A stretch of 64,000 nucleotides of DNA, taken from the NCBI GenBank assembly GCA_902794095.1, contig CADBFZ010000005.1:1-64000 (forward strand), in the 5' to 3' direction. The notes beneath the pieces were generated by a model, which saw nothing but the letters and a program-made list of their open reading frames with translations, was not told the origin of the DNA and ran no database searches. This document shows, piece after piece, positions 1 through 64,000 of this stretch. A program made the position numbers and the translations under genes. The first letter of the stretch is position 1, and every line of letters begins with the position of its first letter. The DNA is from an uncultured Lachnospiraceae bacterium (GTDB lineage: Bacteria > Bacillota > Clostridia > Lachnospirales > Lachnospiraceae).

Positions 1-87
1 TTAGAGAGTATGAGGTAGATAGGAATGGTGTGTAAGAGCAGTAATGCTCTCAGCTGACATTTACTAATAGGTCGAAGGCTTATCCTG
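1..87 (+). rRNA. 23S ribosomal RNA, 3' end (partial)
   Basis: The stretch ending in the ACTAATAGGTCGAAGGCTTATCC-like block (about 63-85) matches the universally conserved 3' tail of bacterial 23S rRNA, which includes the TACTAATA-GGTCGA element. The gene enters from the left edge, so only about the last 87 bases are present. The exact mature end cannot be fixed by eye. No 5S rRNA follows in the next 120 bases; a terminator and tRNA genes follow instead. Confidence 0.85.
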
Positions 88-141
88 TTGTTGCCAAGAT
101 GTTGGATGATTTGATTAGTTCGGATTCGGTTTTGAAGAAGC

Positions 142-173
142 AAAAATTCCCTGTTTACAGGGATTTTGTTTTA
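142..173 (+). terminator. Terminator after the 23S rRNA
   Basis: A TCCCTGT / ACAGGGA hairpin with a two-base loop sits inside an A-tract/T-tract (AAAAA before, TTTTGTTTT after). It is a Rho-independent terminator for the rRNA transcript, placed before the tRNA genes. Confidence 0.7.
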
Positions 174-206
174 TAATAAACTAGTTTTGTTGCTGGTTTA
201 CGAAAT

Positions 207-284
207 TATTCCTCGATAGCTCAGTCGGTAGAGCATTGCGGCGGGTTCCCAAGTTTGACGTCGGTGAGGAATGGTTCAAACTTG
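207..284 (+). pseudogene. Broken tRNA-Asn half-copy with an inverted repeat
   Basis: Bases 207-237 repeat 286-316, the 5' half of the intact tRNA-Asn (acceptor strand, D-arm, start of the anticodon stem). After 237 the sequence diverges. No asparagine anticodon or proper T-arm follows. Instead there is a perfect 9-bp inverted repeat (CAAGTTTGA at 250-258, TCAAACTTG at 276-284). A remnant acceptor-like pairing, ATTCCTC with GAGGAAT, remains. It looks like a decayed or recombined tRNA copy, not a functional tRNA. Confidence 0.6.
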
Positions 285-288
285 ATAT

Positions 289-361
289 TCCTCGATAGCT
301 CAGTCGGTAGAGCATTCGGCTGTTAACCGAAGTGTCGTAGGTTCGAGTCCTACTCGGGGAG
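289..361 (+). tRNA. tRNA-Asn (GTT)
   Basis: A complete cloverleaf is visible: acceptor TCCTCGA/TCGGGGA, D-stem GCTC/GAGC, anticodon stem TTCGG/CCGAA with loop CTGTTAA (anticodon GTT), T-stem GTAGG/CCTAC with loop TTCGAGT, and discriminator G. CCA is not encoded. Its 5' half is duplicated upstream at 207-237. Confidence 0.96.
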
Positions 362-375
362 TTTCAAATAAATAT

Positions 376-446
376 GGTGCCATAGCCAAGTGGTAAGGCA
401 TGGGACTGCAACTCCCTGATCGGCGGTTCAAATCCGTCTGGCACCT
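376..446 (+). tRNA. tRNA-Cys (GCA)
   Basis: The cloverleaf has acceptor GGTGCCA/TGGCACC, anticodon stem TGGGA/TCCCT with loop CTGCAAC (anticodon GCA), and T-stem GGCGG/CCGTC with loop TTCAAAT. The discriminator base is T, the U73 identity base of tRNA-Cys. CCA is not encoded. Confidence 0.96.
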
Positions 447-449
447 CTT

Positions 450-479
450 AAATACATCCCGATTGGGATGTATTTTTTT
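450..479 (+). terminator. Terminator of the tRNA cluster
   Basis: Hairpin AATACATCCC/GGGATGTATT with loop GATT, followed directly by a run of T. It closes the tRNA transcription unit. Confidence 0.85.
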
Positions 480-568
480 GCGATGGAAATAGTTAATATG
501 GTATAGTTAATAAGCTTTATTTTCGGAGATTAATATATGAATTATTGTAAGTTTTACAGGAGTATCAG

Positions 569-1705
569 ATGAACGTAGAAGCATTAAGTTGTCAGTGCTG
601 CGGAGCACCTCTTAAATTAGGTAATTCCGTGTGTACATGTGAGTATTGCGGTACTACCAATATCGTAAGCGGAAGTACCGGTAAGTATATTGATCTGCTT
701 AACAGAGCAAATAAGCTCAGGCAGCAGTGTGAGTTCGACAGAGCTTTCAGGGTGTATGATGAGATTCTTGCAGAGAACGGATCGTACGTGGATGTACTCT
801 GGGCACAGACTCTTTGCGAGTATGGAATAGAATATGTTCAGGATCCCACATCCGGGAAGTACATGCCAACGCTTCACAGAATTAAGGATGAAAGTATTTT
901 AAACTCCGAATCATTTATTGAAGCTGTAGGAATGGCAGATGATGCACAAAAGGCTGAATTAAAAAGTGCGGCAATGGAGATTGCAAAGATTCAGGAAGAT
1001 TATCTCAACATTGCTGCAGGTGAAAAGCCTTATGATGTTTTCATTTGCTACAAAGAAACAGATGATGAAACAGGCGAACGTACCCGGGACAGCGATATCG
1101 CATATAACCTTTACGAGCAGCTTGGGCGCTTTGGATTAAAGGTTTTCTTTTCCAGAGTTACTCTCCAGGATAAGCTGGGAGTAAATTATGAGCCTTATAT
1201 ATTCGCTGCATTAAAGAGTGCCACTGTCATGGCAGTTATAGGTACAAAGGCTGATTATTTCAGTGCTGTATGGGTCAGAAACGAATGGGCAAGATTTTAT
1301 AAGCTAAGAGAGTCAAATGATCGTAAGCTTATGTTCTTTGCATGCAATGATATAGAGGATCTTCCTCCTGTGTTTAGACAAAAGCAAGCGCAGCTCCTTT
1401 CGGAGCCTGATGCCGTAGAGAACATGGCTGAGAACATCAGGGATTATGTGCTTAAGATAAAAGGTGAAAATAAAGAGGTTGTTTCAGCAGTATGCCCGAA
1501 TTGCTATAAGGTAATTCCCTTGGATCCTTCTAAAGAAGCTGCCATCTGCCCTCAGTGTAAAAAGCCTTTTATCGTGGCCGGTGCCATGATCATGAACGAT
1601 GCAGAGCTGTTTGTGAGAAACAGGATCAAATGCCCGTTCTGCGGAAGAGAGCAGGAACGCAATAAATATGGATGCATTTACTGCCATAAGGAAATTCCGG
1701 TTTAA
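569..1705 (+). CDS. TIR-domain protein with N- and C-terminal zinc ribbons
   Basis: The 378-residue protein is cytosolic. An N-terminal ribbon has CxCC at 8-11 and CxCxxC at 22-27. A helical linker follows, then a TIR domain at about 153-290 that starts YDVFICYK and carries the SAVWVRNEWARF helix. Its Glu239 aligns with the catalytic glutamate of NAD-cleaving TIR proteins. The C-terminus has two more ribbons (CPNC/CPQC and CPFC/CIYC). The start has an AGGAG site seven bases upstream. It stands alone between the tRNA terminator and its own terminator. Bacterial TIR domains often hydrolyse NAD+ in immunity, but no partner effector or defence gene is adjacent, so the role is open: NADase, scaffold or signalling protein. 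Confidence 0.75.
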   Translation: MNVEALSCQCCGAPLKLGNSVCTCEYCGTTNIVSGSTGKYIDLLNRANKLRQQCEFDRAFRVYDEILAENGSYVDVLWAQTLCEYGIEYVQDPTSGKYMPTLHRIKDESILNSESFIEAVGMADDAQKAELKSAAMEIAKIQEDYLNIAAGEKPYDVFICYKETDDETGERTRDSDIAYNLYEQLGRFGLKVFFSRVTLQDKLGVNYEPYIFAALKSATVMAVIGTKADYFSAVWVRNEWARFYKLRESNDRKLMFFACNDIEDLPPVFRQKQAQLLSEPDAVENMAENIRDYVLKIKGENKEVVSAVCPNCYKVIPLDPSKEAAICPQCKKPFIVAGAMIMNDAELFVRNRIKCPFCGREQERNKYGCIYCHKEIPV

Positions 1706-1713
1706 ATAAATAG

Positions 1714-1744
1714 AAAACCCCTGAGCTACTCAGGGGTTTTGTTT
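1714..1744 (+). terminator. Terminator after the TIR gene
   Basis: Perfect AAAACCCCTGA/TCAGGGGTTTT hairpin with a five-base loop, then GTTTT. It also lies just past the end of the small minus-strand gene, so it can act in both directions. Confidence 0.85.
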
Positions 1745-1746
1745 TA

Positions 1747-1914
1747 TTAAATGAATTGAACCAGGACGAAAACGGCGATTCCCAGTACTGCCAGGATGAT
1801 ACCGGAAATTCTCATTTTCTTGATCTGTGCGGGATCATCACGGAATTCCTTTTTAACACAGTACTGAGGGATGATTGCCATGACGATACCAAGAATTGCA
1901 ATTGCTAAAACCAT
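1747..1914 (-). CDS. Small two-helix membrane protein, 55 aa
   Basis: An intact ORF starts at ATG 1914 behind a strong GGAGG site (GGAGGATTTATTAA then ATG). The product begins MVLAIAILGIVMAIIPQYC and has a hydrophobic helix at about 2-16, a charged turn KKEFRDDPAQIKKMR at 21-35, and a second helix at about 36-54. It is a small integral membrane protein with a basic cytoplasmic-type hairpin. I do not recognise a family. Good codon use and the clear ribosome binding site argue that it is real. Confidence 0.7.
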   Translation of the reverse strand: MVLAIAILGIVMAIIPQYCVKKEFRDDPAQIKKMRISGIILAVLGIAVFVLVQFI

Positions 1915-2102
1915 TTAATAAATCCTCCATTATGCTAGCGATAATTCGCTGATTTTTTCCCTTGGATATTTTATCATGACATTATAGAAATTCCTATAAA
2001 AATCTTAAAAGTAGCTGGATATTCCTTGCTATGTCGAATTGTATGATATTATTGCCAAAATGATACAAAATTGCCAAAAACTTGACGAATACTCGTCTTT
2101 TA

Positions 2103-2132
2103 TTGTGAAAGATTACTCATTTGTGATAAAAT
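2103..2132 (+). promoter_or_regulatory. Candidate promoter for glgC-glgD (first copy)
   Basis: TTGTGA (2103-2108), an 18-base spacer and TAAAAT (2127-2132) lie 44 bases ahead of the glgC start. Upstream, the decamer ATTGCCAAAA occurs twice (2051-2060 and 2070-2079), a possible regulator site. A closer-to-consensus TTGACG at 2082 has no -10 at a workable distance. Confidence 0.35.
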
Positions 2133-2175
2133 ATTTACGTCTTTTAGGGACAAAATCTTTTAAAGGAGATACACA

Positions 2176-3384
2176 ATGGCTAAGGAAATGGTAGCTATGA
2201 TCCTCGCCGGCGGGCAGGGATCAAGACTTTATGCGCTGACTGATAAGCTGGCTAAACCGGCTGTTCCTTTCGGCGGAAAGTATCGAATCATTGATTTCCC
2301 GCTTTCTAACTGTGTAAATTCCGGCATTGATACCGTCGGTATTCTCACACAGTACCAGCCCCTCGTTCTTAATGAATATATCGGACACGGACAGCCCTGG
2401 GATCTGGACAGACTCCATGGTGGTGTTCATGTTCTTCCTCCATATCAGAAGGCACAGGGTTCCGACTGGTACAAGGGAACCGCAAATGCTATCTATCAGA
2501 ATCTTTCTTTCCTTCGCAGATATGATCCCGAGTATGTAATTATTCTTTCCGGTGACCAGATCTGTAAGCAGGATTACAATGACTTCCTTGAGTTCCACAA
2601 AGCAAAGGGAGCTGATTTCTCCGTAGCCGTTATGGAAGTGCCCTGGGATGAAGCAAGTCGCTTCGGCCTTATGGTTACAGACTCCGACGGACGTATAAGC
2701 GAATTCCAGGAAAAACCCAAGGAGCCCAAGAGTAATCTGGCTTCCATGGGTATCTATATTTTTAACTTTGATGTTCTTGAGAAATATCTTGAAGCTGATG
2801 AAGCAAATCCCGAATCATCCAATGACTTCGGAAATGACATTCTTCCTGCGCTTCTTCGCGACGGCAAGAAGATGTTTGCATATCGCTTCAACGGATATTG
2901 GAAGGATGTAGGAACCATCTCTTCTCTTTGGGAAGCTAACATGGAGGTTCTTAATCCCGAGAGCAGCGGTATCAATCTCTTCGATGATGACTGGAAGATT
3001 TATTCAAGATCTTCAGGTAAAGCAGCTCAGTATATCGCAGAGGGTGCCGTTGTAGATAATGCAATGATCACAAACGGCTGCCGTATCTTCGGTAACGTTA
3101 AGCATTCGATCCTGTTTGCAGGCGTTGAAGTAGAAGAAGGTGCGGTTGTTGAAGATGCCGTTGTTATGGGCAACGTTAAGATCGGTGCGGGTGCTAAGGT
3201 ATATCACTGCATAGTCGGTGAGGATGCCGTGATCGGTGAAGGCGCCGTAATTGGTGAACATCCCGAACCCGGTAACGAGAAGAATGTTGCAACGGTAGGC
3301 CCCGGCGTCAAGATCGGAAAGAACGCATGTGTAGGCGGAACCGCCATGGTTAAGGAAGATGTCGAGGAGGGCGGAAAATGCTGA
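2176..3384 (+). CDS. glgC: Glucose-1-phosphate adenylyltransferase, catalytic subunit (copy 1)
   Basis: Makes ADP-glucose from glucose-1-phosphate and ATP for glycogen synthesis. The nucleotidyltransferase domain (about 5-260) opens with [12 protein letters not shown] and includes [29 protein letters not shown] and SGDQ. The left-handed beta-helix domain (about 290-400) has hexapeptide repeats ([14 protein letters not shown]). At 402 residues it has the normal family length. The metal-site motif reads GDQICKQDY, where the second copy and most relatives have GDHIYKMDY; the aspartate is kept. RBS AAAGGAG precedes ATG. It overlaps glgD by seven bases, as expected for a co-translated hetero-oligomer. 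Confidence 0.93.
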
Positions 3385-4526
3385 AGAATAAACATGATGC
3401 ACTGGCAATAATTTTTGCCAACAGCTACGATAACGAGGTTCCCTCTCTTGTAAACGAACGTCTGATGGCATCCATCCCATTTGCGGGAAGATACAGACTC
3501 ATCGACTTTACACTTTCATCAATGGTTGAATGCGGTATCGACAACGTATCAATCATTGTAAAAAAGAACTACAGATCTCTCATGAGACATCTGGGAAGCG
3601 GAAGACCCTGGGACCTTGTAAGGAAAAACGGCGGACTTAACATCGTTCCTCCTTATGCGGAAAAGGGTATCAAGGTTTACAACGGACGTGTTGAGGCTGT
3701 TGCAAGTATCGTTGAATTCCTGAAGGTCAGCAAAGAGCAGTACGTTTTCATGTGCGACTCGAATCTTGCTTATCATTTTGATTTTGCGGATATGATCCGT
3801 GCTCATCAGGAGAGCGGTGCGGATGTAACCATCGCATATAAGAACGAGCCCATCCCTTACGGATTCATGAATCTGCAGACCACTCAGACAACGGATCTGT
3901 ATTACACATTCGATCTTGATGGCAATAAGATCACTCAGATCAATACGAATTCCAAAGAGTACGGACCTCAGAATCTTTCGATGAACCTCTATCTTATTGA
4001 AAGAGAAAAGCTCATCGCTCAGATTGAAAGAGCGTATGCTCAGGGACATGTATTCTACGAGAGAGATGTTCTTGCACCCATGCTGGGAACAGATAAGATC
4101 TGCGGTTATGAGTTCAAGGGATACTCCGCAAGAATCACCGACATGGTAAGTTACTTCGATGAGAACATGAAGCTTCTCAACCCTGAGAACTTGAATGCTC
4201 TCTTTGACGGCTTCAGTGTTTACACAACCGTAAGAGACGATAACCCTGCAAGATACTGCTCGGGATCTAAGGTATCCAATTCACTTATTGCGGACGGCTG
4301 CGTTATCGAAGGTGAAGTTGATAACTGCGTACTCTTCAGAGGCGTTCATGTCGGAAAGGGAACGCGTATCAAGAACAGCATCGTAATGCAGGATACGGAT
4401 ATCGCAGGAAATTGCGACATCGAGTATTGTATAATGGACAAGGAAGTAACACTGGCTACGGGCAAGTCCATTAAGGGAGATAAGACATTCCCTGTATTCG
4501 TACCTGCGTACAAGAAGATCCTTTGA
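3378..4526 (+). CDS. glgD: GlgD, regulatory-type subunit of ADP-glucose pyrophosphorylase (copy 1)
   Basis: The 382-residue paralogue of GlgC has the same two-domain plan but has lost the nucleotide-binding GGxGxRL loop: the N-terminus reads [18 protein letters not shown]. Later blocks such as [17 protein letters not shown] are retained, and a beta-helix closes the protein. GlgD proteins of Firmicutes are non-catalytic partners that stimulate GlgC. The start has its own GAGGAGG site inside the end of glgC. The pair is closed by a terminator. Confidence 0.92.
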
Positions 4527-4544
4527 TAAGTAAATAAGATTTAC

Positions 4545-4576
4545 ACGGGTCTTCCTCCCGGGAAGGCCCGTTTTTT
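4545..4576 (+). terminator. Terminator of glgC-glgD
   Basis: ACGGGTCTTCC/GGGAAGGCCCGT hairpin with a short loop, then TTTTTT. Confidence 0.85.
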
Positions 4577-4600
4577 AGACAAGGTGTGAAGGAGGTAAAC

Positions 4601-5344
4601 ATGGCTGAGAGAGACTGCACCAAAGAGATAGCTGAATTAAATGAGATAGTTGCAAAATATGACAACATTGTCTTTTTTGGCGGAGCCGGTGTTTCTACGG
4701 AAAGCGGCATTCCCGATTTCAGAAGCGTTGACGGTCTGTATAATCAGAAATATGATTATCCTCCCGAGACCATTCTGTCGCACACATTCTATGTAAGACA
4801 CACTGCGGAGTTTTATAAATTCTATAGAGATAAGCTGATAGTAAAAGGAGTACAGCCCAATGCCGCACACCTTAAACTTGCTGAGCTTGAAAAGGCAGGA
4901 AAGGTCAGAGCGGTTATCACACAGAACATCGACGGACTTCATCAGGCTGCAGGTTCCAAGACGGTTCTTGAACTTCACGGATCGACTCTCAGGAATTATT
5001 GCATTAAGTGCGGTGAGTTCTATGATATAGACTACATTGCGGATTCACCCGATGATGTACCTAAGTGTTCCAAGTGCGGAGGAGATATCAAACCCGATGT
5101 GGTACTCTATGAAGAAGGTCTTAATATGGACACTCTTCAATCTGCGGTTCACTACATTTCCAATGCGCAGGTTCTGATAATCGGCGGAACATCTCTTGCG
5201 GTTTATCCTGCAGCGGGACTTATAGATTATTTCAAGGGTGACAAACTGGTTGTCATCAACATGGCACCCACTGCCAGAGATTCGGGAGCGGATCTTGTAA
5301 TACCCGCACCCATCGGAAAAGTATTCTCACAGATCAAAGTATGA
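4601..5344 (+). CDS. cobB: Sirtuin-family NAD-dependent protein deacylase
   Basis: Removes acyl groups from lysine using NAD+, giving nicotinamide and O-acyl-ADP-ribose. It shows GAGVSTESGIPDFRS (28-42), TQNIDGLH (107-114), catalytic His126 in LHGS, and a zinc ribbon with Cys134, Cys137, Cys156 and Cys159. At 247 residues it has normal length. The longest frame opens at GTG 4586, but the AAGGAGG at 4589-4595 lies within that extension and points to ATG 4601, which I use. It sits between terminated glgCD and an SGNH esterase. Acetyl-CoA synthetase control is a known role for relatives, but no such target is nearby. Confidence 0.93.
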   Translation: MAERDCTKEIAELNEIVAKYDNIVFFGGAGVSTESGIPDFRSVDGLYNQKYDYPPETILSHTFYVRHTAEFYKFYRDKLIVKGVQPNAAHLKLAELEKAGKVRAVITQNIDGLHQAAGSKTVLELHGSTLRNYCIKCGEFYDIDYIADSPDDVPKCSKCGGDIKPDVVLYEEGLNMDTLQSAVHYISNAQVLIIGGTSLAVYPAAGLIDYFKGDKLVVINMAPTARDSGADLVIPAPIGKVFSQIKV

Positions 5345-5374
5345 TCTGAATAAATGTTTTGGAGGAAGTATTAA

Positions 5375-7093
5375 ATGTCTGAATCACGCGGACCTGTGGC
5401 ACCTAAGGACCCCACAGCCAAAAGACCGTTTTATTATGTCATGAGGGATAAGGATATCTGTGCATCACCCATGCCTGACGGCAAAGGAATACAGCATATC
5501 TTTGAAAGTGACGGAAGACTGAAAGCAAGTGCAAAGCTTGTGGGAAGCGTAGAAGATGAGGAGATGCTTAAAGAACTTGATACCGTAGCCGGATTCCGCA
5601 AGCAGATTCACAGCATCGGTGTATCGGTTCAAAAGTCCGGAGAGCCCGTTAAAGTAAAGTTCTGTTTTCAGATGTACGGACATAAGGATCCTTACAATTC
5701 GGGAACCACTCTTACAATGGATCTTGATTCCGACGGAATGGAACTTGTCATGGATCTGTCACAGTATGAATGGTCCGATGATGACAATGTTCCCGGACAG
5801 ATCAGATTCGAATTCCCCGAAGGCGGAATCACTGCTAAGGCTTCCGTATGCTTCTACTTAAATGACGGATATACCGCACCTGAGCAGAAGGACGATAAGG
5901 AAGTCAATACCTCAAGCGAAGATTATAAGAAGATGATCGGAAAGTCTTTGATGCAGCTGGGTAACGTACACCGCATCAAGAAGGCTCTTGCGAAAGCGCG
6001 CAGCGGTGAAAGAACGGAAGTTGCATTTATCGGAGGTTCCATCACACAGGGCGCGGGTGCGATTCCTATTAATGTTAATTGCTATGCATATAATGCGTTC
6101 AAAGGTTTCTGCGATCTTGCAGGTAAGGGATACGAAGACAATATCGGATATACAAAGGCCGGTGTGGGAGGAACTCCTTCCGAGGTTGGTATTCTTCGCT
6201 ATGCTCACGACGTGCTTGATGACGGTAAGAAGAGCCCCGATGTTGTAATCGTAGAGTTTGCGGTTAACGATGAAGGTGATGAGACCAAGGGTGAATTCTT
6301 TGATTCACTTGTAAGAAAGATTTACAACTCACCTCAGAAGCCTGCGGTTATCATACTGTATTCCGTATTCGTAGACGGATACAATCTTCAGGACAGACTT
6401 AAGTGCGTCGGTGAAGCTTACAACATTCCCATGGTAAGCATCAAGGATGCGGTTTACGATCAGTTCTATTTAAGTTCCGATGAAGGCGGAGTCGTAAGTA
6501 AGAACAGATACTTCTATGACATGTATCATCCTACAAACGTAGGACATCGCATCATGGCGGACGGACTCATCAATCTGTTTAAGGTAGCGGATGAGACTGA
6601 AGATCCGGGGGATGCAGACATATCCGGAATCACACCTCCCAAGGGCGGAGAGTTTGAGAATGTTTATCTCGTAAACAGATTCAATATTGATTCATGCCCT
6701 GCGGTTATCAGTTATGACTGCGGTAAGTTCGACGGACACAGCAAAGAGCTTCAGTTCGTAGAAAGAGATCTGGATCTTAAAGCTACTCCCGAGTTCGAAG
6801 GTGACTGGTTCTATCCCGGAGTGGAAAGCGGCGAAGCAGTATTTAAAGCGCGCATCAAGTCTTCGGTTATCTTAGTGGGTTATATGGATTCCGCAGATCC
6901 CGGTGTAGGAATTGCCGAGGTATACGTAGACGGTGAGAAAGCAATCACCATCGATCCTCACATAATCGGATGGCAGCATTGCAACGTGCTCATCGCATAC
7001 AGAGGCGGACCGGTTAAAGAAAGAGATGTAGAGATCAGGGTAACCGATCCGAGCAAGAGATTTACTTTCTTAGGATTTGGAATAGTTGAGTAA
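5375..7093 (+). CDS. SGNH/GDSL-family esterase with flanking beta domains
   Basis: The 572-residue protein has no signal peptide. The hydrolase core starts near residue 216 with FIGGSIT (nucleophile Ser222) and continues with VEFAVND (block III Asn298) and a D-x-x-HPTNVGH block with the catalytic Asp/His pair. About 190 residues of beta-rich sequence precede it and about 150 follow. Such enzymes usually de-acylate carbohydrates. RBS GGAGG precedes ATG 5375. It lies 30 bases after the sirtuin gene, so the two are probably co-transcribed. Without a signal sequence, a cytoplasmic oligosaccharide substrate is the most likely guess. Confidence 0.8.
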   Translation: MSESRGPVAPKDPTAKRPFYYVMRDKDICASPMPDGKGIQHIFESDGRLKASAKLVGSVEDEEMLKELDTVAGFRKQIHSIGVSVQKSGEPVKVKFCFQMYGHKDPYNSGTTLTMDLDSDGMELVMDLSQYEWSDDDNVPGQIRFEFPEGGITAKASVCFYLNDGYTAPEQKDDKEVNTSSEDYKKMIGKSLMQLGNVHRIKKALAKARSGERTEVAFIGGSITQGAGAIPINVNCYAYNAFKGFCDLAGKGYEDNIGYTKAGVGGTPSEVGILRYAHDVLDDGKKSPDVVIVEFAVNDEGDETKGEFFDSLVRKIYNSPQKPAVIILYSVFVDGYNLQDRLKCVGEAYNIPMVSIKDAVYDQFYLSSDEGGVVSKNRYFYDMYHPTNVGHRIMADGLINLFKVADETEDPGDADISGITPPKGGEFENVYLVNRFNIDSCPAVISYDCGKFDGHSKELQFVERDLDLKATPEFEGDWFYPGVESGEAVFKARIKSSVILVGYMDSADPGVGIAEVYVDGEKAITIDPHIIGWQHCNVLIAYRGGPVKERDVEIRVTDPSKRFTFLGFGIVE

Positions 7094-7097
7094 AATA

Positions 7098-7130
7098 AAA
7101 AGGGGACGGTTCCGTCCCCTTTTCGTTTTG
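7098..7130. terminator. Bidirectional terminator between convergent genes
   Basis: Perfect AAAAGGGGACGG/CCGTCCCCTTTT hairpin with a two-base loop. It has T-rich flanks on both strands, serving the SGNH esterase gene and the convergent DUF4173 gene. Confidence 0.85.
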
Positions 7131-7135
7131 TTTTA

Positions 7136-8605
7136 TCAGAGATTCTTATCCAGGAGTTTGATGCCTGCGTCTTCAGAGAAGTTAAATTCACGAGCCTTTT
7201 CAAGGATGCTCTTATCTTTGTAATCACCTACAGTGTCATAGAGGTGGCGGGTGTAGGTTTCCCATGCATCTTCGTCACCTTTTTCGAGGACGATGCTTAC
7301 TGCGTCGGGGTAATCCTCGTAGTAGATATCATTGGGAGGAGTTGCAAGGCCGAGGTCATAGGATACGATCCACTTGTCAGGGAAGGAGAATGCAAGGACA
7401 AGGTACCATACGGTTACGAATACGGTGATGATTCTGAAGTAGTGTATTCCGTCCTTGAAGATTCCTGCGATAAGGAGAGTGGTCCAAACGGTAAGTACAA
7501 CAAGGAGCCAGAGAACATATACTCTTAAATGTGAGAGACCGTATACTCCGACGTAGAGATACATTCTGAGTGCGGATGATGCGATCATTACATAAGTGCA
7601 AAGGCTTATTACAACAAGGAGAACCTGAAGGATCTTATTGTTTGCAAAGTGCTTCTTACAAAATGAAACAAGTGCAAGATTCAAAATGGTAACTGCAAGG
7701 AGCTGATAGAAACCTTCGTGAGCGTACTCTGCGTAGGTGTATCCTCCGGGAAGATCCATGCGGCCTACAAGGTATGCAAACTGGATTCCGCTGAAGAGGA
7801 TGTATACGAGTGCGATAAGGCTGTTAAAGGTAATTGCAACAACAGCATCGAACTTGGTTCCTTCTTTTTTCTGATAGAAATTCTCTGCGGGAAGGCAAGC
7901 GGTCCAGGTATAGAAAGCAAGGAAGGAGAGGAAGAACTTAAAGGGTACACCGAACCAGTCTTCATCAAACTTGGGGAGCTTGATGCTGTCAAGGATGTCT
8001 CCGACAATATCTCCGAAGACCATATCTGCAGATGCAAGAAGTGCGATGATGATCCAGAGGAGAGGAACCGCGATGAGAAGACCGATCATAACGCTCTTAA
8101 AAGTCTTCTTGCCTGCGGATTCTTCGGGAGCCGCATCTCCTATTCCTACGGCTGCCATGGCCCTAGCCCGCTTAGCTGCTGCGGCATCGATGAAAGGCTT
8201 GGTGAGGTTTGCGAGAGGAACGATGAAGAACTCACCGAGCTTGATAAGCATTGCAGTGATCTCTTTGTCTTCCTGATTGCTGTACAGCTTAAGAAGCAGA
8301 CATGAGAAGAGGAGAAGGATTCCGATTCCGTTTCCTATTAGAACTCCGCTCGACATGGTAAGACATTTGTTGACAGACAGGAGTACAAGTGCGATGCAGT
8401 AGAAGAGCTTTATGTCAAACTTGCCTTCAATGCTTTTAATAAGGCTCTTGCCCATGCTCTTGGCATCCCATGCAAGGATTGCAAGTGTTGAGATCATAAA
8501 GATGGGATATGCGATGGAAGCACGGTTTCTATATAAGGTTATTATTGCAACGGCTGCCCATATAAGGGCTTTTTTAAATGATCGTTTATATCTGAAAAGT
8601 TCCAT
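7136..8605 (-). CDS. DUF4173/DUF4153-type polytopic membrane protein
   Basis: The 489-residue membrane protein has about twelve hydrophobic segments. The core has the pattern YAEYAHEGFYQLL followed by LRMYLYVGVYGLSHLR, as I recall for the DUF4173 family. The C-terminal 90 residues are soluble and charged. Function is unknown. The longest frame starts at 8680 but overlaps the upstream HTH gene. ATG 8605 has an AGGAG site nine bases upstream and is preferred. It is the last gene of the DUF2975-HTH-DUF4173 operon, an association seen in other Firmicutes. Confidence 0.75.
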   Translation of the reverse strand: MELFRYKRSFKKALIWAAVAIITLYRNRASIAYPIFMISTLAILAWDAKSMGKSLIKSIEGKFDIKLFYCIALVLLSVNKCLTMSSGVLIGNGIGILLLFSCLLLKLYSNQEDKEITAMLIKLGEFFIVPLANLTKPFIDAAAAKRARAMAAVGIGDAAPEESAGKKTFKSVMIGLLIAVPLLWIIIALLASADMVFGDIVGDILDSIKLPKFDEDWFGVPFKFFLSFLAFYTWTACLPAENFYQKKEGTKFDAVVAITFNSLIALVYILFSGIQFAYLVGRMDLPGGYTYAEYAHEGFYQLLAVTILNLALVSFCKKHFANNKILQVLLVVISLCTYVMIASSALRMYLYVGVYGLSHLRVYVLWLLVVLTVWTTLLIAGIFKDGIHYFRIITVFVTVWYLVLAFSFPDKWIVSYDLGLATPPNDIYYEDYPDAVSIVLEKGDEDAWETYTRHLYDTVGDYKDKSILEKAREFNFSEDAGIKLLDKNL

Positions 8606-8622
8606 AATAATTCTCCTAAGTC

Positions 8623-8841
8623 TTATTTTCCCTTTTGATATTCGAGAAGGTCTCCCGGCTGACAGTCCAGAGCCTTGCACAGTTTACAGAGTGTGTCTAC
8701 TTTGATGGCTTTAGCCTTTCCCGTTTTCAGGATCGACATGTTGGCGAGCGTAATTCCTACTTTATCCGCAAGTTCGCTTACGCTCATTTTCCTCCGGGCG
8801 AGCATTACGTCTATGTTGAATATGATCTTGTCTTCGTCCAT
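8623..8841 (-). CDS. YozG-like Cro/C1-type HTH regulator
   Basis: The 72-residue protein is a single helix-turn-helix domain: DVMLARRKMSVSELADKVG, then ITLANMSILKTGKAKAI as recognition region, ending DLLEY. Small regulators of this type commonly sit next to DUF2975 membrane proteins. RBS AGGAGG lies upstream of ATG 8841. It is 11 bases from the DUF2975 stop and 17 before the DUF4173 start, so it is operonic. It probably controls its own operon through sites in 9386-9471. Confidence 0.88.
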   Translation of the reverse strand: MDEDKIIFNIDVMLARRKMSVSELADKVGITLANMSILKTGKAKAIKVDTLCKLCKALDCQPGDLLEYQKGK

Positions 8842-8852
8842 AGCATGCCCTC

Positions 8853-9347
8853 CTAGATTGTCAGTTCGTTCTCGGCCTGAATCTCGGATGCTTTATGTAC
8901 CAGATGGGACAGGGCCGCACATCCGACAGAGACTGAGATGCCGAGGAAATCGATTACTAATGATCCCAGCAGCATTCCGGGGTGACTCATTTTAAGGAAT
9001 AAAAGTACGATGTTGCCGAGGAAGAAAAATAACGTATCACCCAGTGCGAGGTAAGCCATCTTTGTAAGATAGTTTGCATTATCTTCGCAGAAGGATCTGT
9101 CGCCCTCGATGTTATTGGCTATTTTCCATCCCATTACCAGAAAGATATAGCAAGGGATTGCGGTTATCAGCAGGAATACCATCCAGGGGGTGAACATATA
9201 TGCCATGTCATCGATATCTGTACGGATGTCCGTGCCGAAAAGAGGGATGATGCCGAAGTATATGATGCATATACAGAAGATCATCCCGAAGATCCCGAAC
9301 CCGAGAAGGATTCCCTTGATCCATCTGGCTAAACTTTTCTGACTCAT
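8853..9347 (-). CDS. DUF2975 membrane protein
   Basis: The 164-residue protein has four predicted transmembrane helices (about 11-33, 51-72, 95-117 and 127-150). The motif NNIEGDRSFCEDNANYL between helices 2 and 3 is the DUF2975 hallmark (a G-x-PF-like loop). Function is unknown; relatives pair with a YozG-type HTH. RBS GGGAGGT precedes ATG 9347. A near-consensus promoter lies upstream. Confidence 0.8.
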   Translation of the reverse strand: MSQKSLARWIKGILLGFGIFGMIFCICIIYFGIIPLFGTDIRTDIDDMAYMFTPWMVFLLITAIPCYIFLVMGWKIANNIEGDRSFCEDNANYLTKMAYLALGDTLFFFLGNIVLLFLKMSHPGMLLGSLVIDFLGISVSVGCAALSHLVHKASEIQAENELTI

Positions 9348-9385
9348 AATTACCTCCCTTGAAGGCCTATCGCCTTTCCTCGGTC

Positions 9386-9414
9386 AATATAAACCCAAAA
9401 TTATCGGATGTCAA
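9386..9414 (-). promoter_or_regulatory. Promoter of the DUF2975-HTH-DUF4173 operon
   Basis: On the minus strand, TTGACA (9414-9409), a 17-base spacer and TATATT (9391-9386) lie 39 bases before the DUF2975 start. Upstream at 9431-9471 is the inverted pair CACGATA/TATCGTG, a plausible operator. It may serve the HTH protein encoded in the operon. Confidence 0.75.
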
Positions 9415-9563
9415 CACAAATTTATTGTGACACGATAAATCTATATTAAATCACGAGAAGAATATATCGTGAAAATCTTACAAACTTTGTTGAATTATTT
9501 TGTAAAAACAGGTATAAAAATGGGGATTCTTCTTAATAAATGTTTTTTTGAATTAAAAAACGC

Positions 9564-9592
9564 TTGATTTACATTTCACGGGATGATATATT
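9564..9592 (+). promoter_or_regulatory. Promoter of rpsF-ssb-rpsR
   Basis: TTGATT (9564-9569), a 17-base spacer and TATATT (9587-9592). Transcription would start near 9599, giving a leader of about 62 bases. The GATATATT/GTGATATATT sequence repeats just downstream (9585-9592 and 9601-9610). The rest of the 9348-9661 gap holds this promoter, the divergent one and the leader hairpin. Confidence 0.65.
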
Positions 9593-9616
9593 GAAACTCC
9601 GTGATATATTTTCCTT

Positions 9617-9637
9617 GTTCGCACTATGAGTGCGAGC
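9617..9637 (+). promoter_or_regulatory. Hairpin in the rpsF leader, candidate r-protein autoregulation site
   Basis: GTTCGCACT / AGTGCGAGC forms nine pairs around a three-base loop, 12 bases before the AAAGGAGG ribosome binding site. Leaders of rpsF-ssb-rpsR operons are known to bind the S6:S18 complex. Whether this hairpin is that motif cannot be settled by eye. Confidence 0.4.
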
Positions 9638-9661
9638 CAGAGACCAAAAGGAGGTAACAGC

Positions 9662-9952
9662 ATGAAAAAGTATGAATTAGCTGTCGTTGTCAGCGCTATG
9701 ATCGAAGACGACGCACGCACCGCTGTAGTTGATAAGTGCAAGGCACTTGTTGAGAGATTCGGCGGAAAAATCGCGGATGTAGAAGAGTGGGGCAAGAAAA
9801 AGCTCGCTTACGAAATCCAGAAGATGACCGAAGGCTACTACTACTTCATTCACTTTGAAGCAGAAGGCGATCAGAATTCAGAGATCGAGAGCCGCATGAG
9901 AATTATGGACGGCGTCATCAGATACTTATGCGTAAGACAGGACGAAGCATAA
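9662..9952 (+). CDS. rpsF: 30S ribosomal protein S6
   Basis: The 96-residue protein begins MKKYELAVVVSAMIEDD and includes the conserved KLAYEIQKMTEGYYYFIHF strand-helix block. S6 binds S18 on the 30S platform. The longest frame starts at 9626, but AAAGGAGG at 9648-9655 selects ATG 9662. It is first in the rpsF-ssb-rpsR operon, the standard bacterial order. Confidence 0.97.
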   Translation: MKKYELAVVVSAMIEDDARTAVVDKCKALVERFGGKIADVEEWGKKKLAYEIQKMTEGYYYFIHFEAEGDQNSEIESRMRIMDGVIRYLCVRQDEA

Positions 9953-9964
9953 GGAGATAAACTT

Positions 9965-10393
9965 ATGAATAAAGTTATTTTAATGGGAAGACTCACCAGA
10001 GATCCCGAGGTAAGCAGTTCAACTTCAGGCACGACTTTTGCCAGGTACAGTATCGCGGTGGACCGCAGGTTTAAGCGTGAAGGCGAGCCTGATGCGGATT
10101 TCTTCAATTGTACATCCTTCGGCAAGCAGGCCGAGTTCGTAGAGAGATATCTTAAGAAGGGCACCAAAGTTGTTGTGTCCGGAAGACTTCAGAATAACAA
10201 CTATACGAATAAGGATGGACAGAAGGTATACGACGTCCGTATCATGGTTGAAGACGTTGAATTCGCCGAGAGCAAGAATTCTTCATCCGAAGGTTCTTAT
10301 AACTCAGGTTCTCAGTCCCAGGGTTCCGCAGCAGGCGGAAATGATTTCCTGAACATCCCTGACGGACTTGTAGAAGAGCTCCCATTCAGCTAA
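9965..10393 (+). CDS. ssb: Single-stranded DNA-binding protein
   Basis: The 142-residue protein has an OB fold (1-105) starting MNKVILMGRLTRDPEV and including FFNCTSFGKQAEFVERYLKK. A glycine/serine-rich linker follows. The acidic tip VEELPFS at the end recruits replication and repair partners. It lies 12 bases after rpsF. Confidence 0.97.
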   Translation: MNKVILMGRLTRDPEVSSSTSGTTFARYSIAVDRRFKREGEPDADFFNCTSFGKQAEFVERYLKKGTKVVVSGRLQNNNYTNKDGQKVYDVRIMVEDVEFAESKNSSSEGSYNSGSQSQGSAAGGNDFLNIPDGLVEELPFS

Positions 10394-10420
10394 CACGTTT
10401 TTAGTTTGCAGGAGGCAATC

Positions 10421-10687
10421 ATGGCATATACCAAATCTGAGAGACCGGAAGGACCGGCCAGAAGAAGGGGCGGAATGCACGCAAGACGTAGAAAGGTGTG
10501 CGTTTTCTGCGGTAAGGACAACGTAATCGATTACAAGGATGCTAACAAGCTTCGTAAGTATATCTCTGAGGGAGGAAAGATCCTTCCCCGCCGTATCACC
10601 GGCAACTGCGCTGAGCATCAGAGAGAGCTTACCACCGCTATCAAGCGTGCTCGTCAGATGGCAATCCTTCCTTACACACAGGATTGA
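10421..10687 (+). CDS. rpsR: 30S ribosomal protein S18
   Basis: The 88-residue protein has KVCVFCGK and the basic core [19 protein letters not shown], ending [12 protein letters not shown]. The longest frame opens with TTG 10406, but the GCAGGAGG site points to ATG 10421. It ends the operon and is followed by a terminator. Confidence 0.97.
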
Positions 10688-10713
10688 TCCCTTTGATCAA
10701 ATAGTGAACTTTG

Positions 10714-10747
10714 AAAAGACCGAATTGACAAATTCGGTCTTTTTTGA
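10714..10747 (+). terminator. Terminator of rpsF-ssb-rpsR
   Basis: AAAAGACCGAATT/AATTCGGTCTTTT hairpin with a short loop and a T-run. Confidence 0.88.
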
Positions 10748-10774
10748 TTTTTAGGAAATTCATAGTCTTTTAAT

Positions 10775-10803
10775 TTGCAACAAATTGCACAAAGTATTAT
10801 AAT
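10775..10803 (+). promoter_or_regulatory. Promoter of the chemoreceptor gene
   Basis: TTGCAA (10775-10780), a 17-base spacer and TATAAT (10798-10803). The start near 10810 leaves an unusually long leader of about 190 bases before ATG 11001. Confidence 0.7.
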
Positions 10804-10947
10804 AATTCAAAAGAATTGTCTGACAATTTGGGCGGTTCTTCTTTTATTTAATTTTCTGTATTTATAGTTCTTCAGCAAATGTATTGGTTCGTCAGTTCTT
10901 TAGTTTTTGGTTCTTAGTTCTTAGTTTTAACCCCATCAGTTGTAAGC

Positions 10948-10981
10948 CTTTCGGAAGGAACCGATTGGCGGTTTTATTTTT
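10948..10981 (+). promoter_or_regulatory. Possible transcription attenuator in the chemoreceptor leader
   Basis: CCTT-TCGG-AAGG (10947-10958) abuts AACCG/CGGTT (10959-10963 and 10969-10973), which is followed by TTATTTTT. This is a short intrinsic-terminator-like element only 20 bases before the coding region. Its 5' arm, GAACC, is complementary to three upstream GGTTC copies (10834, 10886, 10909), which could form alternative pairings. The ligand, if any, is unknown. Confidence 0.35.
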
Positions 10982-11000
10982 CTAACGGAGGTGAAGTGTT

Positions 11001-13457
11001 ATGGCGGCAAACAGTTCTAAGTCGCTAAGGAGCGAGGGTAAGCTTACGTTTTTCAACAAGATGAGCACTAAGATAGCACTGGTAGTTAGTGTGATCGTGC
11101 TGGTGGCAGTAGTTGCACAGGTCATTGTGGCATCCAGCAGGGCAACGAGTGCCATGGAAGACACCTATCTGAATTATGCTCAGAATCTTGCAGAGGAAGC
11201 AGCAATAGGAGTTGACTTCGCTACAGAGTTCGGCGAGCAGGCCTATGGCGGATATGCCATGAATCTTGCTCAGGAAGCAGCTATTTCAATTAATTTCTCA
11301 AGGGAGTTCGGTGAGACGGTTTATAAGTCTTATGCCCAGAACCTCGCTGAGGAAGCAGCAAAGGCGGTTGATCTTGCAGGTGGAGCAGGACTTAATACCG
11401 CACAGCTCGACGCAGTTCTTAAGAACGTTGCAATCAAGGATGTGGCAGGTTCTTATGCGTACATGGTTTCTCCCGATGGAGAGATGCTCTGGCATCCCAA
11501 TCCGGAGAAGATCGGTAATCCCGTAGAAAATGCAGCAGTTAAGGGAATCGTAGCAGATCTTCAGGCAGGTAAGACTGTCGAGAACGGTTCCGTACTGTAT
11601 GAGTATAAAGATGCTCTTAAGCTTGCAGGCTATGCATTTACCAATGCAGGTAACATCCTTATCGTAACCGCTGACTATGATGAGTTCATGAAGATCGATT
11701 ATGATACTCTTCTCGGAAACATTGAGATAGACGGCGTTGAGGGATCTTATGCATACATGGTAGCTCCCGACGGAACAATGCTTTGGCACACCAATCCCGA
11801 CAAGATCGGACAGCCCGTAGAAAATGCAGCAGTAAAGGGAATTGTAGCAGATCTTCAGGCAGGTAAAACTGTTGAAGACGGTTATGTAATTTATGAATAC
11901 AAAGATGCGCTTAAGCTTGCAGGATATTCATTTACCGATACCGGTAATATAGTTCTTGTAACAGCTGACTATGATAAGCTCATCAGAATCGACTATGATA
12001 CTCTCATCGGAAAGATTCAGATGTCGGGTATTGAAGGCTCTTACGCATACATGGTATCTTCCGACGGAACCATGCTGTATCACACCAATGCAGAGAAGAT
12101 CGGACAGCCCGTTGAGAATGACGCTGTAAAGGGAATCGTAGCAGACCTTCAGGCGGGCAAGGATGTTCCCAATGGTGCGGTATTCTATGAGTTCAAGGGT
12201 TCTTATAAGGCAGCGGGTTATGCATTTACCAGAGACGGTAATATCGTAATCGTTACCGCTGACAGAGATAAGATGATGGCAAGCGTTGATGCCATGAGAC
12301 TCAGCCTGATCTCTATCGGTGTTCTCTGTGTAATCTTCGCGGTAGCATTTGTAATCATCTTCACGATGATCATGCTCAAGGCTCTTGAAGCTCTTGTTCC
12401 CATTATTAACAAGACAGCTAATTACGACTTCACCGCTGACTCGGATTCCGACAAGCTTGAGAAGAGAAAGGATGAGGTCGGACTTATCGCAAATGCTCTT
12501 GCCAAGACAAGAGATAACCTCAGAGAGATGGTCGAGTCCATACAGAATGCAGGTGCCAACATCAATTCCAATGTTGATGATCTGAAGACTACCATGGACA
12601 AGGTCGGAACAATGTGCGAGGACAACTCGGCTACTACCGAGGAGCTTGCAGCCGGAATGCAGGAGACCGCAGCTTCTACCACTACCATTGCTTCGAATGT
12701 ATCCAATGTTCGTGAGAGTGCACGCGGCATAGATGAACTTGCAGGTGAAGGAACCAAACTTTCCGACGAAGTTCTCAACCGTGCCGGCGAATTGGCATCC
12801 ACTACCGAGAAGGCAAGTAAGAAGACCATCGAGATCTATGAATCCGTTAAGGTTAAGTCCGAAGAAGCAATCGTTGCTTCCCAGGCTGTTAACAAGATCA
12901 ACGAACTTACCGGAACCATCATGGCGATCTCTTCACAGACCGGACTCCTTGCGCTTAATGCTTCAATTGAGGCAGCAAGAGCGGGTGAGGCAGGAAGAGG
13001 ATTCGCGGTTGTTGCTACCGAGATTTCAAATCTTGCAACACAGACTTCCGAAGCGGTTAAGAACATCGGAAGCATCGTAGATGAAGTTAACAGCGCAGTC
13101 GGTAAGATGTCCGAATGTCTCACTCAGACAACTGACTTCCTTGAGACCAACGTTCTTGCGGATTATCAGGAATTCGGTAAAGTCAGTGAGCAGTACAAGG
13201 ATGATGCGGATACCTTCGGAAGCAGTATGAACGATATCAGAAAGAGCATCCAGGATCTTGCGGAAGAAATCGATCTTATCGTATCTGCAATCGAAGGCAT
13301 CGATACAACCGTTACCGAGTCTTCACACGGTGTTGTTGATATCGCAGAGAAGACCACTGAGATGACTACAGAAACCGCAGACAGCATAGAGAAGGTTAAC
13401 GGCTGTAAACAGGTTGTTGCGGATCTTAACGATCTCATTGCCAAGTTCAAGCTTTAA
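11001..13457 (+). CDS. Methyl-accepting chemotaxis protein with triplicated sensor unit
   Basis: The 818-residue transmembrane receptor signals to CheA/CheW. Helix 1 spans about 24-45 and helix 2 about 434-459; a HAMP-like segment and the cytoplasmic coiled coil follow. The hairpin tip [16 protein letters not shown] is intact. The extracytoplasmic part is built of repeats: three 26-residue units (Y-x-x-YAxNLAxEAA at about 56, 82, 108) and three Cache-like units spaced exactly 98 residues apart (GSYAYMV at 150, 248, 346). Within these, [17 protein letters not shown] is almost invariant. Ligand unknown. RBS ACGGAGG precedes ATG. No che genes are in the window. Confidence 0.93.
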
Positions 13458-13479
13458 TCTAAAGCATTTATGCATAATA

Positions 13480-13512
13480 AAAGCCCGACCGGAAAGATCC
13501 GGTCGGGCTTTA
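13480..13512. terminator. Bidirectional terminator
   Basis: AAAGCCCGACCGG/CCGGTCGGGCTTT perfect hairpin, five-base loop, with A/T flanks on both sides. It separates the chemoreceptor gene from the convergent DUF1858 gene. Confidence 0.88.
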
Positions 13513-13526
13513 TAATGCGATATGAA

Positions 13527-13820
13527 TCACGCTTCCTCGGGCTTTGCATCTCTTTCGAGGCACTCTTTGATGTAATCCATGAGTTCGTCGATGATGATTC
13601 CGTGTACGATCGCTGCCTCCTCGAGGGTCTCCATCATAGCTGCGGGACAGCTTACACAATGCATGCCTGCTTCCATGAGAATGGGGATGATCTCGGGCTT
13701 CTGGGTCATGATCTCGCCCAGGGTCATGTTGGATCTGATTCCGCAAACTTCTCTGACGGGCTCTCCGTCCATGGAAACTTCTTCTTCCATATCAAGGTTT
13801 TCTTTTAATTCGGTATCCAT
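13527..13820 (-). CDS. DUF1858 redox-disulfide domain protein
   Basis: The 97-residue soluble protein has an acidic N-terminal tail, then a helical domain with MTLGEIMTQKPEIIPILMEAG and a CVSC pair, typical of the DUF1858 'hybrid-cluster-protein-associated redox disulfide' family. Function is unproven; relatives occur in anaerobes near redox enzymes. A start at 13832 is possible, but GGAG lies six bases ahead of the second ATG (13820), which I use. It is divergent from the pyruvate formate-lyase gene. Confidence 0.8.
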   Translation of the reverse strand: MDTELKENLDMEEEVSMDGEPVREVCGIRSNMTLGEIMTQKPEIIPILMEAGMHCVSCPAAMMETLEEAAIVHGIIIDELMDYIKECLERDAKPEEA

Positions 13821-13944
13821 AATCTGCTCCATACAGTGATTGTTATGTTTAAATATCTCGTTACGAAAAGACAGTATATCTCATTAAAACCAATTTGGCT
13901 AATATGTTTTTGATTTTAATGAAAAATTTAGTTTCCGTGAAACC

Positions 13945-14036
13945 TTGTATACACGAAAAAGTCAGGTTTCATGGGACTTGTACGTAAAAAAGTACACGGC
14001 ATCACCTTGACTTCTGTATACAATCTTCACTATAAT
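13945..14036 (+). promoter_or_regulatory. Promoter and paired palindromes of the pyruvate formate-lyase locus
   Basis: TTGACT (14007-14012), an 18-base spacer and a perfect TATAAT (14031-14036). The palindrome TGTATAC occurs in TTGTATACA (13945-13953) and TGTATACAA (14015-14023). The second copy lies inside the promoter spacer, where a bound repressor would block polymerase. A further TGTAC-N8-GTACA repeat lies at 13979-13996. The leader of about 104 bases contains small hairpins. The gap 13833-14146 holds nothing else recognisable. Confidence 0.7.
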
Positions 14037-14146
14037 TGAATCACTCACGAAGCGGTTTAGGAGTCAGTATGTAATGCCGAAAATACTCCGTGAACACAGA
14101 ACTTCGTAACATTTTAATTCTATATTTCAATAGGAGGAACTACTAA

Positions 14147-16189
14147 ATGGAAAGACCTGAATGGCAGGATTTCAAAACAGGTAAGTGGGACAGAGAAGTA
14201 AATGTCCGTGACTTCATCCAGAGAAACTATCATCCCTATGACGGAGATGAGAGCTTCCTTGCAGGACCTACACAGGCTACCAAGGATCTTTGGGCACAGG
14301 TTCTCGATCTTCAGAAGAAGGAGAGAGAAGCAGGCGGCGTTCTTGATATGGACACCAAGGTTGTTTCAACCATCGTTTCTCATGGACCCGGATACCTTGA
14401 CAAGAGCAAGGAGAAGATCGTCGGATTCCAGACCGACAAGCCTTTCAAGCGTTCACTTCAGCCTTGGGGCGGACTCAGAATGGCAGAGAAAGCTTGCCAG
14501 GACAACGGATATGAAGTTGATCCCGAGGTTTCCGCTTTCTTCGCAGTAAACCGTAAGACTCACAACGAGGGATGTTTCGATGCTTACACCCCCGAGATGA
14601 GAAATTGCCGTTCTTCACACATCATTACCGGTCTTCCTGATGCATACGGAAGAGGACGTATCATCGGTGACTATCGTAGAGTTGCTCTCTATGGTATCGA
14701 CAGACTTATCGAGGACAAGGAAGAGCAGAAGCTTTCCACCGATTACGTTATGACTGATGACGTTATCCGTCTTCGTGAAGAGCTCAGCGAGCAGATCAAG
14801 GCTCTTAAGATGATGAAAGAGATGGCTGCATCTTACGGATGCGATATCTCCAAGCCCGCAGCAAACGTTCAGGAAGCTATCCAGTGGACCTACTTCGGAT
14901 ATCTTTCATCCGTTAAGGAGCAGAACGGTGCAGCAATGAGCCTTGGCCGTACCTCCACTTTCATTGATATTTATGCAGAGCGTGACCTTGCAAACGGAAC
15001 CTTCACTGAGGAGCAGATCCAGGAGTTCATAGATCACTTCATCATGAAGCTTCGTTGCGTAAAGTTCGCAAGAACTCCCGAGTACAACCAGATCTTCGCA
15101 GGCGATCCCGTTTGGGTTACCGAGTCTCTCGGTGGTGTAGGCGTTGACGGAAGACACATGGTTACCAAGACCTCTTTCCGTTATCTCCACACTCTTGAGA
15201 ACCTTGGTGCAGCTCCCGAGCCTAACCTTACCGTTCTCTGGTCAACCAGACTTCCTCAGAACTGGAAGAAGTACTGCGCTAAGATCTCTATCACCACTTC
15301 TTCAATCCAGTACGAGAACGACGATCTCATGAGAGTTGTTCACGGCGATGACTACGGTATCGCATGCTGCGTATCCTCCATGGTTATCGGTAAAGAGATG
15401 CAGTTCTTCGGAGCACGTGCTAACCTTGCTAAGTGTCTCCTTTATGCTCTTAACGGTGGTATCGATGAAGTTACCAAGAAGCAGGTTGGACCTAAGTACC
15501 GCCCTGTAACCGGTGACGTCCTTGACTACGATGATGTTATGGACAAGTTCATCGACATGATGGAGTGGCAGGCTGAGGTTTACGTTAACACCCTCAACAT
15601 CATCCACTACATGCACGACAAGTATTGCTATGAGAGAGCAGAGATGGCTCTTCATGACAAGAACGTTAAGAGATATTTCGCAACCGGTATTGCAGGTCTT
15701 TCAATCGTTGCTGACTCACTTTCAGCTATCAAGTATGCTAAGGTTGAAGTTATCCGCGATGAGGACGGTATCATCACCGACTTCAAGACCACCGGCGAGT
15801 TCCCTAAGTATGGTAACGATGATGACCGCGTAGACGATATCGCTCAGATGATCGTTCACAAGTTCATGACCGCTGTACGTCGTCACCACACCTACAGAGA
15901 TGGTGTTCCTACCACCTCAATCCTTACCATCACTTCAAACGTTACCTATGGTAAGGCAACCGGTAACACTCCCGACGGACGTAAGAAGGGCATGCCTTTC
16001 GCTCCCGGAGCTAACCCTATGCATGGTCGTGACACCCACGGTGCTGTCGCTTCCCTTTCTTCCGTTTCCAAGCTTCCTTTCAACGATGCTCAGGACGGAA
16101 TCTCCAATACCTTCACCATCATCCCCGGAGCACTCGGCAAGGATGACAAGGTATTTGCAGGCGACATCGATCTTGACCTCAGCAAGTAA
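14147..16189 (+). CDS. pflB: Pyruvate formate-lyase catalytic core lacking the glycyl-radical domain
   Basis: Converts pyruvate and CoA to acetyl-CoA and formate. The 680 residues follow the PFL fold from [20 protein letters not shown] through [14 protein letters not shown] to the adjacent active-site cysteines Cys407-Cys408 in GIACCVSSM and the [14 protein letters not shown] block. The chain ends just after [10 protein letters not shown], where full-length enzymes (about 740-760 residues) enter the glycyl-radical domain containing RVSGYAV. That domain is encoded separately at 16516-16761. The stop is followed by a strong hairpin and two further genes with their own ribosome sites, so this is a split enzyme, not a frameshift. 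AGGAGG precedes ATG 14147. Codon use is that of a highly expressed gene. Confidence 0.95.
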
Positions 16190-16211
16190 TTAAAAGTAGC
16201 GAAGCTCCGAA

Positions 16212-16242
16212 GGCCACGTACCGGGTTCCCGGTACCTTGGCC
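16212..16242 (+). promoter_or_regulatory. Strong intercistronic hairpin after pflB
   Basis: GTACCGGG/CCCGGTAC around a TT loop, extended by GGCCA/TGGCC across a small internal loop. No T-run follows, so it is more likely an mRNA-stabilising or processing element than a terminator. It could set different levels of the core and the small subunits. Confidence 0.55.
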
Positions 16243-16284
16243 GGAAGGGCCGGATAAAAATAAATAAACGGAAAGGATACCACT

Positions 16285-16488
16285 ATGGATCAGAAAGACA
16301 TGATAGATGATCTTGTAAAGATGCTCGATGATGGATTCGCAAGCGGCACCGGACATGTCAATGTAGACACGTCGGAAGATCAGACGGATGTTAAGGATGT
16401 TACAACCATGGGATGTACGGACTGTTCCAGAACTCCTTTGGCTTGCAGCGTTCCTACGCTCCATCAGGGTATCGACGATTATCAGTAA
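16285..16488 (+). CDS. 67-aa Cys-rich protein resembling the start of the glycyl-radical domain
   Basis: Residues 8-27 (DDLVKMLDDGFASGTGHVNV) line up with the entry of the glycyl-radical domain in the next gene ([20 protein letters not shown]). The remainder has no RVSGYAV loop. It carries Cys44, Cys47 and Cys54 (CTDC, then LAC) and ends LHQGIDDYQ. It has its own GGAAAGGA site and ATG. It is soluble, acidic and sandwiched between pflB and the radical-domain gene, so it is probably part of the enzyme system. It may be a placeholder for the docking site, an assembly factor or a thiol-based switch; these are guesses. Confidence 0.75.
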   Translation: MDQKDMIDDLVKMLDDGFASGTGHVNVDTSEDQTDVKDVTTMGCTDCSRTPLACSVPTLHQGIDDYQ

Positions 16489-16515
16489 ACAAATCTTACC
16501 AGGAGGAAAAAAATC

Positions 16516-16761
16516 ATGGCAGAAGCATCTACCGCACAGGTTGGTAACCTTGTGAATCTTCTCGATGGTTATGCTACCAAGGGTGGCCATCATCTTAATG
16601 TTAACGTTCTCAACAGAGACACTCTTCTCGATGCTCAGCAGCATCCCGAGAATTATCCTCAGCTCACTATCCGCGTATCCGGATATGCAGTAAACTTTAT
16701 TAAGCTTACTCCCGAGCAGCAGGCAGACGTTATCTCCAGAACATTCCATGAGTCCATTTGA
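16516..16761 (+). CDS. Separate glycyl-radical domain of pyruvate formate-lyase (GrcA-like)
   Basis: The 81-residue protein matches the last 80 residues of normal [31 protein letters not shown], then [13 protein letters not shown] with the radical glycine Gly56, and the terminal helix [18 protein letters not shown]. It resembles E. coli GrcA/YfiD, which rescues oxygen-cleaved PFL. Here the neighbouring PflB has no radical domain of its own, so this subunit should be obligatory. AGGAGG precedes ATG 16516. It is followed by a terminator. Confidence 0.92.
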
Positions 16762-16783
16762 TCATCGAAGGATGTAACGATTC

Positions 16784-16817
16784 AAAGGACTGTCGCATAT
16801 GCGGCAGTCCTTTTTTT
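16784..16817 (+). terminator. Terminator after the glycyl-radical subunit gene
   Basis: AAAGGACTG...CAGTCCTTT hairpin containing CGCATATGCG, followed by a T-run. It separates the three enzyme-subunit genes from pflA. Confidence 0.85.
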
Positions 16818-16871
16818 ATGTCTTAAGAAGGCGGAAATGTGGTATGATAAACGGGTAACGGAGGTGAGAAT

Positions 16872-17654
16872 ATGGTAGGAAAAATCCATTCTCTTGAAAG
16901 CTTCGGAACCGTCGACGGTCCCGGAACAAGATTCGTAGTATTTACAAAGGGCTGTCCCATGAGATGCCTTTACTGTCATAACCCGGATACCTGGGATCAG
17001 GTAGGCGCTACGGAGATGGACACCAAGTATATATTGGAGCAGTATCACAGAAACGAGAGTTTCTACATGAACGGCGGCGGCATTACCGTAACCGGAGGTG
17101 AGCCTCTTGTTCAGATTGATTTCGTTACAGAGCTTTTCGAAGCATGTAAGAAAGAGGGTATCCACACCTGCCTCGATACATCGGGCATCATGTTTAATCC
17201 CGATAATGCCGAGATGATGGCGAAGCATGACAGACTCATGAAGGTCACCGATCTTGTTATGCTCGATATTAAACATATCGATAATGAGCATCATAAGAAG
17301 CTGACATCCCAGCCCAATACCAACATCCTGAAATTTGCATTCTATCTTCAGGAGAAGGGTGTTGATATGTGGATCCGTCACGTGGTCGTGCCCGGTATTA
17401 CCGATGACGATAAATATCTCTACGACCTCGGATATTTCCTCGGGCAGTTCCACAATCTCAGGGCACTTGATGCGCTTCCTTATCATGACATGGGTAAGGT
17501 TAAGTATGAGAAGCTTGGAATAGAATATCCCCTCAAGGATGTTAAGCCCATGGATCCCAAGATCCTTCTTGAGAAGAAGAAAGTCATCATCGACGGAATC
17601 AAGAAGAGACGTGCAGAACTTACAGAAGCGGGTGAAGATTTTAGTCACAAATAA
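16872..17654 (+). CDS. pflA: Pyruvate formate-lyase activating enzyme (radical SAM)
   Basis: Generates the glycyl radical using S-adenosylmethionine and a [4Fe-4S] cluster. Cluster cysteines 28, 32 and 35 are in CPMRCLYCHNPD. The SAM-binding GGE-type motif is in ITVTGGEPL. At 260 residues it has normal length. GGAGGTGA precedes ATG 16872. A TATGAT sequence just upstream may be a weak -10, since a terminator separates it from the enzyme genes. Its substrate glycine should be on the separate 81-residue subunit. Confidence 0.95.
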   Translation: MVGKIHSLESFGTVDGPGTRFVVFTKGCPMRCLYCHNPDTWDQVGATEMDTKYILEQYHRNESFYMNGGGITVTGGEPLVQIDFVTELFEACKKEGIHTCLDTSGIMFNPDNAEMMAKHDRLMKVTDLVMLDIKHIDNEHHKKLTSQPNTNILKFAFYLQEKGVDMWIRHVVVPGITDDDKYLYDLGYFLGQFHNLRALDALPYHDMGKVKYEKLGIEYPLKDVKPMDPKILLEKKKVIIDGIKKRRAELTEAGEDFSHK

Positions 17655-17690
17655 CTAAAAAGAATTAGTTCTGACTAACTCGCGATTTTC

Positions 17691-17719
17691 TTGTAATTGT
17701 CAGACTATTAGTTTAAAAT
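17691..17719 (+). promoter_or_regulatory. Promoter of the ferredoxin gene
   Basis: TTGTAA (17691-17696), a 17-base spacer and TAAAAT (17714-17719). An inverted TTAGT-TCTG-ACTAA element at about 17665-17678 lies just upstream and may be an operator. Confidence 0.55.
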
Positions 17720-17760
17720 AGCGGTGTAGGGTTAGAAGTTTTGTAAGGAGGAAATGTATT

Positions 17761-17931
17761 ATGGCATATCAGATTGGCGAAGGATGCATCTGCTGTGGCG
17801 GATGTGAAGCACAGTGCCCTGTTGGAGCTATCAGCATGGGTGACGGCAAGTTCGAGATCGACAAGGAAAAGTGCATCGACTGTGGCGCATGCGCAGGTCA
17901 GTGCCCCGTTGCTTGTATCGAGCAGGCTTAA
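17761..17931 (+). CDS. 2[4Fe-4S] ferredoxin, 56 aa
   Basis: A clostridial-type ferredoxin beginning MAYQIGEGCICCGGC. The first cluster set is Cys9, 12, 15 and 19 followed by Pro; the second is Cys38, 41, 44 and 48 followed by Pro. Cys11 and Cys52 are extra. It carries low-potential electrons and could reduce PflA, but that link is inferred only from position. AAGGAGG lies upstream of ATG. It has its own promoter and terminator. Confidence 0.95.
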   Translation: MAYQIGEGCICCGGCEAQCPVGAISMGDGKFEIDKEKCIDCGACAGQCPVACIEQA

Positions 17932-17947
17932 TTAAAATAGCAAAGAG

Positions 17948-17979
17948 AAACGCAGGTCCTTGGACCTGCGTTTTTTTAT
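17948..17979. terminator. Bidirectional terminator
   Basis: AAACGCAGGTCC/GGACCTGCGTTT hairpin, two-base loop, T-run on the plus strand and A-rich lead that gives T on the minus strand. It serves the ferredoxin gene and the convergent dnaB. Confidence 0.88.
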
Positions 17980-17984
17980 TGTTT

Positions 17985-19370
17985 TTATTCGTCGCCCGAA
18001 TGGGACTTGAGTCTTTCTTTTTCGTCCTTGCTCATGTTGGCGAACTTGGTATATTCAGGCAGCCATACGAGAGGGAATTCGTCGACCGGGCCGTTTCTCT
18101 GTTTAGCAATGATGATGTCGGATACGTTCTTACGCTTGGTATCTTTGTTGTAGTAGTCCTCACGGTAGATGAACATTACAACGTCGGCATCCTGCTCGAT
18201 AGCTCCGGATTCACGAAGGTCTGAGAGCATGGGCTTGGGAGGTTTTCTGCTCTCTACGGTACGGGAGAGCTGGGAGAGTGCTACGACGGGGATGTCGAGC
18301 TCCCTGGCAAGTCCCTTTAATTCTCTCGATATCTGGGAGACTTCCTGCTGTCTGCTCTCTGCCTTGCCTGAGCCTGTCATCAGCTGGAGGTAGTCGATGA
18401 AGATGATATCGAGCTTTCCTGCGCTCTTAAGTCTGCGGCACTTGGATCTGAGTTCCGCTACGCTGATTCCGGGGGTATCGTCTATGAAGAGTCCGCTTCG
18501 TCCGAAAAGAGTACCGCTCTCAGTGATCTTCTGATAATCGTCTCCGGAGATCTTACCGTTTCTGAGGAGCGAAACGCTTACTCTGGAGTTCATGGCCATA
18601 AGTCTGTTTGCAAGCTGGGTCGAGCTCATTTCCAGTGAGAAGATGCCGACACCGTTGCCGTTCTTAAGGGCCATGTGTTCTGCGATGTTAAGTGCAAATG
18701 CGGTCTTACCCATTGAAGGTCTTGCCGCTATAAGAATGAAGTCGGATCTCTGGAATCCCGATGTGAAGTAATCAAGATCCGAGAAGCCGGTTGCAAGACC
18801 TGTGATGTTACCCTGCATTCTGTATGCGTTGGAAACATTGGTCAGTGCATCGAAGAAGACTTCATCGATGGGTCTTATATCTCTTACGATTCTGGACTGG
18901 GTTGCCTCGTAGATCTTCTTCTCGGCTACGTTGAAAAGATCCGAAACATCTGTATCGTCACGGTAGCCTTCTTCTGCGATTGACTCTGCAGCTTTGATAA
19001 GGCTTCTGGATTCGGCTTTTCTGTGTACGATCTGTGCGTAGTAGGTAACGTTGGCACTGGTACTGGAGGAGGAATCCTTCATGATCTCCATGAGATAGGA
19101 GAGGTTTGCAACTTCGGGAGGAAGTTCCTTCTCGCCGAGCTTATCCTTGAGAGTTACAGGATCTACTTTAAGCCCGTTATTTTCCATTTCGACGATGGTA
19201 TCGTAGATGATTCCGTACACACGGTTAAAGAATTCGTCGCCGGTCTTGATGATCTCCTGAGCCTCCGCAATAGCCTTGGAGGACATGAGCATACTGGTAA
19301 GAACCGCTCTTTCCGCGTCGTCGTCATGGGGCATTATTTTCTTGATGACATTTTCGCTGTATCCGTCCAT
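17985..19370 (-). CDS. dnaB: Replicative DNA helicase DnaB
   Basis: The 461-residue hexameric 5'-3' helicase has an N-terminal primase-interacting domain (about 15-150) starting PHDDDAERAVLTSML. The RecA-like motor has Walker A ARPSMGKT (216-223), Walker B LDIIFIDYLQLM and the SQLSRTVE-type H4 segment. It is called dnaC in Bacillus. It is the third gene of gdpP-rplI-dnaB, separated from rplI by two bases, the same order as in Bacillus subtilis. Confidence 0.97.
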   Translation of the reverse strand: MDGYSENVIKKIMPHDDDAERAVLTSMLMSSKAIAEAQEIIKTGDEFFNRVYGIIYDTIVEMENNGLKVDPVTLKDKLGEKELPPEVANLSYLMEIMKDSSSSTSANVTYYAQIVHRKAESRSLIKAAESIAEEGYRDDTDVSDLFNVAEKKIYEATQSRIVRDIRPIDEVFFDALTNVSNAYRMQGNITGLATGFSDLDYFTSGFQRSDFILIAARPSMGKTAFALNIAEHMALKNGNGVGIFSLEMSSTQLANRLMAMNSRVSVSLLRNGKISGDDYQKITESGTLFGRSGLFIDDTPGISVAELRSKCRRLKSAGKLDIIFIDYLQLMTGSGKAESRQQEVSQISRELKGLARELDIPVVALSQLSRTVESRKPPKPMLSDLRESGAIEQDADVVMFIYREDYYNKDTKRKNVSDIIIAKQRNGPVDEFPLVWLPEYTKFANMSKDEKERLKSHSGDE

Positions 19371-19372
19371 TA

Positions 19373-19819
19373 TTAAGCCTCTTCGACTTTGACGCTTAAA
19401 GTACCGGTAACCTCGGGATGAATCTTAACCGAAACATTGTAGGTTCCGGGAGCCTTAATGGCATCATCGAGGACAATCTTTTTCTTATCGAGTTCTATTC
19501 CGTGCTGAGCCTTGCATTCCTCTGCGATTTCCTTGGAGGAGATTGATCCGAATGCTCTTCCGCCCGCACCGGTCTTGATAGTGGTCTTAACTGTGATCTT
19601 GGAGAGCTTCTCTGCAAGTGCCTTGGCATCTTCGAGCTTCTCCTCAGCTACCTTCTGAGCATTTGCTTTCTGGAGCTTAAGTGTGTTCATATTGGCGGGA
19701 GTTGCCTCGACGCCTACTCCCTTGGGGAGGATATAGTTTCTTGCGTATCCGTCGCTTGCTTCGATGATATCGCCTTTCTTGCCTAATTTCTTTTCATCTT
19801 TGAGTAAAATAATCTTCAT
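19373..19819 (-). CDS. rplI: 50S ribosomal protein L9
   Basis: The 148-residue protein starts MKIILLKDEKKLGKKGDII with the classic DGYARNYILPKG motif, a long central helix and a C-terminal RNA-binding domain. Its start overlaps the gdpP stop by one base, consistent with translational coupling. Confidence 0.97.
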   Translation of the reverse strand: MKIILLKDEKKLGKKGDIIEASDGYARNYILPKGVGVEATPANMNTLKLQKANAQKVAEEKLEDAKALAEKLSKITVKTTIKTGAGGRAFGSISSKEIAEECKAQHGIELDKKKIVLDDAIKAPGTYNVSVKIHPEVTGTLSVKVEEA

Positions 19820-21876
19820 CAGATCTCACCGCTTTCCATCATTGAATCTATTGTGTTCTTAAGTTCACCGATAGCTTCTTCTATCTGTGTACCTTCAAGC
19901 TGACATGCCGCAACGGAGAGGTGGCCTCCTCCGCCCATACGCTCCATAATGAGCTGTACGTTGACTTCGTCTATGGATCTTGCACTTATATGGATCTTGC
20001 TGCCAAACTCCGTAAGTACGAAGCTTGCCTTGATGCCTCTGATATTGAGAAGCTCGTTGGCAGCCTGCGCACCGATAACCGTAGGGCTGGGACAATCGTC
20101 TGCGGTACAGATGCTTATTGCATAAACGCCGCGATATATCTCTGCCTGTGATACGGCATCAGCCTTTGCTTTGTATTCGGATGCGTCCGCTCTGAACATC
20201 TTGCGGACTCTTGTAACATCGGCACCGCATCTTCTGAGGAATGCGGCTGCTTCGAATGTTCTAACGCCGGCCTTGCTCTGGAAGTTGTTGGAGTCAACCA
20301 TGATTCCTGAGTACATGCAGTCGGCTTCTTCGGGACGGATCTTAACGTTATCCGCAGCATACTGGAGAATCTCGGAGATCATCTCACATGCGCTGGATGC
20401 GTAGGGCTCGATGTAGGAGAGGGTAGCGTTCTCGATTACTTCGTTACCTGCTCTGTGGTGATCGAGTACCACGATGGTCTTACAATACTTGATAAGGTCG
20501 GGACACTCGGTGATCGAAGGCTTATTAACGTCTACGACTACGAGTACGGAACCTGTTGATGCAAAATCAATTGCCTGCTGTGAAGTGATGAGTACGTCTT
20601 CGAATTCCTCACTTCCGTTTACGAAGGTATCGACGATGGGCTGTATATCGGAGTTGGGATTATCCATTACGATATAAGCGTTCTTGCCGAGGACCTTGGA
20701 GATACAGTAGATACCAACGGCTGCGCCGAAAGCATCGGCATCGGGATTTCTGTGTCCCATGATGAGGACGTTTTCTTTGGCCGTGATGATCTCTCTGAGG
20801 GCCTGAGCCTTAACCCTGGCCTTGACTCTCGTATTCTTTTCAACCGTTTGTGACTTGCCGCCGTAGTAGGTTACCTGATCCTTGGTCTTGATAACCGCCT
20901 GGTCACCGCCACGTCCGAGGGCGAGGTCGATGGCGTTACGTGCGTATTCAAAGTTCTGTGCATATGTGAGGCCGTCCGTTCCGAGACCGATACTTACCGT
21001 TACGGACATGCTGTTTTCGCCGATCTTAACTGTTTTGATATCGCTGAGGAGTTCGAAGTGCTTGTCCTGCATCTCGGCGATGGCTTTCTTTCTGAGGATG
21101 ATGAGGTATTTATCCTTCTCCATCTTACGGCAGATACCGTCGACGCTTGCGATGTACTTGTTAACCTTACGGTCTATGAGTGCTGCAAGAAGGCTCTGCT
21201 TAACTTCCTCAACGCTTTCCATTGCTTCGTCGAAGTTGTCCAGGTAGATCATTCCGACGCACAGTGACTGGTCATCCAATTCCTGGAGGGCGATGTTTAA
21301 TGCGGTCTTATCGAACATGAACATGGCGATGAGGTAGCCGTTGTAGCCTTCAGCCTCGATTAGGTCGCTGTTTTCCGCCATTTCCCTCAAAGGAATACGC
21401 TTGAGCTTAATGGTGTAGTCCTTACCGGAGTGCTCGATATCGAACTCGGCTTCCACGGATTCTTCGTCCCTGGGAAGCTTGTCGCCTGTGATTACGGGGA
21501 AAAGAGAGGTGATCGACTTGTTGTACTTGCCCTCAATCTCGGTGACCTGCTCGAATGCGTAGTTGGTCCACATTACTTTGCCGTCTTCGTCCAGGAGAGC
21601 GTAGGGGATGTCGAGTTCTCTTAAGAGTTTTCTCTGAATCTGGCCATACTCTGTCGCAAAGCTTACAAGCTCGTTCATGATCATGGGCTTGTTGTTGTAG
21701 TAGAGCGTGAGCGTGACCGCAAAATAGAAAATAGTAAAAGCACTCATAAGCGCGCCGGCCTGAATACTTACTAGGAATATTGCTGCATTTAAGGCAAGGA
21801 GCAAGAAGCCCATGTATATGCTGAAGCGCATATACGATCTTAAGTGCCCCTTAACTTTCAGACGGGTTTTCATCAT
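19819..21876 (-). CDS. gdpP: Cyclic-di-AMP phosphodiesterase GdpP
   Basis: The 685-residue membrane-bound enzyme lowers c-di-AMP. Two transmembrane helices (about 15-55) lead into a PAS domain (about 85-180), a degenerate GGDEF domain, and the DHH-DHHA1 phosphodiesterase. The latter has MGHRNPDADAFGAAVG, VVDVNKPS and VLDHHRAG, and a GGGGHLSVAACQ glycine loop near the C-terminus. Normal length. AAAGG precedes ATG 21876, and a TATAAT lies about 40 bases upstream on the minus strand. It heads the gdpP-rplI-dnaB operon. Confidence 0.96.
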   Translation of the reverse strand: MMKTRLKVKGHLRSYMRFSIYMGFLLLALNAAIFLVSIQAGALMSAFTIFYFAVTLTLYYNNKPMIMNELVSFATEYGQIQRKLLRELDIPYALLDEDGKVMWTNYAFEQVTEIEGKYNKSITSLFPVITGDKLPRDEESVEAEFDIEHSGKDYTIKLKRIPLREMAENSDLIEAEGYNGYLIAMFMFDKTALNIALQELDDQSLCVGMIYLDNFDEAMESVEEVKQSLLAALIDRKVNKYIASVDGICRKMEKDKYLIILRKKAIAEMQDKHFELLSDIKTVKIGENSMSVTVSIGLGTDGLTYAQNFEYARNAIDLALGRGGDQAVIKTKDQVTYYGGKSQTVEKNTRVKARVKAQALREIITAKENVLIMGHRNPDADAFGAAVGIYCISKVLGKNAYIVMDNPNSDIQPIVDTFVNGSEEFEDVLITSQQAIDFASTGSVLVVVDVNKPSITECPDLIKYCKTIVVLDHHRAGNEVIENATLSYIEPYASSACEMISEILQYAADNVKIRPEEADCMYSGIMVDSNNFQSKAGVRTFEAAAFLRRCGADVTRVRKMFRADASEYKAKADAVSQAEIYRGVYAISICTADDCPSPTVIGAQAANELLNIRGIKASFVLTEFGSKIHISARSIDEVNVQLIMERMGGGGHLSVAACQLEGTQIEEAIGELKNTIDSMMESGEI

Positions 21877-21940
21877 GGCTTTTACCTTTCTGACAATAGA
21901 AAAAGATCCTACTCATTATAGCATAAATAGGTATATAAAA

Positions 21941-21974
21941 ACAGCAGGCCGGAAATAGTGTTCCGACCTGCCGT
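21941..21974 (-). terminator. Terminator of mecA
   Basis: On the minus strand, GGCAGGTCGGAA/TTCCGGCCTGC forms a hairpin followed by TGTTTTT. Confidence 0.75.
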
Positions 21975-21990
21975 ACTTAGCTCAAAATGC

Positions 21991-22770
21991 TTATACTGAC
22001 AGCTTTTTAAGGGCTTCTGTTGCAATGATCACATCATATCCGCTATCGAGGAATCCTGCGTCCGCTTTGGGTATAAGTCTGGTGGTACCAAACTCGGTTG
22101 CCTGCTCGGCAAAATTCATTACTTTCGCGTAATCTTCGCCGGATGCGGAGATAACGAGGAGGTATTTGCCGGTTTCTCTGTTCTTATATACGGAGGTTTC
22201 GCCTGCGTATTTAAGGCTCGAGGATGCGAGCTCGATAAGGTCGCTGAGCCTGTCAAAGCTTACGGTTAGGATACAGCCTCTTGCACGGATGTTTTCTTTT
22301 TCCTGCTCAAGCAGGTCAAAAAAGGACTTTCCGTAGGCAGGAGCGGACTTTTTGACAACGGGCTTATCGGGCTTGGAGAAAGGCCTGAAGCCTGAAAGTG
22401 CGTCCTCATCCTCTTCGTCGTCAAAGAAATCATCGTCTTCGCCCTCATCGGGGGTAATTCCTCCGGACATGGGCTTGGGCAGGAATCTGGAGAATCTGGT
22501 GTCGAGTTCGTCAACATCTTCTGCCTTGCTGATAAAGACCACCAGGGAATCTTCTCCCATGGGAACGGCCTCGATCATGACGGGGTGATTCTCCTTTGCC
22601 TGAAAATCGATTCCGAAGCGCGCTTTGGTCTCTTCGATTATATCTCTGAACAGCTCCGTGGCAGCATAGTTTCCATATGCCAGGTCTTTTAAACTGATCC
22701 AGCGGGACTCAAGGTATTCTTTTGTAAGGGTGCATTTGATGCGAAGATTGCCTATAACTTCAATTTCCAT
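21991..22770 (-). CDS. mecA: Adaptor protein MecA
   Basis: The 259-residue ClpC adaptor delivers substrates to the ClpCP protease. The N-terminal substrate-binding domain begins MEIEVIGNLRIKCTLTKEYL. An acidic linker at about 115-130 (EGEDDDFFDDEEDED) leads to a C-terminal ClpC-binding domain with SFDRLSDLIELAS and LLVI...YAKVMNFAEQ. GGGGAGGA precedes ATG 22770, under a strong promoter. In Bacillus it controls competence; here general proteolytic control is the safer statement. Confidence 0.9.
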   Translation of the reverse strand: MEIEVIGNLRIKCTLTKEYLESRWISLKDLAYGNYAATELFRDIIEETKARFGIDFQAKENHPVMIEAVPMGEDSLVVFISKAEDVDELDTRFSRFLPKPMSGGITPDEGEDDDFFDDEEDEDALSGFRPFSKPDKPVVKKSAPAYGKSFFDLLEQEKENIRARGCILTVSFDRLSDLIELASSSLKYAGETSVYKNRETGKYLLVISASGEDYAKVMNFAEQATEFGTTRLIPKADAGFLDSGYDVIIATEALKKLSV

Positions 22771-22802
22771 AGGTTTTCCTCCCCTTATTTAAAATTTTCC
22801 AT

Positions 22803-22831
22803 ATAATAGCTTTATTTTATTTGGCAGTCAA
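22803..22831 (-). promoter_or_regulatory. Promoter of mecA
   Basis: On the minus strand, TTGACT (22831-22826), a 17-base spacer and TATTAT (22808-22803), 33 bases before the mecA start codon. Confidence 0.72.
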
Positions 22832-22918
22832 TAAAAAATAATTACCAAACTGTTAAGTTTCCATATATATCGTTCTTTTGGGCCGGTTTGTAAAGGGTTA
22901 TGACGGGAATGTCATTGA

Positions 22919-23125
22919 AAAATCGGTAATTTTTACCATTGAGGGGTATTTTCCCGATTTCGGATAATAAATATGCATCTTCCGCACAATTTGTGGCGGA
23001 AAGGAGATGAGTACACTATTGTCCGGTAAAAGGCCGGAGATTCACTTATCATTTATCCGCAGCATCAGACCTGCGGGTAGAAAGAACCGATTAGTTTATC
23101 ACATTGCAAATCGGGCTTTTCTTTT
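22919..23125 (+). ncRNA. Candidate structured RNA with switch-like alternative pairings and a terminator
   Basis: No gene is evident in 22771-23537. This part holds TTCCGC/GCGGAA with ACAA/TTGT (22980-23001), TCCGG/CCGGA (23022-23038), CCGCA/TGCGG (23057-23076) and CCGATT/AATCGG (23087-23114) followed by GCTTTTCTTTT. CCCGATTT (22953-22960) is perfectly complementary to AAATCGGG (23108-23115), which would enclose all inner hairpins. It is also complementary to AAATCGG at 22920-22926. Such mutually exclusive helices ending in a T-tract suggest a regulatory RNA. No known riboswitch consensus is recognised. Confidence 0.4.
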
Positions 23126-23128
23126 GCT

Positions 23129-23437
23129 GAAGTGTTCACTTCCTGATATGAGTCAACCTAAAATTCCATTTATAAATCAAAAATAACATGCGCCCAAACT
23201 GATGGGGCGCCGCCTTTCGTATGGGAAAGGCAAAATGCGTAAAAAATATCAGATCTCATCGATCAAAGCCATAGGCGAAAGATGTCGAAACCCCCGGAAT
23301 TTATGTCACGGGTATTATTTTCCTTTTGGAGGGGGTTCGAACCCTAAAGTTTACTTAATTGATTAAGTTGGCGAGGGAAAAGGTATATGCGAATTCAGAG
23401 ACGGGACCCGCTTGAAATGAGGGTCCCGCTGTCTCTG
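23129..23437 (+). other. Hairpin-rich intergenic DNA, possible second structured RNA
   Basis: Successive perfect or near-perfect stems: GAAGTG/CACTTC (23129-23142), GCGCCC/GGGCGC (23190-23210), GCCTTTC/GAAAGGC (23212-23231), TCGAAACCCCC/GGGGGTTCGA (23285-23340, one bulge), and a 15-bp hairpin CAGAGAC-GGGACCC / GGGTCCCG-CT-GTCTCTG (23396-23437). No ORF with a ribosome site crosses it and no T-run follows the last hairpin. It may be part of a large leader or an independent RNA. Confidence 0.4.
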
Positions 23438-23454
23438 TATGGGGGAAAAAATTT

Positions 23455-23483
23455 ATGACGGAATTTGGATGGTATGGTAAAAT
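23455..23483 (+). promoter_or_regulatory. Candidate promoter of the GH18 operon
   Basis: ATGACG (23455-23460), a 17-base spacer and TAAAAT (23478-23483), 54 bases before the start codon. A GTATG...CATAC inverted repeat (about 23490-23508) follows the -10. Confidence 0.4.
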
Positions 23484-23537
23484 AACTTTGTATGTTATTT
23501 ATGCATACTATTTTTTTAGATCGGAACTTATATATTT

Positions 23538-25259
23538 ATGAAAAGAAGAAAAAAACGTATTCTTGTGGTACTTATTCCACTGATACTTATTATCATTGTT
23601 GCAGCTGTTTCTGTAGGTATTCCTTTATATAAGAAATATTCGTACGGCAAGGAAATGGCCGATCTCAGCGAGCATTACGGCGTATCCGGCGAAATGTCCG
23701 CAATTATCCTTCAAAACACCCAGATCCCGGATCAGGCACTTATCCGCAACGGAAGATGCTACTTCGCTCTTTCAACGGTTGAGACCTACCTGACCAGCGG
23801 TTTCTTTTACGATCCCGCATATAACGGCGGAACCCTGATGTATACCACTGCAAGGGAGACCTACGAGGTAACGGACGGAGCAACCTCCTATTCCGTTTCC
23901 GGAGTTTCCACGGATCTCGGATATTCACTTTCTTTTAAAGAAAACGATACATTGTATGTTGCGGCAGACTATCTGAGGATGTTTGCAACTTTTACCGTGG
24001 ATATTTATGACAGACACATCCAGCTCTATACCCAGTGGGGCACCACCCATGAGATGAGAAGGATCACCAAGGATACCTGGATCCGTGAAAAAGGCGGCAT
24101 CAAGAGTCCTATTTTACGCGAGGTAAAAGAGGACGAGACCGTTGAGCTCATCGAGGCCATGGAGGACTGGAGCAAGGTTAAGACTTCGGACGGATTCATC
24201 GGTTATATCGAGAATAAGAGAATGACCTCTGCCGAGAATTACACCGATATCGAGCCCATGGCACCCGCACTTCCCGAGTACACCACAGTAAGACTCGAGG
24301 GTAAGGTTGATCTGGGATTCCATGCGATCTACGGACTGGGCGGAAATGATACCATTAACGAAGCTTTTAACGAAGCAGTCGGAATGAATGTCATCGCTCC
24401 CAGCTGGATCTCACTTACCGACGAGAGCGGAAACTTCAGAAGCTTTGCATCTGCCGATTACGTAACTAAGGCTCACAACAAGGGCATTAAGGTATGGGTC
24501 GTTGCGGATAACTTTAATTATGGTAATGAAAACGGCATTGATATAGACGAGACCCTTCTTTGGTCAGACACACCCCGCAGAAGAAAGCTTGCCGAGGACC
24601 TTGTAAATGCGGTTTTGGCTGTTGGCGCGGACGGACTTAACTTCGACTTCGAGGGACTTCCTACAGAGTGCAGTGATTATTACATTCAGTTCCTCAGGGA
24701 AGTATCGGTTCTTTGCAGACTTAACAACATCTGCCTTTCTACCGATAACTATGTTCCTTACGATTACAACAATCATTACAGACTCGACCTTCAGGGACAG
24801 TTTGTTGACTATGTTCTGATCATGGGTTATGACGAGCATTACCCTTCGGGCGGAGTTGCGGGAAGCGTAGCCAGCCTCGGATATGTTCAGAACGGACTTA
24901 ATGCAACTATCGAAAAGGTTCCTTCACAGAAGGTGATCAATGCGGTTCCTTTCTACACCGTAGTTTGGACCACACAGGACGGAGTAACATCCGGTAAGTA
25001 TCTGACACTTGTTAATCAGGCTGATTACGTTGCATCTATCGGACAGACTCCCGTTTGGGATGATGCAACCGGCCAGAACTATATTGAGTGGAGAGAGGGC
25101 ACGACCCTTTATCAGGTTTGGCTTGAAGACACCGCATCGCTTACTGCCAAGCTCAATGTTATGAATGCGATGGATCTCGGAGGAGTCGGTGTCTGGAGAA
25201 TCGGATACGGAACAAACGATGCCTGGAACCTTCTCCGCCTGTATGCTTACGGAGCGTGA
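23538..25259 (+). CDS. Membrane-anchored glycosyl hydrolase family 18 protein with SH3 domain
   Basis: The 573-residue protein has a basic start MKRRKKR and one anchor helix (8-28), so the rest is outside the membrane. The order is a copper-amine-oxidase-like/variable N-domain, a bacterial SH3 domain (about 185-235, TWIREKGGIKSPILREV), and a GH18 barrel (about 255-570). The barrel has the catalytic strand DGLNFDFEGL, a DxxDxDxE variant with Asn in place of the second Asp, as in peptidoglycan-targeting YaaH/SleL-like proteins. It is probably a cell-wall N-acetylglucosaminidase. The ribosome site is weak. It precedes Sua5 by 15 bases with no terminator. Confidence 0.85.
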   Translation: MKRRKKRILVVLIPLILIIIVAAVSVGIPLYKKYSYGKEMADLSEHYGVSGEMSAIILQNTQIPDQALIRNGRCYFALSTVETYLTSGFFYDPAYNGGTLMYTTARETYEVTDGATSYSVSGVSTDLGYSLSFKENDTLYVAADYLRMFATFTVDIYDRHIQLYTQWGTTHEMRRITKDTWIREKGGIKSPILREVKEDETVELIEAMEDWSKVKTSDGFIGYIENKRMTSAENYTDIEPMAPALPEYTTVRLEGKVDLGFHAIYGLGGNDTINEAFNEAVGMNVIAPSWISLTDESGNFRSFASADYVTKAHNKGIKVWVVADNFNYGNENGIDIDETLLWSDTPRRRKLAEDLVNAVLAVGADGLNFDFEGLPTECSDYYIQFLREVSVLCRLNNICLSTDNYVPYDYNNHYRLDLQGQFVDYVLIMGYDEHYPSGGVAGSVASLGYVQNGLNATIEKVPSQKVINAVPFYTVVWTTQDGVTSGKYLTLVNQADYVASIGQTPVWDDATGQNYIEWREGTTLYQVWLEDTASLTAKLNVMNAMDLGGVGVWRIGYGTNDAWNLLRLYAYGA

Positions 25260-25274
25260 TCCGGGGGCCGAGAT

Positions 25275-26339
25275 TTGAATACTAAAGTATATACAATTAA
25301 AGATCCCTCATCGCCCCAAGGTGAAGATCTTAAGATGATCGCTGAATGCGGTGAGATTATTAAAAGAGGCGGACTGGTCGCTTTTCCAACAGAGACCGTA
25401 TACGGGCTCGGAGGGGATGCACTTAACGAAGATTCTTCGGGTAAGATTTATGCGGCCAAGGGAAGACCTTCCGATAATCCGCTGATAGTACATATATGCG
25501 AGCTAAGTGCTATCGAGAAGATAGCAAGGGACATTCCCGAAGAAGCATATATTCTGGCAAGAAAGTTTTGGCCGGGTCCTCTTACGATGATACTTAAGTC
25601 ATCCGGAGTTGTTCCTCTTAAGACCACCGGCGGACTTGATACAGTAGCAATAAGGATGCCTTCCGATAAGGTGGCACTTGAATTCATAAAAGCATCGGGC
25701 GGATATGTAGCCGCACCCAGTGCAAATATTTCGGGAAGGCCTTCACCCACGAAGGCATGTTACGTTCTCGAAGATATGGACGGAAGAATCGATGCCGTAA
25801 TCGACGGCGGAGATAATGCAATAGGACTTGAATCGACGATCATCGATCTTACCGAAGATTCGATGCAGGTATTAAGACCGGGATATATAACCAACGAGAT
25901 GCTCAGTGAAGCGCTGGGCAGGGATATCGAAACGGATCCCGCTTTGCTGGATCCCACCCGCAAGGAAAGACCCAAAGCTCCCGGCATGAGATACAGACAT
26001 TATGCACCCAAGGGTGAGGTTCATCCCGTTAAGGGAGATGCGGATAAGGTTTTTGAACACATCCGCGAAGAGCTTACGAAAGCCAAGGGTGATAATAAAA
26101 AGACCGGTGTTTTCTGCAGTAAGGATAATGCCGGCAAATATGACGCAGACGTCATAAGATGTGCAGGTTCTTTGGATGATGCTGAGACGGCGGCACATCA
26201 TTTCTATTCCGCACTCAGGGATATGGATGATGAAAACGTTGATATCATCTTTGTAGAAAATTTTACGGAACGCGGATTCGGTGAAGCTTTCTGGAACAGA
26301 CTTCTTAAGTCCGCAGGTTCCGAGTGGGAGGATGCATAA
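25275..26339 (+). CDS. L-threonylcarbamoyladenylate synthase (Sua5 type)
   Basis: Makes threonylcarbamoyl-AMP for the t6A37 tRNA modification. The YrdC-like domain (about 20-205) has GGLVAFPTETVYGLGGDAL, KGRPSDNPLIVHI and AAPSANISGRPSPT. A C-terminal Sua5 domain follows, linked by the conserved PGMRYRHYAPKG stretch. At 354 residues it is the long form. The only well-placed start is TTG 25275, with GGGGG upstream; the next ATG is 20 codons in and would cut conserved sequence. It abuts rpiB. Confidence 0.93.
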   Translation: MNTKVYTIKDPSSPQGEDLKMIAECGEIIKRGGLVAFPTETVYGLGGDALNEDSSGKIYAAKGRPSDNPLIVHICELSAIEKIARDIPEEAYILARKFWPGPLTMILKSSGVVPLKTTGGLDTVAIRMPSDKVALEFIKASGGYVAAPSANISGRPSPTKACYVLEDMDGRIDAVIDGGDNAIGLESTIIDLTEDSMQVLRPGYITNEMLSEALGRDIETDPALLDPTRKERPKAPGMRYRHYAPKGEVHPVKGDADKVFEHIREELTKAKGDNKKTGVFCSKDNAGKYDADVIRCAGSLDDAETAAHHFYSALRDMDDENVDIIFVENFTERGFGEAFWNRLLKSAGSEWEDA

Positions 26340-26774
26340 ATGAAAATTGCAATCGGTTGTGATCACGGCGGATACGATCTCAAGGAGCATCTTAAGGCTT
26401 ACCTTGAGGAAAAGGGACACACTGTGGAGGACGTCGGAACTTATTCCAACGATTCCTGCGACTATCCCAAGTACGCTCATGCGGCTGCCAGACTTGTTGC
26501 TGACGGCACTTGCGAAAAGGGTATCGTAGTATGTACCACCGGAATCGGCGTAAGCATCTGTGCGAACAAGGAAAAAGGAATCAGATGTGCACTTTGCTCC
26601 GATCCTTTGAGCGCTAAGATGACAAGACTTCACAATGATGCCAACATGCTCGCACTTGGTGCAGGTATCGTAGGCCCCAATCTTGCCGAAGCAATTACCG
26701 ATGCATTCGTAGATACAGAATTCTCGGGTGCTCAGCGTCACGAGAGAAGAATCAGACAGATCGAAAACGTATAG
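26340..26774 (+). CDS. rpiB: Ribose-5-phosphate isomerase B
   Basis: Interconverts ribose-5-phosphate and ribulose-5-phosphate. The 144-residue protein starts MKIAIGCDHGGYDLKEHL and has VVCTTGIGVSICANK with the catalytic Cys/Thr region and the H-ND-AN signature LHNDANMLALG. Its ATG directly follows the Sua5 stop. Confidence 0.96.
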   Translation: MKIAIGCDHGGYDLKEHLKAYLEEKGHTVEDVGTYSNDSCDYPKYAHAAARLVADGTCEKGIVVCTTGIGVSICANKEKGIRCALCSDPLSAKMTRLHNDANMLALGAGIVGPNLAEAITDAFVDTEFSGAQRHERRIRQIENV

Positions 26775-26804
26775 AAATCAGTTTTACAAACAAGGAGAAG
26801 CAGT

Positions 26805-27434
26805 ATGGGAAAAATAGTGGTAATGGATCATCCTTTGATCGGACACAAGATCGGATTTATCAGAAGAAAGGAAACCGGAACCAAGGAATTCCGCGAGACA
26901 ATCAGCGAGATTGCAATGCTCATCTGTTATGAGGCAACACGTGATCTTAAGCTTGAGGATGTCGAGATTGAGACTCCCATCTGCAAGACCACCGTTAAGC
27001 AGCTTGCCGGAAAGAAGCTTGCCGTTATTCCTATTTTAAGAGCAGGACTCGGAATGGTAGACGGAATGCTTTCAATGATTCCCACCGCAAAGGTAGGACA
27101 TATCGGACTTTACAGAGACCCCGATACTTCCAAGCCCGTTGAGTATTATTGCAAGATACCTGCAGACTGTGCAGAGCGCGAGATCTTCGTAGTGGATCCC
27201 ATGCTTGCAACCGGCGGATCTGCAGTTGAGGCTATTTCAATGCTCAAGCTCAGAGGATGCAAGAACATTCACTTCCTTTGCATCATCGCAGCTCCCAAGG
27301 GAATCGAAGTTCTTAAGGAAGCACATCCCGATGTAGATATCTTCATCGGTGCAGTTGATGAGAAACTTAACGACCACAATTACATCGTTCCCGGTCTCGG
27401 TGATGCCGGCGACAGAATTTTCGGTACCAAATAA
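26805..27434 (+). CDS. upp: Uracil phosphoribosyltransferase
   Basis: Salvages uracil with PRPP to give UMP. The 209-residue protein starts [17 protein letters not shown]. The PRPP-binding loop is [11 protein letters not shown] and the uracil-binding tail [12 protein letters not shown]. It lies 30 bases after rpiB, with AAGGAG upstream, and overlaps the deaminase gene by one base. Confidence 0.97.
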
Positions 27435-27922
27435 TGGAAGATAAGAAAAGAGAAGATTATATCAGCTGGGATGAATATTTCATGGGAGTCGCACACCTCT
27501 CCGGTTTTAGGAGCAAGGACCCCAATACCCAGGTAGGCTGCTGTATAGTAAGCCGTGATCATAAGATTCTTTCCATGGGATATAACGGACTGCCCAAGGG
27601 ATGCAGCGATGACGAATTCCCTTGGAGCAGGGAAGGTAATCCCGGAACCAACAAATACGCATACGTAACCCACAGTGAACTTAACGCGATACTGAATTAC
27701 AGAGGGGGATCGCTGGAAGATACGATCCTCTATGTATCGCTGTTCCCTTGCAACGAATGCGCAAAGGCTATAATCCAGGCGGGTATCAAGGAAGTTGTTT
27801 ATCACAGTGATAAATACAACGGAACCGATACCAATCTGGCTGCTAAGAGAATGTTTGATGCAGCAGGCGTCAAATATACCCGGTATAAGGAAACAGGCAG
27901 GGATATAACCATTTCATTATGA
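27434..27922 (+). CDS. dCMP deaminase family protein
   Basis: The 162-residue zinc deaminase converts dCMP to dUMP. Zinc and catalytic residues are in THSELNAI (HxE) and LFPCNECAKAII (PCxxC); the N-terminus has SKDPNTQVGCCIV. It is ComEB-like. Its ATG shares a base with the upp stop (TAATG), which suggests coupling. Pairing with upp points to pyrimidine nucleotide metabolism. Confidence 0.92.
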   Translation: MEDKKREDYISWDEYFMGVAHLSGFRSKDPNTQVGCCIVSRDHKILSMGYNGLPKGCSDDEFPWSREGNPGTNKYAYVTHSELNAILNYRGGSLEDTILYVSLFPCNECAKAIIQAGIKEVVYHSDKYNGTDTNLAAKRMFDAAGVKYTRYKETGRDITISL

Positions 27923-29133
27923 TGAGAAAAAAGTGCAGCAAAAATAGAATATTTAAACTGCACAGGCACGGGGACATCGGACATTTCATTGTCAGCACCT
28001 TTACGACCGTAGCTTTGGTAGCTGCGCTTGTCTTTGTTCCCAAGGGTGAAACCCATGCTGCCACAACGCAGCAGCAGATAGATCAGGCCCAGGCTGAGAA
28101 GGAGCTTCTCGAAGCACAGCAGAGAGAAAACGAGGCGGCACTCAACGACCTCAGAACTCAGCACGGCGAACTGATGACAAGAGTGGGTGAACTGAGCGGT
28201 GAACTTGAAACCATCAGTGATAATCTCACCGAACTTGAAGCGGCCATGGTTGCCAAGCAGGCTGAGATCGAAGCCACCAGGATTGCACTTGATGAAGCAA
28301 TCGCTACGGAAGAGTGGCAGTACGAATGCATGGTCATCAGAGTTCGCGACATGTACGAAAGAGGAGATCAGGATTTCATCTCCGCACTTCTCGGAGCAAG
28401 GTCGATTTCCGAGATGCTTACCGCTGCGGACTTTTTTGAGAAAATAGAACAGTACGACCAGCGTAAGCTTCAGGAGTTTAAGGACAACAGAGCTTACATC
28501 GCAGAACAGAAAGAAAGGCTTGAACTTGAAGAGGCGGAGCTTGAAGCTCTCATCGAACAGACTCAGGCCGAACAGGATAAAGTTACCGATATCATTTCCC
28601 AGACAAGGGATACGATAACAGTTTACTCCGGACAGATTGAAGACGGGGAAGCCGCAGCACTTGCATATGAAGCGGCTATCAAAGCCAAGGAACAGGACCT
28701 TGCATATCTGAGAGCAAAGCTTGCAGAGGAGATGGCTCTTTCACAGGCTGCCGCAAACGGAGTATGGAGAGATATATCTCAGGTAACATTTGAAGAAAAC
28801 GATAGATACCTTCTCGCCAACCTTATCTATTGTGAGGCGGGAGGAGAACCATATGAAGGACAGGTTGCCGTAGGAGCTGTTGTTATTAACAGAGTCCTCA
28901 GCGCCAAGTATCCCGATACAATCACGGGAGTAATCTATCAGAGAAGCCAGTTCTCACCTGCGGGGAGCGGTAGACTGGCCATTGCACTTGCTCAGAACAA
29001 AGCCACATCAAGCTGCTATCAGGCTGCGGATGAAGCCATGAGGGGTGTAACAAACGTCGGAACTTGTGTGTATTTCAGAACGCCGATAGAAGGGCTTACC
29101 GGTATTAGAATAGGCGGTCACATCTTTTACTGA
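27919..29133 (+). CDS. Secreted coiled-coil protein with SleB-type cell-wall hydrolase domain
   Basis: The 404-residue protein has a signal peptide with an unusually long basic n-region (about 24 residues), a hydrophobic core and a likely cut after THA. A long PcsB-like coiled coil (about 50-275, with QAEKELLEAQQRE) follows, then a Hydrolase_2/SleB domain from about 290: LLANLIYCEAGGEPYEGQVA with the catalytic Glu, then INRVL and SQFSPAGSG. This suggests a regulated peptidoglycan lytic enzyme, with the coiled coil keeping it inactive or tethered. It overlaps the deaminase stop by four bases. Confidence 0.88.
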   Translation: MMRKKCSKNRIFKLHRHGDIGHFIVSTFTTVALVAALVFVPKGETHAATTQQQIDQAQAEKELLEAQQRENEAALNDLRTQHGELMTRVGELSGELETISDNLTELEAAMVAKQAEIEATRIALDEAIATEEWQYECMVIRVRDMYERGDQDFISALLGARSISEMLTAADFFEKIEQYDQRKLQEFKDNRAYIAEQKERLELEEAELEALIEQTQAEQDKVTDIISQTRDTITVYSGQIEDGEAAALAYEAAIKAKEQDLAYLRAKLAEEMALSQAAANGVWRDISQVTFEENDRYLLANLIYCEAGGEPYEGQVAVGAVVINRVLSAKYPDTITGVIYQRSQFSPAGSGRLAIALAQNKATSSCYQAADEAMRGVTNVGTCVYFRTPIEGLTGIRIGGHIFY

Positions 29134-29190
29134 TACGACAGCTTTTTGCGGGAGGCGAAAAGCTCGGATATATAGGAAAGGAAGAGGGGT

Positions 29191-30303
29191 ATGAAAATTA
29201 TTCACCTGGCAGATGCCCATCTTGATTCCAAAATGGAATCCAAGCTGGACAAGTCAAAAGCTGCGATAAGAAGGGACGAAATCCTGGAAACGTTCTGTAA
29301 CATCGCAGATTACGCGGATGAAAACGGAGTCAGAGCCGTAATTATAGCAGGGGATCTCTTTGATACAAGCCGTGCGAGAGTAGGTGCGGTTAACAGAGTA
29401 AGAGATGCGTTCGAGAAGCACCCCGGTGTTCTCTTTTACTATCTTAAGGGTAACCACGACGAAACAGGATATTTCGAAGACGGTAATATACCCTCCAATC
29501 TGAAGATCTTCGACAAAGAGGGAGTTCAGAATTATTCTCTCACCATTCCCGGCGGAAAGAAGATTACCATCACCGGAATCATTCCCGGAGAAGATGGTTT
29601 TGATAAAGCATATACTGAGCTTAACCTTGAGTACGATTCCATGAATATCGTAATCATGCATGGCTGTGCGGATAAGTATCAGGGCAAGGACAAAGCTGAC
29701 AGCATTGACCTTGGAAGACTCAAGAACAGAAATATCGATTACCTCGCACTCGGCCATTATCATTCTTTTGTCGAAGGCGAGCTTCCTTCAAGAGGAAAAT
29801 ACTGCTATCCCGGATGCGTTGAGGGACGCGGTTTCGATGAGTGCGGCGAGCACGGTTTTGTCCTTATCGATATCAATGAGGACGACCTTTCCTACGATTC
29901 TAAATTTGTTCCTTTTGCAAAAAGAAATATCTATGAGGTTAAAGCGGATATCTCGGAGTGCATGACTACTCCCGAGATTGATAAGTGTATCAGTGATACC
30001 ATCAAGGCATCCGATGCCACCTCCGACGACCTTGTAAGGATCATCCTCACCGGCGAGACAGATGTTAATATCGAGAAAGATTTCGAGCACATTAAGAGAA
30101 ATGCGGAGGGCAGATTCTTCTATGCCGAAGTCAAGGACGAGAGCAAGATCGCCATTGATTATGATGAATATCTCCATGAGGCATCTCTTAAGGGAGAACT
30201 CGTCAGACTCCTTAAATCCGAAGAAGGATTAAGCGAGGAGGAGAAAGGCCGTATAGTCAGATGCGCCGTTCAGGTGCTTAAGGGGGAGGAGATCAGTTTA
30301 TGA
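29191..30303 (+). CDS. SbcD/YhaO-like DNA-repair metallophosphoesterase
   Basis: The 370-residue Mre11-type nuclease has all phosphoesterase motifs: HLADAHLDS, IAGDLFD, KGNHDE, IVIMHG and LGHYH. The C-terminal capping region lacks recognisable motifs. It overlaps the next gene, a YhaN-like SMC/Rad50-type ATPase, by four bases, so the two proteins should form a nuclease-ATPase complex for DNA ends or hairpins. Confidence 0.88.
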   Translation: MKIIHLADAHLDSKMESKLDKSKAAIRRDEILETFCNIADYADENGVRAVIIAGDLFDTSRARVGAVNRVRDAFEKHPGVLFYYLKGNHDETGYFEDGNIPSNLKIFDKEGVQNYSLTIPGGKKITITGIIPGEDGFDKAYTELNLEYDSMNIVIMHGCADKYQGKDKADSIDLGRLKNRNIDYLALGHYHSFVEGELPSRGKYCYPGCVEGRGFDECGEHGFVLIDINEDDLSYDSKFVPFAKRNIYEVKADISECMTTPEIDKCISDTIKASDATSDDLVRIILTGETDVNIEKDFEHIKRNAEGRFFYAEVKDESKIAIDYDEYLHEASLKGELVRLLKSEEGLSEEEKGRIVRCAVQVLKGEEISL

Positions 30304-32669
30304 AGCTCGTTTCTTGCCATATAGAGAATTTCGGTTTGCTGAGCAATGTCGATAAGGATTTTACCGACGGACTCAACACATTTATCAATGATAACGGAAG
30401 CGGTAAATCCACTCTTGCATCATTCATCAGAGTAATGTTCTACGGTTTCATGGGCGAGAAGTCCAGATCTGAGATCGAAAACGAGAGAAAGTTCTTCAAA
30501 CCCTGGCAGGGCGGAACCTACGGCGGAAATCTCACATTCGAAAAAGACGGAGTTAAGTACTGCATCTACAGAACATTCGGTACCAAGGAATCCGAAGATG
30601 TTGCGAAGGTCATGAACACTGAGACCGGAATGGCTTCACATGATTTCGAGCCTGTTCCCGGTATTGCACTTTTCGGAATCGATGCGGACTCTTTTGAAAA
30701 AACGGCATTCGTGTCACAGCAGGATTGCGCAACCAGCGTAACCAGCGACATCAGCGCGCGTATCGGCGGTGTCTCCGAGAAGGATGACGATATGAGAAAC
30801 TTCGCATCTGCCGACGAAGCACTTAAGAAAGAATGCGACAGACTCAATCCTAACAGAGCAACCGGTCTTATCAACAAGGAAGAGGCAGAACTTTCCAAGT
30901 TAAAGGATCTGTTCAGAAATGTTGATTCACAGAAAGGTCTCTGCGAGGAACTCAGCTTTAAGAACGAGCAGGCTTCCGTGAAAGCAAAGGCAGATACCAA
31001 GAGATCTGCCGAACTCAGGGCGCGTCTTGATGCACTCAGAAAGTATCTCGATCTTAAAGAGCAGAAGAATAATTACGAGAATCTCAAAGAAGCGAAGGTT
31101 AAGGCAGAAGATGACCTCAGAGCGGTAAAGAGCGTATTCGAAGGAGAGATTCCTGACGAAGCTACCGCTAAGAAGTGGGTTGAAGATGCAACCAAGCTCA
31201 GAGAGGATGAGAAAGAGCTCAGAGCTCACGATCTTACTCCCGCTGAGGTTGAGAGACTCGAGGAAGATACCAAGAGATTCAGCAAGAAGATTCCCGATTC
31301 CAAAGAGATCGATAAGCTGATCCATCAGTGGAACATGATCCAGGAACTCAAGGATGAACTTCCCGACAGAAGAGATGAGGCTGAACTCATTAAGAACCAG
31401 GCTCTCGAAGCACAGAGAGAAAAGTACAAGCCCTTTATCGCAATGCTGATCGGAGGAATCATCATCATCCTGGCAGCAGTCGTAGCGGCAGTTATTACCA
31501 AGATCTACTTTATCGCAGCAGCTGCGGTTCTCGGCGTAGCACTTATCGTATACGGAGCTATCCTTAACAAGAAGCACAACGATGAGACCAGAACCAGCGG
31601 TGAAGGTGTTGCACGTAAGTATAACGAACTGATGACCAAGATCGCGGAAGATGAGGAACTGGTTGAGGGAACCGAAATGGATGCCCAGGACCTTCTCGGA
31701 ACCGTTGGAATCAGACTCGTAGGAAGATCTGCAACCGGAGACCTCATGAACCTTAGAAATCAGGTTAGGGAGTATGAGGCCCTCGGAGAGAAGAAAAAGA
31801 AGTACGAAGAGATGGTCAAGGAGATCAACTACGAAGCAAGACTCTCCGAGATCAAAGAGTACGTTAAGAAGTGCAACGTTATGGGCACCAGATCTTCAAT
31901 TCCCGAATCCGATGCCGCAGAGATTTCAATTCCCGTAAGCGAGATTGCAACAAGGGTTGAACAGATCGAGGGAAGAGAAAATGACCTTAAGGATGCTGCC
32001 AAGAGAGTAAGCGTATTCGAGGCAGATCACGATGTTTCCAAGTACGATCATCTTGAGTGCCCCGAGGAATCAGTTATCACCATCGACGACCTCGAGGATG
32101 CACTTGCCAAGAGCGAGCAGGCCGTTAAGGATGACGAGAAGCTCATGGATGCTTGTAAGAAGGAACTTGCAGAGGCAGAAGAGATCTTCACCGCAATGGA
32201 CAATGCTCGTGAAGAGTATGAGACCAGAAACGAAGCTCTTAACGCTCTCAAGATAAGATATGAGACCGTAAGTAAGACAAGAGAGTATCTTGCAACCGCA
32301 AGAGATAATTTCAACACCAGATACATCAAGGATATCCAGGCTGCATTTGATAAGTATTATGCAATGCTTACCGGAAGCGATGAGAAGAAGTACACCATCG
32401 ATGCAAACCTGAATGTAACCTATCTCGAGCAGGGACAGCCCAGAGTTCCCGATACCCTTTCCGAAGGTTATAAGGATCTTGTGGGACTCTGCAGAAGAGT
32501 TGCAATGGCTGATGCGATGTACAGCGCAGAGAAGCCTTTCCTCGTACTCGACGATCCTTTCGTAAATCTCGATGATACGAAGCTCAAAGGTGCTGCAGAG
32601 TTCATCAAGACTCTTTCAAACGAGTATCAGGTTGTTTACTTCACCTGCCAGCAGGCAAGAAAGTTCTAA
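30300..32669 (+). CDS. YhaN-like Rad50/SbcC-type ATPase with central membrane hairpin
   Basis: The 789-residue protein has Walker A NDNGSGKST (30-38), two long coiled-coil arms, an ABC signature LSEGYKDL and Walker B FLVLDDPF near the C-terminus. Between the arms (about 378-422), two hydrophobic helices (MLIGGIIIILAAVVAAVI and a second) replace the zinc hook, as in Bacillus YhaN. This would tether the arm tip to the membrane. GGGGAGG precedes the start. It is the partner of the adjacent metallophosphoesterase and is followed by a terminator. Confidence 0.88.
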   Translation: MKLVSCHIENFGLLSNVDKDFTDGLNTFINDNGSGKSTLASFIRVMFYGFMGEKSRSEIENERKFFKPWQGGTYGGNLTFEKDGVKYCIYRTFGTKESEDVAKVMNTETGMASHDFEPVPGIALFGIDADSFEKTAFVSQQDCATSVTSDISARIGGVSEKDDDMRNFASADEALKKECDRLNPNRATGLINKEEAELSKLKDLFRNVDSQKGLCEELSFKNEQASVKAKADTKRSAELRARLDALRKYLDLKEQKNNYENLKEAKVKAEDDLRAVKSVFEGEIPDEATAKKWVEDATKLREDEKELRAHDLTPAEVERLEEDTKRFSKKIPDSKEIDKLIHQWNMIQELKDELPDRRDEAELIKNQALEAQREKYKPFIAMLIGGIIIILAAVVAAVITKIYFIAAAAVLGVALIVYGAILNKKHNDETRTSGEGVARKYNELMTKIAEDEELVEGTEMDAQDLLGTVGIRLVGRSATGDLMNLRNQVREYEALGEKKKKYEEMVKEINYEARLSEIKEYVKKCNVMGTRSSIPESDAAEISIPVSEIATRVEQIEGRENDLKDAAKRVSVFEADHDVSKYDHLECPEESVITIDDLEDALAKSEQAVKDDEKLMDACKKELAEAEEIFTAMDNAREEYETRNEALNALKIRYETVSKTREYLATARDNFNTRYIKDIQAAFDKYYAMLTGSDEKKYTIDANLNVTYLEQGQPRVPDTLSEGYKDLVGLCRRVAMADAMYSAEKPFLVLDDPFVNLDDTKLKGAAEFIKTLSNEYQVVYFTCQQARKF

Positions 32670-32690
32670 AAACTCTACATGCTATATAAA

Positions 32691-32727
32691 AATGACCGTC
32701 AGTTTAACTGACGGTCATTTATTTTAT
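32691..32727. terminator. Bidirectional terminator
   Basis: AATGACCGTCAGTT/AACTGACGGTCATT hairpin with one-base loop, T-rich on one side and A-rich on the other. It lies between the convergent YhaN-like and DUF402 genes. Confidence 0.88.
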
Positions 32728-33203
32728 AATCCTCTTGAATCGAGGGGCTCTGTTAATGTATCGAATTTGTCTCTGTATATGAGGGTGAGGAGATCGTTAA
32801 GCTGCTTCATGCAGTTAATGGTCTGCTCCTGGGTGATGAGGCCTTTTTCCAGAGCCTCTGCAAGTTCGTCCAGGTCAACCACCTTCATCTTGCCTGAAGG
32901 GGAGATGATAACGTCTGCCAGAAGGTCTGTTACGATCAGTTCGCTTTTATCCGCTCCGGTGGAAAACTCCACGATGTCGATGTACCAGTAGAGGAGGGAG
33001 TTGTCATCTCTGTAAAACTTACTTACCTTAATGCCCTTTTCGAAGTCATAAACGCTGGATCCGTGGGAGAATTCCGTCTTGGGATTGAGTGTCTTCCATT
33101 TGGTTACGAGGATTGATTCGTCGGAATAGACAATCTCGTCATCTTCGAGCAGTCTGCACTCTGCGGGGATGATCCGTTTACGGAATAGTTTTTCAATGCC
33201 CAT
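32724..33203 (-). CDS. DUF402 family protein
   Basis: The 159-residue soluble protein has core elements LLYWYIDIVEFS and VTDLLADVIISPSGKMKVVDLDELAEAL in two pieces, as in DUF402 (FomD/SA1684-like) proteins, some of which are nucleoside diphosphatases. The aspartate-rich D-ID/DL-DV pattern is the presumed metal site. GAAGGAGG precedes ATG 33203. Substrate not deducible. Confidence 0.75.
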   Translation of the reverse strand: MGIEKLFRKRIIPAECRLLEDDEIVYSDESILVTKWKTLNPKTEFSHGSSVYDFEKGIKVSKFYRDDNSLLYWYIDIVEFSTGADKSELIVTDLLADVIISPSGKMKVVDLDELAEALEKGLITQEQTINCMKQLNDLLTLIYRDKFDTLTEPLDSRGL

Positions 33204-33303
33204 GGGTCCTCCTTCTTTTTTGCAATTATCGGAAATTTGTTATGCCACTTTCGGAAACAGTTCCAAGTTGCATTGACTATAGCATAAAATCAAGTTGAAT
33301 TGA

Positions 33304-33332
33304 TAGACTTTTCGGCAAATTCGCGGTATAAT
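33304..33332 (+). promoter_or_regulatory. Promoter of the ATP synthase operon
   Basis: TAGACT (33304-33309), a 17-base spacer and a perfect TATAAT (33327-33332). Initiation is expected at about 33338-33342, which coincides with the GTG start of the first gene. Confidence 0.6.
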
Positions 33333-33341
33333 TGCACTGTT

Positions 33342-33611
33342 GTGAGAAGGGATAATAACCGCCAAGTGATCCGGGCCCTGTCCATGATGTTTCAGTTTAC
33401 CCTGTTTCTGCTTGTTCCCATACTGGGCATGGGTGCTCTGGGGTACTTCCTGGACAGCAAGTTGGGGACAAAATGGATAGCCATATTGTTCTTTTTTATC
33501 GGCGCGTTGGCAGGTTTTAGGAATATATACCGTTTTGCCATGAGCATTTCGGATGACAAAAAGGATCCCGATAGTAATGAATCTGAAGGCGGTTCTGAAA
33601 AAAAGAAATAG
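33342..33611 (+). CDS. atpZ: AtpZ/AtpI-like small membrane protein, first gene of the ATPase operon
   Basis: The 89-residue protein has two helices: LFLLVPILGMGALGYFLD, then WIAILFFFIGALAGFRNIY with the conserved FRN-Y end of the ATPase_gene1 family. A charged tail follows. It is an assembly or Mg2+-handling accessory of F-ATPases. The frame is open from 33300, but family N-termini resemble RRDNNRQVIRAL, so GTG 33342 is chosen. No Shine-Dalgarno site precedes it and the promoter sits nine bases away, implying a leaderless message. Confidence 0.8.
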   Translation: MRRDNNRQVIRALSMMFQFTLFLLVPILGMGALGYFLDSKLGTKWIAILFFFIGALAGFRNIYRFAMSISDDKKDPDSNESEGGSEKKK

Positions 33612-34092
33612 GACGCTTTTGGAACTTATCACGGGGATCGTGTTCTTAGGTCTTACAGGAATTGCAGTAGTACTTATAATAGTTCTATGCGGGAAGTTCA
33701 AAGTATTCCCCCCGGTGTTTTCCTGGATCTTCGGAATACTGACCGCAATCGTCTCGGCGCTCGATATGTATAGGACTCTCGATAAGGCATTGGACTTACC
33801 CGAGGGTGATGCACGAAAGAAGATTTACTTCGGATATTTGAAGAGATATGTGATTCTCGGAATACTGATTGCGATCTTCTGTATGTCCGACAGACTTAAT
33901 CCCATTGTATTTTTTGTGGCGTATATGTGTCTTAAGTTTGGAGCGTATATGCAGCCACTCACACATAAGATCTATAATGCATATTTTGGCGAGAAGGACC
34001 CGGTTCCTTTGAGTCAGGAAGAATATGACGCACTTCATCCGGAACTTGTCCCGGATGATGAAAAGCCGAAAGATAAAGAACATGGAGGGTGA
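33577..34092 (+). CDS. AtpI-like membrane protein of the ATPase operon
   Basis: The 171-residue protein has four hydrophobic helices (about 13-35, 43-60, 87-104, 109-128) and a charged, proline-rich tail ending DDEKPKDKEHGG. Position and topology match the ATP synthase I subunit/AtpI that assists c-ring assembly. It overlaps the end of atpZ by 35 bases. Starts are possible at 33553 and 33577; the second has AAGGAT about ten bases upstream and is preferred with modest certainty. Confidence 0.7.
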   Translation: MNLKAVLKKRNRTLLELITGIVFLGLTGIAVVLIIVLCGKFKVFPPVFSWIFGILTAIVSALDMYRTLDKALDLPEGDARKKIYFGYLKRYVILGILIAIFCMSDRLNPIVFFVAYMCLKFGAYMQPLTHKIYNAYFGEKDPVPLSQEEYDALHPELVPDDEKPKDKEHGG

Positions 34093-34097
34093 AGGAT

Positions 34098-34841
34098 TTG
34101 GGATACGGATTACTGCTGTCAGCAGATAATATCGATTTCATGGTCCACGGACTGTTTGATTACTCGTTCTTTGGCCACACGGTATACATTACCAATACTC
34201 ATGTGAGTATTTTGATTGTAATGCTTATACTGATGGTATTTTCGGTAATTGCAGGTCATGGATTTAAGAAAGCACTTGCTGAAGAAAATTTCGCTCCAAA
34301 GAGCGGATTTATGAACGGAGTCGAACTCCTTGTAGAGTTTCTCATGAACACCGTTAAAGGCGGAATGGGAAAAGGAGCTCCGGTATTTTTCAATTATATC
34401 GCAACTCTTTTCTGTTTTATTTTGTTATCAAACATCTCGGGTCTTCTGGGACTTAGACCGCCAACGGCAGATTACGGCGTAACTCTTCCCCTGGCCCTCA
34501 TCACATTCACGATCATTCATTACAGCGAGGTCAGATTCTCCAAGCCTTCACAGCTGTGGAAGGATAAATGTTCACCCCTTCCTCCCTGGCTTCCCATCTG
34601 GCTTCCCATCAACATCATTTCGGATATTGCGGTACCCATTTCGCTTTCACTGCGTCTTTTCGCAAACGTCCTTTCGGGAACCGTTATGATGGCTCTGATC
34701 TACGGACTGCTCGGCTGGATAGCTACCGGCTGGCCCGCAGCACTCCACGTTTACTTCGATCTCTTTTCCGGTGCGATCCAGACATACGTTTTCTGCATGC
34801 TGACGATGACTTACATCTCAAGTGCAAGAGGCGACAACTAA
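34098..34841 (+). CDS. atpB: F0F1 ATP synthase subunit a
   Basis: The stator channel protein of F0 has about six helices. The essential arginine lies in ISLSLRLFANVLSG. The frame can start at GTG 34089, but GGAGG (34084-34088) directly touches that codon; TTG 34098 has proper spacing and is preferred (247 residues). An ATG further in would still leave the core intact. Confidence 0.93.
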   Translation: MGYGLLLSADNIDFMVHGLFDYSFFGHTVYITNTHVSILIVMLILMVFSVIAGHGFKKALAEENFAPKSGFMNGVELLVEFLMNTVKGGMGKGAPVFFNYIATLFCFILLSNISGLLGLRPPTADYGVTLPLALITFTIIHYSEVRFSKPSQLWKDKCSPLPPWLPIWLPINIISDIAVPISLSLRLFANVLSGTVMMALIYGLLGWIATGWPAALHVYFDLFSGAIQTYVFCMLTMTYISSARGDN

Positions 34842-35153
<312 letters not shown>

Positions 35154-35199
35154 ACAGGTATAGTGATAATCATCATATTAAGAGAAAGGAGGCAAGAGA

Positions 35200-35739
35200 A
35201 TGCTGCTGATGACTGAGACAATGGAGCCGAGACTTTTTGGTCTGGACTTCCAGCTCATTGCCGATTCTTGCCTGATGATCATCGCCATATTTGTTCTCTT
35301 TCTGTTCATGAGCTATTTTCTCTGGAATCCTGCCAAGAAATACTTGGAGGCCAGAAAGAAAGCCATTGAAGATTCCATCAAGGCTGCAGCCGACAACGAG
35401 AAGAAGGCTGAGGAGCTTAAGGAGCAGTATGAGGCTAAGATGAAGGAGGCCGATACAGAGGCCGAAGCCATCCTGTCCGATGCTCATAAGCGCGGAATCG
35501 AAAATGAAAAGCAGATTGTTAAGCGTGCTCATGAGGAAGCCGACAGGATTGTAGAACATGCATCCAGAGAGGCTGAGCTCGAGAAACAGAAAGTGGCTGA
35601 TGATGTTAAGAAGGAAATGGTCGTGCTTGCATCAATGATCGCAGGCAAGGTCGTTTCGGCATCCATCGATACTAAGGTGCAGGACCAGCTTGTTGACGAA
35701 GCACTGAAGGAAATAGGTGAGAGCACATGGCAAAATTAA
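35200..35739 (+). CDS. atpF: F0F1 ATP synthase subunit b
   Basis: The 179-residue stator stalk has one N-terminal helix (about 19-42) and a long charged coiled coil rich in A/E/K. AAAGGAGG precedes ATG 35200. It overlaps atpH by 13 bases. Confidence 0.94.
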   Translation: MLLMTETMEPRLFGLDFQLIADSCLMIIAIFVLFLFMSYFLWNPAKKYLEARKKAIEDSIKAAADNEKKAEELKEQYEAKMKEADTEAEAILSDAHKRGIENEKQIVKRAHEEADRIVEHASREAELEKQKVADDVKKEMVVLASMIAGKVVSASIDTKVQDQLVDEALKEIGESTWQN

Positions 35740-36275
35740 TATCCGGTGTTTACGGAGAAGCGTTATATGAGACTGCCGTCAGCTCGAATTGTTCCGATGA
35801 CATGATGCAGGAGATAACGGTTATCAGAAAATTATTGAATGATAATCCGGATTTCACCAAACTCATGCTTCATCCTTCCGTCTCCAAAGAGGAGAAGAAA
35901 AAGATAGTCGAAGAGACTTTCCGCGGAAGAGTGATGGACGAACTTACGGGCTTTTTGCTGACTGTTGTCGATAAAGAGCGCTTTAAAGAACTGGATTCCA
36001 TATTTGAATATTTTACCGACCGTATCAAAGCAGACCGCGGGATCGGGGTTGTGTATATAACCTCACCCATGGATCTTGACATAAATACGAGACTGGCCGT
36101 TGAGTCTAAGATACGCGAGACTACTTCCTATCAGTCGCTGGAGACACATTACAAGGTGGATCCTTCGATAATTGGAGGAATAGTTATCCGCATCGGAGAC
36201 CGTGTAGCTGATGCGTCCGTCAAGACCAGACTCGATGATCTTACTTCCAAGCTTTTAGATATCCAGTTGGGCTGA
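35727..36275 (+). CDS. atpH: F0F1 ATP synthase subunit delta
   Basis: The 182-residue stator cap linking b to alpha has an all-helical N-domain ([16 protein letters not shown]) and the C-terminal signature [20 protein letters not shown]. Position between atpF and atpA fits. Confidence 0.95.
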
Positions 36276-36304
36276 CCCGACCGGAAGAGAGGAAAAACGA
36301 AGGC

Positions 36305-37822
36305 ATGAATTTGAAACCTGAAGAAATCAGTTCCGTTATAAAGGAGCAGATTAAACGTTACGCTTCTACCTTAGAGGTTGCTGACGTTGGCACGGTTATC
36401 CAGGTTGCCGACGGTATCGCCAGAGTGCACGGCCTTGAAAAGGCAATGCAGGGCGAGCTGCTCGAGTTCCCCGGAGAAGTATACGGCATGGTCCTCAATC
36501 TCGAGGAAGACAACGTAGGTGCCGTTCTGCTCGGATCTGCCAAGAATATAAGTGAAGGTGACACCGTCAAGACAACCGGACGAGTTGTTGAGGTGCCCGT
36601 TGGTGATGCACTTCTCGGAAGAGTCGTTAATTCACTCGGACAGCCTATCGACGGCAAAGGACCCATTCAGACAACTAAGTATCGTCGTATTGAGAGAGTC
36701 GCAAGCGGCGTTATTACCCGTAAGAGCGTAGATACCCCTCTTCAGACCGGTATCAAGGCTATCGACTCCATGATCCCTATCGGAAGAGGTCAGCGTGAGC
36801 TTATCATCGGTGACCGTCAGACCGGTAAGACCGCTATTGCAATCGATACCATCATTAACCAGAAGGGGCAGGGTGTTAACTGTATCTATGTAGCAATCGG
36901 CCAGAAGGCATCGACTGTTGCAAATATCGTTAAGACTCTTGAAGAGTACGGAGCAATGGCTTATACCACGGTTGTTGTATCAACAGCATCCGATCTTGCT
37001 CCCCTTCAGTACATCGCTCCTTATTCGGGATGTGCTATCGGTGAGGAATGGATGGAGAACGGCGGTGACGTTCTTGTCATTTATGATGACTTGAGTAAAC
37101 ATGCTGCCGCATACAGAACACTCTCCTTGCTCCTCCACAGACCTCCCGGGAGAGAAGCTTACCCCGGAGACGTATTCTATCTCCACTCAAGACTTCTCGA
37201 GAGAGCTGCAAGAATGAGCGAAGAGTACGGCGGAGGTTCACTTACCGCACTTCCCATCATTGAGACTCAGGCAGGCGACGTTTCGGCATATATTCCTACC
37301 AACGTCATCTCCATTACCGACGGACAGATCTATCTCGAGACCGAGATGTTCAATTCCGGTTTCAGACCCGCTATTAACGCAGGTCTCTCCGTATCCCGAG
37401 TCGGTGGTGCGGCACAGATCAAAGCAATGAAGAAGATCTCGGCTCCCATCAGAACCGAGCTTGCTCAGTACAGAGAGCTTGCATCATTTGCACAGTTCGG
37501 ATCAGAACTTGATGATGATACCAAGGAAAAGCTGGCACAGGGCGAAAGAATCAGAGAGGTTCTCAAGCAGCCTCAGTATTCACCCATGCCTGTCGAGAAC
37601 CAGGTAATTATGATCTACGTCGTTACGAGGAAGTATCTGCTTGATGTTCCCGTAAGTGAGATCACCAGATTTGAGAAGGAGTTCATCGAATTCCTTTCCA
37701 AGAAATATCCCGAGATCCTTTCAGGTATCAAGCAGGATAAGGTGCTCAGCGAAGAGAACGAAGAGAGTCTGAAGAAGGCTATCGAGCAGTTCAAGGAGAC
37801 ATTCCTTAAAACCGAAGAATAA
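36305..37822 (+). CDS. atpA: F0F1 ATP synthase subunit alpha
   Basis: The 505-residue non-catalytic nucleotide-binding subunit has Walker [10 protein letters not shown], the alpha signature in [14 protein letters not shown], and the N-terminal [18 protein letters not shown] beta-barrel. Normal length. Thirty bases after atpH. Confidence 0.98.
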
Positions 37823-37837
37823 TATGAGGTAAGTGCA

Positions 37838-40116
<2,279 letters not shown>

Positions 40117-40135
40117 TTAGGAGATCATCTATCTC

Positions 40136-40531
40136 ATGGAAAAATTCAAACTCAGGATCGTCACACCCGAAAGAGTCTTCTACGAGGGCGAGGCGGACAT
40201 GGTAGAAATGAATACGACAGAGGGTGAGATCGGGTGCTATCCCGGACATATTCCCCTTACGGTCATCTGCAAACCGGGTATCCTTACCATCCATGAAGGT
40301 GATGAGATAAAGACAGCCGCTCTTCACTCGGGATTTGCAGAGATCCTTCCCGATTCATTCAATATTCTCGCAGAGGCCGTTGAGTGGCCCGACGAGATTG
40401 ATGAAGAGAGAGCAAAGGCAGCTTTGGAAAGAGCTAAGGCAAGACTCGACAGCAAGACCGATGATATCGACATGAGCCGCGCCGAAGTAGCACTCCAGAG
40501 GGCTATTACCAGAATCAATGCTCTTAAATAA
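40136..40531 (+). CDS. atpC: F0F1 ATP synthase subunit epsilon
   Basis: The 131-residue protein has an N-terminal beta-sandwich starting FKLRIVTPERVFYEGEADMV with a helical hairpin at the end (AKAALERAKARL). It regulates ATP hydrolysis. Last gene of the operon, before a terminator. Confidence 0.96.
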   Translation: MEKFKLRIVTPERVFYEGEADMVEMNTTEGEIGCYPGHIPLTVICKPGILTIHEGDEIKTAALHSGFAEILPDSFNILAEAVEWPDEIDEERAKAALERAKARLDSKTDDIDMSRAEVALQRAITRINALK

Positions 40532-40543
40532 TTCGTATAACAA

Positions 40544-40582
40544 AGCATCCTGCGGCCACTGATAGACCGCAGGATCTTTTTA
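40544..40582 (+). terminator. Terminator of the ATP synthase operon
   Basis: GATCCTGCGG-type hairpin: ATCCTGCGG / CCGCAGGAT around a 12-base loop, then CTTTTTATT. Confidence 0.82.
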
Positions 40583-40600
40583 TTCTATAATAGATCTGTT

Positions 40601-43153
40601 ATGAAGAAAATCCTGATAAAAGCAGTGGTGTATATACTTGTCTTCGTATCATCGGTATTGATATTCGGACATATATTCAGCCGCAAACAGGTGAATATGA
40701 CCGTGGATATGGATCCGGCATCGCAGCCGGTTATTTACATGTCCATGGGTGACATTACATATAACCCTCTCTTCGGTTATTCGAACAGGAGGGATATTTC
40801 CTATGACAGAGATACTCTTACCTACATGGATGACAACAGAAGAGTTTCGCTTGTCATAACCACTTTGGGCGAAAAGGTAGCATCCGCTTCCTATGAGATG
40901 AGAAATATCGAAGATAACAGACTCATCGAAGAAGGTGAAGCAGAGCTTCTTCTTAACAATATCGGTAATGTGACTTCCAAGATCAGCCTTAAGGATCTGT
41001 ACAAGGCAGGCGCCGAGTATTCCATGGAAATTAAACTATCCATGGAAGATGGAAGGGAGATCTATTACTATACCCGCGTTATATCCGGTGATGATGAACT
41101 GGCTTACAACAAGGTCGCCTACGCAAGATACTTCCATGATTGTCTCTTCGATAAGAAGGAAGCACAGAATATCAAAAAACATCTCGAGACCAATTCGTCT
41201 CTTTCAGATAACTCAACATTTGCATATGTTGATATCCATTCGTCATTTTCACAGGTAACATACGGCGACCTGGAAGTTACACCTTACGGAGATCCTCTTA
41301 TTTACCTGCGTGAAGATTGCGGTCCCAATGCAACCATCTGCATAGATTACATGCTCAGAAGCGGTTACGGAATGACCCTTACCGCATATAAGGCACACGA
41401 AGCCATTACAGTCAGATACACGGATAAGGGAATCTACATCATGTCCTATGTAAGGACCATGGAAGAGATAACCGATCCCACTGATATGTGTGCAAATGAC
41501 AAGATCCTTCTCGGAATCGCAGGTGAAAATCCCGAGATGATGGAAAGTAATGAAGGCGGATGCGTTGCCTTTGTATCAGGAGACAGACTTTTCCTGTACA
41601 ACGAAGGATCCGGAAAACTTGCTTCGGTATACAGCTTCTACGATTACGGCGTATTCGATGTAAGAAATATCAATTCAAGACACAATATCAGAATCCTCAG
41701 AGTAGAGGACGACGGCAACATGGTATTTGCGGTTTACGGCTACATGAACCGCGGAAATCATGAAGGCGATGTGGGAATATGCGTATATTCTTACGAGGAT
41801 AAGATCAATTCCATAAAAGAACTCCTTTATATCCCTTATGAAAAATCCCCCGATATTCTCCTGGAGGAAGTGGGAAGACTTCTGTATATGAATGACAATT
41901 CCCATCTGTATTTTACGATGGAAAATTCCGTATTCAGAATTGATGTTAACGAAAAGACCATCAGGACTACCGGAATGTACTGGTCGGGAGACGTTCTTCA
42001 GACAAGTGAAGACCAGAGATACATCGTTACTATCGGAGAAGATACCAATGCCCTTTCAAGAGATCTTGCGGTAACGGATCTTAATACCGAAACCTCGGTT
42101 ACGGTATCTGCAGGCGGAGGAGAATATATCAGATTCCTCGGATTCATCGGAGAAGACATGATCTACGGTGTTGCGCGTCAGCAGGATCTTCAGACCGAGA
42201 CCAGCGGAAATCTGCTTTTCCCCATGTACAGGATATGTATCTGCGATGGAACCGGTAAGCTCCTGGCATATTATGAAAAAGAAGGATTCTATGTTACCGA
42301 AGCGGATGTTGAAGGAAGCATTATAAGACTTTCGAGACTTTCCGGCGAACCCGGATCGTATATGCCTGCGTCCGAAGACAGCATCACCGCTAAGAGTGAG
42401 GACCAGACCGGAAGAAACTATCTGTCCGTTGCGGTTATCGATAAGTACGAAAGATACGTTCAGATCCAGACCAGAAACCCCATCAAGATCAATAACCTCA
42501 AGGTAACCACTCCCGGAGAGATCCTTTCCGAAGATGTGGCAATCCTTAATCCGGATCTTTCCGAAGATCTGAAGAGATTCTTTGTATTTGATGCAAAGGG
42601 CGGATGCAGGATCTATCTGTCGGAGAGCGCGGCTGTTGAAGCAGCCTTTGAATGCGGCGGAACCGCGATTGAAGAAAACGGAAATGTGATCTGGAAATAC
42701 TCTTCCAGAAAAGCCGTTAATCAGATACTTGAAATAACTGCCAATGAGATCGGTGAGGGTGAAAGCGCACTCAGCGTCTGCATGGATGTGATGATGGCTC
42801 ATGAGGGTGTCATCAGAAATTCCGAGCTTCTTCTCGGAGGCGGCAGCTCCATAAGCGATATCTTACAGGAAAACATGGACAACGTTACCGTCCTTGACCT
42901 TACCGGATGTACGCTGGACCAGCTCTACTACTATATGGACAGGGATATTCCCGTTATGGCTCTTATGCAGGGCGGTGGAGCGGTTCTTATTACGGGACAT
43001 AATGATAAGGAACTGGTTATCATGGATCCTGCCACCGGAGAGCTTTATAAGAAAGACATCACCAAGATGACGGAACTGTTTGAAAACAACGGAAATCAGT
43101 TTATAACCTATGCCTACGCGGGTTCCGAAGTGTGGGCAGATAAAACAGTTTGA
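40601..43153 (+). CDS. Large membrane-anchored extracytoplasmic protein with C39-like C-terminus
   Basis: The 850-residue protein has an N-terminal anchor (6-24, IKAVVYILVFVSSVLIFG) and no other membrane segment, so the rest should be outside. The middle (about 300-660) is beta-rich with propeller-like repeats. The last 100 residues resemble a papain-like C39 fold: LTGCTLDQLYYYMDRDIPVM, then VLITGHNDKELVIMDPATG. The position where the catalytic His normally stands appears to be Ala/Gly, so it may be inactive. No family recognised. It has a conventional ATG 19 bases after the ATPase terminator, and 17 bases to the next gene suggests co-transcription with the thioredoxin-like lipoprotein. Confidence 0.7.
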   Translation: MKKILIKAVVYILVFVSSVLIFGHIFSRKQVNMTVDMDPASQPVIYMSMGDITYNPLFGYSNRRDISYDRDTLTYMDDNRRVSLVITTLGEKVASASYEMRNIEDNRLIEEGEAELLLNNIGNVTSKISLKDLYKAGAEYSMEIKLSMEDGREIYYYTRVISGDDELAYNKVAYARYFHDCLFDKKEAQNIKKHLETNSSLSDNSTFAYVDIHSSFSQVTYGDLEVTPYGDPLIYLREDCGPNATICIDYMLRSGYGMTLTAYKAHEAITVRYTDKGIYIMSYVRTMEEITDPTDMCANDKILLGIAGENPEMMESNEGGCVAFVSGDRLFLYNEGSGKLASVYSFYDYGVFDVRNINSRHNIRILRVEDDGNMVFAVYGYMNRGNHEGDVGICVYSYEDKINSIKELLYIPYEKSPDILLEEVGRLLYMNDNSHLYFTMENSVFRIDVNEKTIRTTGMYWSGDVLQTSEDQRYIVTIGEDTNALSRDLAVTDLNTETSVTVSAGGGEYIRFLGFIGEDMIYGVARQQDLQTETSGNLLFPMYRICICDGTGKLLAYYEKEGFYVTEADVEGSIIRLSRLSGEPGSYMPASEDSITAKSEDQTGRNYLSVAVIDKYERYVQIQTRNPIKINNLKVTTPGEILSEDVAILNPDLSEDLKRFFVFDAKGGCRIYLSESAAVEAAFECGGTAIEENGNVIWKYSSRKAVNQILEITANEIGEGESALSVCMDVMMAHEGVIRNSELLLGGGSSISDILQENMDNVTVLDLTGCTLDQLYYYMDRDIPVMALMQGGGAVLITGHNDKELVIMDPATGELYKKDITKMTELFENNGNQFITYAYAGSEVWADKTV

Positions 43154-43170
43154 TTTGAAAGGATTTAATA

Positions 43171-43875
43171 ATGAAAAGAAAGATTTTAATTGCTATGATG
43201 CTCACTGTTTCTGTGCTCATTTCATTAAACGGTTGTGCGTTTAATATCGGAAATAATACCGAGATCGAAGAGGAAGAAAATGATTGCGGCGATGATTCGG
43301 ATGATGAGGACGATGAAGACGCCGAAGATGAAGATGCCGAGGATGAAGATGCCGAGGACGAGGACGACAAAAAAGAAGCAGACGCAGATGAAGACGAAGA
43401 GCCCGAGGAGTCTGAGAAGCCCGAAAAGCCCGAAAAGCCTCTTCCCGTTGGATATGAGGTAGGAGAACAGGTTCCCGATTTTGAATTCTATGATGCTAAA
43501 GGAAATCGTCACACTATCTCCGAATTCAGAGGAAAAGCGGTATACATCAATTTCTTTACCACATGGTGCACCTATTGCTTCTATGAACTTCCCGACATGG
43601 AAGATGTGTATGATAAGTATTCCGACGATGTTGTGTTTATCATGATAGATCTTGCAGAAGGTCCCGAACTCGGACTGCAGTATGCGGATGATTACGATGT
43701 CACCATTCCCATTTACTATGTTGATGATTGGGGAATTGAAGGACTCAGTATTGATGCGGTTCCTCTCAGCATTGTTATAGACGGAAACGGAGTCGTATAC
43801 GGAAACCAACTCGGTCAGGCTTCATATGACTGGATGGATGATACCGTTTATGATGCGATCAATTCATCGAAGTAA
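43171..43875 (+). CDS. TlpA-like thioredoxin-fold lipoprotein with acidic tether
   Basis: The 234-residue protein has a lipobox LNGC with Cys22. A tether of about 50 residues almost entirely Asp/Glu contains EDEDA repeats and then EKPEKPEKP. The AhpC/TlpA domain starts near residue 93 (GEQVPDFEFYDAKGN) with redox motif WCTYC and the cis-Pro loop AVPLS. It probably keeps extracytoplasmic thiols or cytochrome-like targets reduced. It is followed by a CxxC mini-protein and a membrane Fe-S protein, which together look like an electron-supply chain to this domain. Confidence 0.88.
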   Translation: MKRKILIAMMLTVSVLISLNGCAFNIGNNTEIEEEENDCGDDSDDEDDEDAEDEDAEDEDAEDEDDKKEADADEDEEPEESEKPEKPEKPLPVGYEVGEQVPDFEFYDAKGNRHTISEFRGKAVYINFFTTWCTYCFYELPDMEDVYDKYSDDVVFIMIDLAEGPELGLQYADDYDVTIPIYYVDDWGIEGLSIDAVPLSIVIDGNGVVYGNQLGQASYDWMDDTVYDAINSSK

Positions 43876-43888
43876 AAACGGTGTATTT

Positions 43889-44029
43889 ATGAAGAAAATA
43901 AATCTGATCGGAATAATCCTGCTTATCCTTTCGGTGGTTCTTATAACAATCGGAGCATATACCGGCAAGGTCAAAGAAACCGAGAGAAAAGGAAACACAA
44001 TCTGTCTGGAGTGTATCGGACTTGGATAA
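43889..44029 (+). CDS. CD1871A-family CXXC membrane mini-protein, 46 aa
   Basis: Starts MKKINLIGIILLILSVVLIT, a single helix at about 4-24, then a short charged segment and Cys-Leu-Glu-Cys (39-42) near the end. I recognise it as the CD1871A-like CXXC family that occurs beside TlpA-like and membrane 4Fe-4S proteins. A longer frame from 43826 is not needed. It overlaps the Fe-S gene start by eight bases, which suggests coupled synthesis. Possible role: thiol shuttle between the two neighbours. Confidence 0.75.
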   Translation: MKKINLIGIILLILSVVLITIGAYTGKVKETERKGNTICLECIGLG

Positions 44030-44843
44030 ACGCAGGAAGATAACACAATTTATTACGACGCTTTTGTATAATCCCTTTGTGACCAATCTGTTCAAAGGCA
44101 GATTGCATACGGGAAGTACAAAGGGAGTATGCGTTCCCGGGCTTAACTGTTATTCATGCCCGGCCGCTGCAGGTTCATGTCCTCTGGGATCTCTTCAGCA
44201 GAACCTGGGTAATCTGAAAAAAGGTGTGAATACCTATGTGGTGGGATCCATACTTTTCTTTGCCGCACTGTTCGGAAGATTTGTATGCGGATGGCTGTGT
44301 CCATTCGGACTTCTGCAGGAGCTCCTTTATAAGATTCCTTTTCCGAAATGCGTAAAGAGATTTAAATACCTTGGATGGCTTAAGTATGTGATGCTGGTGG
44401 TTCTGGTCATTGCACTTCCCATCGTTATATCAATCGAAAAGGGAATGGGTTATCCTGCATTTTGTAAGTACATCTGTCCCCAGGGAACCATAGGCGGAAT
44501 GTTCCTGATCGGTTTTAATGAAACCCTCAGAGCCCAGGCCGGACTTACATTCATAATTAAGACTATTATCCTCGTGGGAATACTTATTTGTTCCATGAGC
44601 ATATTCAGACCCTTTTGCAGATTTATCTGTCCGCTGGGTGCAATTTACGGCCTGTTCAATAAGATCGCACTTATCAGGATCAAGCACGATAAAACAACAT
44701 GCACGAATTGCGGCGTATGTGAAAAGGCCTGCCCCATGAAATTAAATCCCGTCACCGAATGCAATCATGCAGACTGCATCAGATGCGGGAAGTGTATAAG
44801 TAAGTGTCCTGCGGGATCGCTTAAATTCACAGGTAAAAAATAA
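44022..44843 (+). CDS. Polytopic membrane 4Fe-4S protein (NapH/CcdA-like electron donor)
   Basis: The 273-residue protein has four or five helices. Membrane-side cysteine motifs are CYSCPAAAGSCPLG, CGWLCPFG, CKYICPQG and CRFICPLG. Two ferredoxin-type clusters at the C-terminus are CTNCGVCEKACPM and CIRCGKCISKCP. The Fer4_5/NapH family moves electrons across the membrane. Start is TTG 44022 with GGAG about ten bases upstream. It is co-encoded with the TlpA-like lipoprotein. Confidence 0.87.
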   Translation: MDKRRKITQFITTLLYNPFVTNLFKGRLHTGSTKGVCVPGLNCYSCPAAAGSCPLGSLQQNLGNLKKGVNTYVVGSILFFAALFGRFVCGWLCPFGLLQELLYKIPFPKCVKRFKYLGWLKYVMLVVLVIALPIVISIEKGMGYPAFCKYICPQGTIGGMFLIGFNETLRAQAGLTFIIKTIILVGILICSMSIFRPFCRFICPLGAIYGLFNKIALIRIKHDKTTCTNCGVCEKACPMKLNPVTECNHADCIRCGKCISKCPAGSLKFTGKK

Positions 44844-44877
44844 GTGACAAGGGGTCAGACCCCTTGTCACATTTTTA
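44843..44877. terminator. Bidirectional terminator
   Basis: GTGACAAGGGGTC/GACCCCTTGTCAC hairpin, then ATTTTTATT; between the convergent Fe-S protein and transglutaminase genes. Confidence 0.85.
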
Positions 44878-45993
44878 TTAGTCTACGTATTGGAATTGTC
44901 TGGTTTCTTCCGACGCGAAATCGAAGTAGGTTACGATGTTTTTGTCGGTGTCCATTTCGATGAAGTAGGCGAATCTGAAAGGTGAGAAACTTTCGTCAGT
45001 TGCGTGGAAATCAAATCTGTCCCTGCTTTCATCACCGAGTCCGCAGATGCCGAATTCGTCAATGGGGAAGCCACCGTAGTATTCACGGTCTTCATCGGTC
45101 ATCATGAAGTAATCAAGAGGTGTGCGGTTATCCGCAACTCCCCGGATTACAAGTCCGAATGTGGGATCTATGTGATAATCCTTACCTCTGATGTTAACGA
45201 AGTTCCACTGATGATCGGGACCTGTCATTACATCGGACTCAACACCGCACTGGAGAAGAAGGTAATTATATACGCCTGAAAGCTCCTGACAGATTCCCTG
45301 ACCTTCGGTAAATGCCCTGTAGGTTGCAATCTCGTCCCCACGGGTGGTGTACATTGCATCACGCATATCAAAATCGTAAGTGTAGTTCTGACTTATATAT
45401 ACATATAGAGAAAGAGCAATTTCGAATTCGGAATATGATGTCCTTACATTCTCGTTAAGAATGTCTGTGACTAAGGTTTCGAATTCTTTTTCTTTTTCAA
45501 GGAATTCTTCCTTCTTATCAAGATAGGGGATTACTCCCACACCGTTTTCATAAGAAAGGTTATCGTAGTATTCATCGTTAACGAGCATGTCCGCTACGGG
45601 AAAATAATAATCTATAAGTCTTCCGCCGGTTGCGGTGTAGTAGGCTTCTTCACTGGCACATTCGAAGGTGTCCTCACCTTTTCTCATGGCATCGACCATG
45701 TTAAAGAACGCATCCCGTGCGTCTTCGCCCCAAACTATGACATCTCTGTCGGAAAATACGTGGGGATTAAAATTAAATTCTTCTTTTACGACGGGCTCTT
45801 CCTCGGTGATAACTTTTTCGATTTCGTCAGAAACCAAATCCGTATCATCTTCAAAAGCTATTTCAGATATAGGAGCACCCAGTAATTTCTCCGAAGAATC
45901 GATTATCTCTTCGAGAGCGTTACCGGTTGATTTTCCGCATGCGGAGAGTGAAATTGCAGTTAAGAGGACTGCTGCCAAAAGTCTTTTTTTCAT
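44878..45993 (-). CDS. Transglutaminase-like lipoprotein
   Basis: The 371-residue protein has a lipobox LSAC with Cys19, then an acidic linker (about 45-72). The C-terminal transglutaminase-like fold has the triad Cys in GQGICQELSGVYNYLL, His in DHQWNFV and Asp in HIDPTFG. It is surface-anchored; a peptidase or cross-linking activity on cell-surface protein is possible. AGAGGAG precedes ATG 45993 but lies inside a long inverted repeat, see 46003-46048. Confidence 0.87.
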   Translation of the reverse strand: MKKRLLAAVLLTAISLSACGKSTGNALEEIIDSSEKLLGAPISEIAFEDDTDLVSDEIEKVITEEEPVVKEEFNFNPHVFSDRDVIVWGEDARDAFFNMVDAMRKGEDTFECASEEAYYTATGGRLIDYYFPVADMLVNDEYYDNLSYENGVGVIPYLDKKEEFLEKEKEFETLVTDILNENVRTSYSEFEIALSLYVYISQNYTYDFDMRDAMYTTRGDEIATYRAFTEGQGICQELSGVYNYLLLQCGVESDVMTGPDHQWNFVNIRGKDYHIDPTFGLVIRGVADNRTPLDYFMMTDEDREYYGGFPIDEFGICGLGDESRDRFDFHATDESFSPFRFAYFIEMDTDKNIVTYFDFASEETRQFQYVD

Positions 45994-46002
45994 ATAAAAA
46001 AT

Positions 46003-46048
46003 CTCCTCTGTAACCCCTTGAAAATCATAACATAGGGTTATAGAGGAG
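46003..46048 (-). promoter_or_regulatory. Inverted repeat covering the ribosome site of the transglutaminase gene
   Basis: CTCCTCTGTAACCC (46003-46016) and GGGTTATAGAGGAG (46035-46048) pair over 14 positions with a single G-T type mismatch. In the minus-strand transcript this would bury AGAGGAG, the Shine-Dalgarno site. If transcription starts inside the repeat it would instead be a DNA operator. Confidence 0.5.
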
Positions 46049-46075
46049 TGCGTTTAAGACTTGTTTAAAGGTTTA

Positions 46076-46603
46076 TTAAGCCTTGAAGATCTGGTCTTTA
46101 CTGGGCATAAGCGCATTGTAAAGAACAAGGCCCAGTACATAGCAGCTGAGAATCTCGCCGGCTCCGACGGTTACCATGAAGAAAGGAATCGATCCTTCAA
46201 ACTGATAAACATATGCCAGAATAAAAGGAACGATAATGGTGTTTGCAAGTACGGGAGGCAGGGGAGCAAGGAACATGCTCTTTTTGCCGGGCTTAAATAC
46301 CCACTTTCCTTCTTTTCTCGAATGAGTGAGAAGATAAGTTCCTACAGCACCGATAAGGGTTGCAAGTGAACCGAAGACTATATCGAGGTAGTGGCATCCT
46401 GTAAGGATATTACTGAGGATGCATCCGACCCAAAGTCCGGGAATAGCTGCGGGAGTAAATGCTGCGAGAATGGTAAGTGCTTCTGAGAATCTTACCTGGA
46501 TAACCCCGTTTGCGAGGTTGAGTGAACCGGCGAGCAAAGTCAGCACGGTGTAGAGTGCTGCGATTACAGCACCGTAAGTCAAGAACAGTACATTTTTTTT
46601 CAT
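46076..46603 (-). CDS. queT: QueT-family queuosine-precursor transporter
   Basis: The 175-residue membrane protein has about five helices and starts MKKNVLFLTYGAVIAALYTV, with IQVRFSEALTILAAFTPAAI, the QueT hallmark. It is an S component of an ECF transporter for preQ1/queuine. A preQ1-I riboswitch precedes it, which supports the substrate. It ends 27 bases before the inverted repeat of the next gene; no terminator seen. Confidence 0.92.
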   Translation of the reverse strand: MKKNVLFLTYGAVIAALYTVLTLLAGSLNLANGVIQVRFSEALTILAAFTPAAIPGLWVGCILSNILTGCHYLDIVFGSLATLIGAVGTYLLTHSRKEGKWVFKPGKKSMFLAPLPPVLANTIIVPFILAYVYQFEGSIPFFMVTVGAGEILSCYVLGLVLYNALMPSKDQIFKA

Positions 46604-46611
46604 TTTCTTTT

Positions 46612-46656
46612 TCCTCTAGTTTTGTTTTAGGTCAGGAAGGTTTCGAACTGACCGAG
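46612..46656 (-). promoter_or_regulatory. preQ1-I riboswitch upstream of queT
   Basis: On the minus strand, P1 GGTCAG/CTGACC encloses the 12-base loop TTCGAAACCTTC. The A-rich tail TAAAACAAAACTAG runs into the Shine-Dalgarno AGAGGA. Loop length, TTC start and the AAAACTA tail match the H-type pseudoknot of class I preQ1 aptamers. Overlap of the tail with the ribosome site suggests translational control. Confidence 0.75.
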
Positions 46657-46694
46657 TTGCGTTCGCGTCCAAAGATGCAGACTTTTGTGATAAA

Positions 46695-46703
46695 TGCTAT
46701 AAT
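46695..46703 (+). promoter_or_regulatory. Extended -10 promoter for murC
   Basis: TGCTATAAT is an extended -10 element with no good -35. The leader of about 75 bases contains a GATAATA/TATTATC hairpin (46724-46740) before the AGGAGG site of murC. Confidence 0.45.
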
Positions 46704-46782
46704 GTCTATTTGGACACAAAGGAGATAATATCTTATTATCCTATTTATGTCTACTGCTTTTTAAGCAATTAGGAGGCATGAA

Positions 46783-48174
46783 ATGTACAATATCGATTTT
46801 TCCAAGCCTGTAAAGGTTTATTTTGTGGGAATCGGCGGCATAAGTATGAGCGGACTGGCCACTATACTTAAGCGCGAAGGCTTCGACGTATCGGGCTCTG
46901 ACAGAGCTCCTTCGGAGGTCACCGAGCTCCTGGAAAAAGAAGGAATCAAGGTTTTCTACGGCCAGAAGGCCGAAAATATTACGGACGACATAGCTGTTGC
47001 GGTATTTACCGCAGCAATCCACCCCGACAATCCCGAATACATCGAGATAAAGAGGCTCGGAATCCCTTCACTTACCCGTGCGCAGCTTGTGGGACAGCTG
47101 ATGAAGAATTACAAGACTTCCATCGCTATCAGCGGAACTCACGGAAAAACCACCACCACATCCATGGTAAGTGAGATCCTCATGGCCCAGGAGACGGATC
47201 CTACCATTACCGTAGGAGGAATGCTTCCTTCAATCGGCGGTAATATCAGAGTTGGCGGCAGGGACTATTTTGTAACGGAGGCCTGTGAATATACCAACAG
47301 CTTCCTGGACTTTTTCCCGGATATCGCACTTATTCTTAATATAGAAGAAGACCATTTGGATTTCTTCAAAGATCTGGATGATATCAGGGCTTCATTTAAG
47401 AAATTTGCATCACTTGTATCAGAGGACGGAACACTTATCATCAATTCCGCCATCGAGAATACAGATTATATCACCGAAGGCCTTGAATGCAACGTGGTTA
47501 CATTCGGACTTGCCTCAGGGGACAAAGAACCCGATTATACCGCAGAGAATATTTTCTACGATGAAATGGGATGTCCCGAGTTTGATCTTAAAGTACGCGG
47601 CAAGGACAGAATGCACATCCACCTTGGCGTTCCCGGTGAGCATAACATACTGAACGCACTTGCAGCCTGTGCTTTTGCGGATGCTGTGGGAGCGGAGGAA
47701 ACAGCGGTATCCAAGGCGCTTAACAGCTTCGAAGGAACCGACAGAAGATTCCAGAAAAAGGGAACCATTCTTAACGGTGTAATGCTCGTTGATGACTATG
47801 CGCATCATCCCACAGAGATCAGAGCTACCATGAAAGCCGCACTCTCCGTTAAGCACAAGGACCTTTGGGTTGTTTTCCAGCCTCACACATATTCAAGAAC
47901 CAAGGCGTTCTTCGATGATTTCGCGGAAGTCTTAAGCATGGCAGATAAGGTTGTTCTTGCAGATATCTATGCGGCAAGAGAGACCGATACCCTGGGAATG
48001 AGTTCGGAACTTTTGGCCGAAGCTGTCAGAAAGAAAGGAACCGATAGTTATTATTTCCCCTCTTTTGAAGAAATTGAGGACCACCTCCGAAAAAATTGCC
48101 AAGAGGGAGACATGTTGATAACTATGGGGGCCGGAGATGTATATAAAATAGGCGATTCGCTCCTTCAGAGCTAA
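46783..48174 (+). CDS. murC: UDP-N-acetylmuramate--L-alanine ligase
   Basis: Adds L-Ala to UDP-MurNAc, the first peptide-stem step. The 463-residue protein has an N-terminal Rossmann motif VGIGGISMSGLA, ATP loop SGTHGKTTTTSM, NIEEDHLDFF, the VDDYAHHPTEI block and a C-terminal domain with QPHTYSRTK. TAGGAGG precedes ATG 46783. Confidence 0.97.
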   Translation: MYNIDFSKPVKVYFVGIGGISMSGLATILKREGFDVSGSDRAPSEVTELLEKEGIKVFYGQKAENITDDIAVAVFTAAIHPDNPEYIEIKRLGIPSLTRAQLVGQLMKNYKTSIAISGTHGKTTTTSMVSEILMAQETDPTITVGGMLPSIGGNIRVGGRDYFVTEACEYTNSFLDFFPDIALILNIEEDHLDFFKDLDDIRASFKKFASLVSEDGTLIINSAIENTDYITEGLECNVVTFGLASGDKEPDYTAENIFYDEMGCPEFDLKVRGKDRMHIHLGVPGEHNILNALAACAFADAVGAEETAVSKALNSFEGTDRRFQKKGTILNGVMLVDDYAHHPTEIRATMKAALSVKHKDLWVVFQPHTYSRTKAFFDDFAEVLSMADKVVLADIYAARETDTLGMSSELLAEAVRKKGTDSYYFPSFEEIEDHLRKNCQEGDMLITMGAGDVYKIGDSLLQS

Positions 48175-48184
48175 ACTGTCCACA

Positions 48185-48240
48185 TATCCACGGTGTTTCA
48201 ATTTGTAAAGATTGAAAATACCGTGGATTATTTAATTTTA
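48185..48240 (+). terminator. Terminator of murC
   Basis: ATCCACGGT...TTTCAAT / ATTGAAA...ACCGTGGAT forms a long hairpin (about 48186-48230) followed by TATTTAATTTTATT. Confidence 0.75.
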
Positions 48241-48241
48241 T

Positions 48242-48310
48242 TGTGGATATCTAAATCCAGTGTTCATGCACACCTTACACCCGTTATCCACTTAATCCAC
48301 TTAATCCACC
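48242..48310. promoter_or_regulatory. DnaA-box cluster upstream of the helicase-loading genes
   Basis: Boxes close to TTATCCACA: ATATCCACA on the minus strand (48250-48242), then three tandem 9-mers on the plus strand, TTATCCACT (48284-48292), TAATCCACT (48293-48301) and TAATCCACC (48302-48310). The terminator arms just upstream add weaker TCCAC copies. The 270-bp gap between murC and the DnaD-like gene holds nothing else but these boxes and the terminator. Confidence 0.6.
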
Positions 48311-48444
48311 GAAGATGTGACTAACTCTCAAACCCGCATGGTTTCTGAGAAATCGTCATTTTGTCCATTTTAACGGTGAACCTTATGTGTTATAAGTGGT
48401 ATTACCGCGGATTTGGATCAGGCGGTAAGAACGGGGGTCACCTT

Positions 48445-49569
48445 TTGTCACAGTTAACTATTTATCAGGACAGCTACATAAACGCGACGATCCTTTCAAA
48501 CAGGTTCATCGACGAATACATGACCGATGCAAACGATGCACAGCTTAAAGTATATCTCTATACCGTACGCATGATGAGCGCACATCTTGAGACATCGATC
48601 ACCGACATAGCTGACAGATTTAACTATACCGAGAAAGATGTTCTCAGAGCATTCAAATATTGGCAGTGCAAGGGACTGCTTGAACTCGATTTTGACGAGT
48701 CCGGAGCCCTTGTGGGAGTACATCTTAAGAATCTGTGCAAGAGTGATTTTACGGAACCCTCCGTTGAATCCACCCATTCAGTACAGACGGTAAAACAGGA
48801 ACGTAAGGCTGCGGACACACTTGCAGAGGCCGAAGATAAGGCTGTAGCAATTCCCGCAAAGCCTTCTTATACACCTTCCAAGGTAAGGGATTTTAAAACA
48901 TCCCATACATCTTCGGAAAGCGGAATAGATATATTCTATCTTGCCGAAGAATATAGGAAGAAGCCTCTTTCACCCTCGGATATCGGCACCATCATTTATA
49001 TCTGTGAAGAACTTGGTTTCTCGGACGAACTTTTCGATCACCTCCTCCAATACTGTGCTTCTAAAGACAAGTCCGATTTCAGATATATCGAAAAGGTTGC
49101 CATATCCTGGAAAGAGAGCGGCATAACCACTCCCCGGGAGGCTGAAAACGCACCCGGAAGGTATGACAGAAAGGTCTATGAGATAATGAGACAGCTCGGT
49201 AAGACGGGCAATACTCCTACCGATAAGGAAGTCTCCTATATCACCAAATGGACCGGAGAGTACGGATTTACCGACGATATTATCCTGGAAGCATGCGAAA
49301 GAACCGTTATGGCTACGGAGAAGAACCGCTTCCAGTACGCAGATAAGATCCTTAAGAATTGGAAGGACAAGGGAGTCGGAACCATCAGAGATATCGATAA
49401 TCTCGATAAAGCCCACGAAGAGAATTCCGAGAAAAACAGAACCGGAAACGGTTACGGTAAGAGCAATGCCCAGAAGGCGGGCAACAATTCTTCCAATATG
49501 TTCAACAGATTCACACAGAGAACCGACTACGATTTCGAAGCACTTGAGAAAAAACTCATCAAGAACTGA
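48445..49569 (+). CDS. DnaD-domain replication initiation protein
   Basis: About 374 residues. The N-terminal winged-helix part (LTIYQDSYINATILSNRFID) resembles DnaD/DnaB of Firmicutes. Two tandem DnaD C-terminal domains follow (about 180-255 and 270-345), each with the YIEKVAISWKESGI or YADKILKNWKDKGV signature that binds ssDNA. The frame is open to 48361, but TTG 48445 behind GGGGG fits family N-termini best; ATG 48385 with GGTGA is the alternative. It is followed 14 bases later by the helicase-loader ATPase. Confidence 0.85.
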   Translation: MSQLTIYQDSYINATILSNRFIDEYMTDANDAQLKVYLYTVRMMSAHLETSITDIADRFNYTEKDVLRAFKYWQCKGLLELDFDESGALVGVHLKNLCKSDFTEPSVESTHSVQTVKQERKAADTLAEAEDKAVAIPAKPSYTPSKVRDFKTSHTSSESGIDIFYLAEEYRKKPLSPSDIGTIIYICEELGFSDELFDHLLQYCASKDKSDFRYIEKVAISWKESGITTPREAENAPGRYDRKVYEIMRQLGKTGNTPTDKEVSYITKWTGEYGFTDDIILEACERTVMATEKNRFQYADKILKNWKDKGVGTIRDIDNLDKAHEENSEKNRTGNGYGKSNAQKAGNNSSNMFNRFTQRTDYDFEALEKKLIKN

Positions 49570-49583
49570 AACGGAGCATAAAG

Positions 49584-50543
49584 GTGGCACTTCAGAACGG
49601 GGCAATAGAAAAGCTGCAGGAAGAATATAGCAGCATTAGGATAGAAAACGAGCGAATTCGCGACGAAAGGCTTAATAAGGTCTATTCCGAGCATCCCGAG
49701 ATCAGGGAAGCTGACATGAGGATAATGGATCTTTTGACCGAAAAAGCTTTTGCTGCCCTTAAGGGAAACGATGAAGCTGCTATAGAGGCCAAGATTGCCA
49801 CTGCAAAGGCTGAAAAGGAAACTTTGGTCAAGGCAGCAGGCGTGGACCCGGCATATGCAGACAGGATTTATACCTGTCCTTATTGCAAAGATACAGGATT
49901 TATCGTAAAATCTGACGGGCCCGCTGAAAAGTGTAAATGTTTCAGAAAAAGGGAATCCGAGATCCTTCTGGAGCAGTCCGGAATGGCCGAACTCCTTAAG
50001 AGAAACAACTTTCTTGCCATGCGCACCGATATATTCGATGATGATATCAAGGATCATTTCGATAAAGCGGTAGAGTATTGCAGGGGATTTATCGATTCTT
50101 TTGATACGGACTACCGAAATATACTGTTTTGTGGTACAGTAGGTACCGGCAAATCTTTCCTGAGCTGTTGTATTGCTTCGGAACTTCTTGCCTCATATCA
50201 CAGTGTGGTATATATGAGTGCCAATACGCTGTTTGATACCCTTGCCAAGGCTCAGTTTTCAAGGGATAAAGCGTCTGAGGCTGTAGATGTTAAGGACAGG
50301 ATATACGATTGTGACCTGTTTATTATGGATGATCTTGGTTCCGAAATGACGAATTCTTTTGTCGGAACGGAACTTTTCACGATTTTGAACGAAAGATATA
50401 ATTCCAGAAAGTCCACGATCATTTCGACTAATCTGGAACTGGTAGACTTGAGGGACCGTTATTCGGACAGAATTTTCTCGAGGATAACGGGATCATATGA
50501 AATATTGAAATTATGCGGTCCGGATCTTCGGAACGTTTTATAA
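49584..50543 (+). CDS. DnaC/DnaI-like helicase-loader ATPase
   Basis: The 319-residue protein has an N-terminal coiled coil, a zinc site CPYC...CKC (about 95-115) and an AAA+ domain: Walker A CGTVGTGKSFLSCC, Walker B LFIMDDLGSE and sensor ISTNL. It loads DnaB onto DNA with the DnaD-like protein. Start GTG 49584 has GGAG eight bases upstream. Confidence 0.9.
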   Translation: MALQNGAIEKLQEEYSSIRIENERIRDERLNKVYSEHPEIREADMRIMDLLTEKAFAALKGNDEAAIEAKIATAKAEKETLVKAAGVDPAYADRIYTCPYCKDTGFIVKSDGPAEKCKCFRKRESEILLEQSGMAELLKRNNFLAMRTDIFDDDIKDHFDKAVEYCRGFIDSFDTDYRNILFCGTVGTGKSFLSCCIASELLASYHSVVYMSANTLFDTLAKAQFSRDKASEAVDVKDRIYDCDLFIMDDLGSEMTNSFVGTELFTILNERYNSRKSTIISTNLELVDLRDRYSDRIFSRITGSYEILKLCGPDLRNVL

Positions 50544-50558
50544 CAGGAGAATATTAAT

Positions 50559-51752
50559 ATGCCCAAGCGTGAAGAGAAAAGAAATCTTGAAAGCATTCCC
50601 GTAGGAAGTTTGGGGATCATTTCCCTCGACGGATGCAGGAATCTTGCCCAGAAGGTTGATTCCTACCTGGTCAAGTGGCGTTTCGAAAGAGAGAGTGAGC
50701 ACAAAGGTTCACTTGCTTTTTCCGGATATCAGAGAGACTCGTATCTTCTTAAAGCAAGAGTACCCAGATTCGGATCCGGTGAAGGAAAGGGAGAAATCCT
50801 TGAATCCGTAAGAGGAGCCGATCTTTACATCCTCGTTGATGTTCTTAACTATTCAGAGACTTATTCACTTTGCGGACATCAGAATCATATGTCCCCCGAT
50901 GATCACTATCAGGATCTTAAGAGAATCATCGCAGCTGTCGGCGGTAAGGCAAGAAGAATCACCGTAATCATGCCTTTCCTCTATGAGAGCCGTCAGGACA
51001 GACGTACTTCCAGAGAATCACTCGACTGTGCAATCGCTCTTCAGGAGCTTGTAAGAATGGGCGTTGATAATATCATCACCTTCGATGCACACGAGCCCAG
51101 AGTTCAGAACGCAATTCCCCTTAGCGGATTTGAGACCGTTCAGACTCCTTACCAGTTCATCAAGGGACTTTTAAAGCATGTTAAGGGTCTCAAGATTGAC
51201 GCAGACCACATGATGGTTATTTCCCCTGATGAAGGCGGAATGAGAAGAGCTATCTATATCGCAAACGTTCTCGGACTTGATATGGGTATGTTCTATAAGA
51301 GACGTGACTACAGAAGAATCGTAAACGGCAGAAATCCCATCATCTCCCATGAGTTCCTCGGAAGTGATGTTGCCGGCAAGGATATGATCATCATCGACGA
51401 TATGATCTCATCCGGAGATTCAGTTCTCGAAGTTGCTGCAGAGCTTAAGAAGAGAAATGCAGGCAATATCTTCGTATTTGCTACCTTCGGTCTTTTCACC
51501 GGCGGTCTTGCAAGATTCGACGAAGCTTACGAGAAGGGACTTATCTCAAGAGTCCTTACCACCAACCTGATCTATCAGACTCCCGAGCTTCTTGAGAAGG
51601 AGTGGTATATCAGCTGTGATCTGAGCAAGTACATCGCATATATCATCGATACTCTCAATCACGATTCATCCATTTCCGATCTTCTCAATCCTAATGAGAG
51701 AATCCAGAGCATCGTTCGCAGATACAACGCAGGCGAGCTCGAGATGGAATAA
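50559..51752 (+). CDS. prs: Ribose-phosphate pyrophosphokinase
   Basis: Makes PRPP from ribose-5-phosphate and ATP. The 397-residue protein is longer than classical class I enzymes (about 315). It has FLYESRQDRRTSRESL, the flexible loop region, and PRPP loop MIIIDDMISSGDS; an extra 30-residue N-terminal segment and insert precede the first domain. Co-located with helicase-loading genes and terminated afterwards. It supplies Upp (27 kb) among others. Confidence 0.92.
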   Translation: MPKREEKRNLESIPVGSLGIISLDGCRNLAQKVDSYLVKWRFERESEHKGSLAFSGYQRDSYLLKARVPRFGSGEGKGEILESVRGADLYILVDVLNYSETYSLCGHQNHMSPDDHYQDLKRIIAAVGGKARRITVIMPFLYESRQDRRTSRESLDCAIALQELVRMGVDNIITFDAHEPRVQNAIPLSGFETVQTPYQFIKGLLKHVKGLKIDADHMMVISPDEGGMRRAIYIANVLGLDMGMFYKRRDYRRIVNGRNPIISHEFLGSDVAGKDMIIIDDMISSGDSVLEVAAELKKRNAGNIFVFATFGLFTGGLARFDEAYEKGLISRVLTTNLIYQTPELLEKEWYISCDLSKYIAYIIDTLNHDSSISDLLNPNERIQSIVRRYNAGELEME

Positions 51753-51770
51753 TTACAAGTTAAATATTGA

Positions 51771-51806
51771 AGATGGCAGAGGGAAATTCCCCTGCCATCT
51801 TTTTTG
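51771..51806 (+). terminator. Terminator of the dnaD-like/loader/prs operon
   Basis: AGATGGCAG-GGG / CCCCTGCCATCT hairpin with a T-run. Confidence 0.87.
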
Positions 51807-51834
51807 TGACAGAGGGTAGGCCACCGTGTCACAA

Positions 51835-51900
51835 CCTTACAAGATTGTAAGGTAACTGTAAGGCAATTCGATGTGACGAAAACTCACCTCTTGGTATTCT
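51835..51900 (+). promoter_or_regulatory. BceR-like operator and promoter of the DUF4003-Bce operon
   Basis: CCTTACAA-GA-TTGTAAGG (51835-51852) contains TTACA-N4-TGTAA, the inverted repeat reported for BceR-type response regulators (TNACA-N4-TGTAA). An extra TGTAAGG half-site lies at 51857-51863. Twenty bases downstream, GTGACG (51873-51878), a 16-base spacer and TATTCT (51895-51900) make a weak promoter that would need activation. Confidence 0.6.
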
Positions 51901-51929
51901 ATGATCACAGACAGGAAATAGGAGACAAG

Positions 51930-51998
51930 ATGATGAGCATTAAGAAAAAGACATTAAGAATACCGCATGATCTGGTTAATGCCCGCATTCCCTATTAA
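51930..51998 (+). CDS. Possible 22-aa leader peptide of the Bce operon
   Basis: The ORF starts at tandem ATG codons behind AGGAG with good spacing and ends at TAA before the DUF4003 ribosome site. The peptide is basic at its start (MMSIKKKTLRIPHD). It has no signal or membrane segment. It may be a small protein, a translational leader, or a chance ORF. Confidence 0.35.
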   Translation: MMSIKKKTLRIPHDLVNARIPY

Positions 51999-52028
51999 CT
52001 GACATTTTTTTAAAGAGGAGAAATTACC

Positions 52029-53009
52029 ATGACTGAAAATGTAATGAGAAAAGTAGAACTGTTTGCTTCCAATAAAAATCTTATCCATAAGAAATTCGTA
52101 TGGGATTATCATCTCATGAGCGTCCTTTCCAGCATGGTTTATACCATGGAAAACAAGGAAGCAGATATCGATGCTATGAAGAACAGCCTTAAAGTTCTGA
52201 AGAAGAACACCGGAGTATTTTCTCCCTTCAGAAGCAGCGAAAGACTTTTCCTTGTAAGCAAGATGGCGCTTTCCGCAGATCCCGAGAAGTACATCAAGGA
52301 TGTTGTGGCTCTTTATGGTAAGATTAAAAAAGGTCGCATCATGGACGATGGTTTCATGATCGTAACTGCGGTAAATATCGTAGATGCCGGACGTCAGGCT
52401 GATGCCGATAAGATCATTGTTAAGTTTAATGAGATCATGAAGGCTATGAAAAAAGAACATCCCGTTCTTACCGGCAGAGAGGATATGCCTCTTGCTATCA
52501 GCCTCGCAATGACTGACAGAAGCGTTGATGATATCGCAGCAGAGCTTGAAGAGAACTATAAGATCTTAAAGACAGTCTTCAAGGGAAATTCCGATTCCGT
52601 CCAGGGACTTGCTGAAGTTCTTACTCTTCAGGAAGGTGCTCCCGCAGATAAGGCCGGAAAAGTTATCGATATCTACAATGCTTTCAAAGCAAATCACAGA
52701 AAGTACAGCAGAGAGTACGGACTTGCATCTCTCGGTGCTCTCATCGGAAGCGATAAGGATTCCGATACTCTCGTAAAAGAAATCTGTGAGGTAGAAAGAT
52801 ATCTCGCTAGTCAGAAGGGCATGGGAATGTCCATCATGGGCAAATCCGACAGACTTATGTTTGCAGCTCTTCTTGTAGCAGACAGCGAAGGATACGCAGG
52901 AGCAGGAATCAAGGATCCCATCATTGTCGAGACTCTTCAGACGATCATCGCAATGGAAGTTATGCTCATAGTTGTTGCGACATCTGCAGCAGCAAGCTCT
53001 TCCCACTAA
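52029..53009 (+). CDS. DUF4003 family protein
   Basis: The 326-residue, mainly helical soluble protein matches my recollection of DUF4003, with features such as HPVLTGREDMPLAISLAMTD. A hydrophobic C-terminal stretch (about 303-322, TIIAMEVMLIVVATSAAASS) may insert in or rest on the membrane. Function unknown. AGAGGAG precedes ATG. It lies between a BceR-like operator and the ABC transporter genes with no terminator in between, so it should belong to the same regulon. Confidence 0.75.
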   Translation: MTENVMRKVELFASNKNLIHKKFVWDYHLMSVLSSMVYTMENKEADIDAMKNSLKVLKKNTGVFSPFRSSERLFLVSKMALSADPEKYIKDVVALYGKIKKGRIMDDGFMIVTAVNIVDAGRQADADKIIVKFNEIMKAMKKEHPVLTGREDMPLAISLAMTDRSVDDIAAELEENYKILKTVFKGNSDSVQGLAEVLTLQEGAPADKAGKVIDIYNAFKANHRKYSREYGLASLGALIGSDKDSDTLVKEICEVERYLASQKGMGMSIMGKSDRLMFAALLVADSEGYAGAGIKDPIIVETLQTIIAMEVMLIVVATSAAASSSH

Positions 53010-53025
53010 TAGGTAAGTAAATGTA

Positions 53026-53052
53026 GGCCTGCAGGGTTAATCTCTGCAGGCC
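53026..53052 (+). promoter_or_regulatory. Intercistronic hairpin before the ABC transporter genes
   Basis: GGCCTGCAG/CTGCAGGCC, nine perfect pairs, nine-base loop, no T-run. It may stabilise the upstream message or lower transporter expression relative to DUF4003. Confidence 0.5.
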
Positions 53053-53068
53053 GGTATTTGGAGGATAT

Positions 53069-53839
53069 ATGTCAGTAATTCTGGATGTACAAAACGCAGA
53101 GAAATATTACGGAAATAAAGGAAACATTTCCGCGGCACTTAACGACCTCAGTTTTACCGTAAGCGAAGGAGAATTCGTAGGAATCATGGGTGCTAGCGGA
53201 AGCGGTAAGACCACGCTTTTAAATTGCATTTCCACAATAGATACACTTTCTGCGGGAAGAGTTCTTATCAGGGATAAAAATGTCGCAATCCTGAAGGGAA
53301 AAGAACTGGACAGATTCCGCGCGGAGTGCCTCGGTTTTATTTTCCAGGATTTTAATCTTCTTGATACTATGACTGCGCGTGAAAACATCGCCTTGGCACT
53401 TTCCGTAAGAGGAGAGGATGTTAAGAAAGCGGATGAAAAGATTGCGGATATCGCAAAGCTACTCGGAATTGAGGATGTGCTGGATAAATTCCCTTATGAG
53501 ATGAGCGGCGGACAGAAGCAGAGAGTAGCTGCGGCAAGAGCCGTTGTAACGGATCCCGAGCTGGTTCTAGCGGATGAGCCCACCGGTGCACTTGATTCAA
53601 AGTCTTCCAAGGCACTTATGGAAAGTCTCGGCAAATTAAACACCGAGAGACATTCAACCATTCTTATGGTTACCCATGATACATTCTCCGCAAGTTATGC
53701 CGGTAGGATTCTGTTCATCAAGGACGGTAAGATATTTACAGAGATAGTTAAAGATGAGAATGAGACGAGAAAGGATTTCTTCAGAAGGATCGTTGATGTG
53801 ACGACCGTTCTGGGAGGTGAGCTCGATGAGATCGTTTGA
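53069..53839 (+). CDS. Bce-type ABC transporter ATPase
   Basis: The 256-residue MacB/BceA-class ATPase has Walker A GASGSGKTTLL, Q-loop FIFQDFNLLD, signature MSGGQKQRVAAARA and Walker B LVLADEPTGALDSKSS. It partners the FtsX-like permease whose gene overlaps its end by 14 bases. The module detects and removes cell-wall-active peptides. Confidence 0.94.
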   Translation: MSVILDVQNAEKYYGNKGNISAALNDLSFTVSEGEFVGIMGASGSGKTTLLNCISTIDTLSAGRVLIRDKNVAILKGKELDRFRAECLGFIFQDFNLLDTMTARENIALALSVRGEDVKKADEKIADIAKLLGIEDVLDKFPYEMSGGQKQRVAAARAVVTDPELVLADEPTGALDSKSSKALMESLGKLNTERHSTILMVTHDTFSASYAGRILFIKDGKIFTEIVKDENETRKDFFRRIVDVTTVLGGELDEIV

Positions 53840-55814
53840 TATAGCGCTTAAAAATATTAAAAAGAGCAGGGGCGATTACTCCGTTTATTTCTTTACCCTG
53901 ATCCTGGGCGTTGCAATCTTCTACATGTTCAATGCCGTAGGAACGCAGGGAATCATGAAGAAAGCAATGCTCTCATCCAATGAAACCGTTGAGATGTTTG
54001 TAAGGATCATCGGCGGAGTATCTGTGGGTGTTGCGTTTGTGCTGGGACTCCTGATCATATATGCGAATAACTTCCTCATCAGAAGACGTAAGAAAGAGTT
54101 CGGTATCTATATGCTTCTGGGAATGAGTGCGAGCAAGGTTTCGAAGATACTTTTCATCGAAACATGCATCGTCGGATTCATCTCACTTATCGCAGGAATA
54201 CTAATAGGCATCATCGGATCACAGTGTCTGTCGGTTGTGGTTGCGAAGATGTTCGTAATGGATCTGTCCGGATTTGAATTTGATATTTCTCCCAAAGCAC
54301 TTCTTATGACTGTGATCTGCTTTGTGTGCATATACATTGTGGTGCTTATCTTTAATACCGCATCCGTCAGAAAAAACAGATTGATCGATCTGATGATGGC
54401 TGACAGGAAGGCAGAGAAAGTAGTTCTTAAAAATCCCGCAGTATGCATCGTTTTGTTTGTTCTTTCTCTGGCTGCACTTATTTGGGCATGGGTTAATGTA
54501 GGGTTCTTTGGAAAGACCATGACGAGAAACATCTTTTTGGGATGTATCATTGTCGGCATCGTATGTACCTTTACACTCTTTTGGTCCGCGGGCGGATTTG
54601 TACAAAAGCTCTGCTCGGGAATGAAGGGTATGTACCGCAAGGGGCTTAATGCATTTGTGGTAAGGCAGTTTACGAACAATATCAATACGTCTTCTTTTTC
54701 AATGGCGCTGATATCCCTTTTACTCTTCCTTGCGCTGCTCTTTTTCTCAACGGGCTTTTCAATCAGAAGTTACGTAAATGCAAGATTATATAATTCAACT
54801 CCCGTTGATATTACCGTCGAAATTTTTGAGAGCGACAAAGATGCATTCTTAAATGAGATAGGAATTCCCGTTGATTCCTGGAGTAAGGATTATCTGGAAG
54901 TTCCCGTGTTTATGGGGGATGACCTTACGGTTGCAAATCTTCTCGGTGATCAGATCGGTGCTGCAAGTGAAAGATTCCAGCTTGCGGATTGGGATGTAGT
55001 CATAGGAACTATTCGTTTATCGGACTATAATCGTATTCAGGATATGTACGGAAGAAAGCCTCTTGAGCTTAAGGACGATGAGTATGCGATCATCTGCAGC
55101 TTCGATCTTCTTAATCAGTTTTTCAATGGAGCGATAAAAGAAGGCAATACCATAAATGTATCGGGATGCGAACTTAAGCCCGGATACGATGCAGTGGTGG
55201 AAGAGTTTATCGTAATGTCCGGAATGGAAACAAACTTGGGAGCGGTGGTTCTTCCTGATGTTGTGATAGATAGCGGAGACAGTATTCAGGCTGTGCACAG
55301 CAATCTCGTAATAGCAAATTATATCGATGATAATACGGGACTTGCGGTTGAGACGGTTCTGGGAAGTGATCCTTCATACGCTGACAGAGTGTTCTTCACA
55401 ACCAGCAGAGAGATCAGAAAGCAGAGCATCAGCATTACCGTAATAATAGTTTTCGTAGTTCTCTATATCGGTGTTGTTTTCGTGGTGGCATGTGCCGCAA
55501 TCCTCGCGTTAAAGATGCTTTCAGATTCAATCGATTCGGCATCGAGATATAAAGTCATTGAAGGAATTGGTGCGGGAAGGAGTTCCAGAATGAGAGCGCT
55601 TTTTGTACAGGTACTTATGAACTTCCTCTTCCCTTTGGTACTTGCAGTGATCGACTGCATGTTCGGAGCAAGATTCATTCAGGAATTTCTGGAATCCATC
55701 GGAATGATAAGCATGGGTTCGGGAATAGCGCTGTCCTGCTTTATCATGCTGGTAATTTACGGCGGCTATTTCTTGACAACATACGAGGGATGTAGAAAAA
55801 TAATCGGTATATAA
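53826..55814 (+). CDS. Bce-type ABC transporter permease
   Basis: The 662-residue protein has ten predicted helices: four before, FtsX-like segments, and a large extracellular domain (about 325-530) between helices 7 and 8, the usual BceB plan for sensing peptide antibiotics. GGGAGG at 53812-53817 selects ATG 53826 rather than GTG 53817. It starts within the ATPase gene. Confidence 0.92.
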   Translation: MRSFDIALKNIKKSRGDYSVYFFTLILGVAIFYMFNAVGTQGIMKKAMLSSNETVEMFVRIIGGVSVGVAFVLGLLIIYANNFLIRRRKKEFGIYMLLGMSASKVSKILFIETCIVGFISLIAGILIGIIGSQCLSVVVAKMFVMDLSGFEFDISPKALLMTVICFVCIYIVVLIFNTASVRKNRLIDLMMADRKAEKVVLKNPAVCIVLFVLSLAALIWAWVNVGFFGKTMTRNIFLGCIIVGIVCTFTLFWSAGGFVQKLCSGMKGMYRKGLNAFVVRQFTNNINTSSFSMALISLLLFLALLFFSTGFSIRSYVNARLYNSTPVDITVEIFESDKDAFLNEIGIPVDSWSKDYLEVPVFMGDDLTVANLLGDQIGAASERFQLADWDVVIGTIRLSDYNRIQDMYGRKPLELKDDEYAIICSFDLLNQFFNGAIKEGNTINVSGCELKPGYDAVVEEFIVMSGMETNLGAVVLPDVVIDSGDSIQAVHSNLVIANYIDDNTGLAVETVLGSDPSYADRVFFTTSREIRKQSISITVIIVFVVLYIGVVFVVACAAILALKMLSDSIDSASRYKVIEGIGAGRSSRMRALFVQVLMNFLFPLVLAVIDCMFGARFIQEFLESIGMISMGSGIALSCFIMLVIYGGYFLTTYEGCRKIIGI

Positions 55815-55833
55815 AAAGTCAGGAGAGTTCTAA

Positions 55834-56547
55834 ATGTACCGCATCGGAATATTGGAAGACGATCTTAAGATCGGTTCCGAATTAAAACTATTTCTTGAAA
55901 AGAACGGATACGAAGCGGAGTTTATCACCCCGGATAAGTACACCGGCATTAAAGAAGATAAGATGACAGATCTGCTGCTTGAAGCGGATCTGTCACTTTT
56001 GCTGCTTGATATATCTCTTCCCGGATTCGACGGAATAAGGATCTGCAAAGCCTTCAGAGAGCGCACGGGAGTTCCCGTTATCATGATCACAAGTGACAAC
56101 AGTGAACTTACGGAGCTTATGAGTATTCAAAACGGTGCGGATGATTTTGTTCCGAAGCCGTTTAATACAAGAATCCTTCTTGCCAGAATCGAAAGCGTAC
56201 TCAGAAGAGTATATGCATCTTCCGCAAATGCATCGGATGTTAAAGAGATCAAAACCGTTGGCGGCTTAGAATTCAAGATTGATCTGTCCAAAGGCAGGAT
56301 CAGTTCCGAAGGCTCTGAAGAGACGGAGCTTACCAAGAATGAATTCCATATCTTAAAGCTCCTTATTGCAGAGCAAGGCAAGATCGTATCAAGGGATAAG
56401 ATAATGGAAGAGCTCTGGGACAACGAAGCATTTGTTGATGACAATACTCTTACCGTTAACATGACCCGTCTTAAAGCAAAACTTGAACAGATCGGCATCA
56501 GCGATGCGATAACTACCAAAAGAGGAATGGGGTATCTGCTGAATTGA
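55834..56547 (+). CDS. OmpR-family response regulator (BceR-like)
   Basis: The 237-residue protein has a receiver domain with phospho-Asp in LLLLDISLPGFDG, Lys in FVPKPFN, and a winged-helix DNA-binding domain (about 135-235) ending ITTKRGMGYLL. It presumably binds the TTACA-N4-TGTAA repeat upstream of the operon. Four-base overlap with the kinase gene. Confidence 0.94.
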   Translation: MYRIGILEDDLKIGSELKLFLEKNGYEAEFITPDKYTGIKEDKMTDLLLEADLSLLLLDISLPGFDGIRICKAFRERTGVPVIMITSDNSELTELMSIQNGADDFVPKPFNTRILLARIESVLRRVYASSANASDVKEIKTVGGLEFKIDLSKGRISSEGSEETELTKNEFHILKLLIAEQGKIVSRDKIMEELWDNEAFVDDNTLTVNMTRLKAKLEQIGISDAITTKRGMGYLLN

Positions 56548-57545
56548 ACTTTCCCAGATATATAAAAGAACATTGCATTCATGTAATCGCATGTTTGTTT
56601 CTCATTGTGACCATAGATATATTCCTGATGACCATCGGAGGTTCAACGCCTCTTATGATCTACGTGGCATGCGCATGTGCGGTTTCTTTTTTCATATGCA
56701 TGTATGCAGATTACAGGAAACTGAAAAATCTTTTTGATGATGTTCAAAATAAAACGGATGCGCTGGAGAAAAAATATCTTGTGTCCGAAGTGATGGATAA
56801 AACCGGATCCCAGGAAAGCGAAATGCTTCTTTCCGTTTTGAAGAAAGCGGAAGTATCCATGAGCGATAATGTGGCGCAGTACAGAAGAGGAAGCGAAGAG
56901 TACAGAGATTATATAGAGACCTGGGTTCACGAAGTTAAGATCCCGATATCCGCATCGAGGATGATAATCGAAAACCACGGTGATGATACTGTATCCGAAA
57001 GCGGAATCTCTGATGAAATGGAAAGGATCGAAGGATATGTGGAGCAGGCACTTTTCTATGCCAGAAGCTCCTATGTTGAGAAAGACTTTTTCGTCAAGGA
57101 AGTAAATCTTGAAGAAATAGTTAAAGGAATTATTTCCAAGAGAAGAAAAACTCTTATTCCCATGCATGCATCCATTGATATCGGTGAACTGCACAGGGAT
57201 AGGAAGATCTTAAGTGACGGAAAGTGGCTGACATTCATCATCGGTCAGATAGTTGATAACAGCATCAAGTACGCATCACCTGTCAGAAACCTAAAGCTTT
57301 CTTTTAACCTCACTGAAGAAGACGGAAGAGCTGTACTTAATCTTAGTGATAACGGTGTGGGCATGAAGTCTGCAGAGATTCCCAGGGCTTTCGAAAAAGG
57401 ATTCACCGGGACGAACGGCAGAATAGGAAGAGCTTCAACCGGTATAGGACTGTATCTGTGCAAGAAGCTTTGTCAGAGGCTTGAGCACGAAATAGAGATC
57501 GAGTCCAAAGAGGGCGAAGGAACCACAGTTAAGATAAAATTCTAA
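56544..57545 (+). CDS. Intramembrane-sensing histidine kinase (BceS-like)
   Basis: The 333-residue protein has two helices at about 14-31 and 37-53 with almost no loop between them, as in kinases that sense through the ABC transporter. The H-box is ETWVHEVKIP; N-box IVDNSIKYA and G-boxes DNGVGM and STGIGLYL follow. Start TTG 56544 overlaps the regulator stop. Confidence 0.93.
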   Translation: MNFPRYIKEHCIHVIACLFLIVTIDIFLMTIGGSTPLMIYVACACAVSFFICMYADYRKLKNLFDDVQNKTDALEKKYLVSEVMDKTGSQESEMLLSVLKKAEVSMSDNVAQYRRGSEEYRDYIETWVHEVKIPISASRMIIENHGDDTVSESGISDEMERIEGYVEQALFYARSSYVEKDFFVKEVNLEEIVKGIISKRRKTLIPMHASIDIGELHRDRKILSDGKWLTFIIGQIVDNSIKYASPVRNLKLSFNLTEEDGRAVLNLSDNGVGMKSAEIPRAFEKGFTGTNGRIGRASTGIGLYLCKKLCQRLEHEIEIESKEGEGTTVKIKF

Positions 57546-57548
57546 GAT

Positions 57549-57585
57549 AAATGGGACACGGAGCAGGACCCCGTGTCCCATTTGA
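57549..57585. terminator. Terminator between the Bce module and bioY
   Basis: AATGGGACACGG/CCGTGTCCCATT hairpin with a loop of about eight bases. T-tracts are short on both strands, so strength is uncertain. Confidence 0.65.
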
Positions 57586-57586
57586 A

Positions 57587-58141
57587 TTATTCGAAAGGAA
57601 TAAATCTTTTAAGTCTTGATGTAAGAGTAAGTGCAAGTGCAATCTTGATAACATCGGGAATGATAAAAGGTAATACGCACCAGGAAAGAGCCGTCGCAAT
57701 GCCGATAGGCTCTTTTGTATTGGTGTAAACGGTGATGAACCATGCGGTACCGAAGGTATAGCAAATGATCAGGCCAATCACCATGGAGATTCCGAGAAGG
57801 ATTGTTTTCTTACTCTTACCCTTGATGAAGAGATGCTCAAAGAGCCACATGGCCAGCGTGGAGAAGATAAATCCGATGATGTATCCTCCGGTTGTTCCAA
57901 GAAGTGCTCCGATTCCGCCTTTGAATCCTGCAAACACGGGAAGGCCGATGGCACCGAGGAGAATGTAGATGAGAACAGATACGGTTCCTCTTTTTCCGCC
58001 CAGGAGTCCTGCTGCCAGGAAGATGGCAAAGGTCTGAAGAGTGAAGGGTACCGCACCGGGGATCTGTATCTGGGAACAGACAGCGATAAGCGCTGCGAAT
58101 AATCCGATGAATACTGTCTGTGTAAGTTTACTGTTTTTCAT
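57587..58141 (-). CDS. bioY: Biotin transporter BioY
   Basis: The 184-residue S component of a biotin ECF transporter has six helices. Characteristic blocks are QIQIPGAVPFTLQTFAIFLA and LGAIGLPVFAGFKGG. GGAGG lies ten bases before ATG 58141. Promoter and BirA-like operators lie directly upstream, consistent with biotin repression. Confidence 0.95.
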   Translation of the reverse strand: MKNSKLTQTVFIGLFAALIAVCSQIQIPGAVPFTLQTFAIFLAAGLLGGKRGTVSVLIYILLGAIGLPVFAGFKGGIGALLGTTGGYIIGFIFSTLAMWLFEHLFIKGKSKKTILLGISMVIGLIICYTFGTAWFITVYTNTKEPIGIATALSWCVLPFIIPDVIKIALALTLTSRLKRFIPFE

Positions 58142-58158
58142 TTCTGTAATGCCTCCGA

Positions 58159-58191
58159 ATTGTTAACTCAAACGTTGATGATGTTAACATT
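58159..58191 (-). promoter_or_regulatory. BirA-like operator 2 at the bioY promoter
   Basis: ATTGTTAAC-N15-GTTAACATT covers the -10 and the start region. It matches the GTTAAC-spacer-GTTAAC core of biotin repressor sites. Confidence 0.6.
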
Positions 58192-58209
58192 TAAAACATC
58201 CATTGTCAA
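58181..58209 (-). promoter_or_regulatory. Promoter of bioY
   Basis: On the minus strand TTGACA (58209-58204), a 17-base spacer and TAACAT (58186-58181). Each element is overlapped by one BirA-like repeat. Confidence 0.75.
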
Positions 58210-58234
58210 CCACCATTTTAAAATGGTTAACAAT
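58202..58234 (-). promoter_or_regulatory. BirA-like operator 1 at the bioY promoter
   Basis: ATTGTCAACC-N13-GGTTAACAAT is a near-perfect biotin-repressor palindrome and overlaps the -35 of bioY. Confidence 0.72.
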
Positions 58235-58572
58235 ACACATTAACGGCAAGTCAAAATCCTAAAAGCCCGGTATTCATGCGTGATTTACCGATAATCCGGA
58301 GCTGTATAGGTCTGGGAAACGCTCGTTATAAGAAACGTTTCGAATTGTGTTTATTTCGAGTATAAGCCACAAAATATTGTAAATTATTTGAATTTTCACA
58401 AATTGTTTGATAATTTAAGCGAAAACTATTCAATTTTTCAGATTATAGTGTTATAGTACATTATATAGAAAGTCAAAACGTTCGATGGGGACTATAAGAA
58501 AACGTATTCTCCAAAAGCACTGATTATTTCGAAAATTGCGCATCTAAGTACTGAAGCGGGAGGTCCTTATAC
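58235..58572 (+). promoter_or_regulatory. Regulatory gap ahead of the second glgC-glgD
   Basis: No ORF. It holds the perfect palindrome GAAACGTTTC (58332-58341) and the related CAAAACGTTCG (58474-58484), both LacI/CcpA-like half-site arrangements. AT-rich sequence at 58370-58470 includes TTCAAT-N17-TATAGT as a weak promoter candidate. Assignment is tentative. Confidence 0.35.
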
Positions 58573-59841
58573 ATGGTCAAAAAAGAAATGATAGCCATGC
58601 TGCTGGCAGGCGGACAGGGTTCCAGACTTGGCGTTCTCACTTCCAAAGTCGCTAAGCCCGCCGTATCATTCGGAGGAAAATACAGAATAATCGATTTCCC
58701 TTTGTCTAACTGTATCAACTCCGGTGTTGATACTGTCGGTGTGCTTACCCAGTATCAGCCCCTCAGGCTGAACTCCCACATCGGTATCGGTATTCCCTGG
58801 GATCTGGACAGAAACATAGGCGGTGTAAGCGTACTTCCTCCCTACGAAAGCGTTCAGGGAAGTGAGTGGTATTCGGGTACCGCAAATGCAATCTATCAGA
58901 ACATGGAATATATCGAGAATTACAATCCCGATTATGTTCTGATCCTTTCGGGTGACCATATTTACAAGATGGACTACGAAGTTATGCTTGATTTCCACAA
59001 GGCAAAGGGAGCGGATCTTACCATTGCCGTTATGCCCGTTCCTCTCGAGGAAGCAAGCAGATTCGGAGTTATGATAACCGACGAAGATAAGAGAATCGTC
59101 GACTTCGAAGAAAAGCCCAAGAATCCCAGATCTAATCTGGCTTCCATGGGTATCTATATTTTCAACTGGGAGACACTCCGTGAAGGAATGATTGCTCTCA
59201 AAGATATTCCCGGTCTTGATTTCGGTAAGCACATTATCCCTTATTGCAGAGATAAGGGCGCAGGCTTATACGCATATGAATTCAATTCTTATTGGAAGGA
59301 TGTAGGAACTCTTCATTCTTACTGGCAGGCCAATATGGAGCTCATTGATATAGTTCCCGAGTTCAATCTCTATGAGGAGTATTGGAAGATCTATACCAAG
59401 AGCGATATCCAGCCGCCTCAGTATTTCGGTCCCGAATCGGAAGTATCCAAATGTATCATCGGTGTCGGAAGTGAGATATGCGGTAAGGTCTTCAATTCCG
59501 TTATCGGATGTGGCGTAAGGATAGGCAAGAACACGGTAATCCGTGACTCGATAATAATGAACGAGACCGTCATCGGTGAAGGTTGCGATATTACAAAGGG
59601 TATCATCGCAGAACGCGTTAAGGTCGGAAACAATGTGGTAATGGGATTCGGAGAAGAAGTACCCAACGACACCGCACCTCAGATCTACACCGACGGACTC
59701 GTAACCATCGGAGAAAAGAGTGTTATTCCCGACGGAGTGAGAATAGGCAAGAATTCCGTTGTATATGGAGTGACTACGAAGGACGATTATCAGGATGATT
59801 ATCTCGGATGCGGTAAAACACTTATCACTGCTGAAGAGTAA
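58573..59841 (+). CDS. glgC: Glucose-1-phosphate adenylyltransferase, catalytic subunit (copy 2)
   Basis: The 422-residue ADP-glucose synthase opens with [18 protein letters not shown] and keeps the canonical [24 protein letters not shown] and [16 protein letters not shown]. The C-terminal beta-helix has a longer end than copy 1. GGGAGG precedes ATG 58573. It shares long identical blocks with the copy at 2176 but differs in the metal-loop motif. It forms an operon with glgD copy 2. Confidence 0.95.
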
Positions 59842-59851
59842 GGAGTAGGAT

Positions 59852-60973
59852 ATGAGAGCTATCGGAATAATTCTTGCCGGCGGCAACAATCACAGAATGG
59901 CTGAGCTTTCGCAAAAGAGAGCGGTCTGCGCAATGCCTATTGCGGGCAGCTATCGCGCTATTGATTTTACTCTCAGTAACATGTCCAATTCACATGTTCA
60001 GAAAGTTGCGGTCTTTACACAGTACAATGCCGGAAGCCTTAACAGTCATATGAACTCATCCAAGTGGTGGGACTTCGGACGTAAACAGGGCGGACTCTAT
60101 GTACTTACTCCTGCGATGACATGCGACAACAGCAGCTGGTACAGAGGAACTGCGGATGCTATTTATCAGAACCTGGGATTCCTTAAAGAGAGCCATGAGC
60201 CTTACGTCATAATCGCACCCGGCGATTGCGTATACAAGATGGATTTCAATACTCTTCTTGAGTATCATGTCGATAAGAAAGCCGACATCACCGTAGTCTG
60301 CAAGGATCTTCCCGAAGGCTATGATATGTCCAGATACGGTACGATCATGATGAACGAAGAGATGAGAGTTGTGGGATTTGAGGAGAAACCTCTTCAGCCC
60401 AAGACAAGAACCATCTCATGCGGCATTTACATCATCCGCAGAAGACTTCTCATCGATGTTATCGAGAAGTGTGCCGAAGAAGACAGATATGATTTCGTAA
60501 GAGACGTAATCATAAGATATAAAGATGTTAAGAGAATGTTCGGATATAAGATCACATCCTATTGGAAGAACATCGCATCGGTAGAGGACTATTTCGATAC
60601 GAATATGGATTTCCTCAATCCCGACATAAGAGATTATTTCTTCAATCAGTATCCGAATATATACTCCAAGGTTGATGACCTTCCTCCCGCAAAATACAAT
60701 CCGGGCGCAAGCCTCAGGAATTCACTTGTATCGAGCGGTTGTATAGTAAACGGAAGCGTAGAGAACTCGATACTCTTCAAATCGAGCTACATCGGAAACA
60801 ATACCGTGATCCGAAATTCCATTATCCTCAACGATGTTTATATTGGTGACAATGCCGTCATAGAAAACTGCATCGTTGAAAGTCACAGCACAATAAACGG
60901 CGGAGAAGTCCACAGAGGCGAGGGGGGACAGATCAAAGTCGTGGTGGAACAAAGAGAACGGTTTGTTATGTAA
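59852..60973 (+). CDS. glgD: GlgD, regulatory-type subunit of ADP-glucose pyrophosphorylase (copy 2)
   Basis: The 373-residue protein keeps more of the N-terminal loop than copy 1: GIILAGGNNHRMAELS, but still lacks GGxGxRL. Then MPIAGSYRAIDFTLSNM and the beta-helix with GDNAVIENCIV. Eleven bases after glgC. Closed by a terminator. Confidence 0.93.
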   Translation: MRAIGIILAGGNNHRMAELSQKRAVCAMPIAGSYRAIDFTLSNMSNSHVQKVAVFTQYNAGSLNSHMNSSKWWDFGRKQGGLYVLTPAMTCDNSSWYRGTADAIYQNLGFLKESHEPYVIIAPGDCVYKMDFNTLLEYHVDKKADITVVCKDLPEGYDMSRYGTIMMNEEMRVVGFEEKPLQPKTRTISCGIYIIRRRLLIDVIEKCAEEDRYDFVRDVIIRYKDVKRMFGYKITSYWKNIASVEDYFDTNMDFLNPDIRDYFFNQYPNIYSKVDDLPPAKYNPGASLRNSLVSSGCIVNGSVENSILFKSSYIGNNTVIRNSIILNDVYIGDNAVIENCIVESHSTINGGEVHRGEGGQIKVVVEQRERFVM

Positions 60974-61010
60974 CATTCAGGGACTGGTAAAGAAGCTGGA
61001 TGAGGGGGAA

Positions 61011-61059
61011 GAAAAAAGTCTTTGGCAGGGCAGCGCGCCCGTGCCAAAGGCTTTTTTTA
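61011..61059 (+). terminator. Terminator of the second glgC-glgD
   Basis: AGTCTTTGGCA...TGCCAAAGGCT hairpin with an inner GGGC/GCCC, then a T-run. Confidence 0.88.
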
Positions 61060-61130
61060 TGCGCTAAAATACTCTATAATAATAACCCGATGTAAAAGCG
61101 TACTATTTTCCAAGGATATGGAGATTGAAA

Positions 61131-61712
61131 ATGAAGATGATAGTCGGACTCGGAAATCCGGGTAAGGATTATGAACATACAAGACATAACGTGGGCTTTG
61201 ATGTGATCACGAAACTTGCCAAGGACCTTGATATCGGTGCAGGTGCATGGAAAGCAGAGCACAGGGCTCACACCGCAAGGGCCATGATAGGAACCGAGAA
61301 GGTTATTCTCGTAAAGCCCCAGACATTTATGAACCTCTCAGGTGAAGCGGTAAGGGCACTGAATGATTACTACAAGCTTGAAGGTGTAAGCGATCTAATC
61401 GTAATATCCGATGACGTGGCACTTCCCACGGGACACATAAGGATCCGTGTTAAGGGAAGCGCAGGCGGACATAACGGACTTAAGAATATTATTCAGCACA
61501 TGGGAAGCGAAGCTTTTACAAGAGTAAGAGTAGGCGTCGGTGAATCCGGCGGAGATATGGTGGGACATGTGCTGGGAAGATTTTCAAGTGAAGATGCAAA
61601 GACCATGGACGAAGCCATAAGCAAGGCTGCGGATGCGGTAAAGTGCCTTGTTACGGACGGACCGGAACTTGCAATGACAAGATTTAATACCAAGAAAGAT
61701 GAAGCAAAATAA
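61131..61712 (+). CDS. pth: Peptidyl-tRNA hydrolase
   Basis: Releases tRNA from stalled peptidyl-tRNA. The 193-residue protein starts MKMIVGLGNPGKDYEHTRHN with catalytic His in RHNVGF, plus KPQTFMNLSGEAV and GGHNGLKNI. The frame can start at TTG 61125, but GGAG seven bases ahead of ATG 61131 decides. Next to mfd, as in many Firmicutes. Confidence 0.96.
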   Translation: MKMIVGLGNPGKDYEHTRHNVGFDVITKLAKDLDIGAGAWKAEHRAHTARAMIGTEKVILVKPQTFMNLSGEAVRALNDYYKLEGVSDLIVISDDVALPTGHIRIRVKGSAGGHNGLKNIIQHMGSEAFTRVRVGVGESGGDMVGHVLGRFSSEDAKTMDEAISKAADAVKCLVTDGPELAMTRFNTKKDEAK

Positions 61713-64000
61713 TGCATTGCTGGAGCCCATAAAGGGCCTGGCGGATATCGACAATATAAAAACGGTCATTTCGGGAAAAAGCGTAAGACTCCCCAAGGGT
61801 ACAGTCTCTATCGCAGGATGCGGAGATTCTCAAAAGCTCCACATGATAGCAGGCATATCCGAGGGAGTTAAGTGCCGTATTATCCTGACATATGATGACT
61901 TGAGGGCAAGGGCAGTCGCGGACGAGTTCAGACTCTATGATGAGAATACTTATTATTTCCCCGCGAAGGACCTTATTTTTTTCCAGTCTGATATTAACAG
62001 TAACGACCTTGTAAGAGACAGGATCAGAACTTACAGAGGACTTCTGGAGCAGGAAGACGTAACCGTAGTTACAACTTTCGCAGCTCTTATGACAAGACAG
62101 ATACCTGTCATGAATGACATGGCTGTCATAAATCTCAAGGCGGGCGGAACCGTTGATTCCGCAAAGCTCTCCAAGAAACTCACTTTCCTCGGATATGAAA
62201 GATGCGCCCAGGCACAGAGCCCGGGTCAGTTTGCAATCCGCGGAGATATTATCGACATTTACGATCTTACGGAGGACAACCCGTACCGTATCGAGGTATG
62301 GGGCGATGACATCGAATCCATAAGAACCTTCGATCCTTATTCCCAAAGATCAATCGAACAGCTGGAAAGCATCAGCATTTATCCTGCGTCCGAGATGCTC
62401 ATGGATGATGAGAGATTAAATGCAGGACTTGATCGCATTATGAAAGATGCGGAAGGAAGGTCTGCAAAGCTTAAGAAGGAATTCAGAACCGAAGAGGGAG
62501 CAAGGGTATTAGCCGATGCAAAGAGGTTAAAAGAAGACCTTACCGAGATTGGAAGAAAGCTGAATCTTGAAAGCTATCTGCTATATTTTTATCCGGAAGA
62601 GACTCTTTCTTTTCCTGCATGGATAAAAACTCTTTTCGGTGACGACGTAAGATACTTTGCTGATGAGCCCGTCAGATGTATCGGACAGGGCAAGGCCGTT
62701 GAGATGGAATTTAGGGAGAGCGTAACTTCCAGACTTGAGAAGGGCTATGCACTTCCCGGACAGGCGGATCTTATCTTCGGAACCGGACTTATCATGGAAG
62801 AGATGGAGAGTGCCGGACTTGTAGGACTTTCCGTATTTGATTCATCCAAAGAGGGATTTTCGCCTGCGTACAAATATGACATAGGCGGAAGAAACGTTCA
62901 GTCATATAACGGCAATGCGGAGCTTCTTGAAAAAGATCTCATGTCATTCAGGAAGAGAGGATACAAAGTCGTTATCTTCTCCCAGTCCAGAACCAGAGCC
63001 GACCGTATGCGTCAGGAACTTGAGAAGGACGGAATTCCCTGCGCATATACCGAAGAGCCCGGGGATTCTTTTGCCGAAGGCAGCATTACCATCATGCACG
63101 GATACGTCGAGAGAGGCTTCGAATATCCGATGCTTTCTTTTGCGGTGATCGCAGAGAATGATATATTCGGCGGACGCATTCGTAAAAAGAAGAAAAAGAG
63201 ATCGTCCACCTACACCGGAAGCAGGATCGCAGCACTGGAAGATCTGCATCCGGGAGATTACGTAGTTCACGAGACATACGGTCTCGGAGTATATAAAGGA
63301 ATCGAAAAGATCTCATCAGGAGATTCCGTTAAGGATTACATCAAGCTTGAATATTCGGGTGGCGGAGTTTTATACGTTCTTGCCACAGAGCTTGATATGG
63401 TTCAGAAGTATGCTTCCGCGGATATCGATAAGAAGCCCAAGATCAACAGACTCGGAGGCAAGGAGTGGGAGAAGACCAAGACCAAAGCCAGGGAGTCAGC
63501 TGAAGGCATTGCAAGAGACCTTGTGGAACTCTATGCGAAGAGACAGGCTGCGCCCGGATTTATCTACGGACCCGATACTGTTTGGCAGAGAGAATTCGAA
63601 GAGACATTTCCCTTCGATGAGACAGAGGACCAGCTGGATGCCATAAGGGATACCAAGGCCGACATGGAAAGCGGCAAGGTAATGGACAGACTTATCTGCG
63701 GAGACGTAGGTTTCGGAAAAACAGAGATTGCGATCCGTGCTGCGTTCAAAGCGGTTCAGGAAGGAAAGCAGGTTGCGTGCCTTGTTCCCACAACCATACT
63801 TGCCCAGCAGCATTTCTCCACCTTTACTCAGAGAATGAAGGATTTCCCTGTCAGCATAGGACTGCTGTCCAGATTCAGATCCACCAAAGAGATCAAGAAG
63901 ACAGTGGACGATCTGAGAAAGGGTCTTTGCGATATTGTAATCGGAACCCACAGACTTTTATCCAACGATGTCATGTTCAAAGATCTGGGACTTCTGATAA
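61699..64000 (+). CDS. mfd: Transcription-repair coupling factor Mfd (partial, 3' end cut by window)
   Basis: Displaces stalled RNA polymerase and recruits UvrA. The first 767 residues are present, starting MKQNNALLEPIKGL. UvrB-like modules come first (RGDIIDIYDL), then the RNA-polymerase-interacting domain (HPGDYVVHETYGLGVYKGIE), and the start of the helicase motor with Walker A CGDVGFGKTEIA. The frame stays open to the window edge before the DEEH motif. ATG 61699 overlaps pth by 14 bases. Confidence 0.95.
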   Translation, partial: MKQNNALLEPIKGLADIDNIKTVISGKSVRLPKGTVSIAGCGDSQKLHMIAGISEGVKCRIILTYDDLRARAVADEFRLYDENTYYFPAKDLIFFQSDINSNDLVRDRIRTYRGLLEQEDVTVVTTFAALMTRQIPVMNDMAVINLKAGGTVDSAKLSKKLTFLGYERCAQAQSPGQFAIRGDIIDIYDLTEDNPYRIEVWGDDIESIRTFDPYSQRSIEQLESISIYPASEMLMDDERLNAGLDRIMKDAEGRSAKLKKEFRTEEGARVLADAKRLKEDLTEIGRKLNLESYLLYFYPEETLSFPAWIKTLFGDDVRYFADEPVRCIGQGKAVEMEFRESVTSRLEKGYALPGQADLIFGTGLIMEEMESAGLVGLSVFDSSKEGFSPAYKYDIGGRNVQSYNGNAELLEKDLMSFRKRGYKVVIFSQSRTRADRMRQELEKDGIPCAYTEEPGDSFAEGSITIMHGYVERGFEYPMLSFAVIAENDIFGGRIRKKKKKRSSTYTGSRIAALEDLHPGDYVVHETYGLGVYKGIEKISSGDSVKDYIKLEYSGGGVLYVLATELDMVQKYASADIDKKPKINRLGGKEWEKTKTKARESAEGIARDLVELYAKRQAAPGFIYGPDTVWQREFEETFPFDETEDQLDAIRDTKADMESGKVMDRLICGDVGFGKTEIAIRAAFKAVQEGKQVACLVPTTILAQQHFSTFTQRMKDFPVSIGLLSRFRSTKEIKKTVDDLRKGLCDIVIGTHRLLSNDVMFKDLGLLI

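Follow-up and report, generated by a model that had tools for sequence, protein, structure and literature searches.

A split pyruvate formate-lyase of Lachnospiraceae and its cysteine-bearing companion module

Introduction

The pyruvate formate-lyase (PFL) of an uncultured, gut-type member of the Lachnospiraceae is, as predicted from its genes, a two-chain enzyme whose radical-carrying part sits on a separate protein. We examined a window of 64,000 nucleotides (the whole stretch of DNA analysed; contig CADBFZ010000005.1 of assembly GCA_902794095.1) in which pflB encodes a catalytic core, grcA encodes the glycyl radical domain, and a small gene that we call mid (a name used here only) lies between the two. 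We consider it very probable that the enzyme consists of two chains and is accompanied by a conserved third module. The split is in itself no novelty: it was already implied, since NCBIfam holds a model for such small proteins, the autonomous glycyl radical cofactor GrcA3 (NF038360), and the Protein Data Bank (PDB) holds two cores without a radical domain (chains 38la and 38lb). A sequence-only reading of the window had observed the split correctly; it overstated the novelty of the split and overlooked the third gene. The less expected part appears to be mid as a regular companion of two-piece PFL and its exchange, in cis or in trans, with a tail of PflB.

Small proteins that carry a radical glycine are known from other systems. 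The GrcA (YfiD) protein of E. coli, which works with PflB, and Y06I of phage T4 likewise carry the radical glycine on a small separate protein, are activated by PflA, and complete a PFL that lacks a radical of its own (PMC8683613). Formate production is intermediate in an E. coli strain that has GrcA together with PflB G734A (PMC12338860). E. coli has a full-length PFL for which GrcA is a spare, whereas here a full-length PFL was not found. As of October 2025, most glycyl radical enzymes, PFL included, were described as homodimers of one polypeptide on current data (PMC12590467). A search of literature from which most subscription journals were absent found neither a report of a split PFL nor one of the cysteine module, and nothing on the module as a free protein, on its kinship with the radical domain or on its exchange with a tail.

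The catalytic core and its radical subunit

The features of the locus are collected in Table 1. PflB scores 1091.3 bits against TIGR01255, above the curated cut-off of 994.2, and covers profile positions 2-665 of 744, while the 81-residue protein covers positions 663-744. The glycyl radical loop is absent from the PflB chain and the rest of the profile lies in the small protein, so the earlier claim that PflB is missing its RVSGYAV domain holds. PF01228 (Gly_radical) is cut at the gap: PflB holds its positions 1-51 and the small protein positions 50-106. Numbered by the E. coli enzyme, the alignment of the core ends at residue 681 and that of the small protein begins at 683. The catalytic cysteine pair of PflB, by homology C407/C408 in ACCVSSM, is invariant in a 28-sequence alignment that includes the window's own sequence. 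An AlphaFold model of the core from 28 sequences, too uniform an alignment, was not usable (pLDDT 46). PflB does have 680 residues, as the sequence-only reading stated; it does not end right after GALGKDD, because 13 more residues follow before the TAA stop codon at 16187-16189. The 81-residue gene downstream is likewise real, in a different frame and with an AGGAGG site of its own, as pflB has; the gap between the two open reading frames (ORFs) is 326 bases and not 327.

Table 1. Features of the split pfl locus (window positions)
Feature	Position	Strand	Remarks
Promoter-like site TTGACT-18-TATAAT	14007..14036	+	Upstream of pflB; consensus match only, 11/12
pflB core, formate C-acetyltransferase, 680 aa	14147..16189	+	Without C-terminal glycyl-radical loop
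Structured RNA element	16190..16284	+	Between pflB and mid; nearest relatives only
mid, middle gene, 67 aa	16285..16488	+	C-half cysteine motif GCTDCSRTPLACSVPTLHQG
grcA, GrcA3-type glycyl-radical subunit, 81 aa	16516..16761	+	Radical glycine by homology G56, IRVSGYAV
Intrinsic terminator-like hairpin	16784..16813	+	13 pairs and T run; between grcA and pflA
pflA, radical SAM activating enzyme, 260 aa	16872..17654	+	TIGR02493 290.5 bits, cut-off 231.75

The small protein reaches 157.6 bits against NF038360 (cut-off 158; match 2-78 of 78) and matches PDB entry 6owr from chain residue 67 onward. It differs from E. coli GrcA/YfiD in lacking the N-terminal disordered half of about 60 residues, being 81 residues long in all, and in the presence of the cysteine module at its locus. 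The radical protein also matches 1538 phage records, most of them of enterobacteria, which we read as GrcA of the T4 type. The promoter-like site upstream of pflB is weak, since four such sites were seen in the region against 6.9 expected in shuffled sequence. Upstream of pflB, a divergent gene (13527-13832, minus strand) matches TIGR03980, a hybrid cluster protein-associated redox disulfide domain, with 80.2 bits. Downstream of pflA, positions 17761-17931 encode a small 4Fe-4S ferredoxin (NF058577, 75.9 bits), a possible electron donor for PflA.

Is the small protein a necessary subunit or a spare part, as in E. coli? The genome of the window (2.3 Mb in 22 contigs, 80% complete) contains one pflB, one mid and one grcA, and no full-length pfl as assembled. 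Besides pflB and grcA, one radical-domain match lies above the cut-off, a 723-residue protein (78.8 bits) that by its sequence we read as NrdD, the anaerobic ribonucleotide reductase; a further match below the cut-off lies on contig C1. A spare-part arrangement, in which the core would be a relic and the working enzyme a full-length PFL encoded elsewhere, could draw on the 80% completeness of this genome and on the single-chain PFL that accompanies a split one in at least three family genomes (G132, G284, G296; at most three PflB candidates were scored per genome) and in two genomes outside the family (G548, G649). Against it, a 99% complete genome of the same genus (G116) has a single PflB match, 99% identical, and all 20 near-complete (94-100%) relatives with mid have one PflB match each and no second, full-length PflB. 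Their radical domains were found on stand-alone grcA, on the core fragment and on frames of 713-768 residues (69.8-86.1 bits) similar to the NrdD-like 723-residue protein; in two of the 20 it also lies on a longer frame, of 851 residues in one and 878 in the other. The dN/dS of pflB relative to the window is 0.015-0.068 in six pairs (a complete pflB ORF, by our own rule, was available in 53 of 80 loci, the rest being omitted from that count only), and that of grcA is 0.042-0.152 in ten pairs. We regard a spare-part system as very improbable. Because neither the window's genome as assembled nor any of the 20 relatives shows a full-length PflB, and because the arrangement is conserved under selection, the small protein would be an obligatory subunit provided that the PFL works, as the sequence-only reading had proposed. 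The controlled radical exchange or oxygen-damage repair that this reading also suggested is conjectural. The name of NF038360 says cofactor, whereas the genomic evidence here says obligatory subunit. A second stand-alone grcA away from pflB was seen in five of 20 split-PFL genomes (G290:C30, G080:C21, G031:C17, G221:C21 and G208:C38) and might serve the split enzyme as a genuine spare.

The middle gene

A scan of the genome collection with the mid alignment gave 529 matching stretches. Of these, 512 proved to be genuine on confirmation, and the best 80 were analysed. In all 80, pflB stops before mid and grcA follows. Since these loci were selected by mid, the figure describes the company of mid and not its frequency; mid is present in 77 of 299 family genomes. 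The next gene is pflA in 68 of the best 80 loci, 11 have no pflA in the stretch examined, and one has it upstream on the other strand. The 80 loci come from independent assemblies, among them Lachnospiraceae bacterium P6A3, whose record bears no MAG label. The same order in relatives excludes the suspicion, raised with the first reading, that the stop at 16187-16189 is a sequencing error. That the stop codon and the middle ORF together are sequencing or assembly artefacts has a negligible probability in our view and nothing found in its favour, as the arrangement is identical in 80 of 80 mid-selected loci, intergenic lengths differ among relatives, and the mid protein sequence is kept while synonymous sites change. 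Compared with the window's copy, mid has a dN/dS of 0.020-0.062 in nine of ten pairs and an infinite dS in the last one; the gene is under strong purifying selection.

The N-terminal half of mid is homologous, by profile comparison, to the first 30 residues of GrcA and of the PFL radical domain. Its first 29 residues match GrcA residues 2-31 (hhalign probability 95.8, E 6.6e-9), and its N-terminal part matches the radical domains of single-chain enzymes with an E of 5.6e-8. Alone, 17 of 32 mids are recognised by the GrcA3 model, at scores well short of its cut-off (best E 8.6e-7), and the window's own only with an E of 0.04. The mid profile, run against 391 class genomes, picks up the beginning of the radical domain in single-chain PFLs as well. 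Because its N-terminal half matches GrcA and the radical domains, mid probably retains the docking helix and strand with which the glycyl radical domain begins. The RVSGY glycine loop is absent from all 32 aligned mids and a cysteine segment stands in its place. In the window, this segment reads GCTDC-x6-C-x-VPTL and follows a variable linker. Residues M1, G23, H24, C47, A53, C54, P57, T58, L59 and D64 are invariant in 32 diverse mids. Two of 69 mids, those of L084 (G026) and L102 (G012), stop after the first cysteine pair (GCTTCSQ and GCTDCAK) and lack ACxVPTL.

We found no family of its own for mid in Pfam or NCBIfam, no Pfam match, no mid-like chain or other match in the PDB, no match in plasmids, and in PHROGs a best E of only 0.14. 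Modelled alone, mid has a pLDDT of 58, with a helix at residues 3-19 and the rest disordered. Two further ideas were rejected. A TGA was reported with the mid of G445 at an approximate position; there is no sign of selenocysteine, because the translation shows no stop within the cysteine motif. The motif as a mimic of the catalytic loop is too weak to claim: a matrix of mids ranks ACCVSSM first of 674 windows of PflB (4.4 bits, the next 2.7), and a matrix of tails ranks AAPEPNL first and ACCVSSM second.

The space between pflB and mid is filled by the RNA element of Table 1. It consists of CTCYGAAGGCYACG, a variable apical stem and CCTTGGCCGGARGG, and has 13 consensus pairs, four of them with compensatory changes, in ten sequences. 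It is not an intrinsic terminator, because a T run is absent after it. Its 3' motif occurs once in the genome, a search of 49 further loci returned the element in L172 only, and Rfam has no match at it.

The cysteine module in cis and in trans

We analysed 130 loci, 127 with pflB and three with a displaced mid only. The 127 are those among the matches listed, which reach down to about 69% identity with a part at 63-66%, and single-chain enzymes are therefore under-sampled in them. A PflB tail was counted by our own rule, as 20 or more residues after LGK that include two or more cysteines. By these definitions, 69 of the 127 loci are split with mid adjoining and a PflB tail without cysteine, 36 are split with a cysteine-bearing PflB tail and without mid, and five are split with neither on the spot; 16 are single-chain, and one more is single-chain with linker cysteines. 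Four of the five exceptions carry mid elsewhere: at another locus in G002, G282 and G297, and as a divergent mid detected by profile in G130. Hence 109 of the 110 split loci have the module in one form, and G288 has it in neither form by a profile search of the family genome. No split locus has both forms together (0/110), and the 36 tail genomes do not overlap with the 77 that carry mid. The displaced mids of L163 (G282) and L164 (G297) lie near a gene read as proB (glutamate 5-kinase), and the pfl loci of these two genomes have the order pflB-pflA-grcA. The neighbours of displaced mid genes gave no functional hint in the three genomes.

Some of the tails resemble mid. A hidden Markov model of the C-terminal half of mid detected 16 of the 36 tailed PflB (E<0.01), with no hit in the 91 others or in 2540 shuffled sequences, and a profile comparison of tails with mid C-halves gave a probability of 96.5 (E 8.8e-10). 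A shared origin with the C-terminal half of mid is thus suggested for those 16 tails and not for the other 20, which include the CACCEPN type and very short ones and were not matched at this threshold. Two cysteines are present in 26 of the 36 tails and three in the other ten; some tails are short, for example GCCEGTIE. Because tailed enzymes lack the docking half, the cysteine part must be able to work without it. The 766-residue single-chain PFL of L125 (G096), which lies in the split clade, has the linker CGCEEVTC between core and radical domain and looks like a tailed core re-fused to GrcA.

The two PDB chains are both named "Formate acetyltransferase"; 38lb (739 residues) aligns with core residues 4-676 and 38la (687 residues) with residues 6-667. 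Neither is among the 33 PDB chains matched by the radical protein, so both are cores without a radical domain, and another group would therefore have such a split enzyme in hand. In 38lb, 54 residues follow LGK, beginning with SGNVMFGECDMC, with two cysteines in the first 21; 38la ends two residues after LGK.

Occurrence beyond the family and evolutionary history

A class-wide search with the 38lb core returned 30 loci, 25 of them outside the family (10 single-chain and 15 split). Among these 15 split loci, mid is present in four (in G555, G404 and G350, and in G445, where it follows grcA), seven have a cysteine tail (G403, G401, G377, G596, G580, G648 and G498), and two have a short CC tail (G631 and G489). 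The remaining two, L282 (G649) and L290 (G548), have grcA directly after pflB and neither cysteine tail nor mid in the stretch examined. That both of these genomes also hold a single-chain PFL may be chance.

We placed 126 cores on a quick, midpoint-rooted tree without bootstrap, which shows 37 of its 123 inner branches as open. A single branch (SH-aLRT 98) separates off all split enzymes. With them are six single-chain enzymes, which form a clade of their own (99) inside the split clade, and one fusion with a cysteine linker. The six have no linker cysteines and their genomes are absent from the list of 77 with mid; in the five re-searched by profile (all except G143), only their own radical domain was found. 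With the other single-chain enzymes as outgroup, the nested six are most simply read as re-fused enzymes that lost the module. The mid and tail states are intermingled, with 15 changes for each label, of which well-supported branches force at least seven for mid and at least five for the tail.

A proposed function for the module

In the two-chain enzyme, the 680-residue core would supply the catalytic cysteine pair, the 81-residue GrcA3 protein would complete it in trans with the radical glycine and the final strand of the barrel, and PflA would install the radical on GrcA3. This assembly and its activity are modelled on E. coli GrcA. For the module, we tentatively favour a placeholder or loader for the vacated radical-domain site, and rank radical quenching second and metal binding third. 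Mid may dock where GrcA3 docks and would thereby act on the empty core. The cysteine segment, the only piece common to mid and the tails, would be the working part. Sitting at the vacated site, the module could occupy or mark a core without GrcA3, keep its catalytic cysteines safe, and yield to GrcA3 when the enzyme is loaded or reloaded.

Results on a truncated E. coli enzyme bear on this reading (PMC8683613). When E. coli PFL lacks residues 696-759, YfiD binding is undetectable and the radical is 32-fold below that of cleaved PFL with YfiD, so residues 696-733 are taken to be a recognition element; YfiD is activated only with cleaved PFL. Once activated, the truncated enzyme is as active as the wild type (PMC8683613), and a core without this region can therefore work without a mid-like part. 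The natural core lacks the whole of this region and breaks off sooner still, close to E. coli residue 681; in mid, a relative of the start of the absent region is supplied in trans.

Could the module instead be a thiol quencher, whose cysteines reduce the glycyl or thiyl radical with a hydrogen atom and so switch the enzyme off safely, for example under oxygen or substrate shortage? Such a role would fit a cis tail and a trans protein equally, two cysteines after the docking strand are invariant in 32 aligned mids, and an accessory subunit of benzylsuccinate synthase (BSS) makes the active enzyme shorter-lived, perhaps because it quenches the radical (PMC12590467). A permanent quencher in the tail would, however, need to be held off during turnover, and we judge quenching rather unlikely.

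Binding of a metal or an Fe-S cluster, in a structural or electron-transfer role, is less probable again. The window's mid has a possible four-ligand set (C44, C47, C54 and H60), and its size is like that of the 7-10 kDa accessory subunits described in PMC12590467. The set is not kept: all 69 aligned mids have C47 and 67 have C54, whereas position 44 is cysteine in 47 and position 60 histidine in 34, and most tails have just the two cysteines counted above. With two invariant cysteines in 32 mids and three in the window's, the cysteines are too few for a [4Fe-4S] cluster of mid's own. The BSS beta and gamma subunits and the gamma subunit of hydroxyphenylacetate decarboxylase (HPAD) are also small extra subunits of a glycyl radical enzyme, and one of these accessory subunits tunes the radical chemistry; they bind [4Fe-4S] (with HiPIP-like folds for BSS; PMC12590467), whereas mid is a relative of the radical domain.

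The placeholder or loader thus remains our first choice, at a confidence somewhat short of even. We would give about the same credence to its fuller form: mid as a decoy derived from a radical domain, which carries cysteines, takes up the space in the empty core, governs GrcA3 loading or radical discharge, and in the course of evolution has switched more than once between free protein and enzyme tail, which would make it the first recognised accessory subunit of a PFL. Taken as a whole, the explanation of a two-chain enzyme with a third module as placeholder or loader seems to us rather more probable than its negation.

Significance

Split PFL is not rare, being present in at least 110 of 299 sampled Lachnospiraceae genomes. 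Nature here provides an enzyme whose radical domain can be supplied, withheld or labelled as desired. By mixing three proteins with PflA, one could approach the questions of half-site loading, of radical quenching and of how the empty site is recognised. Further accessory subunits of glycyl radical enzymes may be unannotated, according to PMC12590467, and the cysteine module would be such a subunit.
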